Shown here piece by piece: positions 1 through 58,318 of a stretch of 58,318 nt of DNA. The notes beneath the pieces are model-generated. The model searched no databases and had not been told where the DNA came from. It saw only the letters and a program-made list of their open reading frames with translations. How positions within the stretch are numbered: the first letter of the stretch is position 1; every line of letters starts with the position of its first letter. This stretch comes from a virus: IMG/VR virus record IMGVR_UViG_3300021373_000362, positions 1-58,318 of that record; one strand, written 5' to 3'. Made by a program: the position numbers and the translations under genes.

Positions 1-80
1 TCGATGCCGATTGGCTAGCAATAGAGCAGGGCACGTTTGGAAACCGCCAACATGCAATCCACGGCCTTGATCCTTTTTAA
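1..80 (+). pseudogene. 3' fragment of the 69-aa gene present whole at the right end
   Basis: This is the left copy of the end of the gene at 58039-58248. Reading continues in frame from base 1 to the TAA at 78-80 and encodes the same C-terminus, ending GLDPF. It has no start codon here because the contig is cut inside the gene. On a closed circle it is not a separate gene. Confidence 0.9.
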
Positions 81-98
81 TTCCCCCTTGCAATCCTT

Positions 99-124
99 GC
101 CCCGCTCCGGCGGGGCTTTTTTTT
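99..124 (+). terminator. Rho-independent terminator
   Basis: GCCCCGC (99-105), loop TCCG and GCGGGGC (110-116) are followed by eight T residues. It lies 18 bases after the stop of the 69-aa gene and ends the first early + strand transcript before the long leader. The second copy is at 58267-58292. Confidence 0.93.
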
Positions 125-141
125 CGTCCGAGAAAAATCGC

Positions 142-331
142 CTGATACCAGTTCCAGCCTCCGCGTTGCGCCTCGCTTCATGCCTCGTTTTGCGGGGCGG
201 GTTGATACCAGTTGTGGCTGCCGCGTTGCGGGTCGCACAGCGTGGCACGTTAGCGTGTGGCCAGTGTGATTTGTTATAACACGTGTTATAACTTTTTGTT
301 GATACCAGTTGTGGCTATCGCGTTGCGCCTC
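142..331 (+). repeat. Three copies of a ~33-bp GATACCAGTT repeat
   Basis: Imperfect copies start near 142, 202 and 299. Each begins TGATACCAGTT, continues through a variable GGCT-like core and ends CGCGTTGCG followed by CTC or GTC. The contig ends fall inside the first copy. The 11-mer TGATACCAGTT alone also occurs at 7754-7764, between two genes, and at 16558-16568 inside the primase gene. The repeats sit in the leader between the terminator and the first operator, so a role in replication, packaging or partition is possible. The sequence does not decide between these. Confidence 0.75.
273..292. promoter_or_regulatory. Operator palindrome site 1 (GTTATAAC-n4-GTTATAAC)
   Basis: Two 8-bp self-complementary blocks GTTATAAC are separated by ACGT, giving a perfect 20-bp palindrome. 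This copy stands in the leader, about 465 bases before the sigma-70 promoter at 758 and not immediately before any gene. Five related sites occur in the window. Confidence 0.85.
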
Positions 332-375
332 TGCGCACGTTTACGCACGTTTACACAATGTACCAAAATTTGGCC

Positions 376-720
376 TAATGTTCCGCAAATGTTCCTGTAA
401 TGTTCCAAAATAAAAGGGCAAAAAGGTACATTATATTTTCGTGGCTAAACGTGACACATGGTTGTAGGGCATACGCAGGAGTGACATAGGCAAAGTATCG
501 GGAAGTGCCTATTTATTTATTTTTATTATATAGTAATTGTAATGTTCCGTTTTGAAAATATAGTATACGGGGTGTACGGATTTGACCTAATGTTCCCTCT
601 CGCTTTTCCCAAAAAATATTCACTCATATTTCTACTGAAAACAGAACATTGGAACATTGTAAGGATATCAATGACTTAGCGACCTACACTACAGAACAAT
701 ACAGAACAATACAGAACATT
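376..720. repeat. TGTTCC/GGAACA iteron-like field, candidate replication origin
   Basis: TAATGTTCC occurs at 376-384, 398-406, 540-548 and 588-596, with AAATGTTCC at 387-395. The inverted form appears as AGAACATT at 643-650 and GGAACATTG at 651-659. ACAGAACAAT then occurs twice in tandem (691-700, 701-710), followed by ACAGAACATT (711-720). Clusters of short directly and inversely repeated elements in an AT-rich non-coding segment are typical of phage origins bound by an initiator. No initiator is identified here, so the origin call is inference. Confidence 0.55.
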
Positions 721-757
721 ACACCGTTACACACCAAACAACACGTTTGTCCATCAT

Positions 758-785
758 TTGACATAAGCCGCTATTCCTGTATAAT
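758..785 (+). promoter_or_regulatory. Strong sigma-70 promoter for the early region
   Basis: TTGACA at 758-763 and TATAAT at 780-785 both match the bacterial consensus exactly, with a 16-bp spacer. Transcription would start near 792 and run through the operator-leader at 847-866 into the first early genes. No phage RNA polymerase is encoded, so host polymerase is expected to read it. This is the best promoter I can see in the window. Confidence 0.85.
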
Positions 786-839
786 GGTTTTAGTAGGTCG
801 AGTTATGGCCTACGGGGCGACACAGCTAAACGTGTCAAC

Positions 840-893
840 ACAAAAAGTTATAACACATGTTATAACAAACCAATCGGAGCAATACAGTTATGA
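840..893 (+). repeat. 54-bp operator-leader, copy A of an exact direct repeat
   Basis: Bases 840-893 are identical to 1071-1124. The unit holds the palindrome, a conserved spacer, the Shine-Dalgarno CGGAGC, an AT-rich gap and the start codon of the following gene (ATGA). The two copies bracket the 64-aa gene at 890-1084 with a period of 231 bases. Confidence 0.95.
847..866. promoter_or_regulatory. Operator palindrome site 2
   Basis: GTTATAAC-ACAT-GTTATAAC lies 24 bases before the ATG at 890 and about 55 bases after the predicted start of transcription from the 758 promoter. Its position inside the transcribed leader allows a DNA operator, an internal -10-like promoter element (TATAAC) or an RNA hairpin with an 8-bp stem and 4-base loop. 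Confidence 0.85.
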
Positions 894-1084
894 GCGAAGC
901 ACTGAGGCACGCGGAGATTCACCACCAGAGCAAGGTGCGTGAGATAGTTGGTAAGCAGACCCGCGAGTTGAAAGAGATGTCCCTTGTACTTAAAAGTGCA
1001 GTCGTTGCATTGCACAAGGGCAAAGCAGATGTTGTAGACGCGCTATTGGAGCAGGTCATATACGACATAAACAAAAAGTTATAA
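890..1084 (+). CDS. Small early protein of unknown function, bracketed by exact 54-bp repeats
   Basis: The product is 64 aa, charged and predicted mostly helical, with no membrane segment or recognisable motif. The start ATG at 890 is set by the CGGAGC Shine-Dalgarno in the conserved operator-leader. The stop TAA at 1082-1084 lies inside the next operator, so the gene plus one leader forms a 231-bp unit between identical repeats. It is the first gene after the strong promoter at 758. The arrangement looks like a gene captured by duplication of the control element, or one that can be lost by recombination between the repeats. I do not recognise the family. Confidence 0.75.
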   Translation: MSEALRHAEIHHQSKVREIVGKQTRELKEMSLVLKSAVVALHKGKADVVDALLEQVIYDINKKL

Positions 1085-1124
1085 CACATGTTATAACAAA
1101 CCAATCGGAGCAATACAGTTATGA
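1071..1124 (+). repeat. 54-bp operator-leader, copy B of an exact direct repeat
   Basis: It is identical to 840-893. It supplies the operator, Shine-Dalgarno and start codon for the 303-aa gene at 1121, and its first bases encode the end of the 64-aa gene. Confidence 0.95.
1078..1097. promoter_or_regulatory. Operator palindrome site 3
   Basis: GTTATAAC-ACAT-GTTATAAC lies 24 bases before the ATG at 1121 and contains the stop codon of the upstream gene. Confidence 0.85.
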
Positions 1125-2032
1125 ACAATCTAAATCAAATGGCAGTAACAACAGCACCACAGGCAAGCGCACCATCAATCGGATCGAGTGCCATGTTGGG
1201 CGAGTTGAAGATCAGTTGTTGGACTGGGCGCAAGAAAGACAAGTCAGCGTCCGCATCGGTGACTAACCAGAACCGTGCCGATAACGGTACGGCATCAGTC
1301 AATAAGAAGTTACTAGGTAACTGCGACGAGTTGACCGCCATACAGAAATTCGTGGCCAACGCACGCAACATCCACTACAGCATGACAATGCCGTGGAGCG
1401 ATCTGGGTATGCGACTGCTACCGACCGCGCAGTACTTCAAGTACCACCAACAGATGACCGAGTTGCAAAGCGAGTTCGAGCGCATGGTCGATACGTTCTG
1501 TAACAACTACACGTGGGAGGTGAGCAGGGCACAGGCACGGATCGGTAGTTTGTTTCGAGCCGATGACTACCCGACCGAGGCGTCGATACGTAGCAAGTTC
1601 GCGTTCAACATCTCGTACATACCGCTCCCCGAGGCCGGTGACTTTCGTGTGGACGTGGGCAACGAGCAACGTGACGTGTTGGAGTCACACTATAACGAGT
1701 ACTATCGCAAGCAGTTGGATTCCGCGATGGGTGACGTGTGGGATCGTACGTACAAGGCACTGTCTAACATGTCCGAGCGACTAGACTACGGGGGCGACGA
1801 CAAGAAGAAAGTATTCCGCGACTCGCTAGTGGAGAACGTGCTCGACATGGTAGAACTGCTTAACGTGTGTAACGTATCAGGTGACAGCCAGATGTCCGAG
1901 ATGGCGCGTAAGCTAGACGATACGCTACGCGGGGTCACTCCCGATGGGTTGCGCAACAACGAGTCTTTCCGTGCCGAAACCAAACGGGCAGTGGACGATG
2001 CCATCAAGTCACTACCATCGTTGGGGATGTGA
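1121..2032 (+). CDS. DUF3150-like protein, first member of an AAA+/VWA gene trio
   Basis: The protein is 303 aa, soluble, with no signal peptide or membrane segment. It has a charged N-terminal segment containing SCWTGRKKDKS and a long, mainly helical body. The overall look and the gene order resemble the DUF3150-type proteins encoded beside a MoxR-like ATPase and a VWA protein in phages and bacteria; this match is by memory and moderate. The start at 1121 follows the conserved operator-leader and its CGGAGC Shine-Dalgarno. It is followed at once by a 62-aa gene and then by the AAA+ ATPase (2277) and VWA protein (3358). It may be the adaptor or substrate-recognition part of that module. The biochemical role is unknown. 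Confidence 0.7.
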   Translation: MNNLNQMAVTTAPQASAPSIGSSAMLGELKISCWTGRKKDKSASASVTNQNRADNGTASVNKKLLGNCDELTAIQKFVANARNIHYSMTMPWSDLGMRLLPTAQYFKYHQQMTELQSEFERMVDTFCNNYTWEVSRAQARIGSLFRADDYPTEASIRSKFAFNISYIPLPEAGDFRVDVGNEQRDVLESHYNEYYRKQLDSAMGDVWDRTYKALSNMSERLDYGGDDKKKVFRDSLVENVLDMVELLNVCNVSGDSQMSEMARKLDDTLRGVTPDGLRNNESFRAETKRAVDDAIKSLPSLGM

Positions 2033-2033
2033 T

Positions 2034-2222
2034 ATGTATTACGTTGAAGCCTATGACTCAAACGACCGTCAGATACTGGGAAACCTTGACGGGCAAGCGG
2101 TGCTACGTGTGCGCAACTACAAGCGCACCAAGCACTACAAGAACCTACGCACGCTACGTACGCACCGCGTGTCGTATTACAAAATCGTGGCCGTTGATGG
2201 CCGCATTGTTGAAACGCTGTAA
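2034..2222 (+). CDS. Small basic protein between the DUF3150-like and AAA+ genes
   Basis: The product is 62 aa, rich in Arg, Lys and Tyr, and possibly a small beta fold (MYYVEAYDSNDR at the start). The ATG at 2034 follows the TGA of the previous gene by one base, so translation is probably coupled, with a weak purine-rich GGGGATGTG in place of a clear Shine-Dalgarno. The frame is open further upstream, but that would overlap the 303-aa gene. The family is not recognised. Confidence 0.65.
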   Translation: MYYVEAYDSNDRQILGNLDGQAVLRVRNYKRTKHYKNLRTLRTHRVSYYKIVAVDGRIVETL

Positions 2223-2233
2223 CTAAACTAAAA

Positions 2234-2253
2234 GTTATAACCTGTGTTATAAC
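2234..2253. promoter_or_regulatory. Operator palindrome site 4
   Basis: GTTATAAC-CTGT-GTTATAAC stands before the AAA+ ATPase. The spacer is the most divergent of the six, but both 8-bp blocks are intact. The conserved leader follows as AACAAAACAATTGGAGCAAT, with the ATG at 2277. Confidence 0.85.
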
Positions 2254-2276
2254 AAAACAATTGGAGCAATACTATT

Positions 2277-3347
2277 ATGAACACACAAGCTATGTACGCA
2301 TTATCGCTAGACCAAATCGCCAACGCTATCGCTACTGTTGGCCACCAACGCACCATACTCGTACAGGGTCACATGGGTAACGGTAAGTCATCACTGCTTA
2401 ATACGTTAGCAGATAGATTCCCTACCCACACGCCATGCTACTTCGACTGTACGACCAAGGACTTGGGTGATCTGAGCATACCATCACTCAATACCGAGCA
2501 AGGGTACGTGACATACCTACCCAATGAGGAGTTGGGGTTGCATCTCGACAAGCCGGTCATACTAATGATCGACGAGTACGGCAAGGCGAATCCATCAGTC
2601 AAGAACGCGTTACTGCGTGACATGTTGGAGCGCAACCGATTCCCCGACGGCAGTATCATATTCGCTACGACCAACCTAGGCGCAGAGGGTGTGGGCGATC
2701 TGCTACCACCACACGCACGCAATCGCATCACAGTGGTCACAGCACGCAAGTCTACCAGTGACGAGTTTATCGACTGGGGTATCAGCAACGGTGTCGATCA
2801 CAGTGTGCTCGGTTTCGTGCGCGAGTTCCCGCAGGTGTTGCAAGGATTCGAGGACGTGAAGAACCCCGATGACAACCCGTACATCTTCCATCCCAAACAA
2901 CAGCGTGCCGCGTTTATCACCCCAAGATCATTGGAGGCCGCGAGTGACGTGCTCAAGTTACGCGATCAGTATGACGATCACACCCTAACAGCTTTACTTA
3001 TGGGTACTATCGGCGATCGTGGTGCTATGGATATGATGGCGTTTGTGAAGTTGGCCGACCAACTACCGAGTCTACAGTCTATCAAGGACGATCCGCTCAA
3101 TGCCAAAGTACCCGAGTCAGCGTCAGCCGTGTGCATGACAGTGTTCCGTGCTATGGGCGCGATGCAACGCGACTGGGTAGATGCGTGGGTGACGTACATG
3201 CAACGTCTCGACAAGGAGGCGCAAGGTCTGTTCGCCAATGGCATACGTGCTAACTCGTATGCGCACCGCGATGTTGTGATGCAGAGTAAGATGTTCACCG
3301 AGTGGGCTATGCAGAACAACTACATGTTTGCAAGTGACAAGGTATAG
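2277..3347 (+). CDS. MoxR-type AAA+ ATPase
   Basis: This 356-aa cytoplasmic ATPase has Walker A GHMGNGKSS at residues 31-39, Walker B VILMIDEYGK at 94-103 with D99 and E100, a sensor-1 Asn in FATTN (about 133) and Arg residues near 148-150 suited to an arginine finger. It is of the MoxR/CobS group, which form hexameric rings and work with a VWA-domain partner to remodel or activate a target or to insert metal. Here the VWA protein is the next gene, whose likely start lies 10 bases after this stop. The start ATG at 2277 follows operator site 4 and its TTGGAGC Shine-Dalgarno. The target is unknown. Confidence 0.92.
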   Translation: MNTQAMYALSLDQIANAIATVGHQRTILVQGHMGNGKSSLLNTLADRFPTHTPCYFDCTTKDLGDLSIPSLNTEQGYVTYLPNEELGLHLDKPVILMIDEYGKANPSVKNALLRDMLERNRFPDGSIIFATTNLGAEGVGDLLPPHARNRITVVTARKSTSDEFIDWGISNGVDHSVLGFVREFPQVLQGFEDVKNPDDNPYIFHPKQQRAAFITPRSLEAASDVLKLRDQYDDHTLTALLMGTIGDRGAMDMMAFVKLADQLPSLQSIKDDPLNAKVPESASAVCMTVFRAMGAMQRDWVDAWVTYMQRLDKEAQGLFANGIRANSYAHRDVVMQSKMFTEWAMQNNYMFASDKV

Positions 3348-3357
3348 GAGAGGGATT

Positions 3358-4620
3358 ATGTTGACTATAGGTAAACAACTTACTGCGGAGGAGCGACTGT
3401 CTAAGGCAGTCGTTGCCATCATGGGACACCCGAGATACACAGCACTAGCAGGTGTGTTGATGATCGGGGAGAAAACTATCGAGGACGACATACCGACAGC
3501 GTGTACCAACGGGCGTGATGTGAAGTACGGACGTGCATTCGTTGACGGACTGACCGATGCCCAATTGCGTGGGCTAGTACTGCACGAGGACGAGGGGCAC
3601 AAGCTACACCGTCACCTTGAGATATGGAAGTGGATGTATGACATTGACCCACACCTAGCTAACTGCGCGTGTGACTACGTTATCAACATCAAGATCGTCG
3701 ATGACAACAAGGAAGATGGGTTCGCCGAACTACCCGAGGGTGGGTTAGTCGATGAGCGGTTCCGTGGTATGGACAGCGCACAGGTGTTCAACATCCTACG
3801 CAAGGAGCAGGAGGAGCAGGAGGAGCAGTCGCAAAACGATCAGGGTGATGGCTCACAGGGTAACGAGTCAGGAGGTGATGGTGAACCTTCCAGCTCCCCG
3901 GGGGGCGATGGCGCAGGATTCGATGAGCATGACTGGGAGGGTGCGCAGTCTCTATCCGACGAGGACAAGCGTGAGTTGGCGCGTGACATTGACGAGGCTA
4001 TCCGTCAGGGTGCCATGGCCGCAGGCAAGATGGGTGGTACAGGCAACCGCGATCTCGACGAGTTACTACAGCCACAGGTTGATTGGCGTGAGGTGCTACG
4101 TGAGTTCATTCAGAATACGTGTGCAGGTAACGACTACTCTACATACGCCCGACCCAATCGCAGGTTGATGAGTCAGGGTATCATCATGCCTAGCGGTATC
4201 AGTGAGCAGGTGGGTGAGTTGGTCATTGCCATTGACACGTCAGGCTCTGTCGGACAACAAGAGTTGACAGCGTTTCTGTCTGAGGTCAAGGGTGTGTGCG
4301 ACACAGTCAAACCTGACAAGCTACGCCTACTGTACTGGGGTAGCAATGTTGTGGGTGACGAGGCATACGACATGCACGAGTTAGACAATCTGGTCAAGTC
4401 TACCAAGCCTATGGGTGGTGGTGGTACCGATGTCAACTGCGTTACGCAGTACATGACCGACGAGGGTATCAAGCCTCAAGCGTGTATCGTTCTGACCGAT
4501 GGCCACTTGTACTCTGGTTGGGGTGACTGGACTTGCCCTGTACTCTGGGCGATACTGGATAACAGAGACGCCGTGCCCGATGAGGGTAAGGCAGTACACA
4601 TCAAATCGAGGGACATGTAA
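3358..4620 (+). CDS. VWA-domain protein with a metallopeptidase-like N-terminal domain, partner of the AAA+ ATPase
   Basis: The protein is 420 aa from the ATG at 3358, which has a good TAGGAGAGGG Shine-Dalgarno; an upstream in-frame ATG at 3328 lies inside the ATPase gene and is less likely. The N-terminal domain resembles the DUF2201-type putative peptidase, with HEDEGHKLHRH at 76-86. The His-Glu-His spacing is HExxxH instead of HExxH, so activity is doubtful. A Glu/Gln- and Gly/Ser-rich acidic linker spans about 148-200. The C-terminal VWA domain has the MIDAS residues DTSGS (293-297), Thr357 in GGTD and Asp381 in LTDGH. In known pairs the VWA subunit links the ATPase ring to its substrate. 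Confidence 0.88.
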   Translation: MLTIGKQLTAEERLSKAVVAIMGHPRYTALAGVLMIGEKTIEDDIPTACTNGRDVKYGRAFVDGLTDAQLRGLVLHEDEGHKLHRHLEIWKWMYDIDPHLANCACDYVINIKIVDDNKEDGFAELPEGGLVDERFRGMDSAQVFNILRKEQEEQEEQSQNDQGDGSQGNESGGDGEPSSSPGGDGAGFDEHDWEGAQSLSDEDKRELARDIDEAIRQGAMAAGKMGGTGNRDLDELLQPQVDWREVLREFIQNTCAGNDYSTYARPNRRLMSQGIIMPSGISEQVGELVIAIDTSGSVGQQELTAFLSEVKGVCDTVKPDKLRLLYWGSNVVGDEAYDMHELDNLVKSTKPMGGGGTDVNCVTQYMTDEGIKPQACIVLTDGHLYSGWGDWTCPVLWAILDNRDAVPDEGKAVHIKSRDM

Positions 4621-4907
4621 TGGCGGCACGACTGATACAGTTTGTAGGTTCACACCCTGACTTGGTTACAGGACATATGTATACCGCGAGGGACTACGCG
4701 AAGGTTGCGAACATCAAACCAAGTTCTATGGCTACTAGGCTACATAGGGTGTTCGAGGTGCATGAATCACATCTGCGTCCTATGCACCAAAACTATGACT
4801 ACGAGGGCAAGGCTATCAACAGGTCAGCAGATCGCCCGTTGAAGAGTTCTTTCGAGACATATGCAGAGAAGTTATCAGGTGAATGGTTAAACAGGAGATT
4901 GGTATGA
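4620..4907 (+). CDS. Hypothetical protein after the VWA gene
   Basis: The product is 95 aa, basic and soluble. The ATG at 4620 overlaps the stop of the VWA gene by one base (TAATG), so it is translationally coupled and part of the same transcript. The N-terminal half (SMATRLHRVFEV region, residues about 35-47) could be a winged-helix fragment, but no motif is decisive. Confidence 0.65.
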   Translation: MAARLIQFVGSHPDLVTGHMYTARDYAKVANIKPSSMATRLHRVFEVHESHLRPMHQNYDYEGKAINRSADRPLKSSFETYAEKLSGEWLNRRLV

Positions 4908-5116
4908 GTGATACTAAATACGGGGAAGCATCGACAGATTGCCTCCGATCAACTGCGGATGAATTACGTATGGAGTGGGCAGAGGCTGTCAACACTGTGG
5001 ACGAGGCATTGGAGTTCTACTATGACCACGTTAGGGATACACCAGTGGACAGTGACTATGACCGCAATGACGTGGGGACAGTGCAACGTGCGTGGCAACG
5101 CGTACAACAGGGGTAA
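4904..5116 (+). CDS. Small acidic hypothetical protein
   Basis: The product is 70 aa, acidic and helical. The start ATG at 4904 overlaps the previous stop (ATGA) and follows AGGAGATT. The frame is open back to 4883, but that start would have no Shine-Dalgarno. No family is recognised; it is probably a phage-specific early accessory gene. Confidence 0.65.
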   Translation: MSDTKYGEASTDCLRSTADELRMEWAEAVNTVDEALEFYYDHVRDTPVDSDYDRNDVGTVQRAWQRVQQG

Positions 5117-5119
5117 GTT

Positions 5120-5239
5120 ATGGACTATAGAAAGAGAGAAAGTACCATCTATAAGGTGTTCACTGTAGGCGTAATAATAGCCTACTTTATGGTAAGCGAA
5201 ATAGCCTACGTGGAGTGTATGACCCTAGGCATATGTTAA
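5120..5239 (+). CDS. Small single-span membrane protein
   Basis: The product is 39 aa: a charged N-terminus (MDYRKREST), then a hydrophobic stretch VFTVGVIIAYFMVSEIAYV and a short tail with two cysteines. The ATG at 5120 follows CAGGGGTAAGTT three bases after the previous stop. The size and one membrane segment fit an early phage inner-membrane peptide. Its function is unknown. Confidence 0.5.
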   Translation: MDYRKRESTIYKVFTVGVIIAYFMVSEIAYVECMTLGIC

Positions 5240-5249
5240 TTAACTAAAA

Positions 5250-5269
5250 GTTATAACACGTGTTATAAC
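5250..5269. promoter_or_regulatory. Operator palindrome site 5
   Basis: GTTATAAC-ACGT-GTTATAAC is followed by the conserved leader (AACAAAACAACTCGGAGCAA) and the ATG at 5291. Confidence 0.85.
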
Positions 5270-5290
5270 AAAACAACTCGGAGCAATATT

Positions 5291-6160
5291 ATGGCTATGT
5301 ATAATTATGGGCTAGACAGTTTCACGCACGTGGAGCATTTGTATAACAACACCAAACCAATCAGGGGTAGCAACATAGTACCGTTGGGTGACCGTAGACG
5401 TAAGTGGGAGTGCATCATCAAGGTGTCCCCACACCAGTACGTGTTATCAGATTACGGGGAGCATCAGCAACATGCCACTGCCGCAGTGGTCTGGACTCGC
5501 AATGCCGATGGCACTGACACAGTAGAATTTAACAATGAGTCAGGTAACTATGCACACAATAGCAGGTATTCTTTCCTAGAAAGATGTATGCCTTATGATA
5601 TGAGGTTTACCGTAGAAAGTGGCAAGCAGTACGTGCGTTATGATGGCAACCGCTACTACCTACCCAAGGAGCAAAACAAACCTGTAGTGTTTACCAGTGC
5701 TAAACAGAATCCGGTCTCTGACTACCGGCATAGTACGGTATGGACACTTACCAGTGACGTACACCCCGTGCCTGTCACACGTGTACGTGTTAACAAAGAA
5801 GCCAAGGCACCGTATAAGAAAGCTATCGACGAGTACCTGCATTGGTCGTGGACTATGGCTCCAATACTCGAGGGCACTATGAGTTGGGAGACAGATGGCA
5901 AGGTACTTAGAGAAGCGGCTTACATGGGGCATGGAGAGTTCTGTGACATGTTGGAAGACGAGCAACACGAGAAACGTACGACGATGTTGCACGCGTTCCT
6001 TATCCAGTTATCTCGCACGTTAGGTAATAGGAGTTGGGCACAGGAGGCGTATGTCCCGCTAACAAGTGACCCTAAGAAGTTCCGTAGTAAGTTTAACTCG
6101 TGGGTGAACAATATGGGTGGGTTCAATGACCAGTTTGAAGAATTAAGGGGAGGGAAATAA
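5291..6160 (+). CDS. Hypothetical early protein under an operator-leader
   Basis: The protein is 289 aa, soluble and rich in aromatic residues, with no detectable signal peptide, membrane segment or catalytic motif. The ATG at 5291 is fixed by CTCGGAGC in the fourth copy of the operator-leader, which places this gene in the same control group as the DUF3150-like and AAA+ genes. The next gene begins two bases after its stop, so the two are co-transcribed. Function is unknown; the shared control element makes a role linked to the AAA+/VWA module a reasonable guess. Confidence 0.75.
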   Translation: MAMYNYGLDSFTHVEHLYNNTKPIRGSNIVPLGDRRRKWECIIKVSPHQYVLSDYGEHQQHATAAVVWTRNADGTDTVEFNNESGNYAHNSRYSFLERCMPYDMRFTVESGKQYVRYDGNRYYLPKEQNKPVVFTSAKQNPVSDYRHSTVWTLTSDVHPVPVTRVRVNKEAKAPYKKAIDEYLHWSWTMAPILEGTMSWETDGKVLREAAYMGHGEFCDMLEDEQHEKRTTMLHAFLIQLSRTLGNRSWAQEAYVPLTSDPKKFRSKFNSWVNNMGGFNDQFEELRGGK

Positions 6161-6161
6161 C

Positions 6162-7088
6162 ATGTCAATGTATGCTTATGACGACGAAGGTAAGTTTGTT
6201 ATACACAGTGTCGAGGACGCTTCGCAGTGTCCGAGTGCAAGTGATGGGGATGGTAGCGAGTACCGTACGGAAGTTCTATGGTTCGCAGATGCAGTGCGTA
6301 AGGCATTTAGGGGTTGTGAGGTACGTCCTGATAGTTACAGACATGGCGATCCAATGTTTCACGTTTTCATGCCAGAAGATTTATTTACGATGGGGTGGAT
6401 AACTGTAACCTTCAACCATGATAAAGAGGCTCTGGAGTACATAGTATATAGTAGGGACATCACCAATAACAAATATACAAATTACTCCATAGAGTTCCGT
6501 TGTAAGGTTACTACTAGGAAAGATGTCGCTATCAGAAATGCTAAGAAGTACCTACGTAGGTTTTCACCTGTAGAGGTGATAAATGGCACAGTAAGAAAAT
6601 GTGAACGCGCCATAACCGATAAGTATGGGGACTACGTGATGGCATTGGATAACAAGTGGCGTAGTCTGTTCCATGCCGATTGGAACGATTCCAGAGAGGC
6701 ATCTTGTAAGGCCATGCTATCCGAGATGTACATGCTTATGGACTCGGGGCATGAGTTTATGGACAAGGAGTTACCGGAAAAGCTGACACAATTACGTGAT
6801 GCTAAGGCAGAGAAAGAGCAGGCATATAAGGATAAGAAACTGCCTATGTATTCGGTACGTGTGTACGAGAGGTTAGGTAAGCAAGCGTTCGATGTATGCG
6901 CTATACCCGATATAGGGGACACTCATTCACACAGGTTCAAGGATAACTTTGAGAGTTTTACTTATTACGAAGATTTGCCTGAAGATATACTCGGTAAACT
7001 GTCCACGTTGTCAATATGTGACATAGACACTTATGTACCAAGGGTAGGTTATCGCTATAGCGAAGGCATGTTCTATGTCACGCAGTGA
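6162..7088 (+). CDS. Hypothetical early protein
   Basis: The protein is 308 aa, soluble, acidic at the N-terminus and with a charged helical segment around residues 200-230 (KLTQLRDAKAEKEQAYKDKK). The ATG at 6162 follows AAGGGGAGGG. It is downstream of operator site 5 in one transcript with the 289-aa gene. I do not recognise the family and see no catalytic motif. Confidence 0.72.
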   Translation: MSMYAYDDEGKFVIHSVEDASQCPSASDGDGSEYRTEVLWFADAVRKAFRGCEVRPDSYRHGDPMFHVFMPEDLFTMGWITVTFNHDKEALEYIVYSRDITNNKYTNYSIEFRCKVTTRKDVAIRNAKKYLRRFSPVEVINGTVRKCERAITDKYGDYVMALDNKWRSLFHADWNDSREASCKAMLSEMYMLMDSGHEFMDKELPEKLTQLRDAKAEKEQAYKDKKLPMYSVRVYERLGKQAFDVCAIPDIGDTHSHRFKDNFESFTYYEDLPEDILGKLSTLSICDIDTYVPRVGYRYSEGMFYVTQ

Positions 7089-7353
7089 CACGATATGGGA
7101 CGATCCGACAGATATGCCTAACGCCTATCGCGTTTCTACGCTGGGATACACCAACAGTATCGAGGTAACGTGTTTAGGTATGAATTGTGTTGACGCGGAG
7201 TGCGAGGGGTTATATGATCTTGATGGAGATGTACCGAAGTGGCTTGAAGAGAGGCTTTCGGTTCTCCTGTTATGTGACCCTACGCCGCCCACTGAACCTG
7301 TAGAGGGTATTGGTAGGCGTATAGATGAACACACGTTTTGGGTATTTAAATAG
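7075..7353 (+). CDS. Small acidic hypothetical protein overlapping its neighbour
   Basis: The product is 92 aa, acidic, with three cysteines. The ATG at 7075 lies 14 bases inside the end of the 308-aa gene, in another frame, which suggests coupling. No motif is seen. It is the last gene of the operator-marked early block. Confidence 0.6.
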   Translation: MSRSDTIWDDPTDMPNAYRVSTLGYTNSIEVTCLGMNCVDAECEGLYDLDGDVPKWLEERLSVLLLCDPTPPTEPVEGIGRRIDEHTFWVFK

Positions 7354-7381
7354 ATATTTAATTACATATTAGGATGTATAT

Positions 7382-7756
7382 ATGAAACTTAAAATTGCAG
7401 TAATGTTAATTATGGCTTGCGCTTACTCGGCTCAGAGTCATGCCGCGTGTACCTACAAGAAAGATGCTTGGGGTAACACTAAGTACCATTGCGACAGTGG
7501 GCAGAGTGGTACGTTACGTACCGATGCTTGGGGTAATACCCGCGACTCTGGTACTGGGCTTACATACAGAAAGGATGCATGGGGTAACACCCGTAGTAGT
7601 GATGGTACTACTTACCGTACCGATGCGTGGGGCAACCTGCGGGGTAGTGATGGTACTACCGCAAGGAAAGATGCTTGGGGTAACACGATCATAACCAACG
7701 GTAGCACTACAACTAAATGCCGCACTAATGCTTGGGGCAACGTAGTTTGTAACTGA
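7382..7756 (+). CDS. Secreted DAWGN-repeat protein
   Basis: The product is 124 aa. The N-terminus is a classical Sec signal: MKLK, a hydrophobic core IAVMLIMACAY, and a probable cleavage after SHA at about residue 21. The mature part is six repeats of about 16 residues centred on (K/T)(D/N)AWGN, separated by Gly/Ser/Thr-rich turns, with cysteines near the ends that could form disulphides. Such regular short repeats suggest a small beta-rich repeat fold in the periplasm or at the cell surface. It differs from its neighbours in having a signal peptide and may derive from a host gene. A surface or superinfection-exclusion role is possible but not shown. The gene starts at 7382 after TAGGATG and stands between early unknown genes and the VRR-NUC gene. 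Confidence 0.8.
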   Translation: MKLKIAVMLIMACAYSAQSHAACTYKKDAWGNTKYHCDSGQSGTLRTDAWGNTRDSGTGLTYRKDAWGNTRSSDGTTYRTDAWGNLRGSDGTTARKDAWGNTIITNGSTTTKCRTNAWGNVVCN

Positions 7757-7786
7757 TACCAGTTCTCGACTAAAAAGGGGGCACTT

Positions 7787-8074
7787 ATGGCGATGACGCC
7801 AGAAGGTAAGGTTAAGAAGAAGGTCGTTGAGCAACTGAAAGCGTTAGGGTGTTATTACTTTTTCCCTGCTACTGGGGGGTATGGTAAGAGCGGAGTACCT
7901 GACATAGTAGGTTGCTATAACGGGAAGTTCTTTGGGATCGAATGTAAAGCGGGTAAGAACACACCAACAGCTTTACAGGAGAAGAATCTCAGAGAGATAA
8001 GCGAAGCGTACGGAATTGCGTGCGTAGTTAATGAAACCAACATGAACGATATTAGACAAATCCTCGGAGGATAG
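7787..8074 (+). CDS. VRR-NUC domain nuclease
   Basis: The protein is 95 aa, the usual size of stand-alone phage VRR-NUC proteins. Motifs are GVPDIVG (36-42, catalytic Asp39), ECKAGKN (52-58, Glu52 and Lys54) and a following Gln64. This PD-(D/E)XK family cuts branched or structured DNA, often as a Holliday-junction resolvase. The ATG at 7787 follows AAAAAGGGGGC. It opens the replication and recombination block. A copy of the TGATACCAGTT motif lies just upstream at 7754. Confidence 0.9.
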   Translation: MAMTPEGKVKKKVVEQLKALGCYYFFPATGGYGKSGVPDIVGCYNGKFFGIECKAGKNTPTALQEKNLREISEAYGIACVVNETNMNDIRQILGG

Positions 8075-8075
8075 T

Positions 8076-8423
8076 ATGAGTATTGATGATGCAACACCTC
8101 GCGACTGGGATAGGTTACGTAAACTTGCCCCCGCCATAGAAAAGACTGAGCCAACCGGATTAGATAAAACCGGACTGGAGAGATGGGGTGTGACGGATAC
8201 CCAATCGGATATGGTCAATCACCCCGATCACTACACCTACGGCAACATCGAATGCATTGAGGGTATAGAAGCAAGTATGACGCCCGAAGCATTCGAGGGG
8301 TACTGCAAGGGTGCAGTGCTCAAGTATATATGGAGATATGAGCGGAAGGGTAAGCCGTTAGAAGACCTGAAGAAAGCGCAGTGGTACCTAAACAAGTTAA
8401 TAGAGGCTACTGACTATGAGTAA
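8076..8423 (+). CDS. DUF3310 protein
   Basis: The protein is 115 aa. The C-terminal two-thirds match the DUF3310 pattern common in phages: VNHPDHY (47-53), an Ile/Glu-rich segment, then KYIWRYERKG (83-92) and DLKKAQWYLNKLI. The family is often annotated as nucleotide-kinase-like, but the biochemical role is not established. The ATG at 8076 follows CGGAGGATAGT and the previous stop by one base. Confidence 0.85.
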   Translation: MSIDDATPRDWDRLRKLAPAIEKTEPTGLDKTGLERWGVTDTQSDMVNHPDHYTYGNIECIEGIEASMTPEAFEGYCKGAVLKYIWRYERKGKPLEDLKKAQWYLNKLIEATDYE

Positions 8424-8754
8424 GGGTAGCCGTCAACGCCCAACTACCAAGGAGTTTTGGGACAACTGGGATAACGTGTTTGGGGATAAGGAAGCCCCCA
8501 AGCATATTACCGAAGCCGAGCACAAGGCAGACATGGAAGTAGTGGACATAGAGGAAGACGAAGGGATGAAAACATACGAAGCGTATGTCATCGGCGGCAC
8601 AAGCCGCAGGGTAATAATCGAGGCCAAGAACCTAGTCGAGGCTGAACTCGAGGCTATTCGGGAGTTCACCGCACTCGTTGGTGCTGAAGGTCATGTTGAG
8701 GTTGTGGACATAGAGCAATGTTTAGACGTCCACGACCATCGACGTGGAGGATGA
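8416..8754 (+). CDS. Hypothetical protein upstream of DNA polymerase
   Basis: The product is 112 aa and acidic. It overlaps the DUF3310 gene by 8 bases. The C-terminal half (residues about 50-100) is a regular alternation of short strands and a helix, compatible with a small alpha/beta domain, but no known motif is visible. It ends two bases before the proposed polymerase start. Confidence 0.65.
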   Translation: MSKGSRQRPTTKEFWDNWDNVFGDKEAPKHITEAEHKADMEVVDIEEDEGMKTYEAYVIGGTSRRVIIEAKNLVEAELEAIREFTALVGAEGHVEVVDIEQCLDVHDHRRGG

Positions 8755-8756
8755 AG

Positions 8757-10592
8757 ATGGACTTGATAACGGTTGACTTTGAAACGTATTATGACAAGGA
8801 CTTCTCTCTCCGTAAAATGACAACAGAAGCCTACATACGTGATCCTCGCTTTGAGGTAGTGGGTGTAGGGGTGAAGGTAAATAACAATGCTACAGAATGG
8901 GCTAGTGGTACGCACGAAGAACTTAAAGAATACTTACATTCATTCGATTGGGGTTCATCTGTACTACTATGTCATAACACTTTGTTTGATGGCGCTATTC
9001 TTAGTTGGCTATTTGACATTCATCCTCGCATTCTTACTGACACCCTTTGTATTGCTCGTGCTCTTCACGGTGTTGAAGTTGGCGGCTCTCTCCATGCGCT
9101 TACGCAGAGATACGGCCTCGGCACTAAAGGGACGGAAGTACTAGATGCGATAGGTAAGCGTAGGTTGGACTTTACTGATGCAGAGTTAGATAAGTATGGC
9201 GACTACTGCATAAATGACGTGGAACTAACCTATAAGTTGTTTAATGTTATGGGCAGAGGCTTCCCGAAGAACGAACTCCGGTTGATAGACTGTACGCTAC
9301 GTATGTTCGTGGAGCCTGTACTGGAGTTGGATTTGGGGCTACTGGAACAACATCTGGAAGATACCAAACAGATAAAAGAGGACTTGATAACGTCTTCTGG
9401 TGTTACAAAGAAAGAACTTATGAGCAACCCTAAGTTTGCCGAATTGCTTGAGGGGCTAGGTGTGATACCCCCCACAAAGATAAGCCTTACCACAGGCAAG
9501 GAAACATTCGCGTTCGCCAAGAACGATGAACAATTCAAGGCATTGGAGAACCATACTAACCCTAAAGTACAAGCACTTGTAACCGCTAGGCTAGGCACGA
9601 AGAGTACGCTTGAGGAATCACGTACTGAGAGGTTTATAGGTATAGCTAAACGCGGACTTCTCCCGGTTCCTGTAAGATACTACGCGGCACACACTGGTAG
9701 GTGGGGTGGCGATGACAAGATCAACATACAAAATTTACCTAGCCGTGGTGTGAATGGTAAGAAGTTAAAGAACAGTATGCTTGCCCCCGAAGGATACACG
9801 ATGGTTGACTGTGACTCGTCGCAGATCGAAGCGCGTGTACTGGCGTGGCTTGCAGGGCAGGATGATTTAGTCCAAGCGTTTACCGATAAGGAAGACGTGT
9901 ATATAAAGATGGCATCTAAGATATACAACATACCAGAAGAAGTGGTCACGAAAGACCAACGCTTTGTAGGTAAGACCACCATTTTGGGCGCAGGGTATGG
10001 TATGGGTGCGGTACGCTTTGCAGATCAACTACAGTCGTTCGGTACTCACATGGATGTAGAGGAAGCACGAAGGGTAATCCGAATCTACCGAGATGCTAAC
10101 TGGAAGATAAACACGTTATGGCGTGATTGTCAGAACATGCTGGTGGAGATGTCGCGTGGTAACTCGGGTAGTCTCGGCCCCAATGGGATAATCAAGTACG
10201 GGGCTGACGGGCGTAATGGTTGGATACTACTACCGTCTGGACTCAAGATGCGGTATGACGACTTACAGTACGAGCAAGGCGAGCGTGGGCCGGAGTTTAA
10301 GTATAAGACTAGGCGCGGGTACACTAGGATATATGGCGGTAAGGTTACAGAGAACATATGCCAAGCGGTAGCTAGATGTATCATCGGAGATCAGATGTTA
10401 GCGATTGCTAAAAGGTATAAGGTGGCTTTGACTGTACACGATTCCGTGGTATGTTGTGTACCAGAGGATGAACTTGAAGAAGCTACACGTTATATTGAAG
10501 AGTGTATGAGTAGCACCGCACCGTGGGCAGAAGGCTTACCCATTACGTGCGAATCAGACAACGGTAAATCTTACGGAGAGGCGGCAGGATGA
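8757..10592 (+). CDS. polA: Family A DNA polymerase with 3'-5' exonuclease
   Basis: The protein is 611 aa from the ATG at 8757, chosen because GGAGG (8746-8750) is 6 bases away; the ATG at 8751 would abut it. Exonuclease motifs are intact: DFET (Asp7, Glu9), CHNTLFD (Asn74, Asp78) and YCIND (Tyr150, Asp154). Polymerase motif A is DSSQIEAR (catalytic Asp353), motif B contains Arg402, Lys406, Leu410 and Tyr414, and motif C is VHDS (Asp562). Leu410 aligns with position 762 of E. coli Pol I, where Phe or Tyr is usual in fast lytic phages. There is no 5' nuclease domain. It replicates the phage genome together with the primase-helicase at 15941. Confidence 0.97.
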   Translation: MDLITVDFETYYDKDFSLRKMTTEAYIRDPRFEVVGVGVKVNNNATEWASGTHEELKEYLHSFDWGSSVLLCHNTLFDGAILSWLFDIHPRILTDTLCIARALHGVEVGGSLHALTQRYGLGTKGTEVLDAIGKRRLDFTDAELDKYGDYCINDVELTYKLFNVMGRGFPKNELRLIDCTLRMFVEPVLELDLGLLEQHLEDTKQIKEDLITSSGVTKKELMSNPKFAELLEGLGVIPPTKISLTTGKETFAFAKNDEQFKALENHTNPKVQALVTARLGTKSTLEESRTERFIGIAKRGLLPVPVRYYAAHTGRWGGDDKINIQNLPSRGVNGKKLKNSMLAPEGYTMVDCDSSQIEARVLAWLAGQDDLVQAFTDKEDVYIKMASKIYNIPEEVVTKDQRFVGKTTILGAGYGMGAVRFADQLQSFGTHMDVEEARRVIRIYRDANWKINTLWRDCQNMLVEMSRGNSGSLGPNGIIKYGADGRNGWILLPSGLKMRYDDLQYEQGERGPEFKYKTRRGYTRIYGGKVTENICQAVARCIIGDQMLAIAKRYKVALTVHDSVVCCVPEDELEEATRYIEECMSSTAPWAEGLPITCESDNGKSYGEAAG

Positions 10593-10780
10593 GTGATATA
10601 GAAAAAGCAATGAAAGAAGCACACGAGTTTGCGGATAGAGAAATAAAGAAAGCAACTAGTACAATTACTGGATTACGTGACAAGGTTACAGAATACGCAT
10701 TTAGCACTGTAGAGACTAACAGGATAAACGCGGTAGGTTTTGCTGTAATATTACTGATACTAGGAGCATGGTTTGGGTAA
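10589..10780 (+). CDS. Small membrane-anchored helical protein
   Basis: The product is 63 aa: a charged amphipathic helix followed by a C-terminal membrane segment AVGFAVILLILGAWFG. The ATG at 10589 overlaps the polymerase stop (ATGA). It may bring a replication factor to the membrane, but this is only suggested by position. Confidence 0.6.
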   Translation: MSDIEKAMKEAHEFADREIKKATSTITGLRDKVTEYAFSTVETNRINAVGFAVILLILGAWFG

Positions 10781-11030
10781 CGTAACGGATATTAACGAGT
10801 TTAAACGTGCAAAAGATGTAGCTCAGAGCAACCCCGAAACTGACGGAGATTACCTGACTATAATAGTAGGAGAAACAGAAGAGGGGGAAGATATAATACT
10901 TATAGAGCAGTGCGAGATGGAAGGCACTACGGAACATAAGAACACTATATCTATGGATGAGGAAATGCTACACACCTTGATAAGCGAGTTAATAGTAACC
11001 GCAGGGATAATAAAGGGTAAGGACTTATAA
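10773..11030 (+). CDS. Acidic hypothetical protein with TTG start
   Basis: The product is 85 aa and strongly acidic. No ATG is available at the start of this frame; TTG at 10773 lies 6 bases after AGGAG (10762-10766), so a TTG start is proposed. It overlaps the upstream gene by 8 bases and the next gene by one. The family is not recognised. Confidence 0.6.
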   Translation: MGNVTDINEFKRAKDVAQSNPETDGDYLTIIVGETEEGEDIILIEQCEMEGTTEHKNTISMDEEMLHTLISELIVTAGIIKGKDL

Positions 11031-11701
11031 TGAGTATAACCCCGTGGTCGTTCTCAAAGATTAAGTCGTTTGAGCAGTGCCCTAAGAAGTTCTACCATCT
11101 CAAGGTGGCGAAGGACTACAAAGAGCCAGAGACAGAAGCCATGCTATATGGCACTGCCGTACACTTGGCCGCAGAAGAGTACATTAGGGATGGCAAACCG
11201 CTACCCGAAAAGTATAATTACTGTAAAGATGTACTTGATGTCCTGAATAACATAGAAGGCGAGAAGCTGTGCGAGTTGGAGATGGGACTCACTGAGAACC
11301 TTGAGCCGTGCGGATTCCGAGATGATAACGTGTGGTGGCGAGGTATTGCCGATTTAGTTATCCTAAACAAACGCACCAAAACAGCTTATGTGGTAGACTA
11401 CAAGACAAGTAAAAATACTAGGTACGCGGACAAAGGCCAGTTAGAACTGATGGCTATGAGCATGTTCAAGATGTACCCCAAGCTAGAGAAAGTGAAGGGT
11501 GGCCTATTATTTGTAGTGTGTGGTGAGTTAATAAAGGAAGACTACTCCAAGCCGGATGAGCCTAGGCTATGGGAGAAGTGGTTATCAGACTACAGCCGCA
11601 TGGAACAAGCATTTGAAAATGATGTGTGGAATGCCCACCAGAGTGGATTATGTCGTAGGCACTGTATCGTTACAGAGTGCGTACACAACGGGAGAAACTA
11701 A
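11030..11701 (+). CDS. Cas4/RecB-like PD-(D/E)XK nuclease with probable Fe-S cysteines
   Basis: The protein is 223 aa. The RecB/Cas4 pattern is clear: WSFSKIKSFEQCPKKFYH at the N-terminus (Cys17), YGTAVH (His45), RGIADLVIL (Asp108), VVDYKTSK (Asp123, Lys125) and Gln137. Three cysteines close the protein (Cys208, Cys212, Cys217). One N-terminal and three C-terminal cysteines is the layout of Cas4/AddB-type [4Fe-4S] clusters. The likely role is exonuclease action in recombination or replication. No cas1, cas2 or CRISPR array is present. Confidence 0.88.
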   Translation: MSITPWSFSKIKSFEQCPKKFYHLKVAKDYKEPETEAMLYGTAVHLAAEEYIRDGKPLPEKYNYCKDVLDVLNNIEGEKLCELEMGLTENLEPCGFRDDNVWWRGIADLVILNKRTKTAYVVDYKTSKNTRYADKGQLELMAMSMFKMYPKLEKVKGGLLFVVCGELIKEDYSKPDEPRLWEKWLSDYSRMEQAFENDVWNAHQSGLCRRHCIVTECVHNGRN

Positions 11702-11973
11702 TGCGTAAGAAAAGAAAAAAGCAGGTCAATGCCCCTGTCGGCAGTAAAGCGTTCGAGGCTAGGATGGAGCGACAGCGTGCCAGACGTAAGATGGATAGAG
11801 AAGGTAAAGACGCCAATGGTAACGGCAAGGCTGACAAGCGTGAAGGTAAAGACGTTAGTCACAAGAAGGCACTGAGCAAAGGCGGCACTAACAAAGACGG
11901 TGTTACAGTAGAAGACCGCTCAAAAAACCGTAGTCGTAACTACAAAAAGAAAGGCAGTAGAAAGCCTAAATAA
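11701..11973 (+). CDS. Small very basic protein, conserved in marine phages
   Basis: The product is 90 aa from the ATG at 11701, which shares a base with the previous stop. It is extremely Lys/Arg-rich at both ends, with a middle DANGNGKADKREGKDVSHKK that recalls a protein common in T7-like marine phages. Nucleic-acid binding is likely from composition. The upstream extension to 11677 lies inside the nuclease gene and is not needed. Confidence 0.7.
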   Translation: MRKKRKKQVNAPVGSKAFEARMERQRARRKMDREGKDANGNGKADKREGKDVSHKKALSKGGTNKDGVTVEDRSKNRSRNYKKKGSRKPK

Positions 11974-12197
11974 GTATTTCTCCCTTGGTTGGGTTGACGC
12001 TTACTTGATGCGTCTTTAAATGATGTCGTGCCCCTTCCTTGTGGCATTATGGATCAGCGGCATAAAATCGAGTAGTCTAGGGGTTGTACATTACCCCATA
12101 ATGCAGACTTAGCCCTATCTGTAGACGAAGCAGGGCTACTAAATTTTTTCGCGTGACGTGGACACCCACTTCATGCTATTTCGTATCGGAGCGATAA
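11974..12197 (+). other. Structured non-coding gap before the helicase gene
   Basis: These 224 bases have no gene. AGTCT (12074-12078), AGGGG (12079-12083), CCCC (12094-12097) and AGACT (12105-12109) can pair as a two-part hairpin. They are followed directly by the 7-bp stem and T-run at 12110-12149. The segment then runs AT-rich to the Shine-Dalgarno CGGAGCG before the ATG at 12198. It could carry a small RNA, an attenuator or only a terminator plus the helicase promoter. Confidence 0.5.
12110..12149 (+). terminator. Candidate terminator or attenuator
   Basis: TAGCCCT (12110-12116) pairs with AGGGCTA (12132-12138) across a 15-base loop. CTAAA and six T residues (12144-12149) follow. The long loop makes it weaker than the other terminators, so partial read-through into the helicase operon is plausible. 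Confidence 0.5.
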
Positions 12198-13733
12198 ATG
12201 AAGATAGTAGATGATAAGGCGTTATTACTTACGCTACGTAACCCCGCAAAGGTTACATCGGTAATACCAAAAAGCAGGGAGTTAGCAAACAATCAAGTAC
12301 TTGTTAACTGGGGGTTAGAAGAGACACAGGTACTGCGCAACATGAATATTAATGCGCCATCTCCTATAGAATCTAAATACGATTGGACAGGTAAGTACAC
12401 TCCATTCGACCACCAAAAATCTACTGCTAGTTTCTTTACCTTACACCGTAAGGCGTTCTGCTTTAATGAACAGGGTACAGGAAAGACTGCCAGTGCTATA
12501 TGGGCATCAGACTACCTTATGGAACAAGGTGTAATTAGGCGGGTGTTAGTTATATGTCCTCTATCTATTATGGACTCCGCGTGGAGGAATGACTTATTCA
12601 GTTTTGCTATGCACCGTAAGGTAGACGTAGCGTATGGGGCGAAGGCTAAACGTACGCAGATAATAGAAGGCGATGCAGAGTACGTAATAATAAATTATGA
12701 CGGGGTAGAGATCGTGGCAGATGCCGTAGCCAACGGAGGATTTGACCTTATAATCGTTGATGAGGCTACGCACTACAAGAACCCACAGACGAAACGATGG
12801 AAAACCCTTAACAAGTTAGTTGGGCCAAGTACGTGGTTGTGGATGATGACAGGTACTCCTGCCGCGCAAAGCCCTACCGATGCGTATGGTATAGCTAAAC
12901 TCGTTAATCCCAACGGAGTGCCTAGGTTCTTTGGTTCCTTCCGCGATCAAGTTATGACAAAAATAACTAACTTCAAGTGGATACCCAAGGAAGATGCTAC
13001 CAACACAGTACATAGAGTATTACAACCTGCTATACGGTACACCAAAGAAGAATGCTTAGACTTACCTGACATGATATACACAAAGAGAGAAGTACCTCTG
13101 ACTAGGCAACAGACTAAGTACTATAAAGAATTAAAGAATAAGATGATAATGCAGGCGGCAGGAGAACAGATAAGTGCCGCCAATGCCGCAGTTAACATGA
13201 ACAAGTTACTACAAATATCCGCAGGTGCGGTATACACCGACGAGGGGGACTCTCTTGAGTTTGACATATCCCCCCGCTACAAGGTACTCCGAGAAGTAAT
13301 AGATGAGTCTAGCAAGAAGGTGTTGGTGTTCGTACCGTTCAAGCATACGATTGACCTACTGACTAATAAGCTACGTGATGATGGTATATCTACGGAGATA
13401 ATACGTGGAGATGTAAGTGCCGGTAAGCGTACCGAAATATTCAAACGGTTCCAAGAAGCTGATGATCCCCGCGTGTTGGTAATACAACCCCAATCAGCGG
13501 CACATGGTGTAACCCTAACTGCGGCAAATACAGTGGTATGGTGGGCACCTACAAGTTCCCTAGAAACATATGCTCAAGCTAACGCTCGTGTACACAGATC
13601 AGGACAAGACCACAAATGTACCGTCGTGCAGCTACAAGGTTCGCACGCAGAGAAACGTGTTTACGCACTGCTAGATAACAGAATAGACATTCACACAAAA
13701 ATGATTGATCTTTACAAAGAAATACTTGACTAG
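12198..13733 (+). CDS. SNF2/superfamily 2 DNA helicase
   Basis: The protein is 511 aa with both RecA-like halves. Motif I is GTGKTASA (about 93-100), motif II VDEATH (about 187-192), motif III MTGTPAA (about 217-223), and motif VI near the C-terminus is AQANARVHRSGQ, typical of SNF2-like ATPases. It probably remodels replication or recombination intermediates. The ATG at 12198 follows CGGAGCG. It has its own upstream gap with a candidate attenuator and is separated from the next gene by 49 bases. Confidence 0.93.
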   Translation: MKIVDDKALLLTLRNPAKVTSVIPKSRELANNQVLVNWGLEETQVLRNMNINAPSPIESKYDWTGKYTPFDHQKSTASFFTLHRKAFCFNEQGTGKTASAIWASDYLMEQGVIRRVLVICPLSIMDSAWRNDLFSFAMHRKVDVAYGAKAKRTQIIEGDAEYVIINYDGVEIVADAVANGGFDLIIVDEATHYKNPQTKRWKTLNKLVGPSTWLWMMTGTPAAQSPTDAYGIAKLVNPNGVPRFFGSFRDQVMTKITNFKWIPKEDATNTVHRVLQPAIRYTKEECLDLPDMIYTKREVPLTRQQTKYYKELKNKMIMQAAGEQISAANAAVNMNKLLQISAGAVYTDEGDSLEFDISPRYKVLREVIDESSKKVLVFVPFKHTIDLLTNKLRDDGISTEIIRGDVSAGKRTEIFKRFQEADDPRVLVIQPQSAAHGVTLTAANTVVWWAPTSSLETYAQANARVHRSGQDHKCTVVQLQGSHAEKRVYALLDNRIDIHTKMIDLYKEILD

Positions 13734-13782
13734 CTAATAATAAGTCACTAAAGTTAACCTCCCGTTAGTAAAGGAGCGCGTA

Positions 13783-14181
13783 ATGAGTGAAAGCAAGTCT
13801 ACCGCAGAACAGTTAACCAAGGTTTATCTCAAGATAAAGGATAAGCGTTCAGAACTTTCAGCGGAGTTTAAAGAGAAAGACGGCAAACTGTCCGAGCAGA
13901 TGGATAAGGTAAAGAAAGCCTTGTTGGAGTACTGCAAGGAGCAGGGCGTCGATAGTGTAAAAACTTCAGCGGGACTGTTTTATCGGTCTGCAAAGACTAG
14001 GTATTGGACTAGTGATTGGAGCCATATGCACGAGTTTGTTTTAGAGCATGAAGCACCAGAGTTACTTGATAAACGACTCAACCAATCAAATATGAAGCAG
14101 TTTCTGGAAGAAAACCCCGACCTTGTACCTAAAGGTCTTAACGTAGACTCAGAATATGTAGTCTCAGTAAGGAGGAAATAA
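13783..14181 (+). CDS. Hypothetical coiled-coil protein of the replication block
   Basis: The protein is 132 aa. The N-terminal 55 residues are a charged helix likely to form a coiled coil; the rest contains GLFYRSAKTRYWTSDW and an ordered C-terminal domain. The ATG at 13783 follows AAAGGAGCG. Its layout recalls Gam-like or recombination-accessory proteins of phages, but no motif proves it. Confidence 0.65.
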   Translation: MSESKSTAEQLTKVYLKIKDKRSELSAEFKEKDGKLSEQMDKVKKALLEYCKEQGVDSVKTSAGLFYRSAKTRYWTSDWSHMHEFVLEHEAPELLDKRLNQSNMKQFLEENPDLVPKGLNVDSEYVVSVRRK

Positions 14182-14432
14182 TGTCAGCGGCATTTGTACC
14201 GATTGAAAATGTAGCAAAACACTTCACTGTGTCAGTATCAACGATACGTGCGTGGCTACGGGCAGGTAAGATACCTGCGAATACCTATATAAAGGTAGGT
14301 TCTACTTATCGCTTTAATTTACCCGATGTAGAATCGGCCCTTGTAGGTAAACCCACAGAGATTGTGGAAGAAGCACCCCAAGGTGACTTGATGTATGAGC
14401 AGTTAGAGTTAGATTTGGATGATGACGCCTGA
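14181..14432 (+). CDS. Excisionase/MerR-type helix-turn-helix protein
   Basis: The product is 83 aa. Residues 6-50 read as an HTH-17 domain: VENVAKHF-type first helix, SVSTIRAWLRAGKIP recognition region and a short wing (VGSTYRFN) ending in PDVESAL. The C-terminus is very acidic. Such proteins act as Xis factors or small regulators, but no integrase is encoded in the window, so a transcription or replication role is more likely. It is coupled to both neighbours by ATG/stop overlaps. It is one candidate for a protein binding the GTTATAAC palindromes, without direct support. Confidence 0.82.
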   Translation: MSAAFVPIENVAKHFTVSVSTIRAWLRAGKIPANTYIKVGSTYRFNLPDVESALVGKPTEIVEEAPQGDLMYEQLELDLDDDA

Positions 14433-15109
14433 TGAGTAGTAGCGGACTACGCCGAATCAGTATACGTGGTGGCAAGTTTCACGTTATAGCTGATGGTGAG
14501 GAAGTTACTAGGGACTTAGGTTATATGGATGTGGTGATAGTAAATGCCGCTCCAGTTTCTCGCGCTTACTATGGCGATGCGTATGACCCCAATAGGGTTG
14601 CGGTACCTACGTGTTGGTCTGCCGACACACAAGTACCTTCAGTAGATGTACCCCAAGATCAGCGGCAAGCAATGCGCTGTATGGACTGCCCTCAAAATAT
14701 AAGAGGTTCTGGCCAGTACGGGGGTAGGGCTTGCCGGTTTGCACAGCGATTAGCAGTTGCATTTAAGGACAGCCCTGAAGAGGTGTATCAGTTACAGATA
14801 CCTGCCACGTCTATATTTGGCAGTACTAATAGCGGAGACATGGGTATGCAAAATTACGCCCGTTTACTCGCTAAACATGACACACCTGTAGTTACTATCA
14901 CCACCAGAATTTATTTTGATGAGGATAGTGTTGTACCAAAACTTTGCTTTAAGCCTATAGATCGCTTAGACGAAGACACGATTGGTAGGGTTTCGGCCAT
15001 GATTGACCATGAGGATACTGCTCAGGCGATCACTATGTCTATCCCTATAACAAGTGAACCTGTGTCTCCGTTTGGTGTGGTGGAAGGTTTCGAGTTAAAT
15101 GCAAATTAA
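14432..15109 (+). CDS. Zinc-binding protein paired with the SSB-like protein
   Basis: The protein is 225 aa. Cys61, Cys83, Cys86 and Cys101 (CWSAD, RCMDC, ACRF) form a probable zinc site, followed by a mainly beta region. Near the C-terminus it has SPFGVVEG (212-219), which recurs as SPFGTVEG in the next protein. It is co-transcribed with the HTH and SSB-like genes. Similar Cys-containing proteins sit beside SSBs in other marine phages and may be ssDNA-binding themselves. Function is inferred. Confidence 0.65.
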   Translation: MSSSGLRRISIRGGKFHVIADGEEVTRDLGYMDVVIVNAAPVSRAYYGDAYDPNRVAVPTCWSADTQVPSVDVPQDQRQAMRCMDCPQNIRGSGQYGGRACRFAQRLAVAFKDSPEEVYQLQIPATSIFGSTNSGDMGMQNYARLLAKHDTPVVTITTRIYFDEDSVVPKLCFKPIDRLDEDTIGRVSAMIDHEDTAQAITMSIPITSEPVSPFGVVEGFELNAN

Positions 15110-15127
15110 TCATTTAGGATTTATAAG

Positions 15128-15850
15128 ATGGCTACAAATAATCAGTATGTAATATCAGACGTTGAGGCTCTATGGCCTCGTATCAATAAGACTTACAAGT
15201 TCGATAACGCGGAAAACCGCACCGTAGCGTGTGACCCGTTTGACGATGGCGCTAAGTATGAAACCCGCTTCCGTATGACTAAAGACCAAGCCAAGGCTCT
15301 GTTCGTAGAGATGGTTAAGGCGTACGAAGCAAAGAAAGAGAAAGGGTGGCCTGACAAGTTCGACATGCCTTTCAAGAAAGAAGAAGACGGTACTTATACG
15401 CATAAAGCGTCTTTGAAAGGGGCATATGGTAAAGACGCTACCTATAAGCCTGTACAGTACGATGCGAAAAGCGTTAAACTACCAGACGACTTCATGCTAA
15501 CCACAGGCAGTACTGTTAACATTGCCGTTACGTTTACTCCTTATAATATGCGTGAAGCGGGAGTATCTCTAAGGCTACGTGCGGTGCAGGTTACGAAGTA
15601 CGTACCTATGGAAGCGGCATCCCCGTTTGGTACTGTAGAGGGAGGATTTCAGTTCTCTGCGGAAGACAATCCGTTTGAAGTAGCTGAAGCCCCTGCTCAA
15701 GCCCCTGCGGAAGTAGTAACTGATGAGTTGTTTGGGGATGATGAACCCGCAAAAGTTGAGGAGCCAAAGAAAGTGGTTAAGAAAAAAGCTCCTGCACCAA
15801 AAGCATCTGACGATGCACTGGCTGATATAGTAGCCGACTGGGACGACTAG
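15128..15850 (+). CDS. ssb: Probable single-stranded DNA-binding protein
   Basis: The protein is 240 aa. Residues 1-160 look like a beta-rich domain with many Lys and aromatic residues. After SPFGTVEGG (165-173) comes an Ala/Pro/Lys-rich flexible linker and an acidic tip LADIVADWDD. A disordered linker with an acidic tail is typical of SSBs of T7 gp2.5 type, where the tip recruits polymerase and helicase. Position between the HTH/zinc proteins and the primase-helicase supports this. The fold is inferred from composition, not from a firm family match. Confidence 0.65.
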   Translation: MATNNQYVISDVEALWPRINKTYKFDNAENRTVACDPFDDGAKYETRFRMTKDQAKALFVEMVKAYEAKKEKGWPDKFDMPFKKEEDGTYTHKASLKGAYGKDATYKPVQYDAKSVKLPDDFMLTTGSTVNIAVTFTPYNMREAGVSLRLRAVQVTKYVPMEAASPFGTVEGGFQFSAEDNPFEVAEAPAQAPAEVVTDELFGDDEPAKVEEPKKVVKKKAPAPKASDDALADIVADWDD

Positions 15851-15940
15851 TCCTGCAAGACTAAACTGTAGCTAGGTTATATTCCGAAAAGGGCGTGCAA
15901 GCGCCCCTGCTACAATACCTCTCGGATTTAGGTATTTATT

Positions 15941-18751
15941 ATGCAAGTAGAAGATTTTTTAAGAAGGGTATTGGGGGAAGATGGGTATTACTGCCTATTC
16001 TCTTTCCATACGAAGGGCGACAGGAGGGTACAGAAGTTCTATACCTCCATAGGGGACATGGCTGATGCCGCACGTGAGAGAGACAGCAAAGGATATGATT
16101 CTTATTTTGCACTTAGTACATTTAAAGAAACAAATTCGCGTAGAGTAGATAATGTACACCAACTCAAGTCTTTCTTTTTAGACCTCGACTGCGGGGTGAG
16201 TAAAGATTACCCAGATCAAGATAAAGCCCTTATAGCATTACAGGGGTTCTGTAAGACGTTATCACTCCCCAAACCTAAACTAGTTAACTCTGGGCGTGGC
16301 GTACACGCATACTGGTTCCTTTCGGAGCCGATAGGATTGGACGACTGGCTCCCTGTGGCAGAGCGTCTAAAGAAGTTATGTGCTGAACATGGACTACTAG
16401 CTGACCCTGCTGTCACTGCCGATGCCGCTAGGGTACTGCGCGTGCCTACTACGCACAACTATAAGACTGATCCCCCATCTCCTGTAGATTTCTTTGGGGA
16501 TGACCACCCTGACAACGTAGACTTTGATAAATTCTCGGCTTTGTTGGGAGGAGGGTTGATACCAGTTCCCAAGAAAATGATTCCGTCAGGTAGCAATGCG
16601 GTTATGGATGCATTACTTGGTAACAAACAAAACAAATTTAAAGACATAATAGCCAAGACTATGCACGGTACAGGTTGTGAGCAACTACGTAGTATATGGC
16701 AAGACCAAGAAAATTGTAGTGAGCCTATGTGGAGAGCAGGGCTATCTATTGCTAAGTTCTGCGTTGACTCTGAGTCAGCGGCACGCAACATATCTAAAAA
16801 CCATGCAGAGTACACTCCCGAAGATACACAGGCAAAGATGGAACTTATTAAAGGGCCATACAAGTGTACGTCTTTTGACGAGTTCAACCCTAACGTGTGC
16901 CCGAACTGTCCTAACTGGGGGAAGGTGAAGTCCCCCATAGTGCTAGGCAGTAGCGTGGTGGAAGCTACCGAAGAAGATAATGTGGTGGAAGTACCCGCAT
17001 TAGACTTACCCAATGCCCCAACTACTACCTATGTTATTCCGGCATACCCGAAGCCGTTCTTTAGGGGTACTAATGGAGGCGTTTACCTACGTACCACCAA
17101 TGCCGAAGGCGACCCCGATGAAAAGGTTGTCTACCACAACGACCTGTATGTAGTTAAACGTATACAAGATGTCGAGATGGGTGAGGCTGTAGTTGTTAGA
17201 CTGCACCTGCCTAGAGACGGCGTTAGAGAATTTACGATACCCCTTACCTCTGTAACTTCCAAAGAAGAATTGCGGAAGCAGATGTCTATGAACGGGGTAG
17301 CTGTATCGAGGATGGATGAACTTATGACTTATATGACTACGTGGGTAAACGAGTTACAGGCTACTAGCGTTGCAGACGAAGCACGTAGGCAGTTCGGGTG
17401 GACAGATGATTCTTACAAATCATTTGTAGTAGGCAACCAAGAAATATTTGCGGACACTATAAAAGCTAACCCTCCTTCTACCCCCACAGCGGGGCTGTTT
17501 CATGCGTTTGAACCTGCGGGTACGCTACAGGAATGGATAGATATGGCCAACTTTTATGATCGTGATGGGTTTGAATTACACCAGTATATAGTTGGATCAG
17601 CTTTTGGATCACCACTTATGGCGCTTAGTCCCATAGCCTGCGCAGGGTTCCACGTGCATAGTAAAGACAGCGGCCTTGGTAAAACTACTGCTATGAACGT
17701 AGGGGCTTCAGTTTGGGGCGACCCAGAGACTCTGGTGCTTGATAAGAACGACACGCAAAACTCCAGAATGTTACGCGGAGAGGTATACCATAACTTACCA
17801 TTATATATTGACGAGATGACTAACGCTAAGGGTGATGACTTGTCAGATATGATATATCAACTGTCTGGAGGTAAGCAGAGAAACCGTATGACAGGGGGTG
17901 GAGCAAACACTGAACGAGCACGGGGTAAACCTTGGAGTCTATTAGCTGTTACTACAGGCAACACTAGCATCATTGAGAAAGTCAGCATGTATAAGGCTAT
18001 GCCGAAAGCAGAGGCACAGCGTATGCTAGAGACCAAGGCGGTTAAGCTGTTCAAGGAATCAGGCACTAAAAGTATTACGGACGCCCATGCACGTAACTCT
18101 GTCAGCATATACGGTCACGCAGGTACAATTTACATACAATATGTTATGGCTAACATCGAAGGTGTTAAGTCTTTACTAGCTACAGTACAGGCCAAAATAG
18201 ACTCAGCGGCAGGGCTTACAGCGGAGAACAGGTTCTGGTCGGCAGGAGCGGCATCCAACCTAACAGGGGTGCTTATAGCTAAGAAGTTGGGACTTGTTAA
18301 TTACGATACCAATAAACTTTTTAAGTACGTTATTAAGCTACTACGCGAGAACATGCACTCGGTATCGGATATGACTTCTTCAGCGGCAGATACCCTGAAC
18401 GACTACATACACGAGCACTGGGGTAGCATACTTAAAATTAAGAGCACTGACGATCTACGGAAAGGGCAGGGCAACGGTATGGATGGGTTAGTAATACCTG
18501 AACTAGACCCTAAGATTCGTTTAGTAGGTAGGTATGAAACGGATTTGAAACGTGCGTATTTAGTACCGAAACCTTTAAAGGCGTGGTGTGGACGACAGCA
18601 GATAAACTATGGTTCGTTTGTACAGGAACTTAAAGAAGATTTTGGGGGTAAGACTATGAAGATGCGACTAACTAAGGGTACTACCACACAACTACCACCT
18701 GCAAATGTAATATCCGTAGACTGTTCTAGGGTAGATGTAGATACACTATAA
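15941..18751 (+). CDS. Primase-helicase: archaeo-eukaryotic primase domain fused to a DUF927-type ATPase
   Basis: The protein is 936 aa. The N-terminal domain has the AEP primase motifs FFLDLD (Asp81, Asp83), SGRGVHAYW (His122) and a third acidic/Arg region (about 155-167). A Cys-rich segment CPNCPNW (about 322-328) may bind zinc. The C-terminal half is a DUF927-like helicase domain with Walker A SGLGKTT (about 577-583) and Walker B LYIDEMT (about 621-627). It probably primes and unwinds at the fork with the polymerase at 8757. The start at 15941 has only a weak Shine-Dalgarno (TAGG). A 90-base gap with a GGGCG/CGCCC hairpin precedes it. Confidence 0.9.
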   Translation: MQVEDFLRRVLGEDGYYCLFSFHTKGDRRVQKFYTSIGDMADAARERDSKGYDSYFALSTFKETNSRRVDNVHQLKSFFLDLDCGVSKDYPDQDKALIALQGFCKTLSLPKPKLVNSGRGVHAYWFLSEPIGLDDWLPVAERLKKLCAEHGLLADPAVTADAARVLRVPTTHNYKTDPPSPVDFFGDDHPDNVDFDKFSALLGGGLIPVPKKMIPSGSNAVMDALLGNKQNKFKDIIAKTMHGTGCEQLRSIWQDQENCSEPMWRAGLSIAKFCVDSESAARNISKNHAEYTPEDTQAKMELIKGPYKCTSFDEFNPNVCPNCPNWGKVKSPIVLGSSVVEATEEDNVVEVPALDLPNAPTTTYVIPAYPKPFFRGTNGGVYLRTTNAEGDPDEKVVYHNDLYVVKRIQDVEMGEAVVVRLHLPRDGVREFTIPLTSVTSKEELRKQMSMNGVAVSRMDELMTYMTTWVNELQATSVADEARRQFGWTDDSYKSFVVGNQEIFADTIKANPPSTPTAGLFHAFEPAGTLQEWIDMANFYDRDGFELHQYIVGSAFGSPLMALSPIACAGFHVHSKDSGLGKTTAMNVGASVWGDPETLVLDKNDTQNSRMLRGEVYHNLPLYIDEMTNAKGDDLSDMIYQLSGGKQRNRMTGGGANTERARGKPWSLLAVTTGNTSIIEKVSMYKAMPKAEAQRMLETKAVKLFKESGTKSITDAHARNSVSIYGHAGTIYIQYVMANIEGVKSLLATVQAKIDSAAGLTAENRFWSAGAASNLTGVLIAKKLGLVNYDTNKLFKYVIKLLRENMHSVSDMTSSAADTLNDYIHEHWGSILKIKSTDDLRKGQGNGMDGLVIPELDPKIRLVGRYETDLKRAYLVPKPLKAWCGRQQINYGSFVQELKEDFGGKTMKMRLTKGTTTQLPPANVISVDCSRVDVDTL

Positions 18752-18752
18752 C

Positions 18753-18968
18753 ATGTTAATGGTAGATGATTTATCGCCCGACGGAATTAAGATCGTGGTG
18801 AACTGGGATGCTATGCACGTGGGGGCATCTGTGTTTATACCGTGTCTAAACACTCAAGTAGCTAAAGAACAGGTTGTATCGCTGTTTAAACGTAAGAAAT
18901 GGCAAGTTAAAGTAAAAATAGCCATAGAAAATGGCAAATTAGGTATACGTATCTGGCGTACTATATGA
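18753..18968 (+). CDS. Small basic hypothetical protein ending the early region
   Basis: The product is 71 aa, basic at the C-terminus (FKRKKWQVKVK). The ATG at 18753 follows the primase stop by one base; a second in-frame ATG at 18759 is possible. It is the last + strand gene before the convergent terminator. Family unknown. Confidence 0.65.
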   Translation: MLMVDDLSPDGIKIVVNWDAMHVGASVFIPCLNTQVAKEQVVSLFKRKKWQVKVKIAIENGKLGIRIWRTI

Positions 18969-19022
18969 TACTATATGAGACGTAGTGAGACTCCCCTGAC
19001 TCACTATGGTTATACCCCTCTC

Positions 19023-19060
19023 AACCCCCTGCTCGTTTCCGAGGCGACAGGGGGTTTTTT
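19023..19060 (+). terminator. Terminator between early and late regions
   Basis: AACCCCCTG (19023-19031) pairs with CAGGGGGTT (19048-19056), with an inner CTCG/CGAG stem and a small bulge, ending in a T-run to 19060. The T-run serves the + strand early transcript. The same hairpin would face the - strand late transcript but has no T-run in that direction. Confidence 0.9.
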
Positions 19061-19061
19061 A

Positions 19062-22000
19062 TTAATACCCTTTGTTGTACTCCATGTTACTAACCATTAT
19101 CGCGTGTTGCATCAGCGGGTTTATAGTAACTCCATTGTGCATCTTGGCTGACGTAGCCATGTGCGATTTAACTGACTTGCTTATCTGCTCAGGAGTTACA
19201 GCTACAGTAGGATGTCGGTTGTTATGAGCTATTATATCCTTTAGTACTTCCCCCATAGTTTCGTGGTCGCCCATCCGCTGTGCAATGTAGAACTTCTTAG
19301 TGAGCATAGACCGCTTAGAAGTAATGGCTTTTTCTACTCCTTTGTTCCGTGCAGATATTTCTTGGCGGTACGTATATTCCGCAGGAGGGAATCCGAAAGC
19401 CTGCGCCGCAAAATCTCCTACAGTCATGTCATCGTAGATGGGGTCTTTCCTGCGAGATTGTATACCACCTTCCCTCGCGTAACGCCCTACGGTGCTACGG
19501 TACAAATTAGTAATACCGGCAGGCATAAGGTTCTCCATACCACGTTCAAAGCTACCGTACTCGCTTGAGTTGAAGTCATCGTATGCACGCTTGAGTCTAG
19601 TGCCTGTACTTAATGCAGGGCCACCTAGATAGAATCCTAGGCTCTCTTCGAGAGATGGGTCTTTGTTAAACCTGTTTTCCTGCAACACTAGGTTACTTAA
19701 ACTTACACGTGAGGCTACATCCGTACCTGTTAGCGCGGTGACTGCACCTTTGTACCAACCTTCACCTAAGTATTTACGTGTTATGGTGCGAGCATCGTCC
19801 TCTTCATCATCCAAGAACATGTCAGCTATCATAGTGACTGCGCCATATAGCGGAAGCCCCTGCACCCCAGCAAAGAATAACGCCGACATGTGTATACCCA
19901 ACATCTGTTTAAACGCCATGTTACGTAGTTGCTTACCTTCAGCGTCATTAGCAAACATATTATCTGAAGCTAACTTAGCAGATTTCAGCATGGTGTAGTA
20001 CATCTGTAGGCCGTAACTCTTATACATCAAAGCCACACGCCCGATACCCTGCTGTGAGTACCCTGCCGCAGTCTCTAGTACAGAACCGCCATTGGTTTCC
20101 TGTGCAAAGTATAGGGCTTCTTCTGCCGCTAACTCCATACGCGCTTCGGAACTACTAGGCACGTCTACAAACTTGGCCTGTACCGCACTGTAGAACTTCT
20201 TATCTCCTTCAGCCTTGTGCATAGCATCTAGCTTGTCTAGGTTGAGGTCGTATGACGCGGCTACGGTTGTCTGGCGGTTAAACCTTTCTGCCGCGTTGAA
20301 CATAACAGCAGACAGTGCAGACGTACCATCTAGAAACCTAAGAGCACGGTTCTTGTTCTTTTTACGTCCTACGTCATTCACGCCTAGCTGGTCGGCTATA
20401 GTAGAGTGATGTATCTGTCCACGGTTCTTAGCCATCTTTACTAGGGGTATCATACGATTGAAGTGCTTTATCTTCGCGTCAGCTTCCGCCTTGGTAGCAG
20501 AGGTATCCCGTATTTTCTTCTCTTGAGAAGGTTTTAAGGTGTACACATCATCCCTAGTAACGACTCCGTTAGCATCAGTAGTACTAACTTCTTTAATGTC
20601 GTAGTACTCGTCGATAGATATTTTAGATGCACCTACAAACTTGGACGCCCTACCCAAAGCGGCTGTAGATTCCATAGCCCCAAACTTACTTGTTAGGTAT
20701 GGCCCAACTACTAGAGGTATCTGTGACAAGTTAACAAGTGCTGACGAGGCGTTGAAACCAATGGTGTAGATAAAGGCTGTCTGGTTAGCGCGTTGGAAGT
20801 ACGGCTCCGTACCTTTGTTCTTAGCGCCCCTCCGTGCAAAGTCTGCGCGGTTCAGCATTTCATCTCTAACCATACCGAATGTATCTTCGTTAACGCCTTC
20901 AGGAGTACCCTTGTCATACACTTCGTCTATGGCTCTTTCGATCGCACGTATGTCCCCACCATAACGCATCTTCTCTATTTGAGCGCCAAGGTCGTAACCT
21001 TTTACTTGCATACCTAGCCCAGCATCTTGTATGTACCCAAGGGTGTTCTTACGTTTTTGTAGGGACTTAGCGAAAGAAGTTTCTGGGAGAGACTCGATAA
21101 ACAGCCGCATGACTTGCTCTTGCATTTCCGCGTCTTTATCCTGCCCGCTCGCGGATATTACGTCTAATACGTCAGCTACGAAAGAACCTGCGGGAGCACT
21201 CTTCCAACTAGACTTCCTAGTGTCCGCATTATATGACTCTACTGTACCTTCTACAGTGTCGGCGTCATCTTGGACTGTCCTCAAGGCGCTATCCCGCTCT
21301 CCCTTAGTTTCAAACATAAGGAATACTGGTTCTTCTCGTATGTTACCGTTGTCGTCAGCGATGCGAGTAGAGTAAGACAGCTTATAATTACCTTGACGTA
21401 TCAGAGGGAAGTACACATCCATAGTCTTGCTATCTAATAGACGTTCGTTCATCTCTTTCTTTATCTTCGCTTTAGTAGACCTAGGCGTGTTATCACCTAT
21501 TGCATCTATCTCACGGTTAATAACAGCTATAAGGTCTTCGTGCATACGCTTGTATTCTGCACGCAGAGCGGTGAACTGATCCCTACCGCCTTTGTTTAAC
21601 TTCTTCCATTGCTCTTGGTTGGCTTTCCACACTTCAAATAGATTTCTGTCGTCTAGTGCAGTCTGCCCGCTGTATTTCTTTTTAGCTTCCGCCTCGGTAA
21701 GAGTAGGGTCTACCTGATATATAGTAGCGCCGTGTTCTTGGCTGTAGATAATGTTATCTAATAACTGCTTCTGCTCTACGTTCTTCTTGGCCCACTTGTT
21801 GTAAGCCTCCAAGACATTTTCTATCTTACCGTCCGCTCTTGCGATAGCCCCTCGCTGTTCCTCGAACTTGGCGTGTAGCTTTATGCCTAACTGACCAAAC
21901 CCATTGTTTCTGGCCACATCGCCCAGTGCTTGAGAACCCGTTAACTTGAGAAAGACTTCTTTAGCTGTACCTTTAACACCGCTGTTTAAGAAGTCCGTAG

Positions 22001-25000
22001 CACCCTCAATGAAAGATCGCTTGGAGCCAGTAGACACGCGCTTTTGGATGTCCGTCATGTCGTCCATTACTTTTCTAACACCGTCTTGGGTAGACACCAT
22101 GTTCATCGCGGGCGCGTCTATGGTATTAATGTTAGGTGACAGCATGGTGAGTATAGCCGCGTCAGCGGAATCCAGTGCAGAACCTACAGGCTTGGTGTCC
22201 ATACCGATAAGTCTTCGTACAAAATTAGTAACTGCACGGTAGAATCGCTCTAGGGCGCTGATGTCTTGGCCTTTCGGGTTTATAGATGCTAGCTTGTGTT
22301 GGAAGTCGGGATTACTAAACGCCTCAGCGACAAACTCGTTAAGGTTCTTTGCGCCGTAAGCTGTGTCTAAGTACGGCTTAACGTCTTCGTACAAATTGTT
22401 TAACTGCTTAGTTGCTGGGTGTGACTTGTTCTTCAGCACGTTAATAGTGGCCGCGTGCGTAGTCTCATGCAGTAAAGCATGTATGGTCAGGGGCATATTC
22501 GAGTTAAGTATTACGGTGTTGATCTTAGGATCAAACAAACCTGCAACGTCACTTCTGTCCCCAATGTCGTAGCCTTTGTCTTTTATAGCGGCCTCATTAG
22601 CCAATTCTATCTTGGTGTCCCCTGTGTTTTCAGCCAATGCCCTAGCTATCTGCTTCACGCGTTTACTCTTAGCACTCTTAGCAAGGGACTGCAATGCGCC
22701 TTTTAAATCACCTTTCTTCAACAACGCGCTAACGTCTTTAGGCAAACGCTCCATAGCCTCGACAGTTACCTTGGGGTCTAGTTCCAAGTTAAGTATGTCA
22801 ATTTTACCGCCGCCCGCTAGGAAGTTTACCGTGTCAGCCGCTACCCTTGCCGATACTTGTGCGGGGGACATATCTTCAGTAAGAGGTGGTTTGGTAGCGG
22901 TCTTGGCCTTACCCTGTACTTTCTCTACGGCTTCGGCAACGGTCGCCAGTTCTTGTTCTTTCTTACTTAGCTTTCGTTGTGCCCTAGGAGTCTCTTCGAC
23001 TACTTTCTCGGCTTTCTTTTTAGGTTTCTTGCGGTCTGGAGTTACCTGTACCTTACCCTTACTAGCTTCTTCTATCTTCTTATTTCTTGATTCTTCTTGA
23101 CGCGCCTTCCTATCTTCTACTAGTTGGGCTTCTGCCGCTTTAGTACTGCGCTCGTCAATAGTTTTTTGAGCCGCAGTTGCTCTTTCTTTAGCGACTTGCA
23201 GTTGCCTATCTAGCTGGGCGTTAGTTTCTGCACTAAGATTGTCTTTAGCCCACGATAATACCGCTTGAGCATTGGCTCCGCCTGTACCCTGTAAGTTTTC
23301 TGCGAGGGGGTCTACACCTGTAGGTAGCGTACCGCTAGGCTTAGTCTCTTTTGCCTCGTCATAGGTTCTATACTTTTTGCTCTGAGGATCACCCGCTTCG
23401 CTAACAGCGTTGATAAGTGCATCAGCAGGAGTGTCGAACTGATTCAGGTATTTTTGCACTACTTTAGCTTGCGCCTGCGCTTCTTTTGCTCCTTCGGTAA
23501 GGTCTTTACGAACCTGTCTTGGGAAAGTTGTGCCCTTTAACGTCTCTAACTTCGCTGTATCTTGATCCAGTGCAGGGTGACGACCTATAAACTGGTCGCT
23601 TTTGCTAAACCTAAACTTGTTTGTGTCTGGGTTAATAGTACGTACAGGAGGAGCAGTCTTTGCCGCAGGAGCCTCGGTAGTGCTAGAGGGAGTAAACCCG
23701 ACCGCTTCCAACTTCTTCTGCATGTCTGTCTTCGGCTTCGGTTTTGCTTCTACTTTGGGCGGCTTACCCATTAGGGTCGCCATGGCGGTTTCTACTAATG
23801 CACCACGCTTAGTTCTTTCTCCTGCTCTAGTAGGGCTAGTGCCTTCGACAGGGCTGTCCAATCCTGCAACGTCAGTTGGTGCAGTATCTCTGGCACCTTC
23901 AGGGGTCTCTCTCCCTGCCACGACTGCTGGACTATCTTGAACGCTGTCTCTACCTCTTCCTGTGTCAACTGCTGTAGTAAGTCCACTTTCGTCTCCAGTT
24001 TCGATAGCACGGCGGGTCACGCCTTGTCTCTTGGCGGCGGTCTTACTCTGCATACCACCTAGAGGTTGCTGTTGCTGAGTTTGTTTAGGCGTACGCTCCT
24101 TAACTTGTGCTTCTAACTGCGCTAGTGCCGCTCTGTTTTCGGTTGCTATGGCGGCATCTCTAGCCTCTGCCTCTGCAACATCTAGGGTACCTTCAAATAG
24201 TACGGCGTATTCCTGCTCTATAGCACGTTTTTCTTCTGCGTCTCTAGCCGCCTGAGCTTCGTCTTCTGCTAACAAGGCTTCGACTTCAGCCGTCTCTTGC
24301 ATGTCCCGTAGCTGCTCTTCTTCTGCACGAGCTACCATGTCAGGTTGTTCAGATATAGCTTCTTGATCCGCCGCTTCTGCCGCTTTCTTACGCTCTCGCG
24401 CTATCTTTTTGCGTCCGTACCCAGCTAAGATTTGTTCTGCTAGTTCTACATCTTCCGCAGAACTATTTTCATCAGCTATTACGGCCTCTAGCTCCGCAAG
24501 CTCGGCGTCTTCTAGTTCAGCCGGAAATAAATCTTCTTGGGTGTCTTTGCGTTTGTCTCTGGCCTCTTGTTGGCGGCGCTCAAACTCAGCTTGAGTACGT
24601 CTATCACGCACGTCTGCACTGGGCATGTCTCCCAAGGCTATTTGAGCTTCTGCTTCCTGCTCTCTTCTAGCTTCGTCTCGCGCTCTACTAGCTTCTTCTT
24701 GTTGCGCACGCGTGCCAGCTTCTCCGGTAGGGCTGACTACTATATCATCGGATGGCGCGGGAAGTAGCCCTGCGATTTCTACAGCTTCTTCGTCAGTTAT
24801 GTCAGGAGCTTCGCCACCATCAGTAGTGCGAGCACGCCCCCTAACAAGTACGTCTGTAAGCGCCTGTAGTATGGCACCTGCACCGCCGCCTATGGTAGCT
24901 TCATCGAGCACACCGGCATTGAGTAGTTCTGCTTCGGGATCATACCCACGAGCGTTAAGGTTTTGTAATATTGCGGCGGCGGCTTCCTGTGCGCCTTCAG

Positions 25001-25634
25001 TTACGCCGGTAGCTGCGGCACTACGCACACGACTGCCTATGCCTGATATGGCTTGTGGGCCAAGTTTATCTAGTACTTTTTGTACGCCGGGAATCTGAAG
25101 TCCCTTGGCAATTCTACCTAGGGGAGCGATCTCAGTCAGGCCGATAGCGGTACCACGGAGGGCGGCGGCACTTCTTTCTTCCTCGGTAGCACCAAACTCT
25201 CTTGCGCGTTCACTTGCCTCACCTGCACCTGCACCACCAGCAATAACACCCGCAGCAGGTAATGCAGCAGGGCCGAGCAGTGCGGTGGGTAGCAGTGCGC
25301 CTATAGAACCAATGCCAGAAGCTAGCTTATAGGATAGGGCTTCTTTGTCTCCACCTTCGGGACGGAAAGACTCGGCCACACGCTTTATCTTGTCACGTGC
25401 TTTGAGTTCTTCTTCCTCTTCCAATAAGGTAGCGCCACCAAGAGCGGCAGACTCGTACATACCAACGGCACCAGCACCAAGTCCTGATAACACGTTCTCA
25501 ACAAAACCTGCGTCACCACTACCTTGTTTTGCTACTTCTTGGCGTAGCATTAACGTAAGTTCTTGTACAACCTCGTACTCGCCATCTTTGTATGCTAGGT
25601 CAATAGCTTTTGATAGCTGTTCGATAGAAGCCAT
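19062..25634 (-). CDS. Giant internal-virion polyvalent protein with a HETTH zinc-peptidase motif
   Basis: The protein is 2190 aa, the largest in the window. The N-terminal 260 residues contain Ala/Gly-rich hydrophobic stretches. A very long charged region (about 310-700) rich in Glu, Ala, Arg and Gln should be coiled coil. At about 1056-1060 lies HETTH in LLHETTHAAT, a metzincin or gluzincin-like zinc motif. The C-terminal ~700 residues are helical and resemble the large polyvalent-protein-associated (LPD38-like) domains of phage proteins that enter the cell with DNA. It is the distal gene of the late transcript. By size and place it is analogous to T7 gp16 or P22 ejection proteins. A role in injection or host modification is inferred. 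Confidence 0.8.
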   Translation of the reverse strand: MASIEQLSKAIDLAYKDGEYEVVQELTLMLRQEVAKQGSGDAGFVENVLSGLGAGAVGMYESAALGGATLLEEEEELKARDKIKRVAESFRPEGGDKEALSYKLASGIGSIGALLPTALLGPAALPAAGVIAGGAGAGEASERAREFGATEEERSAAALRGTAIGLTEIAPLGRIAKGLQIPGVQKVLDKLGPQAISGIGSRVRSAAATGVTEGAQEAAAAILQNLNARGYDPEAELLNAGVLDEATIGGGAGAILQALTDVLVRGRARTTDGGEAPDITDEEAVEIAGLLPAPSDDIVVSPTGEAGTRAQQEEASRARDEARREQEAEAQIALGDMPSADVRDRRTQAEFERRQQEARDKRKDTQEDLFPAELEDAELAELEAVIADENSSAEDVELAEQILAGYGRKKIARERKKAAEAADQEAISEQPDMVARAEEEQLRDMQETAEVEALLAEDEAQAARDAEEKRAIEQEYAVLFEGTLDVAEAEARDAAIATENRAALAQLEAQVKERTPKQTQQQQPLGGMQSKTAAKRQGVTRRAIETGDESGLTTAVDTGRGRDSVQDSPAVVAGRETPEGARDTAPTDVAGLDSPVEGTSPTRAGERTKRGALVETAMATLMGKPPKVEAKPKPKTDMQKKLEAVGFTPSSTTEAPAAKTAPPVRTINPDTNKFRFSKSDQFIGRHPALDQDTAKLETLKGTTFPRQVRKDLTEGAKEAQAQAKVVQKYLNQFDTPADALINAVSEAGDPQSKKYRTYDEAKETKPSGTLPTGVDPLAENLQGTGGANAQAVLSWAKDNLSAETNAQLDRQLQVAKERATAAQKTIDERSTKAAEAQLVEDRKARQEESRNKKIEEASKGKVQVTPDRKKPKKKAEKVVEETPRAQRKLSKKEQELATVAEAVEKVQGKAKTATKPPLTEDMSPAQVSARVAADTVNFLAGGGKIDILNLELDPKVTVEAMERLPKDVSALLKKGDLKGALQSLAKSAKSKRVKQIARALAENTGDTKIELANEAAIKDKGYDIGDRSDVAGLFDPKINTVILNSNMPLTIHALLHETTHAATINVLKNKSHPATKQLNNLYEDVKPYLDTAYGAKNLNEFVAEAFSNPDFQHKLASINPKGQDISALERFYRAVTNFVRRLIGMDTKPVGSALDSADAAILTMLSPNINTIDAPAMNMVSTQDGVRKVMDDMTDIQKRVSTGSKRSFIEGATDFLNSGVKGTAKEVFLKLTGSQALGDVARNNGFGQLGIKLHAKFEEQRGAIARADGKIENVLEAYNKWAKKNVEQKQLLDNIIYSQEHGATIYQVDPTLTEAEAKKKYSGQTALDDRNLFEVWKANQEQWKKLNKGGRDQFTALRAEYKRMHEDLIAVINREIDAIGDNTPRSTKAKIKKEMNERLLDSKTMDVYFPLIRQGNYKLSYSTRIADDNGNIREEPVFLMFETKGERDSALRTVQDDADTVEGTVESYNADTRKSSWKSAPAGSFVADVLDVISASGQDKDAEMQEQVMRLFIESLPETSFAKSLQKRKNTLGYIQDAGLGMQVKGYDLGAQIEKMRYGGDIRAIERAIDEVYDKGTPEGVNEDTFGMVRDEMLNRADFARRGAKNKGTEPYFQRANQTAFIYTIGFNASSALVNLSQIPLVVGPYLTSKFGAMESTAALGRASKFVGASKISIDEYYDIKEVSTTDANGVVTRDDVYTLKPSQEKKIRDTSATKAEADAKIKHFNRMIPLVKMAKNRGQIHHSTIADQLGVNDVGRKKNKNRALRFLDGTSALSAVMFNAAERFNRQTTVAASYDLNLDKLDAMHKAEGDKKFYSAVQAKFVDVPSSSEARMELAAEEALYFAQETNGGSVLETAAGYSQQGIGRVALMYKSYGLQMYYTMLKSAKLASDNMFANDAEGKQLRNMAFKQMLGIHMSALFFAGVQGLPLYGAVTMIADMFLDDEEDDARTITRKYLGEGWYKGAVTALTGTDVASRVSLSNLVLQENRFNKDPSLEESLGFYLGGPALSTGTRLKRAYDDFNSSEYGSFERGMENLMPAGITNLYRSTVGRYAREGGIQSRRKDPIYDDMTVGDFAAQAFGFPPAEYTYRQEISARNKGVEKAITSKRSMLTKKFYIAQRMGDHETMGEVLKDIIAHNNRHPTVAVTPEQISKSVKSHMATSAKMHNGVTINPLMQHAIMVSNMEYNKGY

Positions 25635-25649
25635 ATAACTTAATCCTTT

Positions 25650-27674
25650 TTAAGGGGTAACTTGTCCTAGATAACTTTGTGCTTTCTGACTAGTCTGACC
25701 AGAAGTACCGCCTGTCTTCGTAGTACTAGTACCACCTAAAGTACTTTGCATTTTTTGCTGTAAGCTAGTTGTAAGTTGGTTAGTATACCCACCTTGTGAT
25801 TTAAGTTGCATCAAGAAATCTTCATATATCTCTATGAGTTCATCAAGTTTAGTCTTATCTTTTAGCCCCATAAACGTAGCCTCCATACTTACTAGCTGTG
25901 CTCGTGCGGCTTTTATTTCATCTGCATCTTCGACAGGATCAGATGTCTCTATTATATTGTTTAGTCTCTGCATTTCTGGTTGCAACGCCTTAAAGTGTTC
26001 TTCTCTAAGGTCGTTACTTTTACCAACTAAACCCTCAATGGAACTTGCAATATCTTGTAAGCTAGCTTGATTTTGTACTAACTCCCGTAGCTTGGCTTCG
26101 CCACTAACACGTATGGCATCAATCTTGTTCTTAATGCCGTTTTGGTTAGTCTCATACATTCTATCAGCTTCTTTAGAAGCTAGTGTAAGGTCAGCTTCAC
26201 TAATATTAGCCATAGTATTCATGGCGGCGGCCACATCGTTAGTGTACACCTCAAACGCTTTTGCGGCGTCTGTGTTTATGTCTTTTATTACCTTATTCTT
26301 TTCGGTCTCGTTCTTGACATACATATCACGTTGTTGAGCTATGCTACCCTGCCGACTTGCAGCTAAGTCACGATCAAAACGCCCACGAGCCGCAGCAGCA
26401 GACCCGCTAGTGCCACCTACCATAAGCCCTTCTAATCCGGCGGCTCTTCTTCTTTTAGCTACTGCCTCGGGAGCTAACATTTCCTTATCTAGTTCTTCTT
26501 TCTGCTGTAAGTACTTAGCTAAACCTTCTTGGTATTTTTCTACGCCATACCCGCCTTTTGCAGCATCGTCAGCAGCAAGCCTAGTTATCTCTTCTTTTTT
26601 CTTTTCTTCGGGGTCTACGTCCATACGACCTTCTAGTTTGCCTATAAACTTGTCACCCAGCGCCTCAGTCAACTGGGTTTTGCTTATACCAGAAATATCA
26701 GGTGCAGCAGTGGCTAGAGCCGCCGCAAGTTGGTCATCGACACTCATGCCTTGTCCGGTAGCAGCAAGCCCGCCGGTAGCGGGAGCAGTAGCAGAAGGAG
26801 TAGTTCCAACAGGCGCAGGAGCGAGTACAGTACCAGCTCCAACAGGCGCAGTAGTAGCAATGCCCGTAGCAGGAGAGGTAGAAGGAGCAGGAGCGCCAGT
26901 CATAGCAGATTGCAGAGCAGAACTTTGAGCACTAGATAGTCCCCCTTGAATGCCTGCCGCTTTTGCATCTTGCGCTTTTTCTTCTTCCGTAGGATTCAAA
27001 CGTCTACGGATAGCTTCACGCTTTTCAGCTTGTATTTCGGGGTCTTGCGCCTCTCGCACAGTCTTAACGATGGGCATTTCGGGCACGCCCGCGTCAGTAA
27101 ACTCTTCACGTTGCTTTACGTATTCTTGTTCTATCTGAGCATCAATAACTTTCTTTTGCTCTGGGCGCATAGCCCTATAATCTCTATATGAAATACCCAA
27201 GGCTTTCAGTGCTTGCTCTAACCTACTTAACTTCCCACCTTCTTGGTACCCGACAATACCGCCCTGCGCCATACCTTGCATGTTAGGGCGTGGCTGATTA
27301 GCAATACCCTGCGGGGCACCTTGAGGGCGTTGTTGAGGGCGTTGTTGGGGGGCAATGCCCATAGCCTGCTGTCTTTGTTGGGCTCGTTTTTGTTTCTGCC
27401 CTAGCACACCTGCTACTTGGTTAGCCATTTCGTTTTTGTTCATACTTACAAGCTGTTGCTCGTATTGCTCTGCTATGGTGCTGGGAGTCTGCTCGGCTTT
27501 TAGTGCCATATCTCTAGCGGCAGTTTCTTTTTCAGACTTGAGTTTTTGCATGGCGAGCAAGTCCATCAACTCTTGGTTTTGAGAATACCTCTTTTGTAGT
27601 GCTTGTGGGTTTCCTCTGTACGCGTCTGCTTTTTGCTCGATTAGTTTGTCGATACCGCCAGTAGTATTAATCAT
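25650..27674 (-). CDS. Internal virion or ejection-type protein
   Basis: The protein is 674 aa, Gln/Ala-rich and helical. A Gln/Pro-rich segment (about 95-130) leads into MAQGGIVGYQEGGK, one of several copies of a glycine motif in the late proteins. A Pro/Ala/Thr-rich linker spans about 250-310, and the C-terminal half is predicted coiled coil. The ATG at 27674 follows GGAGATAAAA. It sits between two other giant internal-type genes and has their composition, so it is taken as an ejected virion protein. Confidence 0.7.
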   Translation of the reverse strand: MINTTGGIDKLIEQKADAYRGNPQALQKRYSQNQELMDLLAMQKLKSEKETAARDMALKAEQTPSTIAEQYEQQLVSMNKNEMANQVAGVLGQKQKRAQQRQQAMGIAPQQRPQQRPQGAPQGIANQPRPNMQGMAQGGIVGYQEGGKLSRLEQALKALGISYRDYRAMRPEQKKVIDAQIEQEYVKQREEFTDAGVPEMPIVKTVREAQDPEIQAEKREAIRRRLNPTEEEKAQDAKAAGIQGGLSSAQSSALQSAMTGAPAPSTSPATGIATTAPVGAGTVLAPAPVGTTPSATAPATGGLAATGQGMSVDDQLAAALATAAPDISGISKTQLTEALGDKFIGKLEGRMDVDPEEKKKEEITRLAADDAAKGGYGVEKYQEGLAKYLQQKEELDKEMLAPEAVAKRRRAAGLEGLMVGGTSGSAAAARGRFDRDLAASRQGSIAQQRDMYVKNETEKNKVIKDINTDAAKAFEVYTNDVAAAMNTMANISEADLTLASKEADRMYETNQNGIKNKIDAIRVSGEAKLRELVQNQASLQDIASSIEGLVGKSNDLREEHFKALQPEMQRLNNIIETSDPVEDADEIKAARAQLVSMEATFMGLKDKTKLDELIEIYEDFLMQLKSQGGYTNQLTTSLQQKMQSTLGGTSTTKTGGTSGQTSQKAQSYLGQVTP

Positions 27675-27683
27675 TTTTATCTC

Positions 27684-29258
27684 CTATTCCCCGCCGCCAG
27701 TGCCACTAGGCTTATTACCTAACCCCATCAATTCATCATACATATCCTGTATAATTTTGCTAGTGCTAGTCATTTGCGCAGCGGTGCTAGGCGCACTATA
27801 TTGCACTGATTGCGCTTCAATGGGTAGCCCTTGGAGTAGTGACTGCATGTACTGTACTTGTTTGTATGGGAAATCTCTTTCTTCTTTAAACTGAGCGTAG
27901 TCTGCGGCCTGTCCTTCAGACTCAATACCTCTTTGGATAGCGCCAAGCCCTTGTTGCTGCGCCATAACGTCAAATCCGTATTTGTTACGAGCCGCTTGTT
28001 CTTTATTGTATTGGTCTACAGCTTTGTCATATGCAGTTGCGTACCCCCTACCTGTTATATCTGCAAGGTTTGCCTGTAAGCCGCGCAATCCTTCTGCTTC
28101 CATAAGAGCTTGACGAGAACCACCAAAACCACCTGCTCGAGTTAGTCGGCCTGCGGCAGCTACGCGGTCTATCTCTGCTTGCCTGCGTGCTTCGTCTAGC
28201 TGTGGATTAAGCGAGGCCATGAGATAAGGGTTCATATACTGTTGCGCTTGATCTGCGCCGAAACTAGCTACGCCCATACTAGCGGGATCAGCCTCTAACT
28301 GCCCTGCGGTAGTAAACGCTTGTTGCTGTAAGCCTGATGCTCCGGCACTAAGTGGCCCCGTATAGGCTTGGTAACCTTGTTGTCCTAGCGCCTGTCCCCT
28401 GCCCAACATATCGGTAACGTAATCTCCCGCCCAAGCAGATAGAGATTCGGATGTACCTGTTCTTTCTGGGGCAAACGGTGCGGTATCGCCGCCTTCTCCA
28501 CCCACTACGGGGTCTCCTTCTTGGAAGTTAGTTTTGGGGCTATAGTTTTTATACACAGAGCCGCCGTTGTTATAAGCGGCTATTCCGCCACCTTGAGCCA
28601 TCTTAGGCATAAACTTGTTAGGGTCTATCTGTTTACCTTGTTCCGGATTACCCGTACGTGCTTTACGTACACCATCCATCATACTGTGTAACTGCTCTGC
28701 GCCTGCATCAGAATTACCGTTGCCTAAGTGACTTACTACGTCGGCAGGAATGACGAACTCGCCGTCACTAAGACGTGCTTCTTGGGTGCCATCTATGGTA
28801 GCAGGCACTTTATCAGCCATACCATCGGTTTTACCGCCCAGATAGTACCCTTTATGAGCAGATGCTATACCGCCTGCCGCCATACCCTGCACTTGTTGGT
28901 TGCTTTTAGCTAGCTGTTGGGCTTCTGCTTGGGCTGTGGCTCGGGCTTCCTCTATAGTAGGTACTTCTGTATCTGGACGCTTTGCAAATTGAGTGTCCGT
29001 AAAGTATCTGCGGCCTGCACTTCCGGGCCTACGGGGAGCTTGCCCCTCAACAGGAGCTTGCATAGGTACGCGCTCGCGCACTGCTGTATACTTTGGAATT
29101 TCGCCTTGGTACCCTGTTACGGGTATATCGGGTTGGAAGTACCCACTAAGTTCTTTCGACAGCGCCATTTCGGCTATACCTCCAAGAGGATTACTTTCTA
29201 AAAAACCTGATACTCCCGTTGCTCCGGCACGATTAAGTGCATCTGTGAACCAACCCAT
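27684..29258 (-). CDS. Internal virion protein with two copies of the glycine motif
   Basis: The protein is 524 aa. MAAGGIASAHKGYYLGGK and later MAQGGGIAAYNNGGSV flank a segment ARLSDGEFVIPADVVSHLGNG that is widespread in phage virion proteins. The C-terminal half is helical and rich in Ala, Gln and Gly. It starts with ATG at 29258 overlapping the preceding stop. The function in the particle is not known; by context it belongs to the ejection or tail complex. Confidence 0.7.
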   Translation of the reverse strand: MGWFTDALNRAGATGVSGFLESNPLGGIAEMALSKELSGYFQPDIPVTGYQGEIPKYTAVRERVPMQAPVEGQAPRRPGSAGRRYFTDTQFAKRPDTEVPTIEEARATAQAEAQQLAKSNQQVQGMAAGGIASAHKGYYLGGKTDGMADKVPATIDGTQEARLSDGEFVIPADVVSHLGNGNSDAGAEQLHSMMDGVRKARTGNPEQGKQIDPNKFMPKMAQGGGIAAYNNGGSVYKNYSPKTNFQEGDPVVGGEGGDTAPFAPERTGTSESLSAWAGDYVTDMLGRGQALGQQGYQAYTGPLSAGASGLQQQAFTTAGQLEADPASMGVASFGADQAQQYMNPYLMASLNPQLDEARRQAEIDRVAAAGRLTRAGGFGGSRQALMEAEGLRGLQANLADITGRGYATAYDKAVDQYNKEQAARNKYGFDVMAQQQGLGAIQRGIESEGQAADYAQFKEERDFPYKQVQYMQSLLQGLPIEAQSVQYSAPSTAAQMTSTSKIIQDMYDELMGLGNKPSGTGGGE

Positions 29259-32200
29259 TAGTCTTCTCCAATTATTTTCAATAGTCTGTCTGTACTGTCT
29301 TTAACTGCGCCACCCCTAGCATAAGGACTAGCAAAAAGTGATTGTTGTTGAGGAGTAGCAAATATACTTTCTCCACTTATATCATATAAGTAATCTATTT
29401 CCGCTACGCCTTTCTGTTGGGTAGTAGCTACTCGTTGTTGCGCAGCTTGCAGAGCAGCCATATCTCGTATGTCTTGATCGAACTGTTGCTGTCGTTGCTG
29501 TTGAGTCATTTGCGTCTGCAACTCCAACTGACGCTCTTGCGCTAGCTGTTGCTCTTTTTCAAATTGTTCTTGTGCGGCAATAGCTTGTTCCGCTGCGATC
29601 TGGTCGTTATATGCATACAGTCCTGTAGATGCAAACTGGCCACCTAGAGTAACATCTTCACCGCTAAATGCTTGTTCTAGCATAAGCTGATCGTTGATGT
29701 CAATAACGCCATCATTGTTAACATCATACTGCAATTGCTGGTCAGTTGGAACAAAAGAAGTAGGGTCTTCAAGCACTTCTTGTTGAGCAATTACGTCAGC
29801 TATAAAGTCTATATCCGTCTGAGTTACATCTTGTGGGGGTTTCCCAACATAGCTTGCTACGGCTTCTATATCTAACCCTAGGGTGGCCATACCCTCATCA
29901 AAACGCGCTATTAAGTCTTCTTCAGTCTCACCTAGCGCCGTTAATAAATCGGTTTTAGTAGTGCCTAATTCTTCAGATACATCGCTAATAGCTTTACTAA
30001 GAGCTTCATCTCTAGCAAGTCCAGCATCCTCGTTTTCCTGCATTTTTTTGAGTATGCTAGATTCTAAATCACTAATCTCAGTAGATATATCTCCAATAGC
30101 CTCTAATAGACTTTCTTCTGTCTCCCCTATTGCTGTTAGTAAATCTGACTTAGTAGTGCCAAGATCAGCAGCTACGTCGTCAATAGCTTTCTTTATAGCT
30201 TCGTCTCTCGAAAGCCCAGCTTCTTCATTAGCTGCTATAGCATCAAGTATGGCATCTTTGTCTATGTTATCTGGGTCGTCAGGGAACTCATCTATGTAGT
30301 CAGGTACACCATCACCATCGCTATCAGTAATTCGATCTATATTTTCAGGGTCAAGAGGGTATTCATCCTCAAAATCAGGTATACCATCCCCATCAGCATC
30401 AGCAGTACGGTCTATGTTTTCTGGGTCGTTAGGGTACTCGTCGTATATGTCGGGTATGCCATCTCCGTCTGAGTCAACAGGATCACCATCATCAATAGGA
30501 TCAGTACCACCATCATCAATAGGATCAGGATCACCAGTAATAGGGTCAGGATCACCAGTAATAGGATCAGGGTCAGGATCACCAGTAATAGGGTCAGGAT
30601 CACCAGTAATAGGGTCAGGATCACCAGTAATAGGATCAGTACCACCATCATCAATAGGGTCAGTACCAAGGCCAAACAAATCGTTTAAATCGGTGTCACT
30701 CGATATTAGTGTTATAAGACGGTCAGTGTCATCTTGGGGGTCGTCGTACTGCCCAACTAATGACCGTAACTGTGCGTCACTTAACTCTACACCTGCCGCT
30801 CTAGCGTATTCTTCTACTTCAGAAAGTGTAGTTTGGCGAGGGTCTACGTAGTCATCTATAGCTTGAGCTAGGGCGTCGTCACCATAAGTGTCCCCGATGT
30901 ATGCATCTATCTCTTCTTGGGACGGCGTGTACCCTGCCCCATCAAATGCCGCGTTTGCTTCGGACGGACTTGTATAGTTGCCGTCATATACATGGTTCAT
31001 CAACGTAGCGTAAGAACTGGGGAAGGCTTCGGCGGTTAAACCTGCACTAGCAAATACGTCTTTAATACCTTGCTCAGTCAGAGCAGCGGTACCGTCAGGG
31101 TTGGTTTGCATGGCGGTGTTAATGTCTTCGTTATAGTTAGCCAGCATCCTAGAGGCTAAGTCTCCCTCTACATTCACATAAGTAGAGTTAGCAGCGTCAG
31201 TTATCCATTGGTTGCCGTTATCGACAGACAAGCTATTTTCAAGCCCAACGTCTTTCAGTATGTCTGTAAAGTAGTTACCAGTTAGTAAGGCAGTAGAAGT
31301 GCCTAAACCTAGAACGCCCCCGAACCACGCGTCTCCTGTAGCTTCTTGCGCTACATCTATAGTGGGGTCTATCGCAGATAGCCTAGTGTTTATAACTGCG
31401 GATACAGCGCCTTCTTCTCCAAACTCTCCAAGGAACTCTTTAAATACCGCAGACGCCCCGCCTGCCATACCTCTTCCAGTCCTTGTAGCCCAATCTTCAG
31501 CTTGTGCTACAAACCCTTCACCAATTTCTTTAACGATGTTTGCTTTTTTACCAAGTAGTTTGGTTAGTATTTTTTGATCTACCGCATCCCCAAATACTAG
31601 TTGTGAAGCAATCATTGCCAACCCGCCAGCAGCGCCCGCGTCTCCACTAACCCCCGCTGCTATTTCTCTGTTGGCCTCGTCATTAGCCATGACTTTATCT
31701 TGCACATACTTTTCTGCTTCGGCGCGGTATTGTTCTGCTGTAAGCGTGCCCGCTTGTACTTGCGACCCTAATGATTGTTTATAGGCTCTAAACTCGGCAG
31801 ATGCCATTATTTCTTCGGCTTGTACTTTCCTTAATGTGTCTAGCGTAGAGTTAAATCCTTCAGAGGCAGAGCCACCTATGGCTTCGGCAAGGTCTAATGC
31901 GGTAGATGTGGATAGTCCCGCCCAGTTTTCGGCTTTGTTTATAGCCTCTAAGACATCGTCTGTAAGGTCTTTAACATCTACTTTTTTACCTAAAGCAGAG
32001 GCGCTTTTTAAGAGGGTGCCGACACCACTTTTCGCCATAAACGAGGCTGCTAAATTTGGTATTTCTTCTACTATCTCGCTGCCTAACTCCGCTAAAGCTG
32101 CTTCGGGAGCTTCTTTAAGGCCGCCAAAAAACTTTACCGTGCCGTTGATAGCACTGTTTAAGAAGTTAGCGCCTTCAATTTGGTCTTTCAACCACTCTTC

Positions 32201-34681
32201 TGCCGCTGCTTCTCCGTTTTTCATTACCTCTGCTTTATATAGTGCGGACGCCCTGTATTCTTCTGCGGTAACAGGGTCGAAATATTCTTTAGCTTGAAAG
32301 GCGTCGTTGTACTCTCTTAACGCTTCCATACCCTCTTTTACGGCAGTAGTGTTAGACGCATCGGATAAGTTAGATAGGTTGCGAGATAGTTTTGCCAACT
32401 CAGTATTGTCGGGATGAGCCTCTCCAAACTGTATAAAACCATTGGCGTTGTTAATCATCTGAGAAGTACCAGACAATATTGTTGCTAATACCTGCTGCCT
32501 TGCAGAATCTTCATCAGTACCTATGTAGTCCACTAGTTGTTTGGCGACATTGTAGGTAGCAGCGCCTACTACTTGCGATAAAGAAGGATCAGCGTCTTCC
32601 CCTGCAACGGCTAGTGCGAACTCTTGGGGGTCTTCCTGTCTGAATATGTCTATTAACTCGCCAAAGGCGTCGGCAAAGTCAACTAGTTGTCCACTAGAGT
32701 TTGTAAACATACCCGTCTCAGGGTCTACTTCAAATGCTCCCTCTGGGATAGGCACTCCACTAGCATCCATTTGCTGTGTGAAGCTAACTATAACGCTGTT
32801 TGGGATTCCTCCCCACGTATTGTTTTGGCCGGGAACTGTAGAGGTTGCGCCGCCCTGCCCTAGTATTAACCCGCCTATCTTTACGATGTCGCCGATAGGG
32901 GTGCTTGGCCCAAAATACGTCGGAGACGCGGCCAGTGAACCTGCGCTAGCAGCGCCGTAAACTATGGGGATGTCAGCAAAACTACCCATGCTATACCCAA
33001 GTATATCTCCTACTTCTCCCAACGTAGTAGGTATAGCCCCACCTTCAATATTACCAGTAAACATGTTTTCCGTGCCGGTAGCGATGTTGATTTGCTCCAC
33101 CGCGAATGGAACAGCACGTAACCAATCTGAAGTGTGTAGTGTTTCTCCTGAAAGACCTTTTACAGCCGTATAAGCTGCCCCAACTAGAGGAACAAATGGG
33201 GTTACAACACTAACTATAGGATCAAGGAAATCCCAAGCAGTGTCGTCAAAATCGTTAGTTCTTTTCCGCGAGGTGTGAGTACCCAAGCCACCTAAAAACC
33301 GCATTGTCTGATCAGTGTTTGGGCTATCTTCTGACGGGTAGAAAAATGATTTTGCATCGTACAGGTCTCGTTGAACATCTAGCTCACGAGGTTCCTGCAT
33401 GTCAGGGCCACGCATATAGGCTGGTATGTCACTACCAAACGGTTTGTACAGGTAATTTTTACCTTGTATTTCTACGTATCTTGGAGCAAAAGGGTCTTGA
33501 GTGTCTTCTGCTAACGAGTTAACCTCCGCCATGTACATACTTTCGTACTGATCGTTAGGTAAAACTCCTGACTTATTTAGTCCGTATAAGTAGCCTAGCC
33601 TTTCAGATAAAGGCAAAAACTCGTATGCCGCTTGAAACGCCTCGGGGTCTTCTTGTCGTAGGGTGTTTAACTCATTATTAAAATCGTTAAAAGTTTGAAC
33701 GCGGTGATCCGTAATAAGATTTATAAATGGTACGTGTGGCCCTTTATTACTAGACGCGCCCGGAGTCCATTCCATCGCATTGAAATCGCTGTGAGACTTA
33801 TTTGATAGCGTTCCTAGTTCTGCAAACACACTATCTGGGTCTACGCCCGCATCTAAAGCGTTTTTGGCTTCCATCCAAGTTTGTATTTTAACTTGAGACG
33901 CCTTGTCCATAGGGTCAAGAGTTTGTCCCTCAAAGAACTTACGTATTATTGCTTCTCTATCGGCGTTGAACCATTCTTGTTCGGCTATTGCAACTTTTTT
34001 TGGTAGTGAAGAAGAGGGCACCCCTCCCGTGAGGTCGTCCTGATAGTAAGAGTAAGGATTTCCCCCATAAAACACGGGGCTAACGTCTACAGAAGTAAAC
34101 AGGGCATCTACATCAAAAGGAGTATTTTTTAGTTCCTCAAGACTAGCCGCGAGTTCGTCTTGACTGAGAAATTCCATATCGTCAAACAGATTCCAATCAC
34201 CTAGATCATTCATAAAGGATTGGTAGTTATATTCTGCCTGTGTTTCTTCTGCAATGGGAGTGCTAGGCCGTCCGCCCCCTCCAGACTTTTTATAAGCAGT
34301 GTAGGATTCAGGATACCATTCAGGTATATCCATCTCTCCTAGAAAGGCCCACGTCTGGTCAGGGTAGCGTTGGAGGCTGTACTCGTCTGACCCACGGTCT
34401 GTATTTACTGTAGCTTGCCATTCTTTGAACGCATTCGTCTTAGATAGGGGCGGCGCTACGTAGTCAAACCCTGTGTAGTCATCTTCAAGGAAGTCAAAGT
34501 AATCGTTTGCGCTGGTATTTGTGCTAGTAGATTGCTTAGTACCCGTATCTTTCTTGGGGGTAGCCGCCATTTTGGCTTCATAAGCATCTAACTCCGCCCT
34601 TTCAGCAGGAGTAATGTTATCCCTAAAGTACTGATAACCTCTCGAACCTTTGGGGGGTATCCTACTAATGTCGAGTGCCAT
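29258..34681 (-). CDS. Giant virion protein with calcium-binding-type repeats
   Basis: The protein is 1807 aa. The N-terminal half is mixed and contains short hydrophobic segments. At about 1339-1400 there are DPITGDPD repeats encoded by tandem 21-bp DNA. At about 1404-1463 come three thrombospondin type-3-like units of the form DSDGDGIPD. At 1650-1672 comes a dockerin or EF-hand-like loop DVNNDGVIDINDQ. Between them are two related ~80-residue helical repeats (GTTKSDLLTAIGETEE and GTTKTDLLTALGETEE). The C-terminus has YARGGAV. Calcium is therefore expected to stiffen the C-terminal third. It is likely a tail or ejection component; its enzymatic role, if any, is not visible. Confidence 0.72.
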   Translation of the reverse strand: MALDISRIPPKGSRGYQYFRDNITPAERAELDAYEAKMAATPKKDTGTKQSTSTNTSANDYFDFLEDDYTGFDYVAPPLSKTNAFKEWQATVNTDRGSDEYSLQRYPDQTWAFLGEMDIPEWYPESYTAYKKSGGGGRPSTPIAEETQAEYNYQSFMNDLGDWNLFDDMEFLSQDELAASLEELKNTPFDVDALFTSVDVSPVFYGGNPYSYYQDDLTGGVPSSSLPKKVAIAEQEWFNADREAIIRKFFEGQTLDPMDKASQVKIQTWMEAKNALDAGVDPDSVFAELGTLSNKSHSDFNAMEWTPGASSNKGPHVPFINLITDHRVQTFNDFNNELNTLRQEDPEAFQAAYEFLPLSERLGYLYGLNKSGVLPNDQYESMYMAEVNSLAEDTQDPFAPRYVEIQGKNYLYKPFGSDIPAYMRGPDMQEPRELDVQRDLYDAKSFFYPSEDSPNTDQTMRFLGGLGTHTSRKRTNDFDDTAWDFLDPIVSVVTPFVPLVGAAYTAVKGLSGETLHTSDWLRAVPFAVEQINIATGTENMFTGNIEGGAIPTTLGEVGDILGYSMGSFADIPIVYGAASAGSLAASPTYFGPSTPIGDIVKIGGLILGQGGATSTVPGQNNTWGGIPNSVIVSFTQQMDASGVPIPEGAFEVDPETGMFTNSSGQLVDFADAFGELIDIFRQEDPQEFALAVAGEDADPSLSQVVGAATYNVAKQLVDYIGTDEDSARQQVLATILSGTSQMINNANGFIQFGEAHPDNTELAKLSRNLSNLSDASNTTAVKEGMEALREYNDAFQAKEYFDPVTAEEYRASALYKAEVMKNGEAAAEEWLKDQIEGANFLNSAINGTVKFFGGLKEAPEAALAELGSEIVEEIPNLAASFMAKSGVGTLLKSASALGKKVDVKDLTDDVLEAINKAENWAGLSTSTALDLAEAIGGSASEGFNSTLDTLRKVQAEEIMASAEFRAYKQSLGSQVQAGTLTAEQYRAEAEKYVQDKVMANDEANREIAAGVSGDAGAAGGLAMIASQLVFGDAVDQKILTKLLGKKANIVKEIGEGFVAQAEDWATRTGRGMAGGASAVFKEFLGEFGEEGAVSAVINTRLSAIDPTIDVAQEATGDAWFGGVLGLGTSTALLTGNYFTDILKDVGLENSLSVDNGNQWITDAANSTYVNVEGDLASRMLANYNEDINTAMQTNPDGTAALTEQGIKDVFASAGLTAEAFPSSYATLMNHVYDGNYTSPSEANAAFDGAGYTPSQEEIDAYIGDTYGDDALAQAIDDYVDPRQTTLSEVEEYARAAGVELSDAQLRSLVGQYDDPQDDTDRLITLISSDTDLNDLFGLGTDPIDDGGTDPITGDPDPITGDPDPITGDPDPDPITGDPDPITGDPDPIDDGGTDPIDDGDPVDSDGDGIPDIYDEYPNDPENIDRTADADGDGIPDFEDEYPLDPENIDRITDSDGDGVPDYIDEFPDDPDNIDKDAILDAIAANEEAGLSRDEAIKKAIDDVAADLGTTKSDLLTAIGETEESLLEAIGDISTEISDLESSILKKMQENEDAGLARDEALSKAISDVSEELGTTKTDLLTALGETEEDLIARFDEGMATLGLDIEAVASYVGKPPQDVTQTDIDFIADVIAQQEVLEDPTSFVPTDQQLQYDVNNDGVIDINDQLMLEQAFSGEDVTLGGQFASTGLYAYNDQIAAEQAIAAQEQFEKEQQLAQERQLELQTQMTQQQRQQQFDQDIRDMAALQAAQQRVATTQQKGVAEIDYLYDISGESIFATPQQQSLFASPYARGGAVKDSTDRLLKIIGED
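30481..30662 (-). repeat. Tandem 21-bp repeats inside the 1807-aa gene
   Basis: On the + strand the unit is GGATCACCAGTAATAGG plus ATCA or GTCA, about five copies with one 6-bp interruption. Copies of a CAGTACCACCATCATCAATA block flank the array on both sides. The array encodes DPITGDPDP. Near-identical units are prone to slippage, so the number of repeats may vary between isolates. Confidence 0.9.
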
Positions 34682-34692
34682 AACTTACGTCC

Positions 34693-35598
34693 TTAGTTCT
34701 TTATGAGGATGCCTTGGAAAGACGCCCCCACTTCTACGTTGGTAGTATCAGAAAACGCTCGACACTCTACATCCGTTTTTTCTTCTACCTTGAGCGGATA
34801 CGTAAGCGGTAGCACTAACAAGGCGCTCTGCATGGTCTGGATTATGCGCGTGCGGAACGTATTAGAACCGAAGCTCCGCGTAACGAAACTCGCAGTAACG
34901 TGTTTATTTGCTAGTGATATTGCAGAGGTAAACGTCACATCGTCTAGGTACAAAGAGTATCCGGCAGGGACTGTATAAGCAGCGATCTGAGACTGGTTAT
35001 CCCCCTGTATGACGTGCGCATACGTAACGCCGGTAGGTACTCCAGAACTTACTCCGCTGTTAGCTACGTATATGTCTCCCGCAGCAGTGCCCCCACTACC
35101 AGAGGTAGCTACGAATATCCTGTTAACACGTAACCACGAGCTAGCATCGCCTACCTGCACCTGAGTTTGGCCGTTCATATTCACAGTTACGCTCTTGGCG
35201 TTGTAACTACCATCTACACCTTCTACAGTTACAGTATTAGCTCCCGTACCCCCATTAGAATCGGCAGTGCTGGAGCTACTTATATACACAGTGGAGGCGG
35301 ATGTAAGGTAGGGGTAGTTACCTCCAGTGCCCCACACAGTCTCTTCAGTACCGTTTATATCAGGATTAAATCCGAATTTATACAGCGGAGTAGCACCTGC
35401 AATCTGGCCTTTAGATACTTGCAACTCGTAGGGTTCTTGAACTGCCATAGCGTTTCTCAGTGCGTTATCTAACTGATTAAAGTAGATACGCAGTACTTTG
35501 TTAAATTCTTCAAACGACTCTTGGTCGTACACCTGTGGAGGGTACGGCAGTGCCGGAGCGCGAAAGGGTACGTCGTACCTAGTATTGTCTCCAGCCAT
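34693..35598 (-). CDS. Tail-associated structural protein
   Basis: The protein is 301 aa. The N-terminal 50 residues (SFEEFNKVLRIYFNQLDNALRN) form a helix, and the rest is Ser/Thr/Gly/Val-rich beta structure, like fibre or receptor-binding-adaptor proteins. It lies between the 1807-aa virion gene and the 611-aa tail gene. The exact position in the tail is not known. Confidence 0.65.
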   Translation of the reverse strand: MAGDNTRYDVPFRAPALPYPPQVYDQESFEEFNKVLRIYFNQLDNALRNAMAVQEPYELQVSKGQIAGATPLYKFGFNPDINGTEETVWGTGGNYPYLTSASTVYISSSSTADSNGGTGANTVTVEGVDGSYNAKSVTVNMNGQTQVQVGDASSWLRVNRIFVATSGSGGTAAGDIYVANSGVSSGVPTGVTYAHVIQGDNQSQIAAYTVPAGYSLYLDDVTFTSAISLANKHVTASFVTRSFGSNTFRTRIIQTMQSALLVLPLTYPLKVEEKTDVECRAFSDTTNVEVGASFQGILIKN

Positions 35599-37433
35599 TA
35601 TCGTCTGCCATCAGATCGCATATCTATACGAGGAGAACCTAACTGCCAAGTTACTCCCACCTCACTAGATTCTACCTTTATAGCTAGCTGTCGTCCACGT
35701 ACACGAGTAAATACCTGCCCTGTAAACTGTTCTATTGGCAATGTAGCTGTACGTGTGATTCCTGCGCTGTTAGAGCCTCCTACAGAAGCTGGGTCATTAT
35801 ACCCCGAACCTGAGTTTTGTAGGGGAAGTAGAGTCATAGTGGCGCTAGGAGAACCTACTTCAGAGCCATCAAATGTAATATCGGGTAGTATACGCCATAT
35901 AAATGCAAATTTATGCCCATCTTCTAGATCAAACTGTGCGGAGGACACGTACGCAGGTATAGCCGCCGTGGTAGCAGTTTCGTTGTCGTCAACGCCTTGC
36001 TCGTGGTTAACCAAGTTATTACTGTATGTAGCAGCTAGCGGGTAATTTCTTAGTCCTGAATCAAGCCACGCAGTACGATTCATAGTGCCGTAGTACCATA
36101 CTTCTTCTAGGTAATTGTACACTACATATCTGTCTGACACGGTAGAGTCTTTAGAGCAGTACCACCACCATATCTCGTGGTAAGACTCGTTAGTCCCTGC
36201 AAATATCTGCTCATATTGCTCGTCGTTAAAATCGTTAAACACGAACTTACGTAAGTTGCACTGTAGGGGCTTAGTGCGTCCGTCGTACATATAGAATTTG
36301 TCTTTACCCATCCAATAAGCTACACCGTTAGCGTAGGCTACCGCGTTCTGAGAGGCTATAGAAATGTTCTCACCGACTAACTGTGCAGTCCATACTGCGG
36401 GAGCGCCAACGTACTGTAATGAGTATAAGGCAGAATCCGTCCACACTAGCACTTCTTGGCGGGCTTGTTTAGCAGCCACAATCATAGTGCCATTAGATAG
36501 GACAAGGTCGCCCGCTTGGTTAGTTGCCGCAGGTGACCAGTTAGTAGCATCTTCTTGGTCTGACCAACGGATTAGCATGGGGTTGACAGTAGCAGAAAAA
36601 ATCTCGTTAGCGCCGAAACAGAACACAAACCTGTTAATGTCAGACACTAAGATGAGCTTCTGTGACGTCGGTACTTCTGTACCTGTAAGAGCTACTGCTC
36701 TAGTGGTTAGCCCGTTCGTAGCATCCCAGATGTATATAGAGCCATCACGAGGCCCAAAGATGAGGTCTTCTCCAAAGTTAGCTTGGCTCCACAGGCGTAT
36801 AGAGTCGGTAGACGTAGCGCCGACCCCCCATGTGCCAGAACCCCAGCTACTCGCGCCCCAACCTACTAAGGGTACAACAAATGCAGGGCCGACATTAATT
36901 TGATACGCAGCCGTTACTGTGCCGCCACCTGTAGCATTTGAACTAGCATTAGTGCCTGCATCAATCGTATATACGTTAGCAGTAGTTGTTTCAGTTAGTT
37001 GGTACTCGGCATTCAGAGTAAGTCCGCCTACAGCACTTGCGCCACTAAACGTAACAAAATCCCCATCTATGTACCCGCCGTTAGCGTCAGTAACCTCTAC
37101 GATAGGAGACCCATTAGTAGTCTCAAACGGGTTAGTCAAAGTTACAGTAGCCCGTAAGGGTGTGATGTCGTTGTATGCCCCGCCGTTTTCGATGTAGAAC
37201 TTTAGGTTAGTACCTACGCCAATAAGGTTCTGACTACCAAGAGTAACCCAGTTCCACAAAGATCGGCATACACCTAAGAACGTAGTAGCAGATATACGCT
37301 GCCACCCACCGATTTTCTCCGGCGTACCTTGACGAAACCGTATTTTGTCGCAGTCATACCAACCACCTTCGCTAGTATATCGCGTGTTCTCGCGGTTAAT
37401 TCCTGCTTTTAATTGTAGTTTTTTGAGGGGCAT
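35598..37433 (-). CDS. Podovirus tail protein, P22 gp10-like by context
   Basis: The protein is 611 aa and beta-rich, with MPLKKLQLKAGINRENTRYT at the N-terminus and WYDCDKIRFRQGTPEKIGGW next, a signature I associate with tail or packaged-DNA-stabilisation proteins of BPP-1-like and marine podoviruses. It may plug or extend the portal channel after packaging. Its stop is 2-3 bases from the start of the 301-aa gene. The family match is from memory. Confidence 0.7.
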   Translation of the reverse strand: MPLKKLQLKAGINRENTRYTSEGGWYDCDKIRFRQGTPEKIGGWQRISATTFLGVCRSLWNWVTLGSQNLIGVGTNLKFYIENGGAYNDITPLRATVTLTNPFETTNGSPIVEVTDANGGYIDGDFVTFSGASAVGGLTLNAEYQLTETTTANVYTIDAGTNASSNATGGGTVTAAYQINVGPAFVVPLVGWGASSWGSGTWGVGATSTDSIRLWSQANFGEDLIFGPRDGSIYIWDATNGLTTRAVALTGTEVPTSQKLILVSDINRFVFCFGANEIFSATVNPMLIRWSDQEDATNWSPAATNQAGDLVLSNGTMIVAAKQARQEVLVWTDSALYSLQYVGAPAVWTAQLVGENISIASQNAVAYANGVAYWMGKDKFYMYDGRTKPLQCNLRKFVFNDFNDEQYEQIFAGTNESYHEIWWWYCSKDSTVSDRYVVYNYLEEVWYYGTMNRTAWLDSGLRNYPLAATYSNNLVNHEQGVDDNETATTAAIPAYVSSAQFDLEDGHKFAFIWRILPDITFDGSEVGSPSATMTLLPLQNSGSGYNDPASVGGSNSAGITRTATLPIEQFTGQVFTRVRGRQLAIKVESSEVGVTWQLGSPRIDMRSDGRR

Positions 37434-37443
37434 ATATCACCTG

Positions 37444-37794
37444 TTAGTAACACCAGCACATAGGCTCGGTTTTACGTATATCAACATGTACAAAAGTTTT
37501 AGCTACGCCTACAGACATGCCCATAGCTGATGCATGTTTTACTATTGTTAGGCGTTGTGCGCCGCCAGACACTTTAATATCTGCGGCAATGCCCTGTGCA
37601 TGAGTCCCTACTTTTTTACCTGCCGCAACTTTAGCCGCTTCTATACTGTGATTGGGTGACCTGTACCCAGAAGTAACTATGAACGGAAACCCGCAAGCGT
37701 CGCGTAAATGATCTATAGCCTTTAGAAACTCAGGATTCATTTCGTTTTCGCCGGTTTCTTGGCAGTCAAAATCTTCTATACTAAAGTATTTCAT
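37444..37794 (-). CDS. M15 peptidase endolysin
   Basis: The product is 116 aa, matching Peptidase_M15_3 size. Zinc ligands are visible: GTHAQGIAAD gives His65 and Asp72, and FVHVD gives His103; SGYRSPNHS (42-50) is the usual substrate-loop segment. It should cut peptidoglycan peptide cross-links (L-Ala-D-Glu or D-Ala bonds). There is no signal peptide, so release depends on the holin encoded at 38225. The start at 37794 overlaps the next lysis gene by 4 bases. Confidence 0.92.
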   Translation of the reverse strand: MKYFSIEDFDCQETGENEMNPEFLKAIDHLRDACGFPFIVTSGYRSPNHSIEAAKVAAGKKVGTHAQGIAADIKVSGGAQRLTIVKHASAMGMSVGVAKTFVHVDIRKTEPMCWCY

Positions 37795-38225
37795 ATAACT
37801 CCAAAAATCTTAAAGCCTATATATAGGGCTACGGGTAGGATAACAAGTATACCTGTACCCCATAATAACACAGTAAAGAAGAGTGCTATGTTATCTGCTT
37901 TCTTTTTCTTTCGTATTCGCTCTTCTTTTTCTCTTTGGCGTTTACAGTCTGACTGGTACTGCAACCAATCGCTATACATGTCAGGGCGACCCGCATATAT
38001 CATATGCTCTCTAAGCCATTCTTCTTGTTCTCTGAGCTTCTCTAACTGCATGAAGCATTCTAACTCTGACTTATTTCCTGCCTTATTAGCTTTTTTTGCT
38101 ATAGTAGACTTGTTATCAAAGTACTGTGTTGCGGAACTCGCAACGTCATATATCTCCTTACCATTAGTAAGCGCAGTCTTAATAACCTGAAATGCCGCAT
38201 TAGCTGCCGCTACTTCGGCTAGCAT
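37791..38225 (-). CDS. Lysis-cassette protein with C-terminal membrane segment
   Basis: The protein is 144 aa: a charged helical region (residues about 35-110) and a C-terminal hydrophobic stretch ALFFTVLLWGTGILVILPVALYIGF. It lies exactly between endolysin and holin, so a spanin or lysis-accessory role is likely. Unlike classic i-spanins the membrane segment is at the C-terminus. I recall similar genes in uncultured marine phages without a known function. Confidence 0.65.
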   Translation of the reverse strand: MLAEVAAANAAFQVIKTALTNGKEIYDVASSATQYFDNKSTIAKKANKAGNKSELECFMQLEKLREQEEWLREHMIYAGRPDMYSDWLQYQSDCKRQREKEERIRKKKKADNIALFFTVLLWGTGILVILPVALYIGFKIFGVI

Positions 38226-38608
38226 TATCGTTCCCTTTGGACGCCTTTCGCCTTTTCATAGCTTCTCATTGCACCCATCCCTAGCATCCCCATTAGAACG
38301 GGTGTTAGCAGCGAAGGGTCAACCTCTGGAACATCAAGCCAAATCCCTAATATCTGAGAAATGATTACATTATACGCTAGACCGATTCCGGCTACCCAGC
38401 CGACAAAAGGTCTCCATCCAGCCACAAATAATGACTTGTGAGCTGCCTCAACCTTGTTTACCTCTAGCTGTGCCAATGCACTTTCATGCGCCTGTTTTTC
38501 TGCAAGAGTCGCAATTTCATGCGCCAAAGCATTCTTTGCATCCTTATCTTCTACGAATTTATCCAGTAGTCCTGTAACGGGGCCAATAAGGGATGCAACT
38601 ATACTCAT
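38225..38608 (-). CDS. Holin, three-membrane-segment family
   Basis: The product is 127 aa. A charged N-terminal helix (20-60) is followed by SLFVAGWRPFVGWVAGIGLAYN and two more hydrophobic segments, ending in a basic tail. This is the pattern of the GTA-type 3-TM holins (PF11351 as I recall). It opens the inner membrane for the M15 endolysin at 37444. Confidence 0.88.
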   Translation of the reverse strand: MSIVASLIGPVTGLLDKFVEDKDAKNALAHEIATLAEKQAHESALAQLEVNKVEAAHKSLFVAGWRPFVGWVAGIGLAYNVIISQILGIWLDVPEVDPSLLTPVLMGMLGMGAMRSYEKAKGVQRER

Positions 38609-38790
38609 TGTAAAAATCTCTCAAGTAATGGTGAAGCTAAAACTAACGGGTAAAGAATCCACAAACGCATGTCTAACTTATCAAATTTTTTGTTTCCCGC
38701 GTCGAGCTGTTTTTCGATATTTTTATACCGTATAAGGCATTCTTTTTCGTGAGCTTCTAAACGAGTTATAGCTTCTTTAACCGTTGCCAT
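38605..38790 (-). CDS. Small coiled-coil and membrane protein of the lysis region
   Basis: The product is 61 aa: a heptad-like N-terminal helix (residues 5-38), then a C-terminal membrane segment LWILYPLVLASPLLERFL. It overlaps the holin start by 4 bases. It may be a holin partner or a second spanin-like component. Confidence 0.6.
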   Translation of the reverse strand: MATVKEAITRLEAHEKECLIRYKNIEKQLDAGNKKFDKLDMRLWILYPLVLASPLLERFLQ

Positions 38791-38791
38791 T

Positions 38792-39013
38792 TTACTCTTC
38801 CTCTGCCTCTTTTACGTTCTCAAGGCTAGAGACTAACATGTCAACGAAAGCATTTTTGCCAACATTAAGCTGATCTAAATTAAACTGCGTAGAGCCTATC
38901 TTGCGATCTAGGTCGTTGCAGTGACTTACCATGACCTGCTGCTGCTCGGTCATGTCTTCTAAAATATATTCTTTATCGTTTATCGATACGGGAGTTGTTT
39001 TTTTCTCACCCAT
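38792..39013 (-). CDS. DUF6447-like small protein
   Basis: The product is 73 aa with VSINDKEYILEDMTEQQQ near the N-terminus followed by a coiled-coil helix. This pattern is common in marine phages (DUF6447 from memory). It is soluble. Its role is unknown; the location between fibre and lysis genes is typical. Confidence 0.7.
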   Translation of the reverse strand: MGEKKTTPVSINDKEYILEDMTEQQQVMVSHCNDLDRKIGSTQFNLDQLNVGKNAFVDMLVSSLENVKEAEEE

Positions 39014-39041
39014 TACAATGTCCTTTTAAAAAATTAAGAGT

Positions 39042-39359
39042 TTACCAAGGCACTCCAGTGGTAATCGCGGGAGCCTTGCTGTCTGCAATCTGTGAAGCAA
39101 TGCTTGCCTCAATAGCGTCAGCGTCTACGTCAGCCTTTACCCATCCAATGACCTGAGCCTCTGTGATGTCAGCGTAGGCTGTGTAGCCATCAGCATCTGC
39201 GTCAGGGGTAAAGCCGCAAGTGCCGTATGAGCTACCTGAGTGAGTTACAGCGTCATCGCCAGTGCCTACTACTTCGCTGTCTGATGCACGCCAATGAGCT
39301 ACTACAACACCGTCATCAGTGTTGCGTTCTAGGGTTGAGATTGTCCAAGTTACTGCCAT
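39042..39359 (-). CDS. Small structural protein downstream of the tail fibre
   Basis: The product is 105 aa, starting MAVTWTISTLERNTDDGVVVAHW, a form seen in small phage proteins near tail fibres. It is acidic and probably beta-rich in the first half and helical at the end. Its gene directly follows the S74 fibre gene. Confidence 0.65.
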   Translation of the reverse strand: MAVTWTISTLERNTDDGVVVAHWRASDSEVVGTGDDAVTHSGSSYGTCGFTPDADADGYTAYADITEAQVIGWVKADVDADAIEASIASQIADSKAPAITTGVPW

Positions 39360-39363
39360 TGTT

Positions 39364-42300
39364 TTATTCCTCTAGTGCCGCTATGCGGGCTGTTAGTGAT
39401 TCAATTAGGGTTTGTTGCTCTTGGATGGCTTTAAGCAAAATTAAAGGAATAACACCATACTTAATACCTTTGTAAGTAGAGCCTTCTACTTTTACATCTC
39501 CGACAGTTTTACCTGTTGGAATTTCATCTTCTTCAGTGAAAAGCACCTCATCACCAACTGAGTTTTTATCTTCTGTCACTAAAGAAGGAAAGATATCTTC
39601 TACTTCTTGAGCAATTAAACCTAACTCAGTTTCGCTGTCGGGGTCATTTTTCCATTTATATTTTACAACTCTTAATTGTTTTATATCGTCAAGATATCCA
39701 TCTCTTGTAGTTTCAATGTCTCGTTTAAGATTTATGTCAGATGACCAAGTAGATGTCCCATTACCAAGTAACTTCCATGAGTTTACGTTTTGAGTTGTAC
39801 CTTGATAATGAACGCAGTTTGCGTTATTAGAGGTAGAAGTTAGTGAAGACATAAAATTAATTATGCCGCTTCCGTTACCTGATGCACTAGTAGCTTGTAT
39901 CAGAGTCCCTGCATCCCCTCTCTGTGCGGCTATAGTTCTTATATTAGCCGCGCCTGACAGGTAGAGGTCTTTGAAGCGAGCGTTAGAAGCACCCAAGTCA
40001 GTAGTGTTGTCGCTCAGGCCACCGTCACTGTTTTTAACAGGCAGTACAGCCTTAGATGATGCGGCAAATCTTAATGATGCGTGGTTGTCATCAAGGCCAC
40101 CAATGTGTATGTCGTTTGATACTGTGCCAATAGACCCTACGGTTGTGCCGTCTTTCTGGTAAATCGCAATATCACCATCGTTACTTTTGCGATTAAGTAT
40201 CTGCACAGTTGATGCGTTTACTGTGTGGACTGCCCGACCATAATCAAGTAACTCATGCCCCGCTGTAGAAACGCTAGAAGCAGTCTTACCCACCAACAGG
40301 TTGCCGCTCGAATCCAACCTAGCCCTCTCCGTAATTCCACCAGAGGAAGGCGCAGTGTAAAACGCAAGATGAGCATCAGAGGTATTTGAAGCCCTAATGC
40401 TCTGTATTCTTGATACAGATGTTGTGCCGTCATAAAAGTTTACGAGACCGTGAATCTGGCCGTTGGACGAAGTGCCGTAGTTACCTAGCTGTAGTGTTGA
40501 GTAATCAGTGCTTCCTGCGCCTTTAAGTGCAAGCGTTGTCCTGCCGCTACCAAAGTCCTGCATAACGGCAGTACCACCTACGATTGCGTTGCCTGACAGG
40601 TAGAGGTTTTTGAAGCGTGTACCAGAAGCACCTAAGTCTATAGCGGCATCACGACCGCCATTTGTTGAGGTGTTATGCGGTAGGATATTATCATTAGCAT
40701 TGTTAAATTCTAAACCTGTATCTGCGGAGCCAATAGATAGTTGACTAGCCCTAGTACCAATAGACCCTACGGTTGAGCCATCCTTACGAAACTCAAGGAT
40801 AGAACCATCATTATCTTCTTTATTAAAGTAAACAACTGCGTTTGCTGATGAACGAGTAAAAAAGGATTTACCATCTGCAAACAGCTCAACACCTGCTGTT
40901 GTAAGGCTAGAAGAACTCTTACCCACCAACAGGTTGCCAGAGGAGTCGATGCGCATGCGTTCTGTAAATGAAGAACCTGTTGTAAATACAAGGCCGTCAG
41001 AAGTCGCTACATTAATTGCACCTCTGACTGCTGATGCGTCTTTTAACTGCAAATAAGCCCCACCAGACTTTGTGAAGATAGCATTACCGCCACCGTCAAT
41101 ACGCATATGCTCTGTAGTGCCTACTTGAAACGCATGATACCCAGAGTTTGCGCTATTGTAGTACACGCCCCCTGCCGCACCAGAACCAGAGATAACTCCT
41201 AAGTCCAGTGTTTGGTTTGTGTTATTAGTGAAACGACCAACAATGCCTGATGAAGCGTTAGTAACCGTAAACTTTTCTAAACTGCTAGTTATCCCTATGC
41301 CCACGTTTCCAGAGGAGTCGATGCGCATGCGTTCTGAGTTATTTACAGTGAAACGCATACTGTCGTCAGTGTGGTTATAATCTAAAATGCCAATGTTACT
41401 GTCGTCAGGGTCGGCAAACATGATGCGGCTGTTTTCCGTGTTTTGAGCAGTAAGTGCTAAAACGGCTTGCCCATTCGTACCGTCATCATATATTTCTAGT
41501 TGTCTGCTTGGCGATGTAGTGCCTATGCCCACGCGATTGTTTGTTGAGTTAACGTAAAGGGTGTTGGTGTCTACAGTTAAGCCAGTGGCGGTCAGCGTAG
41601 TAAACGCGCCTGTGGATGCAGAGGATGCGCCAATGGCTGTGCCGTCAATAGAACCTGCGTTGATGTCTGCCGTGGGGATTGTCACCGTACCAGTAAACGT
41701 AGGTGAAGCTATAGGTGATTTAGCATCTAGTTGTGTTTGAACATTGCTTGTAACGCCATCGACATAGTTAAGTTCAGCAGTAGTAGCTGTAACACCGTCT
41801 AATATATTTAATTCAGCGGCTGTGCTTGTAACTGTTGTACCGTTAATTGAAAGTGCATCAGTTTCTAAAGTACCATCTACGTCAACATCGCCGCTGATGT
41901 CTAAACTAGCCGCAATGATCTCCCCGCTTGCGTTGATAGCGCCGTTAATATCAATAGTGGTCGCAGCAATCTGAATCTCAGTATCTGCAACAAGGTCAAG
42001 CTGTCCGTCTGCGCTAGAGTTTATGTAGATTGCTGAGTCGCGGAACTGGACTTTTTGTGCGGAAGTTACTTCTATGTTAGTTGAACCAGTAGTATTACCC
42101 TGAGCTAAAACCTCAGCAAGCGTGTCGAAAGAGCCTACTTGAGCATCTACATACGCCTTAATAGACTGCTGTGTAGCTAGAGATGTGGCGCTATTTGACG
42201 CCATGTTGTCTTCGTCAAGTACCGCTGTAACAGTAGTGCTAGTACCTAACTGTAAAGAAGTAGTGCTAGTTACCGCTTCGACTACATTAGTTCCGTCACA

Positions 42301-42675
42301 GAACAAAAACATAGTGCGTCCATTAGGGACAAGGATTCCGGTACCACTAGCGGTTTTTAATGTTACGTTTTGCCCTGCGGCGTTTTTAGCTATGTATATC
42401 TTAGATAAGGCTGGGCATACAACTGTACCCGCACCAGACAACTGAGTCCCTGTGTCTGTAAACTCTAGCATTGCACACCTAGATTCGGAGGTAGTGCCAT
42501 TTGCTGTAGTTAGTGTATGAGAGTTACTAGACCACGAGTTAATTACCGCACGGCCTGCTATAGCCTGCTCTACCATAGAGGTTATATTGTCATTTACTAC
42601 ATCCCCCCAAGTACCGCTGAGTTCGCCTTGAACTGGGAGAGCAAGTTTTAGTATCGAAGTATATTGCGTTGTCAT
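39364..42675 (-). CDS. Tail fibre with C-terminal S74 intramolecular chaperone
   Basis: The protein is 1103 aa. The N-terminal ~130 residues are a conserved attachment domain of marine phage fibres. A long repetitive region follows with units like ERMRIDSSGNLLVGK that form triple-beta structure. The C-terminal ~110 residues carry the peptidase S74 domain: SSDINLKRDI supplies the cleavage Ser-Lys pair, followed by YKWKNDPDSETELGLIAQEVE. The chaperone trimerises the fibre and then cuts itself off. The repeats also exist as exact DNA duplicates, so domain shuffling is likely. Confidence 0.9.
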   Translation of the reverse strand: MTTQYTSILKLALPVQGELSGTWGDVVNDNITSMVEQAIAGRAVINSWSSNSHTLTTANGTTSESRCAMLEFTDTGTQLSGAGTVVCPALSKIYIAKNAAGQNVTLKTASGTGILVPNGRTMFLFCDGTNVVEAVTSTTSLQLGTSTTVTAVLDEDNMASNSATSLATQQSIKAYVDAQVGSFDTLAEVLAQGNTTGSTNIEVTSAQKVQFRDSAIYINSSADGQLDLVADTEIQIAATTIDINGAINASGEIIAASLDISGDVDVDGTLETDALSINGTTVTSTAAELNILDGVTATTAELNYVDGVTSNVQTQLDAKSPIASPTFTGTVTIPTADINAGSIDGTAIGASSASTGAFTTLTATGLTVDTNTLYVNSTNNRVGIGTTSPSRQLEIYDDGTNGQAVLALTAQNTENSRIMFADPDDSNIGILDYNHTDDSMRFTVNNSERMRIDSSGNVGIGITSSLEKFTVTNASSGIVGRFTNNTNQTLDLGVISGSGAAGGVYYNSANSGYHAFQVGTTEHMRIDGGGNAIFTKSGGAYLQLKDASAVRGAINVATSDGLVFTTGSSFTERMRIDSSGNLLVGKSSSSLTTAGVELFADGKSFFTRSSANAVVYFNKEDNDGSILEFRKDGSTVGSIGTRASQLSIGSADTGLEFNNANDNILPHNTSTNGGRDAAIDLGASGTRFKNLYLSGNAIVGGTAVMQDFGSGRTTLALKGAGSTDYSTLQLGNYGTSSNGQIHGLVNFYDGTTSVSRIQSIRASNTSDAHLAFYTAPSSGGITERARLDSSGNLLVGKTASSVSTAGHELLDYGRAVHTVNASTVQILNRKSNDGDIAIYQKDGTTVGSIGTVSNDIHIGGLDDNHASLRFAASSKAVLPVKNSDGGLSDNTTDLGASNARFKDLYLSGAANIRTIAAQRGDAGTLIQATSASGNGSGIINFMSSLTSTSNNANCVHYQGTTQNVNSWKLLGNGTSTWSSDINLKRDIETTRDGYLDDIKQLRVVKYKWKNDPDSETELGLIAQEVEDIFPSLVTEDKNSVGDEVLFTEEDEIPTGKTVGDVKVEGSTYKGIKYGVIPLILLKAIQEQQTLIESLTARIAALEE
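40937..41336 (-). repeat. Duplicated DNA segment inside the fibre gene
   Basis: A 28-bp exact sequence beginning CCAGAGGAGTCGATGCGCAT occurs at 40937-40964 and 41309-41336 (+ strand reading). It encodes the recurrent ERMRIDSSG unit. A diverged related unit lies near 40302. Confidence 0.85.
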
Positions 42676-42685
42676 TTATCTGGCC

Positions 42686-43528
42686 TCATGCGGCTATATT
42701 GTCCCAATTCGGGGCTTGTGTGTTTGTTACGTCGCTCCATGTAGGAGTCTGACTATCGTTTATAGCTTGCCAATTCGGGGCTTGTGTGTTTGTTACGTCG
42801 CTCCATGTAGGAGTCTGACTATCGTTTATGGCTTGCCAATTCGGGGTTTGGTTGTCATCAACCTCTCCCCATACATTTACTATCCCTGCATATCCTATCG
42901 CAGATACCCCAATTATGGAAATATCTGCTTTTGCATTTGTTGTAACTGTACCTAATTCAATGTTAGCTTCTACCCCCGTGGGGTGTACAGTTATGCCAAA
43001 TACTACATTAACTGCGCCTATAGCTCCATCGGCTTCTACACCTACTACCGGAATATTTGCTTTCGCGTCTGTTGTAACTGTACCAACGGATATCTCCGCT
43101 GCTATGCCTGTTACTGGGGCGTTCGCTTCTGCATCTGTTGTAACTGTACCAACGGGTATTTCCGCTGCTACTCCGGCCACTATTAGGTTTGCTACACCCG
43201 TTGCAGTTAATGTACCTACAGCTCCATCGGCCTCTACACCTGTTGCTGTTACACCGGCTTCAGCATCTACACTAACTGCCCCAACTGCGGCGGCCCCAGC
43301 AACGCTGGTAACCATTACATCTGACTCAGCGTCAATAGTAGCTGTGCCAATACCTCCAGCAGCGGCTATCCCAGTTACAGGAGTATTTGCTTCAGCGTCA
43401 ACCGTTTCAACGCCAATAACTCCTTCTGCGGCAATTCCGTCAACCGATACTATAGTTAGGTCGGTGCCCCAAGCCGTTTGGCCCCACGCACCGTTGCCCC
43501 AACCTACGTATTCAACAGAAGACGGCAT
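42686..43528 (-). CDS. Repetitive structural protein
   Basis: The protein is 280 aa. Residues about 20-215 are 22-25-residue repeats of the form GTVTTDAEANAPVTGIAAE, probably a beta-helix or fibre shaft. The C-terminus has two and a half copies of NWQAINDSQTPTWSDVTNT encoded by a 66-bp DNA repeat. It lies directly upstream of the fibre gene and may connect the fibre to the particle. Confidence 0.65.
   Translation of the reverse strand: MPSSVEYVGWGNGAWGQTAWGTDLTIVSVDGIAAEGVIGVETVDAEANTPVTGIAAAGGIGTATIDAESDVMVTSVAGAAAVGAVSVDAEAGVTATGVEADGAVGTLTATGVANLIVAGVAAEIPVGTVTTDAEANAPVTGIAAEISVGTVTTDAKANIPVVGVEADGAIGAVNVVFGITVHPTGVEANIELGTVTTNAKADISIIGVSAIGYAGIVNVWGEVDDNQTPNWQAINDSQTPTWSDVTNTQAPNWQAINDSQTPTWSDVTNTQAPNWDNIAA
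42704..42853 (-). repeat. 66-bp tandem repeat
   Basis: Copies begin at 42704 and 42770, with a partial third from 42836. The unit begins CCAATTCGGGGCTTGTGTG on the + strand. The first two differ by about one base at the end. It encodes 22 residues at the C-terminus of the 280-aa protein. Confidence 0.92.
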
Positions 43529-43537
43529 CTAACTACC

Positions 43538-43975
43538 TTATGGAGTAGCGATACGTACGATGGCGTTTGTAGCGTCTGCTGCGGGGAACTGTACAGTAAA
43601 GTCACCGGCTGTAGAGGTTTTATCTCCGCCAAAGTCTAATACCGCAACCGCTGGATTGCTGCCACCTGACTTGTATATGAGAGCGCCACGAGCGGTTATA
43701 GTAGCGTCAGTCCACGTAGTATCTGCAAAATCTAAAAATGCCGTAGTCCCAGATGACGCAGGAGCAGCGGAAATAGTAAGTGTATTTCCTCCCGCAGTAT
43801 AGTTTGTACCCGACACTTCGTTATTAGTAGAGTACGCAGTAGTAGCGGCACTTAAAGTAGCACTAGACGTGTACAGCGCGATTTTAAAAGTTTGTGATGT
43901 GTCACTACTAAAATCCATCTCTCCATCTAACAGAGCGACTTTAAAAGAAGTACACATTGCTTGTGTTATTGCCAT
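43538..43975 (-). CDS. Small virion structural protein
   Basis: The product is 145 aa, rich in Ala, Thr and Ser, all-beta in appearance. The N-terminus AITQAMCTSFKVALLDGEMDF is a form I recall from marine phage structural genes. It lies between the repetitive protein and the adaptor. A head-tail or tail decoration role is likely. Confidence 0.65.
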   Translation of the reverse strand: MAITQAMCTSFKVALLDGEMDFSSDTSQTFKIALYTSSATLSAATTAYSTNNEVSGTNYTAGGNTLTISAAPASSGTTAFLDFADTTWTDATITARGALIYKSGGSNPAVAVLDFGGDKTSTAGDFTVQFPAADATNAIVRIATP

Positions 43976-43986
43976 TTTTTAGTTCC

Positions 43987-44616
43987 TTAACTAACTGATG
44001 TTCTGAATTGCCCAGAACGATATGTATCTTCACGTAACTTACCGTCACCAAGATTCTTTAACTGTTGCATAGCTAGCAAGTACATATTAGTGTAATTAGC
44101 TATGATGTCTTCCTCGCCTTTCATAAACCTTATTGCCTCTACCAACGCGCCGTTTAATAGCGCAGAGTCAAACTCTTCTCCCAACCACGTAGTACCCGCT
44201 GTAACTATAGACTGAGGGTAGTACCCGTAATGAAGTTCCACAGCGTACGCCGCACTAGGCACTGGGCCTACTATAAAAGAGTCATCGTCAAAATATGCGT
44301 AGTGCTTGGGTAATCCCGTACTTGTAGTATTGGGGTATGCTTCACGCATAAAATTAACGTCTTTATTAAGCAAAAAGGTGTAATTACCACTGCCGTCTAC
44401 TACAGCCAAAGAATAAGACCAAAGGAAGTCAGTGGGAGTGCTTAGGTATTGATTACCGCTAGTTAGTGTACCAGTGACATTTTTACGCAATGCGGGTATC
44501 TGAACTGAGTTATATATTTTCTGCTCTGCCTGTTGCGTAAACATAGCGAGTTGATCATCTGTAAATGAGTTTTCACAAATGTCTTGTATATTAGCTTTCA
44601 GTTCGGTGTAATTCAT
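43987..44616 (-). CDS. Connector/adaptor protein of the head-tail joint
   Basis: The protein is 209 aa, helical at both ends with a beta middle. MNYTELKANIQDICENSFTD and a C-terminal LLNGALVEAIRFMKGEED segment are typical of phage adaptor (tail tubular A or gp4-like) proteins. Such proteins bind below the portal and close the channel. The call rests on pattern and position. Confidence 0.7.
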   Translation of the reverse strand: MNYTELKANIQDICENSFTDDQLAMFTQQAEQKIYNSVQIPALRKNVTGTLTSGNQYLSTPTDFLWSYSLAVVDGSGNYTFLLNKDVNFMREAYPNTTSTGLPKHYAYFDDDSFIVGPVPSAAYAVELHYGYYPQSIVTAGTTWLGEEFDSALLNGALVEAIRFMKGEEDIIANYTNMYLLAMQQLKNLGDGKLREDTYRSGQFRTSVS

Positions 44617-44619
44617 ATT

Positions 44620-44799
44620 TTACGCCATTGGGCCGCGTGCGTACAAACCTTTAGTCGCGCAGCCTGTGCCACGAACCTTAACCTTACCACCTTCTTTATA
44701 AGCGTTGGTCATCTTCTTACCCGTCTTTTTAGCTTCTTTCTTAGCGGCTGCTTTGCCTGCATCTGTGTATGCAAACTCTTTGTTTCCTACTTTTGGCAT
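44620..44799 (-). CDS. Small Lys/Gly-rich protein with the YKEGGKV motif
   Basis: The product is 59 aa, very basic: MPKVGNKEFAYTDAGKAAAK at the start and AYKEGGKVKVRGTGC in the second half. The ATG at 44799 follows AGGAGC on the - strand. It is one of five small basic genes in the 44620-46922 interval. Confidence 0.7.
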   Translation of the reverse strand: MPKVGNKEFAYTDAGKAAAKKEAKKTGKKMTNAYKEGGKVKVRGTGCATKGLYARGPMA

Positions 44800-44809
44800 T
44801 TTAATGCTC

Positions 44810-45175
44810 CTATGAGGTAGTTACAGTAACTTGCCCTATACTACCATTTATTAACAATGCATTGGGAGTTAATCCAAAAGGATCAGTCCCACCACCTACG
44901 GGGTTCCACCCCCACTGTATATCTCTACTACTAGTGCTTCCTGAGTACCCTAGACTTTGATCTGGTCTGGGATCACGTAACGCTTGTGGGTCATGTACAG
45001 GAAACTCTCCTAACATATTCTGGGGCTGGTCTGGATTCCAACATTCAGGGCACGCCTTTAAGTTAGTATCTCTACCCTTTACTACTAGATTTTTTAGTTC
45101 TTTTAGCTTGTACTGAAACCCGCATACATCGCATAGAGCGATGGCTTTATTAGCGGAAGCAAACTGCGTACCCAT
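44810..45175 (-). CDS. Zinc-ribbon structural protein
   Basis: The product is 121 aa. CDVCG (15-19) and CPEC (42-45) make a four-cysteine zinc ribbon; the C-terminal half is Gly/Ser/Pro-rich. It sits between two connector-type genes. A role at the portal-tail joint is plausible. Confidence 0.72.
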   Translation of the reverse strand: MGTQFASANKAIALCDVCGFQYKLKELKNLVVKGRDTNLKACPECWNPDQPQNMLGEFPVHDPQALRDPRPDQSLGYSGSTSSRDIQWGWNPVGGGTDPFGLTPNALLINGSIGQVTVTTS

Positions 45176-45177
45176 AT

Positions 45178-45867
45178 TTATACGTACCCTATACGAGGGG
45201 TAAACCTAGCCGAGGTTTTTTCTCTGTCTTCTCCTGCGGCCATATTAAACTGTTCGTCATACACAGCCTTTAGCATAGGCACTCTTTCTGCCATCTCCGG
45301 CAACTTCATGGCTATGTAGTAAGCTAGCCCCGCCACTAGACACGGGAAAAATCTAAAGTTCATGTCCGCAGTTTCTACCCCACTACCCGCATCCTGTATA
45401 CGACGCATACGCCAATAGTACAGTACATAGTCGCTAGTATCCGGTATAGGCCATACGTTTACTTTGGGAGCATCACGTAAACGCTCAATGTATAACTGTA
45501 TTGGCCTACCTTGTGTTAACTTGTTAGGGATAGAAGCGTACGTACTTACACTAATTCGGCTTATAGAGAGATCAGTCTGTGTGGCCGCATTTCCGCTACC
45601 CGTGCGTATCTGGTGTTCTAACAAATCAATAGTATCTGCGGGTAAGTCATATGGGGTAGTCTGCCCTTTAACTAGGTTAATAGTACCTTCGTCAATAGTC
45701 CACATGTTAATGCCACGATTCTGCCACTCGATAGTCAGCAAGTTCATAGACCGCCGTGCAGTGCGTAGGTCGTACCCAGAACGCATTTCTCGTCCCGCAC
45801 GTTCAAACGCCTCTTCAGCGATCTCAGTGAAGTCCATATTAAATGCTGTAGTGCCTGATGTAGCCAT
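45178..45867 (-). CDS. Second connector/head-tail joining protein
   Basis: The protein is 229 aa. An N-terminal helix FTEIAEEAFERAGREMRSGYDLRTA region is followed by a beta domain and C-terminal helices (CLVAGLAYYIAMKLPEMAERV). This resembles P22 gp4-like or BPP-1-type connector proteins. It starts at 45867, sharing bases with the preceding stop. Confidence 0.7.
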   Translation of the reverse strand: MATSGTTAFNMDFTEIAEEAFERAGREMRSGYDLRTARRSMNLLTIEWQNRGINMWTIDEGTINLVKGQTTPYDLPADTIDLLEHQIRTGSGNAATQTDLSISRISVSTYASIPNKLTQGRPIQLYIERLRDAPKVNVWPIPDTSDYVLYYWRMRRIQDAGSGVETADMNFRFFPCLVAGLAYYIAMKLPEMAERVPMLKAVYDEQFNMAAGEDREKTSARFTPRIGYV

Positions 45868-46169
45868 TATTTCTTTCTCCGCTTAGTAGCTGACACTCGT
45901 CTAGGCTTACCTGCTGGCTGCCCTAGTCTTTTCTTCTCCGCTACCTTCTTTGCTTTTTCGGCGCTCGACATCTCACCCGAGGTCTTGGGGGTCTTTTCCG
46001 ATACTCGTTTAGAAGGACGACAGTAAGGAGTACCTCTACCATCACCCTTCTTCCTACCACAATCCTTGCCAGTGCGTACATCTTTCCAGTCCTCTTTGAA
46101 CCAACGCTTTAATGCGGCTCCTTTGGCTGTCTTACGTATTTTGCCACCAGACTTGTAATACGTACGCAT
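45867..46169 (-). CDS. DUF5872-like basic protein beginning MRTYYKSGGKI
   Basis: The product is 100 aa. After YYKSGGKI come RWFKEDWKDVRTGKDCGRKK and PYCRPSKRVS, matching the DUF5872 pattern as I recall it, and a Lys/Arg-rich C-terminus. It probably binds DNA or RNA within the particle. It overlaps the 59-aa gene upstream. Confidence 0.78.
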   Translation of the reverse strand: MRTYYKSGGKIRKTAKGAALKRWFKEDWKDVRTGKDCGRKKGDGRGTPYCRPSKRVSEKTPKTSGEMSSAEKAKKVAEKKRLGQPAGKPRRVSATKRRKK

Positions 46170-46348
46170 TACTTACCAGCCTTTTTCTTCCGGCATTTAG
46201 CAATAGCTCCCGACGCGTAAGCAGACGGGAACACTTTATATTGCTTCTTTACTTTGTGGTAGCACGCATCTTTAACAGTGCCCCCCTCTTTCATCTTTCG
46301 GGGCTTACTGCCGCAACCGCAATCGCTCTTCTTGTAGTAGCGTCGCAT
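46169..46348 (-). CDS. Small basic Cys-rich protein beginning MRRYYK
   Basis: The product is 59 aa with CGCG near the N-terminus, KEGGTV in the middle and AYASGAIAKCRKKK at the end. Start 46348 and stop 46169-46171 overlap the neighbouring genes. The cysteines could bind zinc. Confidence 0.72.
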   Translation of the reverse strand: MRRYYKKSDCGCGSKPRKMKEGGTVKDACYHKVKKQYKVFPSAYASGAIAKCRKKKAGK

Positions 46349-46623
46349 TACGCACCTTTCATCTTGACCATCTTGCAGACTCTACCGCCTCGAGCCATAC
46401 CGCAGCCGCGAACCTTACCACCAGCTTTATACTTCTTAGCCATGCCACCAGCCATCATCTTCTTGGCAGGCTTATTTTGCATAGCTTTCTTAGCTTTTTT
46501 CTCTTCAGGGCTAAGATTTAAGTTCTTCATCATAACTTCTTTTTCACGAGCAACCTGTTGCTCGGGAGTCATCTTGTCAAACTCTTCTTTAGAAGGTACT
46601 TTTGGTTTTTTCATCTTGTCCAT
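46348..46623 (-). CDS. Small basic protein with YKAGGKV
   Basis: The product is 91 aa: an N-terminal helix rich in Lys and Glu, then MMAGGMAKKYKAGGKV and GMARGGRV. This is the densest copy of the glycine motif in the window. It is probably a virion-associated basic protein. Confidence 0.7.
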   Translation of the reverse strand: MDKMKKPKVPSKEEFDKMTPEQQVAREKEVMMKNLNLSPEEKKAKKAMQNKPAKKMMAGGMAKKYKAGGKVRGCGMARGGRVCKMVKMKGA

Positions 46624-46628
46624 CTATA

Positions 46629-46922
46629 TCACCATTTCGATTTATCTGCCCAATATGCCGCAGACATCTTGCCTTTGGCTATATTCTTACCGTGACGGGC
46701 TTTAAAAGATTTACGTTTAGCTTTCATCTTAGCGGACTCGCCCTTCTTAGGCTTACCTGCTGTAGATGCGCCTTGCTCACCGTAACGTATTATTTTCTCT
46801 TTGCCATTCTCACATGCCTTAACTATGTGAGATTTCTTAGCGTGCGAGGGAGTCCGGCGTGGCTTATTACACGCCATAGCTTTTTTATCAACTCTGCCGC
46901 CGGACTTGTAGTACCTGCGCAT
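46629..46922 (-). CDS. DUF6321-like basic protein beginning MRRYYKSGGRV
   Basis: The product is 97 aa. YYKSGGRV is followed by KKSHIVKACENGKEKIIRYG and KAKRKSFKARHGKNIAKGKM, matching the DUF6321 pattern (from memory). It is likely a DNA-binding virion protein. Confidence 0.8.
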   Translation of the reverse strand: MRRYYKSGGRVDKKAMACNKPRRTPSHAKKSHIVKACENGKEKIIRYGEQGASTAGKPKKGESAKMKAKRKSFKARHGKNIAKGKMSAAYWADKSKW

Positions 46923-47200
46923 TAGCTATAGAACACTGTAATAGCGGTGATATTGGTAAAGGCGGTAATGAAAACATCACTTTGAAAACGTACCCCGTAA
47001 TCGGGAATATTAACAGAGTGAGAGTCATTAGCTTCAAAATCAATATCTAGGAGAGTAGCTCCACCATCACCGTCGGTTATAGTGAGTCGCCCCGCGCCAG
47101 AGTTATTAGTCAGTACTTGTAATTGCCTTACTCGCGCTGGGCCTACACCTACCGAACCTACGCCAGCAATCCGCTTTGCGGAAACATCAGAACCAGACAT
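46922..47200 (-). CDS. Small beta-rich structural protein
   Basis: The product is 92 aa: a short N-terminal tail, then a beta domain (RQLQVLTNNSGAGRLTITDGDGGATLLDID). It follows GGAGGCATTT. Head decoration or head-tail joining is possible; no family is recognised. Confidence 0.65.
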   Translation of the reverse strand: MSGSDVSAKRIAGVGSVGVGPARVRQLQVLTNNSGAGRLTITDGDGGATLLDIDFEANDSHSVNIPDYGVRFQSDVFITAFTNITAITVFYS

Positions 47201-47212
47201 AAATGCCTCCTA

Positions 47213-47422
47213 TTAGCTAAGAGCCGCGCCAATAGCAGTTACCCAAGCAGCGCCCGTGTTGATTACGATGCAGTATTCATCGTCACCAGAGCCGTTATCG
47301 CTGACCATATAAGTAGTACCTACAGCAACATCACCAAAAGCGGGAAGATTAGCAGTAGTTACAACAGGGATTTGGAAGCCGTTGTCCGAACGGACTGGGC
47401 CGGAAAAAGTGGTTTTAGCCAT
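47213..47422 (-). CDS. Small structural protein near the capsid genes
   Basis: The product is 69 aa, beginning MAKTTFSGPVRSDNGFQIP, a form found in phage particle proteins. It is first after the capsid terminator and must be read from read-through or from a promoter in 47423-47547. Confidence 0.7.
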   Translation of the reverse strand: MAKTTFSGPVRSDNGFQIPVVTTANLPAFGDVAVGTTYMVSDNGSGDDEYCIVINTGAAWVTAIGAALS

Positions 47423-47431
47423 TATAAAGTT

Positions 47432-47492
47432 CTCACATGTGAGTTAGGGTAAATCTGTCTACATGTCGTCAGTCGGGTCTGTCAGATTTACC
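47432..47492. promoter_or_regulatory. Nested inverted repeats upstream of the 69-aa gene
   Basis: CTCACATGTGAG (47432-47443) is a perfect 12-bp palindrome. GGTAAATCTG (47448-47457) is inverted as CAGATTTACC (47483-47492). They lie in the 5' leader of the 69-aa gene, after the terminator. They may form RNA structure or be a binding site. Confidence 0.6.
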
Positions 47493-47514
47493 GGATTGTT
47501 TCCCGATATATGAG

Positions 47515-47543
47515 AACATACCACAGTGTGTAGATTTACGCAA
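47515..47543 (-). promoter_or_regulatory. Possible late internal promoter
   Basis: On the - strand TTGCGT (47543-47538) and TATGTT (47520-47515) are 17 bp apart. Each hexamer is 4 of 6 to consensus. It lies just after the capsid terminator and could restart transcription for the distal late genes. The match is weak. Confidence 0.35.
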
Positions 47544-47547
47544 ACAT

Positions 47548-47570
47548 AAAAAAGGGGGCCGAAGCCCCCT
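47548..47570 (-). terminator. Strong terminator after the major capsid gene
   Basis: On the - strand the stem AGGGGGC/GCCCCCT closes a TTCG loop and is followed by six T. A C(UUCG)G tetraloop is especially stable. It lies 24 bases after the capsid gene stop, so it limits expression of the distal late genes relative to capsid. Confidence 0.95.
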
Positions 47571-47593
47571 TAGTACAGCATGTTACTACGCTA

Positions 47594-48499
47594 TTAAGCG
47601 CCGGGCGATCCGTAGATGCCTAGTGGATCGGAAACACCAAATGAGTAGCGTTCACGAGCCTTGTAACGGCTGTTGCCAGTATCGAAATCAGCGTCCATAG
47701 AGGTAGCCATTGGGCTACGTACGAAGTGCTTCAGACCATTTGGCACGTCAGTCATCAAGAACCACGCGTCAGTGTCAGTCAGGTAGTGGTTGACTGCATA
47801 GCCTTGTGGTACAGCGCCGTTGTTCATAATGGCGTTGATGTCGTTGTCGGCAGTTCCTACACGACCTTCAGTCTCAAGCAAACGAGTTGCAACAAACTGC
47901 AAGGAAGGTGGGATAACTAGCTTCTTAGGCTTGGCCGCGATCAAAAGACCACGCTCGTCGGTGTAGCCAGCGATCTGAATGATAGCTGCTTCCAGAGAAG
48001 TTTCGTTAAGGTCAGCCGCAACAGTAGGACGGTTGGAGTTAGTTCCACCGCTAACCAGAGGGTGATCGGTAGCACAAAGTACTTTTCCGTCGCCGTAGGT
48101 AGTGCCAGCAAAGGCGTTGTTTAGGATGTCTGCGCCTTTAACTTGCTTGGTGTATGCCATAGCGCGAGCCAGTGCTTTGGTGTAACGAGATGACAGAGAG
48201 TCATACAAGTTATCTTCAATCGCTTCTTCAGTGATTGAGAAACCCATTGCAACAGTTTCGTGCGTGTAGCGTGCGCTCCATGCTTCTTGCGCATTATCGT
48301 ACTCGATTGCAGAACCTTCAGCTTTAGTTGGGGCAGAGCCAAAACCAGACAGCTTAGTTTCTTCTTCAAAAGAACGGTCAGAGGTTTCAGTCTCGAAAAT
48401 CTCTTTGTGCTCTTCACCATATTTTGCATACTCCAGACCAAATAGTGCGTTAAGTCCGGGTAGCAACTCTTTGAGTAATTGACTTCTTGAAATAGCCAT
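47594..48499 (-). CDS. Major capsid protein
   Basis: The protein is 301 aa and beta-alpha, in the size range of HK97-fold capsid proteins of the Mu gpT/BPP-1 type. The N-terminus has an extended helix (LLKELLPGLNALFGLEYAKY); the middle has VLCATDHPLVSGG, which occurs in this capsid family. It is the gene between the decoration-like protein and a strong terminator, as expected for a highly expressed capsid. No cleaved prohead region is obvious. Confidence 0.88.
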   Translation of the reverse strand: MAISRSQLLKELLPGLNALFGLEYAKYGEEHKEIFETETSDRSFEEETKLSGFGSAPTKAEGSAIEYDNAQEAWSARYTHETVAMGFSITEEAIEDNLYDSLSSRYTKALARAMAYTKQVKGADILNNAFAGTTYGDGKVLCATDHPLVSGGTNSNRPTVAADLNETSLEAAIIQIAGYTDERGLLIAAKPKKLVIPPSLQFVATRLLETEGRVGTADNDINAIMNNGAVPQGYAVNHYLTDTDAWFLMTDVPNGLKHFVRSPMATSMDADFDTGNSRYKARERYSFGVSDPLGIYGSPGA

Positions 48500-48503
48500 C
48501 TAG

Positions 48504-49118
48504 TTATTCTCCTACGATGCCGGTACCAAACTGGTGGTACGGTAGGTTAAATTTAACCAAGACATCAGTCTTAGCGTCGCCAATGGCAGAACCAGTTTTG
48601 GTTACAAAACCAATAACTTTGAACGCTTTAGTAGCAGTAGCAGTAGTAGCGTCCAATGCAACATTAGACTTACCAGTAGCAGTGTTTACTGAAGTAGTAG
48701 CGTTCTGTGCCGCAGCCAAAGGAGCGTTGTGTCCAAGAGCAGCCTGAGCGATAGCGCCGTCAGCTTGTACTTGGAAAGTTACGCCCGGATCAGTAACAAC
48801 ATAAGCAGTAGCGTTAGCAGTGCCTGATGGGTAGTACTGAGCAAAAATCAATTGGCCTTCAGCATTAACGTATTCACAACCAACGAACACACCTAGAGCA
48901 CCAATACTGTTGCCGCCAAGGTTGTTAGTAGTTGCGTCTGCGCCAGTGCCAGAAGCTAGTTGAACATAACCTGCATTAATCTCGACGAGAGAGCCGTAAC
49001 CGATGTTCTGAGCTACGCCAGCAGGAGTAATAAGAAAAGCATCACGGGCACCAGCATAAGGTGTACCGTCAGCTTTACGTACGGGAACAAACCCGTATGG
49101 AGAGGCTGTAGTTGCCAT
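48504..49118 (-). CDS. Head decoration or second capsid-type protein
   Basis: The protein is 204 aa, Ala/Thr/Gly-rich, with MATTASPYGFVPVRKADGTPY at the start, a form common beside major capsid genes. It is predicted beta. A stabilising or decoration role is likely. Confidence 0.72.
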   Translation of the reverse strand: MATTASPYGFVPVRKADGTPYAGARDAFLITPAGVAQNIGYGSLVEINAGYVQLASGTGADATTNNLGGNSIGALGVFVGCEYVNAEGQLIFAQYYPSGTANATAYVVTDPGVTFQVQADGAIAQAALGHNAPLAAAQNATTSVNTATGKSNVALDATTATATKAFKVIGFVTKTGSAIGDAKTDVLVKFNLPYHQFGTGIVGE

Positions 49119-49140
49119 TTATTTCACCTATAAAATTAGT

Positions 49141-49590
49141 TTAAGTTCCGTTACCAAAGGTAACTTTTGACCTACGGTCGTTAAATAACGGCATCCGTGG
49201 GTCGTTCTCTCGCATCAGGCTGTTGTCTACAGATTGCATTTGCGCGGTACTCTGATCTTTATAGTACGTGTTGCGCTCATCAACCATTTCGACAGGAGCT
49301 TTACATAGCATTAAACCGCCGATTATCAAGTTGTCTTTGAACTTTTCGTTCTCAATAGACACAAGAGTAATCTCTGGGTGATCTGACGCTTTTACTGGCT
49401 CCCAACCTTCGCGTAGTTTTGAGGATACGTTAGTGGCATCTACATTGCCTTGCGTGCTTACACGAATCCAGCGAAATGCGTAGCCCGGCTCGGGGTTAGG
49501 AGAAGGTAATACTTCTGGTCTAGTCCAAGCCGCTTTGCGGGCCGTTTTTTCACGGGTAACTTCTTCACGTTTAATTCTGTTCTCAGCCAT
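49141..49590 (-). CDS. Hypothetical head-region protein
   Basis: The product is 149 aa, charged at the N-terminus and with a central beta region (YAFRWIRVSTQGNVDATNV). Its start overlaps the scaffold stop by one base. It lies between scaffold and decoration genes, so it is probably a head component or assembly factor. Confidence 0.65.
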   Translation of the reverse strand: MAENRIKREEVTREKTARKAAWTRPEVLPSPNPEPGYAFRWIRVSTQGNVDATNVSSKLREGWEPVKASDHPEITLVSIENEKFKDNLIIGGLMLCKAPVEMVDERNTYYKDQSTAQMQSVDNSLMRENDPRMPLFNDRRSKVTFGNGT

Positions 49591-50597
49591 TATACTTTCC
49601 TCATCTCTTCTGCAACCTTTTTGGCGTATAAATCTAGGGGTACTCCAAGTTTCTTAGCAATAGCCACTTGTGTTTGCGTTAGGCGCACTTTTTTAGGTGC
49701 TGTGCTCCGCGTAGCGGGTGCAACCACATTAGACTGTTTCTTACTTGGTTTCTCCTCTGATTCTTCAGTTTCCCCAAACTCTTCGGGGAAGGTATTTCGC
49801 ATACGAGAATTAATAGTCTCGTAGTATTCATCACTAGAGGTGTCCACACCTTGCTTAACCAGCTTACTGTGTACACCCATAGCATAAGCTGTCATCTCGT
49901 CATCAGAACCAAACCAAGAATTTTCATTTGCCCATTCGGCTGCTTTGGTATCTGTCTGAATTGGAGCTTCTTGCGGTATTTGTACAGGAATCTCGGTCTC
50001 TTGTAAAGACTCTGGCTCAAAATCAGTTAACTTATCGGCCTTTATCTTGGCAGTAGTTATCTTTTCTTGTGCCTCAACTAGTTTATCTGCATCTCCAGCC
50101 TCATACGCCATCTTATACGCACGTTTAGCGGAAAGCATCTCTATCGCTGAGTTCTTTTTAGCTTGCTCTAGTAAAGCTGCTTGATTCTTCTCTACGCTAC
50201 TTTTTAGCTTATTGTTCTCTTCAACAAGAGCTTTTGCGTAGTTCTCAAACTCTACTCGTTCGCGGTGAGCCGCTTCTTTAGCCCGCCGCTCGTCGTGATA
50301 CCCTTTACTAAAGTGCTGAATTCGTTTACGTACCTTGTCCGAATAGTCCTCTAGTTCCTCTTCGGTAAGGTCTTCAGGAGGTTTAGAGGCTTTACGCCCT
50401 CTATCCGCTTTCGGCGTATCATCTACAACCTCTACCTCAACTTCGGACTCTTTCTCCTGTTTAGCAGGTTTTTCTTCTTCCTCAACGGGTTCTGATTTAC
50501 CAGACAGATCAATCTCTACCGCACTAGAATCCTCTACCTCAATTACTTCTTCCTTCTCTTCATCAGGGAAGGTGTACTCAACTTTTTGAAATCCCAT
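49590..50597 (-). CDS. Probable scaffolding protein
   Basis: The protein is 335 aa, extremely acidic in the N-terminal 80 residues, then a long coiled coil (about 85-190) and a basic C-terminal part. Acidic, coiled-coil rich proteins encoded just before the capsid gene are typical scaffolds. No protease motif is visible here. Confidence 0.8.
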   Translation of the reverse strand: MGFQKVEYTFPDEEKEEVIEVEDSSAVEIDLSGKSEPVEEEEKPAKQEKESEVEVEVVDDTPKADRGRKASKPPEDLTEEELEDYSDKVRKRIQHFSKGYHDERRAKEAAHRERVEFENYAKALVEENNKLKSSVEKNQAALLEQAKKNSAIEMLSAKRAYKMAYEAGDADKLVEAQEKITTAKIKADKLTDFEPESLQETEIPVQIPQEAPIQTDTKAAEWANENSWFGSDDEMTAYAMGVHSKLVKQGVDTSSDEYYETINSRMRNTFPEEFGETEESEEKPSKKQSNVVAPATRSTAPKKVRLTQTQVAIAKKLGVPLDLYAKKVAEEMRKV

Positions 50598-50607
50598 TAT
50601 CTACTCC

Positions 50608-50994
50608 TCACACTCGTGTAACGCCACGAGGATCGCTTACTACTGCTTCAATTGAGTCATCGTTCATCAAACGGTACTCAACACCACCTACTTTAAAACG
50701 CGTACCAGTATTGGCACGAAACATCACATAGTCCCCTGTCTTACACCAAGGGCCAGTAGGGAAACGCTCTTTATCAGAATATGCTTGCTTACCCATATCG
50801 AGTACAACCCCGATGGTAGACATGATGTATTCTTGATGCATTTCTTTACTAGATTTGATGATGCCACTATCACCGTATGTATCTTCTACTTCCGGCATGG
50901 CTACTAAAACACGGTACCCCACGGGGGTGGGTATTTGGAGATCGAGTTCTTCATCATTCTCCGCTTCTTTAGGTACTATTGTTAAGTCAGTCAT
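50608..50994 (-). CDS. GroES-like co-chaperonin
   Basis: The product is 128 aa from the ATG at 50994 (AGAAGAT before it). The Cpn10 pattern is visible: GYRVLVAMPEVEDTYGDSGII at the start, a mobile-loop segment around SSKEMHQEYIMST, GVVLDMG, and GDYVMFRANTGTRFKVGG followed by the closing beta strands. It would cap host GroEL for folding the phage capsid, as T4 gp31 does. No groEL is encoded. It sits between scaffold and portal genes. Confidence 0.85.
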   Translation of the reverse strand: MTDLTIVPKEAENDEELDLQIPTPVGYRVLVAMPEVEDTYGDSGIIKSSKEMHQEYIMSTIGVVLDMGKQAYSDKERFPTGPWCKTGDYVMFRANTGTRFKVGGVEYRLMNDDSIEAVVSDPRGVTRV

Positions 50995-51184
50995 TATCTT
51001 CTTCCATATAATTGCGCGAGAGGTCATTTACATGATTCAGACAGGAAGTGAGACCTCGTAGCATTCCTGTTATTTCTTTGTACTGAGCGAAGTCTTTAGC
51101 TCCACCATTACTTAGAAATTCTGTTGCAGAGGACATGTCATCCTCGATTTTATCTTTTAGCACGTCAAAGACGGTTTTAGCCAT
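50987..51184 (-). CDS. Small acidic helical protein
   Basis: The product is 65 aa with a helical, acidic composition and the C-terminus MEEDND. It overlaps the co-chaperonin start by 8 bases. It lies between portal and co-chaperonin and has no recognisable motif. Confidence 0.65.
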   Translation of the reverse strand: MAKTVFDVLKDKIEDDMSSATEFLSNGGAKDFAQYKEITGMLRGLTSCLNHVNDLSRNYMEEDND

Positions 51185-51187
51185 GAT

Positions 51188-53668
51188 TTATTCCTTACGT
51201 TTGCGTTCGACCTCGCTAGTTGCTTTCATTAAGTCAAGATCGAGTTTGGTGTTAGCTGTTCGTCTGTCGGCAGCTAGTTTAGCTCCAGCTTTCTGAGCAT
51301 CTATTTGCAACTCTTGCCTTTCTATTTCGAGTTGTTGCTGATCTACTGCTACATCAGCTTGGTCTTTTTGCATTTTACGCTGTAATTCAGCCTGCTTGAG
51401 TTGCGCATCCATCTGGTCTTTCTGAGCCTTACGCTGTACGTCTTGCTGTTTGACCTGCAACTCTGCTTGTTGTAACTGAATAACGGGGTCTTGCTGTTTT
51501 TGCTGCGCCGCTTTCTGTGCCGCTTCCTGCTGATGCTGTTGAGTAAGCTGCTTGCCACCTTCTGATATGAGTCTAGATAGCTGAACTTCGATCTCTTCAG
51601 GCAACTCTTCGTTCGGTGGTGGTAGGGCAACGCCAAGTTTCTCTTCCATCTGCTTGCGGTATCTGAACCCTAAGTGTTCTGCTATATGCGCTTGTAATGC
51701 AGCCATAATCTGCTGTGCTTGTGGATTTTGCCCGATGGTCTGCGCAATCATGGGGTCTTGCATAAACGACTGGTGTGCCGCTATATGAGCTTCATGGTCT
51801 TGAGTTAAGAACGCTTTTATGGGGGTACCTGTTAAGGCGTTCATATTTTCGCTTACGGGATCAGTAGGTTTCACGTCATCTTCCGTAGGTACTAGCTTGT
51901 CAGCGTTCTTGACGCCGAGCACTTCAATCATCTGACGATGTAATTGAGGTAGGTTGTATATCTGAGGTGCCTGTTGCGCCATCTGCAACACTGCTTGGTA
52001 CTGAACTACACGTTGCGCCATAGTAGAACTGTTAGGGTCACTAACCGGAATCACATCGACCATAGCGTAGTCAGCTTGACGTGCTGCTACTTCACCTCTA
52101 TTAGGCATGTAGTCATAATCTACCGCCGCTTCTTCTGCCATGATAGCCTTGAGCATCTTGAACTCTAACTTCATAGCATAGTGAACACGTGCCTGTACCG
52201 CAGCCATTGGCTTCAACGTACGTTCTAATAAAGCTAGCGTAGTACCCACAGGGGCATTTGCGGACATGTCTGATATGTTCATGTCACTGATAGCGCCTAG
52301 ACGACGGCCTTCAGTGGTGATCTGGTTAAGTAACGCTAGCAGAGTCTGGCTAGGCTCCTTATAAGGTAGAGGCATGATGTTTTCTTTGATGCTACCTGAT
52401 GGTACATCTACATCTTTAAATTCGCCCGGTTCTATGGGGGTGTCATCCCCCTTAATACGTAACCCACGTGACTTCAAACCGCCGGGAAGGTTAGATAAGG
52501 TACCAGCGTCCACTAATTGTCGTATAATCGACGTTCCCGCTTTAGCGTACCCCCCTACTATATGTATGAGTCCAAGGCCGTAGAAGCCAAATCCGGGCAC
52601 GTATACGTAATGTACGAAGTGTTGACGTTTTAGCGTTAAGTCATCTCCCTCGTTCCAATTACGCCGTATGGCCAGTATTTCTTCTGTACCACGCTCTATG
52701 GTGACGATGTAAGGTTTAGCTATGCCGTCCTCATCGTCTACACCTTCAATGATTATGTCGGCGTGAATCTCGTATATCGTGTATCGATCATCGTCAGTGA
52801 TGTCGTACCCGCCTTCTTCGGCTTTCTTTTCTTCGATGTCGGTGTGGAACGGGCGAGGTTCTCCTAACTCCACTCCTGCGTAGAAGCCACTTACTTGCAA
52901 CTTCATAACTTCGTTCTTGGTTTTACGCATTACGTGAGTGACGCGTTCAGCAGATTCTATGTTGGATGCGCCATAAGGCACTATAACGTCTTCTGCTGGA
53001 ATGTATATGGCAGCCTGTCTACCCATATTGGGGTCGAAGTAAACCTTCTTAAACGCCGATCCTGCAAGTCCTAGACTATATAGCATTCTTTCGTGTTCTG
53101 GACGGTACTCCACCATGTTCTCTGTAAGCTCATAGTTCATGTCCGCTTTTACACGTTCTGCTGCTTCTAACTTCTCTTTAGTCTCTTTACCTAGAACTTT
53201 TACCTTTACTGGCCCTTGCGCGGGAAAAGTCTCGCTCATGGTCTCCGCTTGGAACCGGATAGCTGCCTCGGCTAGAACTGTAGAGTTAACGCCACACGCG
53301 CCCTGCCAAGGAGTCGTACGCTCTTCGTACTTAAACCCTAGAATGTCTAGCCCTTTAACGTAGGTATCTGCCCAATCTTTACGGCTGTCCACGTCTGCGT
53401 CAACCATACCTATTAACTCACCTGATAACTCGTTTAAGAGTCCTTCGTCAAGTGCGTCCACCAAATTAGCGTCAAACGCCATTAAGTCGGTCTCGTTAGC
53501 GTCGGGAATCAGGGTGATCTCCATACTACCATCGGATAGGGTTACCATCTCAGGATCAACTATCTCAATAGACAAGTCCGCTTCCATGTCCGCTTTCATG
53601 TCTACTTCTTCTACTTCTACGTCTTCTATGCCTTCTGGTGCGGCGTAGATACCTTTCTCAATTGCCAT
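51188..53668 (-). CDS. Portal protein, P22 type
   Basis: The protein is 826 aa. The core (about 90-640) has the mixed portal pattern, with YVPGFGFYGLGLIHIVGGYAK and a wing and crown region. The C-terminal ~130 residues are almost pure Gln/Lys/Ala helix (QQHQQEAAQKAAQQKQQD), matching the long barrel of P22-like portals that senses packaged DNA. The N-terminal 70 residues are acidic. It follows the large terminase gene. Confidence 0.92.
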   Translation of the reverse strand: MAIEKGIYAAPEGIEDVEVEEVDMKADMEADLSIEIVDPEMVTLSDGSMEITLIPDANETDLMAFDANLVDALDEGLLNELSGELIGMVDADVDSRKDWADTYVKGLDILGFKYEERTTPWQGACGVNSTVLAEAAIRFQAETMSETFPAQGPVKVKVLGKETKEKLEAAERVKADMNYELTENMVEYRPEHERMLYSLGLAGSAFKKVYFDPNMGRQAAIYIPAEDVIVPYGASNIESAERVTHVMRKTKNEVMKLQVSGFYAGVELGEPRPFHTDIEEKKAEEGGYDITDDDRYTIYEIHADIIIEGVDDEDGIAKPYIVTIERGTEEILAIRRNWNEGDDLTLKRQHFVHYVYVPGFGFYGLGLIHIVGGYAKAGTSIIRQLVDAGTLSNLPGGLKSRGLRIKGDDTPIEPGEFKDVDVPSGSIKENIMPLPYKEPSQTLLALLNQITTEGRRLGAISDMNISDMSANAPVGTTLALLERTLKPMAAVQARVHYAMKLEFKMLKAIMAEEAAVDYDYMPNRGEVAARQADYAMVDVIPVSDPNSSTMAQRVVQYQAVLQMAQQAPQIYNLPQLHRQMIEVLGVKNADKLVPTEDDVKPTDPVSENMNALTGTPIKAFLTQDHEAHIAAHQSFMQDPMIAQTIGQNPQAQQIMAALQAHIAEHLGFRYRKQMEEKLGVALPPPNEELPEEIEVQLSRLISEGGKQLTQQHQQEAAQKAAQQKQQDPVIQLQQAELQVKQQDVQRKAQKDQMDAQLKQAELQRKMQKDQADVAVDQQQLEIERQELQIDAQKAGAKLAADRRTANTKLDLDLMKATSEVERKRKE

Positions 53669-53679
53669 TCTGTAACCTC

Positions 53680-55239
53680 TTAATAAAACCCGCTACCGCG
53701 ATGTTTAAAATATGTAATATCTTCTGGCTCATCAGTAGGTAGTCGTATAAATCCGCCTTGTCTGAACCGCATAAGTGCCATAACTGTGGAATCCACCAGA
53801 TCGTCATGGCTCATAAAGGGAAACCCTGCGATCTCTTCTACTACTTCCTCTGCCCATCTAGTTTGTGGAACCCATACTAACCCAGATTGCACAATATCAG
53901 ATACAGAGTTTAGACGTGCTAGTTTATCACCAGAACCTCTATGTGGGGTATATTCTTGTACAAGTAAGCCCATACGTCGCATTTCTTGGTACAATGCTAC
54001 ACCGGAACTCTTTTTCTCTACTATAAAAGCATCTGGTTCCCACTCCGTGTATTGATCCATAGCCAACTCTTTTAGCTCGTGGAACTCCATACGCTCTTTT
54101 ATACTGTTAAGCAAGATTATATTATACGCCGAAGTCTCCTCATTAAGGAACACTCCCCACGTAGTCAACGCCGTAAAGTCGGCACGGTTGTGTTTTTCGG
54201 CTGCGGAGTCCAAGGACATGATTATATATTCGCAGGGTGGGGGCCGCTCGGCGTCCCACTCGTTCCACCACTCTCTTTTTACTAGCGCGGCCTCTTCGGC
54301 GGTGGGTTGTTGCTGATACTGAGCATTCCACTGGAACGTAGGCATTGATGCCTTGGTACGTAGTAGCGCCTCGAGGTCAAAGAACTCAGGCCACAGAGGC
54401 TTCTGTACCGGCTTCCCTGTCTCTTTGTCGTCTACATCTAGTATTGCAGGGAACTCAATGACCTCATACTGATCCGCACGCTCGTTCTGAGCCATATCCT
54501 TAACCACACGCCCAGTAAGGTCGTCCATATGCCACCGTGTCTGGATGATAGCTACACTACCTCCCGGCATCAGACGAGTACGAGCACCGAACGTAAACCA
54601 CTCGTATGCTTTTTCGAAGACAACGAAGTTACCATTAATCACATCTTGCTCAGAGTGAGGGTCGTCTACAAGCAGTAAATGCGCACCACGGCCTGCTAGC
54701 GCCGATCCAACACCACATGCGTAGTACTCCCCGCCCATACTCGTACTCCAGCGTCCGGCTGATTTAGAGTCACTGGCGAGCTTTACTGTAGGGAAAATGT
54801 CTGCGTAGGCTTCACTAGCGATAATATTCCGCACCTTACGTCCGAAGTCCACAGCCAGATCGGTAGTATGTGACACCATCATAACCTTCTTGTCAGGGTT
54901 ACGTCCTAGGTACCACGCGGGGTAGAAGATAGATACAAGCTGAGACTTACCGTGACGGGGTGGTATGTTTACGCACGCCCTATCCTTATCCCCCCGCTCG
55001 ATGGCCATTAGGAGGTCGGCCAACATGCGATGATGCTTCCCAACTAAGTAGTCAGGCTGCATAAGTTTACAAAACTCGATTAAATCGTCATATGCGGCTT
55101 TAACTGTACGTCGTTTGTCTAGTTCATCGACAAGTTTCTCTATTTCCACCACTTCGTCAACGGTAAACTCGTCTATGTTATCCAACATGTGCTGGATTTC
55201 TTCTTGCGTAAAGTTTACGGGGGTGCTAGGCGCAGTCAT
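53680..55239 (-). CDS. terL: Terminase large subunit
   Basis: The protein is 519 aa. Walker A is PPRHGKSQ (93-100), Walker B LLLVDDP (188-194), with a coupling segment IIQTRWH (231-237). The nuclease domain has SLDSA (Asp344), EKKSSG (about 408-413) and HDDLVDS near the C-terminus, the three acidic positions of the RNase H-like fold. It packages DNA through the portal. The terminase class (cos, pac or headful) cannot be read from this alone, but the circular contig fits headful packaging. Confidence 0.96.
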   Translation of the reverse strand: MTAPSTPVNFTQEEIQHMLDNIDEFTVDEVVEIEKLVDELDKRRTVKAAYDDLIEFCKLMQPDYLVGKHHRMLADLLMAIERGDKDRACVNIPPRHGKSQLVSIFYPAWYLGRNPDKKVMMVSHTTDLAVDFGRKVRNIIASEAYADIFPTVKLASDSKSAGRWSTSMGGEYYACGVGSALAGRGAHLLLVDDPHSEQDVINGNFVVFEKAYEWFTFGARTRLMPGGSVAIIQTRWHMDDLTGRVVKDMAQNERADQYEVIEFPAILDVDDKETGKPVQKPLWPEFFDLEALLRTKASMPTFQWNAQYQQQPTAEEAALVKREWWNEWDAERPPPCEYIIMSLDSAAEKHNRADFTALTTWGVFLNEETSAYNIILLNSIKERMEFHELKELAMDQYTEWEPDAFIVEKKSSGVALYQEMRRMGLLVQEYTPHRGSGDKLARLNSVSDIVQSGLVWVPQTRWAEEVVEEIAGFPFMSHDDLVDSTVMALMRFRQGGFIRLPTDEPEDITYFKHRGSGFY

Positions 55240-55462
55240 TTATCGTCACATCAGCGGTAGTTACCATAACCACTCGCGCCCCACAACTTAAAATCGGCTT
55301 GTCAGTAGTGCTTTGTACCACTTCAGACGGCCCATTTATGGTTACAGAGTTACAATACGTGTTTTTCTTGCCTTGCTTTACGGTAATTACGGGTTCGTTT
55401 GTCCCATTCTTGAGATTGGCGCGGATTTTGTGCTGATTAACGTGAATATACGTCTTAGGCAT
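55226..55462 (-). CDS. Small hypothetical protein between terminase subunits
   Basis: The product is 78 aa, beta-rich, with HKIRANLKNGTNEPVITVKQ. It overlaps both terminase genes slightly. I have seen similar short proteins near packaging genes in cyanophages, but the function is unknown. Confidence 0.65.
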   Translation of the reverse strand: MPKTYIHVNQHKIRANLKNGTNEPVITVKQGKKNTYCNSVTINGPSEVVQSTTDKPILSCGARVVMVTTADVTINDCA

Positions 55463-56039
55463 CCTTACTTACCCCCAATTCTGCGTCTACATCAATAATT
55501 TCCCCGTCTAGTACCACTTCATCCACAGGATTTACCAGTTTTTCTAACTTCTTACGTAGTTTTGCCTTCAAATCGTCCGTTGACTGGTGTGTAACAGTCA
55601 CTTCCGACTTCTCTGCAAACAGCCCCACGTCTGAAATTTTACCCAGTAACTCCAACGCTCGAATACGAACACGCGGATCGGGGTTTTCTGTCTCTAATAT
55701 TAGCTTGTTCGTTACTAAATGGCGCACAGAAAGGGCGGACTCCACTACAGAGGCACCAAATTCCGTGAGTATGTTACCTGTAAGCACCAGTGAGGCTGGG
55801 GTCAGATTAGCCATACGTTTGTTTGTTGCTTTTTTCGATGTCTTCTCAGGATCATCGGCATACGCTATGGCAATTTTAGCTGCCACGTCTTCATCTTCTT
55901 TATTGGGTTTAAGTTCTAACCCGTGTTCTGCCAGCTCTAAGGCCGTCGTCTTCGCTGCTCGCGCACGGACACTCAAGTCCACGGCGGGGTCGTCATCAAA
56001 TAGCGGAACCCCTGTTTCGGGTTCGAGTTTAATCGTCAT
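55455..56039 (-). CDS. terS: Terminase small subunit
   Basis: The protein is 194 aa from the ATG at 56039; the frame is open to 56081 but the upstream part has no Shine-Dalgarno. It is helical, with a DNA-binding-type N-terminal half and a C-terminal oligomerisation region (LKAKLRKKLEKLVNP). Position directly before the large subunit makes the call likely. Confidence 0.75.
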   Translation of the reverse strand: MTIKLEPETGVPLFDDDPAVDLSVRARAAKTTALELAEHGLELKPNKEDEDVAAKIAIAYADDPEKTSKKATNKRMANLTPASLVLTGNILTEFGASVVESALSVRHLVTNKLILETENPDPRVRIRALELLGKISDVGLFAEKSEVTVTHQSTDDLKAKLRKKLEKLVNPVDEVVLDGEIIDVDAELGVSKDA

Positions 56040-56284
56040 ATTGTAATCGCAGGTTGTTAAACCGGAGTGCCTTTGTACCATACTTGTTTACACAAGACAA
56101 GCATAGGAGGATTACTCATATCATTTATGGTATGTACCGCATGATTACTATACATTTCCGATATGATCGGATCAGCTATACAATAGCGCCTCTTTCAACC
56201 CCCCACTGTTCTGAGGTTTCTTTGTGTTTGGTTTTACTGTGTTTATTGTTTCGGCGTGTGTTCTTGTTATTATAGGGCTTGGTG
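56040..56284. other. Gap upstream of the packaging genes
   Basis: These 245 bases separate the nuclease gene from the small terminase. They contain AGGAGG at 56105-56110 on the + strand, a CCGAT-ATG-ATCGG inverted repeat at 56158-56170 and, on the - strand, TTGTCT and TACAAA with a 17-bp spacer as a weak promoter candidate for the packaging operon. No convincing gene is present. Confidence 0.55.
56158..56170. promoter_or_regulatory. Inverted repeat CCGAT-n3-ATCGG
   Basis: CCGATATGATCGG is a 5-3-5 inverted repeat in the gap upstream of the terminase genes. It could be a repressor or activator site. Only its position supports a role. Confidence 0.4.
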
Positions 56285-56722
56285 TTATCGCCCTAGAGGA
56301 TGGTCTTCCCTTCTAAATTTACGTAAGGTTTCTAACCCTTCTAGTTCCAGTTCTTGTGTAAATGTATCGGGGTGTATCTGTAAACTAGCTCTACGCCTCA
56401 ACTCCCCCGTCGGTTTTATTATTACTCTCTGCACATCTAGTGCAATAAACATGTAAAAGTCTGCTATCTTATTGTTGGCTAGGTTATATAAGTACCTCTG
56501 GCGGGGTTTAGGTGTGTCTTTACGTTGCATTGTAGCTAGATTTGCGGCCTTTACTTGTAGCGTAAACATATCTTCGTAGTGTGATTGGCACCATAAGTCT
56601 ACGCCGGAACGGTCTACGTGGTGGCACTCTATTCCGTGACGCTCTAAAACATACATGGCGAAAAACTCGCCTATCCTCCCCACGTGTGAGGAGTTGCCTA
56701 TCCTGTCCTTTACTTTACTCAC
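56285..56722 (-). CDS. PD-(D/E)XK-fold nuclease, first gene of the late strand
   Basis: The protein is 145 aa with a GTG start at 56722 (AGGTAT upstream). Motifs are GRIGEFF (Glu19), SGVDLWC (Asp42) and LQVKAA (Gln56, Lys58), the layout of resolvase or restriction-like PD-(D/E)XK enzymes. The palindrome at 56738-56750 lies just upstream of the start. It might be a Holliday-junction resolvase for packaging or a homing-type nuclease; no intron or HNH motif is seen. Confidence 0.75.
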   Translation of the reverse strand: MSKVKDRIGNSSHVGRIGEFFAMYVLERHGIECHHVDRSGVDLWCQSHYEDMFTLQVKAANLATMQRKDTPKPRQRYLYNLANNKIADFYMFIALDVQRVIIKPTGELRRRASLQIHPDTFTQELELEGLETLRKFRREDHPLGR

Positions 56723-56737
56723 GCTATACCTATGTAA

Positions 56738-56750
56738 TTCCTAATAGGAA
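56738..56750. promoter_or_regulatory. Palindrome TTCCTA-A-TAGGAA before the nuclease gene
   Basis: A perfect 13-bp palindrome lies 16 bases upstream of the GTG at 56722. It overlaps the expected promoter or leader of the - strand nuclease gene and could be an autoregulatory site. Confidence 0.5.
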
Positions 56751-56976
56751 CGTACACCGTACAGTATAAAAAATTTTTTACAAGGGGTCGGAAAAAGAGG
56801 TGGGGGGTGTTCCTATATAGAGGGGGTAGGGGTGCCGAACTCAAAAAATAGTGATTTATTTGTGGAAATTAGTAATACATAGAGCGGCGGGACTCCGTCC
56901 TGACAGCGCGGGTCATGGGGGCGGGGTGGGTGTCGGATTCTGGCGATTCGTGATTAAACCTACCAGATAGTCAATT

Positions 56977-56996
56977 GTTATAACATATGTTATAAC
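56977..56996. promoter_or_regulatory. Operator palindrome site 6
   Basis: GTTATAAC-ATAT-GTTATAAC lies in the divergent region, 15 bases before the -35 element at 57012. It can act on both the late - strand and early + strand transcripts. Confidence 0.85.
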
Positions 56997-57011
56997 TTTG
57001 TACCCTATCTA

Positions 57012-57039
57012 TTGTGATCATGTCTAAACCTGTTAATAT
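57012..57039 (+). promoter_or_regulatory. Probable early promoter
   Basis: TTGTGA (57012-57017) and TAATAT (57034-57039) are 16 bp apart, and TG at 57031-57032 makes an extended -10. Transcription would start near 57046 and reach the ATG at 57122. It is adjacent to operator site 6. Confidence 0.5.
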
Positions 57040-57121
57040 GTGAACCATCAAAGCCATTAATGCTTTGATACGGTTAACGCGGCGCCGATACAAGTCCGCG
57101 CATTCTATAGGTAACAAAGTT

Positions 57122-57709
57122 ATGAAAAATGTAAATGAAGCAAAAGCAATCCCGAGCCGATTCACCCCCGAAGTAGAGAAAGCGATTACTGGTCTGACTA
57201 AAGGGTCTGAAGCCCTAGGGCTTAAAACAGTGACCGCGATCGATACGCTGAGAGCGGCGGGGATCAAGTCCACTGATTTTATCAGCCCTAAAACTGAAGG
57301 ATCAACAGCAACACCAGAGCTGAACGATGCGTTCAAGGCGGCGATTGTTAAGGGATTCTCAGCGGCCAAGCGCAAACTACTGGCCGCCCCTGCTAAGTCG
57401 CTGTCTGACAGTGATAAGGCCGATCGTAAGAAGGCTCAACAGTCTATCGGTGCATATATGGCCGCGTTCAAGCGCGATCTATTTGCAAGGGAGCCGGAAG
57501 GGATAGCCAAGGCCAAGGCCAAGAAGGAAGCCGGTAGGGCGGCACAACAACCTACTGGCCAAGCCAAGGCGGCAGGATCAGCGGCTAAGGTGCTCGAGTC
57601 ACTGCAACAGGCGGCCAAGCGGGCGCAGGCAATTGAAGAGCCTGATTTCGATGTAGTCGAATTGGTTAACCTGCTAGCTAAGGCTCAGCAGATTGTAGTC
57701 AAACATTAA
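57122..57709 (+). CDS. Early hypothetical protein, Ala/Lys-rich
   Basis: The protein is 195 aa from the ATG at 57122; the TTG at 57065 would add 19 residues but has no Shine-Dalgarno. It is mainly helical, with a Lys/Ala-rich linker about 140-165 and a C-terminal helix. It is the first gene after the divergent promoter, so it is expressed early. I do not recognise the family. Confidence 0.7.
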   Translation: MKNVNEAKAIPSRFTPEVEKAITGLTKGSEALGLKTVTAIDTLRAAGIKSTDFISPKTEGSTATPELNDAFKAAIVKGFSAAKRKLLAAPAKSLSDSDKADRKKAQQSIGAYMAAFKRDLFAREPEGIAKAKAKKEAGRAAQQPTGQAKAAGSAAKVLESLQQAAKRAQAIEEPDFDVVELVNLLAKAQQIVVKH

Positions 57710-57749
57710 CCACCACCGGCCAAGGATGGCCATCCAATAGGAGCAAATT

Positions 57750-57863
57750 ATGACTCGTAATGAAATCACTGAAGCAATACTGGCCGCACTAGCCACCGTA
57801 GTTTTAATACCGGCGGCAGGCATTCTACTCACAATCCTCTGGGTACTGATACAAGGAGATTAA
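57750..57863 (+). CDS. 37-aa single-span membrane peptide
   Basis: It reads MTRNEITEAILAALATVVLI and continues with one long hydrophobic segment to a short end. The ATG at 57750 follows AGGAGCAAATT. Such peptides occur in early regions of phages; function unknown. Confidence 0.55.
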   Translation: MTRNEITEAILAALATVVLIPAAGILLTILWVLIQGD

Positions 57864-57865
57864 AG

Positions 57866-58042
57866 ATGTTAAAACTCAAATCTTTTGAGCAAGGTGACAA
57901 ACAGTACTACGTCACCGTCAAGTACTACCGCGACTTCCACCTCGAAGCCTCATCTGAAGAAGAAGCTCGACAAATTATTCAGCGTGTCCTCTTCATGGAA
58001 GGGCTAGATGGCGAGATCGTTAACTATGGAGAAACGCTATGA
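57866..58042 (+). CDS. 58-aa small protein
   Basis: It is small and acidic, predicted alpha/beta, with YYVTVKYYRDFHLEASSEEE in the middle. The ATG at 57866 follows AAGGAGATTAAAG and the stop of the membrane peptide by 2 bases. Its stop overlaps the next start. Unknown function. Confidence 0.6.
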   Translation: MLKLKSFEQGDKQYYVTVKYYRDFHLEASSEEEARQIIQRVLFMEGLDGEIVNYGETL

Positions 58043-58248
58043 AAAATCAAAAATTGTTAAATCTGCTACAAGCCGACGCGGTTGACTACTATCTCCGCCA
58101 AGGGCACTCAATTGAGACCGCCCGATTTCTGGCCACCTATAAACATGTTGAACATACTGCTGAGACAGTCGATGCCGATTGGCTAGCAATAGAGCAGGGC
58201 ACGTTTGGAAACCGCCAACATGCAATCCACGGCCTTGATCCTTTTTAA
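58039..58248 (+). CDS. 69-aa early protein ending at the terminal repeat
   Basis: The product is 69 aa, helical, with TARFLATYKHVEHTAE in the middle. It overlaps the previous gene by 4 bases (ATGA). Bases 58169-58248 are repeated at the left end of the window, and a terminator follows at 58267. Unknown function. Confidence 0.65.
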   Translation: MKNQKLLNLLQADAVDYYLRQGHSIETARFLATYKHVEHTAETVDADWLAIEQGTFGNRQHAIHGLDPF

Positions 58249-58318
58249 TTCCCCCTTGCAATCCTTGCCCCGCTCCGGCGGGGCTTTTTTTTCGCCCGAG
58301 AAAAATCGCCTGATACCA
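58169..58318. repeat. Terminal direct repeat, right copy
   Basis: It matches bases 1-150 with one difference (C at 58295 for T at 127). See the left copy for interpretation. Confidence 0.95.
58267..58292 (+). terminator. Rho-independent terminator, right copy
   Basis: It is the same GC stem and T-run as 99-124, following the 69-aa gene by 18 bases. On a closed circle the two are one element. Confidence 0.93.

Follow-up and report, generated by a model that had tools for sequence, protein, structure and literature searches.

Immunity in cluster A mycobacteriophages of the L5 clade rests on a repressor/stoperator system, whose regulator and sites vary in concert and delimit the immunity groups (PMC6550527, PMC9283540). 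The locus described here lies in a stretch of marine phage DNA of 58,318 nt, analysed in full and called the window below. It resembles that system in two respects: many dispersed sites for one predicted regulator occupy short gaps between genes, downstream of promoters, and regulator and sites change together. What marks a stoperator-type arrangement, many copies of one intergenic site in a transcribed early region, is likewise found. The differences concern the sites themselves and the way they evolve. L5 sites are asymmetric, oriented and 13 bp long, whereas here they are palindromes of 16-20 bp; L5 motifs diverge gradually with genome distance, whereas here the change is wholesale among near-identical genomes.

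The genes behind these sites have precedents of their own. MoxR-vWA ternary systems have been described in VMAP, iSTAND, FtsH and beta-propeller types (PMC7159879); like them, the locus combines in one gene cluster a MoxR/midasin-clade AAA+ protein, a MIDAS-bearing vWA co-chaperone and a dedicated third protein. That third protein, DUF3150, occurs in none of the four types, and unlike those systems the trio rides on phages and plasmids without an effector domain array. Adjacent AAA+ and vWA genes of tailed phages have been published as a viral 'CobST' (PMC8651126) and as N4 genes 24/25 (PMC4193335); the N4-like loci that we inspected, however, keep the pair with no annotated DUF3150 gene, and the AAA+ protein of the window falls short of the CobS model score. 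By profile and fold, the AAA+ and MIDAS modules match midasin (Rea1/MDN1) best, but midasin carries its six AAA modules on a single giant chain, whereas the proteins here are separate and have no known ribosome-related target. From sequence comparison, we consider it probable that an early-gene regulator acts on stoperator-like sites with switching specificity and controls a midasin/MoxR-type AAA+/VWA/DUF3150 remodeller.

Palindromic operators and the block promoter

The 20-nt palindrome GTTATAACN4GTTATAAC occurs six times in the window. Four copies lie within the early block, at 847-866 ahead of the 64-aa gene, 1078-1097 ahead of the DUF3150-like gene (303 aa), 2234-2253 ahead of the AAA+ gene and 5250-5269 ahead of the 289-aa gene, each about 24 nt from the start codon that follows. 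Two lie outside it: GTTATAACACGTGTTATAAC at 273-292, in the non-coding stretch preceding the block, and GTTATAACATATGTTATAAC at 56977-56996, 125 nt ahead of the predicted regulator gene. None was found in 100 shuffles with up to three mismatches allowed, the chance expectation being none. Most relatives carry 4-9 copies, while the cultured phage MinM2, with its own palindrome set (GGTTCAGNCTGAACC sites), and some others carry more than 10. In related phages an unrelated palindrome is substituted in place at each operator position; every phage record has a single main family of palindromes, which varies among relatives. Contigs G002 and G003 are an exception in that they retain one window-type operator ahead of the 289-aa gene. 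Terminators were considered as an identity for the palindromes and dropped.

A sigma-70 promoter of perfect consensus, TTGACA-N16-TATAAT (758-785, + strand), stands 61 nt ahead of the operator at 847. In ten relatives bearing various operator classes the distance is 51-66 nt, and among the closer relatives the promoter is constant while the operators change. Searching with the TTGACA-N16-TATAAT pattern did not find this promoter in the GGTAGTCC contig and in some GTTAGGG contigs, and promoter-like sequences within the block show no excess over shuffles. The four operator-leaders and the operator-marked early block proposed in a preliminary description of this DNA are both upheld, with coordinates now fixed, and the block genes may share one controlled transcript.

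Do the palindromes act as DNA or as RNA? They could be hairpins in the 5'-leader RNA, bound by a regulator or processed by a nuclease, with control exerted through translation or mRNA stability. Such a role would suit sites that stand just ahead of the ribosome-binding site in the leader transcript, and several classes vary in their central 2-4 nt, as a loop would. In off-consensus sites, however, arm pairs are broken (16) rather than compensated (2), with seven G-T pairs, which favours action as DNA. In several classes the centre is fully palindromic and for the most part fixed (AATT, ATAT), for which a loop has no need, and one operator pair falls within the start of the DUF3150 coding sequence. 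We regard RNA hairpins as unlikely.

Early promoters of phage N4 are hairpins. If the palindromes were hairpin promoters of an N4-type virion RNA polymerase, a 2190-aa protein that weakly matches a virion RNA polymerase family (6.7e-9 over 200 aa) would be the candidate enzyme, and the AAA+/VWA pair is common to N4-like phages. That protein nevertheless fails to follow operator class in the decisive pairs: it is 34% identical between G002 and G009, which have the same operator, and 54% identical between G009 and the window, whose operators differ, the trend in a 13-genome set being weak. Its C-terminal half matches a DarB-like family, and a constant consensus sigma-70 promoter lies upstream in many relatives. 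Taken together, this makes N4-type promoters very unlikely, and DNA operators remain the reading that we follow.

The AAA+, VWA and DUF3150 proteins

All genes of the block described here lie on the + strand. The trio comprises the DUF3150-like protein (1121-2032, 303 aa), the AAA+ ATPase (2277-3347, 356 aa; PHROG 1297) and the VWA protein (3358-4620, 420 aa), which combines a predicted DUF2201_N metallopeptidase domain with a DUF2201 MIDAS domain. Each domain scores above its Pfam gathering cut-off: 30.2 bits against 24.9 for DUF3150 (PF11348, residues 25-178), 93.3 against 23.2 for DUF2201_N and 54.4 against 26.4 for DUF2201. Nucleotide and MIDAS motifs had been reported as intact, and the residues confirm it: the AAA+ protein has Walker A GHMGNGKS, Walker B VILMIDE and sensor ATTN, and the VWA protein has DTSGS...T...D with conserved MIDAS residues. 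The metallopeptidase domain had gone unnoticed; its HExxH motif is altered to HEDEGH in the window and in three relatives. Most other phages and many plasmid-type copies have the motif intact, and several have lost it.

In family profile comparison, the best match of the AAA+ protein is the midasin AAA module (E about 5e-33), and the structure model of the VWA protein matches MDN1-MIDAS best (E 2e-5), so that a remodelling machine is likely. The DUF3150-like protein gave an AlphaFold2 model with a pLDDT of 84.8 and no similar solved structure in the PDB (best E 0.6); its best E in a profile search was 0.11, and none of the papers searched treats DUF3150. No NCBIfam or PADLOC model assigned the trio proteins to a fitting named system. 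The best PADLOC match, mad8 (26.3 bits, E 1.2e-6), covers only the ATPase and part of the profile and is not convincing; a host defence system was dropped as an identity for the trio because no model matched.

The three genes are found together in dozens of marine phage contigs and a cultured cyanophage, on plasmids, and in genomes of Burkholderiales and other bacteria; among cultured phages, MinM2 and its relatives have them. Of 72 genome loci, about 60 have the complete trio, and so do the further genome loci that were checked; on plasmids it neighbours primase, ParB and type IV secretion genes. The VWA protein has relatives in 679 annotated phage records. A megablast of the first 25 kb of the window against phage records gave no match. 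Since PF11348 misses the plasmid DUF3150 homologues in a whole-genome search, a separate alignment (A5) was used for the genome search; it matched in four of 384 other alphaproteobacterial genomes and in none of 368 other gammaproteobacterial ones.

The preliminary description would have been refuted by synteny confined to this genome, and it had seen no third known subunit. The first outcome is excluded by this spread; the second statement needs correction, because a DUF3150 protein accompanies the AAA+/VWA pair across phages, plasmids and genomes, which points to DUF3150 as the missing subunit. Its view of the machine as undescribed holds insofar as no named system with a known role fits, but not for the phage AAA+/VWA pair, which had already been published (PMC8651126, PMC4193335).

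But could the AAA+ and VWA proteins be a phage CobS/CobT that joins host CobN in the synthesis of cobalamin, DUF3150 being incidental? For tailed viruses the AAA+/vWA pair has been read in this way (PMC8651126), and cobS and cobT are listed in marine phages (PMC11288001). Here, the CobS equivalog model gives 12.5 bits against a cut-off of 558.55, the VWA protein matches DUF2201_N, DUF2201 and VWA only, with no CobT family domains, and midasin is the best profile match. The plasmid neighbourhood given above also argues against this role. As to a CobN large subunit encoded nearby, six large proteins gave no Pfam match. We judge a role in cobalamin synthesis highly improbable and retain a remodelling trio, by which a pair common in phages would gain a third subunit. 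As annotations frequently call this pair vitamin B12 genes or HNH endonuclease, some claims of auxiliary metabolism may need correction.

The remaining genes of the block have no family. These are the 64-aa gene (890-1084), kept in the nearest relatives only, the 62-aa (2034-2222), 95-aa (4620-4907) and 70-aa (4904-5116) genes, the 289-aa (5291-6160) and 308-aa (6162-7088) genes, and the 92-aa gene (7075-7353), whose synteny is kept in most relatives spanning it. The 289- and 308-aa proteins had been placed on one controlled transcript with the DUF3150-like gene. They show 25-35% identity in contigs where the trio shows at least 52%, and no homology to the genes at the same position in MinM2; we dropped them as core subunits and place them outside the core, as fast-evolving neighbours. 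A seeming profile match between the families of the 308-aa and 92-aa proteins was attributed to an overlap artefact.

Near-identical phages and the neighbouring predicted regulator gene

Contigs G011 and G012 share 97.4% nucleotide identity over 9.3 kb, with AAA+ and TerL 100% identical, yet their operators are of different classes, GGTAGTCCRYGGACTACC in G011 and GTTAGGGAATTCCCTAAC in G012. They diverge at each aligned operator (at least six), with intact flanks at several, and at two further stretches, a small gene and an insertion; the N part of the regulator is only 15% identical. A second pair, G001 and G002, agrees in AAA+ (98%) and polymerase (99%) but differs in operator class, and the regulator is 34% identical in its N part against 91% in its C part.

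The predicted cognate regulator, a 195-aa protein (57122-57706; gene at 57122-57709, + strand), adjoins the operator at 56977. Its N-terminal ~130 aa track operator class and its C-terminal ~60 aa do not. Over 39 non-redundant loci, identity of the N part is linked to operator similarity once AAA+ and DUF3150 identity are removed (partial r 0.46; p 0.001, the floor of 1000 permutations), whereas the C part shows no link (partial r 0.05, p 0.22). Among pairs with at least 90% AAA+ identity, the N part is 13-38% identical where operators differ (14 pairs) and 54-100% where they match (62 pairs), although these pairs are not independent: one clade supplies most same-operator pairs, and the pairs with different operators amount to perhaps five switches. 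In the 13-genome set, the N part follows operator class with p 0.0002; TerL, the 2190-aa protein, AAA+ and the regulator C part likewise reach p <0.05, with smaller residuals. That the palindromes are instead recombination boundaries of exchangeable gene cassettes, the link to the 195-aa gene being hitch-hiking, is also highly improbable: the palindromes are indeed located at gene borders, and some of the small genes beside them are exchanged, but at several G011/G012 sites the palindrome changes between flanks that are almost or entirely the same, the reverse of what cassette exchange would give; nearly every site of a genome belongs to one family, and the regulator N part follows operator class over the 39 loci.

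In contrast to the L5 system, the searches revealed neither a helix-turn-helix family nor an integrase. They assigned the 195-aa protein to no family of Pfam or PHROG and recognised no helix-turn-helix in it, and no homologue was found in annotated phages; MM2_92, the first gene after an operator in MinM2, did not match significantly. Neither a tyrosine nor a serine integrase family turned up in the window, which leaves classical lysogeny without support. Neither the regulator nor operator switching appears in the preliminary description.

The near-identical pairs suggest that the control sites of the block and the neighbouring regulator gene are swapped among close relatives, an evolving immunity-type switch that is undescribed for these phages. 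As natural pairs that differ in a regulator, its operators and few other stretches, they bring a long-standing question within direct experimental reach: how joint changes of specificity come about in a regulator and its many scattered sites, and what selects for them when lysogeny genes are not in evidence.

Predicted control of the block

The 195-aa protein would be a sequence-specific DNA-binding regulator, probably an early-gene repressor, that recognises the palindrome, with its two-fold symmetry, both ahead of its own gene and in the early-gene leaders. Because a constant host-type promoter precedes the site at the block head by ~60 nt, we favour a roadblock over an initiation block: the bound regulator would stop elongating RNA polymerase in a stoperator-like manner and leave initiation unhindered. 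Specificity would be set by the N-terminal part, which is exchanged between phages, and all sites of a genome would follow the exchange, giving rise to immunity-type groups. Among the genes so controlled would be the midasin/MoxR-type remodeller, in which the AAA+ ring hydrolyses ATP, the VWA/MIDAS domain grips the target, and DUF3150 serves as a dedicated adaptor or client in the predicted complex. The likely target is a host complex that incoming phages and plasmids meet, and the role of the trio may be host takeover or counter-defence.

More tentatively, the locus could represent several novelties at once: a new family of DNA-binding regulators with palindromic roadblocks and no integrase, exchange of the N part with site-by-site rewriting of operators, sharp immunity groups within one population, and a fifth kind of MoxR-vWA ternary system, with DUF3150 as third subunit, used by phages and plasmids against a shared host target. 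We hold this full combination to be possible but doubtful.

With regard to the window itself, positions 1-151 are, as judged by eye, repeated at 58168-58318 but for one difference, so that it is circular or terminally redundant, a feature that had previously been missed.

The predicted regulator and its operators

The most valuable part of the analysis, absent from the preliminary description, is a predicted regulator paired with operators that switch among relatives. The window carries six copies of the palindromic operator GTTATAACN4GTTATAAC, starting at 273, 847, 1078, 2234, 5250 and 56977, where chance would give no site; beyond these six, the window contains no additional half-sites GTTATAAC. 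Operators had been claimed ahead of four genes, and four copies indeed lie about 24 nt 5' of start codons. A perfect sigma-70 consensus promoter (758-785) is located 61 nt upstream of operator 847. Ten relatives, whose palindromes vary, have a consensus promoter of the same form 51-66 nt upstream of an operator; the same search pattern did not detect one in loci L017, L044, L045 and L046.

After operator 56977 follows the gene for a 195-aa protein (57122-57706), the predicted cognate regulator. A family search matched it to no known family; its homologues open the early block at 66 loci that carry a palindrome family. As read from the sequence, the terminal 151 of the 58,318 bases repeat the first 151 with one difference; the window is therefore circular or terminally redundant, and position 1 is immediately preceded by everything from 56.9 kb onwards. 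The related phage contig G001 confirms this: it has the same regulator, operators and 64-aa gene consecutively on a single contig.

Operator switching among related phages

At the equivalent place, relatives feature different palindromes (TGTATACATATGTATACA, TGTCTACATATGTAGACA, TTAGGTAATTACCTAA, GGTAGTCCRYGGACTACC, GTTAGGGAATTCCCTAAC, GTTAGTGN3CACTAAC and others), with one main family per record and, as a rule, 4-9 copies (maximum 16 in G020, one mismatch allowed). The cultured cyanophage MinM2 has its own palindrome, GGTTCAGNCTGAACC, in more than 10 copies before early genes, mostly 20-25 nt 5' of start codons, including that of the DUF3150 gene. The contigs G002 and G003 use TGTATAC sites, yet retain a single GTTATAAC site ahead of the 289-aa gene, as if the operator switch were incomplete.

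Two natural comparisons are decisive for a predicted regulator that changes with operator class. G011 and G012 are 97.4% identical across 9.3 kb, with identical AAA+ and TerL proteins, whereas the regulator is replaced (15% identity in its N part of about 130 aa, 27% in its C part of about 60 aa) and every aligned operator is changed. Several changed operators lie between flanks that match perfectly over 86-90 nt on one side and at 96-99% on the other. Two further stretches do not match: one of about 250 bp, which holds a small gene, and an insertion of roughly 890 bp containing a 311-aa frame. G001 and G002 also differ in operator class; nucleotide identity of their regulators is 27-68% over the first 420 nt and 78-88% over the last 170 nt. 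The identity of a 2190-aa virion polymerase candidate (19062-25634, minus strand) does not track operator class in the decisive pairs.

Across 39 non-redundant loci, similarity between operators is mirrored by the N part of the regulator (partial r 0.46, p 0.001) and not by its C part. Among pairs with at least 90% AAA+ identity, which are not independent and represent an estimated five or so separate switches, N-part identity is 13-38% where operators differ and 54-100% where they are equal, two disjoint ranges. The closest control system is the stoperator immunity of Cluster A mycobacteriophages, whose motifs diverge with genome distance (PMC6550527); in contrast, the operators described here change between near-identical genomes.

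The DUF3150-like/AAA+/VWA trio

The operator-marked early block (847-7353) described previously, built around a DUF3150-like protein (303 aa, 1121-2032), an AAA+ protein (356 aa, 2277-3347) and a VWA protein (420 aa, 3358-4620), is confirmed; the earlier interpretation of it is partly supported. The AAA+ alignment keeps Walker A, Walker B, sensor 1 and the subsequent conserved arginine, and its best profile match is midasin. Likewise, the predicted model of the VWA protein (pLDDT 80.5) best matches MDN1-MIDAS, and its MIDAS residues are near-invariant. PHROG 1314, to which the VWA protein belongs, is labelled HNH endonuclease, a name found on many phage records that contrasts with the protein's DUF2201 VWA model matches. 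In most phages, its N-terminal DUF2201_N domain carries HExxH; several plasmid-type copies have a degenerate motif. The window and three relatives carry a version with one extra residue (HEDEGH; residues 76-86, 3583-3615), which is not a sequencing error, because close relatives share it. Given these altered and degenerate copies, classical zinc proteolysis is unlikely as the common function. DUF3150 is modelled confidently (pLDDT 84.8); neither fold nor profile comparison found a related solved structure, and none of the papers searched names the domain.

IMG/VR contigs spanning the region share the order DUF3150-AAA-VWA; in most, the next genes 3' are the 308-aa and 92-aa families, a VRR-NUC gene and DNA polymerase. 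The order on plasmids of Simplicispira, Rhodovastum, Paraburkholderia, Robbsia, Variovorax and Cupriavidus is AAA-DUF3150-VWA, in tandem except in Simplicispira, where small genes intervene. Searching with a plasmid-derived alignment, we found the complete trio in about 60 of 72 genome loci; the others are mainly planctomycete loci, contig ends and fragments. On a Manganitrophus plasmid (L105, 7854-10876), DUF3150 is accompanied by another AAA ATPase, DUF1257 and DUF2997 in place of MoxR/VWA, which may represent a second type of DUF3150 system. In sampled genomes, the family is rare, appearing in 4 others among 384 alphaproteobacterial and in 0 of 368 other gammaproteobacterial ones, and is therefore an accessory module riding largely on mobile elements.

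Tailed-virus AAA+/vWA pairs have been interpreted as CobST (PMC8651126). Among the N4 core genes, gene 24 carries the label 'unknown' and gene 25 the label 'vWFA domain' (PMC4193335), and one study noted a MoxR pair in a Bacillus phage (PMC2147016). Known MoxR-vWA pairs (PMC7159879) suggest by analogy that the probable role of the trio is to remodel a target complex; its shared use by phages and plasmids hints at host functions met at entry or replication.

Genome organization and relationships

Terminase, portal and head genes lie on the minus strand, and the plus strand encodes DNA polymerase, helicase and primase downstream of the block. Searches of the window found neither a tRNA nor an integrase of the tyrosine or serine type. 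Its TerL is 44-46% identical to those of pelagiphages HTVC023P and HTVC027P and 41% to that of MinM2. The 2190-aa protein matches a DarB-like antirestriction family (6.8e-35) and, weakly, a virion RNA polymerase (6.7e-9); its identity falls to just 38% in a relative with a 98% identical polymerase. A 124-aa protein (7382-7756) with a signal-like start and KDAWGNT/TDAWGN repeats is shared, among eight relatives compared, with the nearest one, G001, alone.
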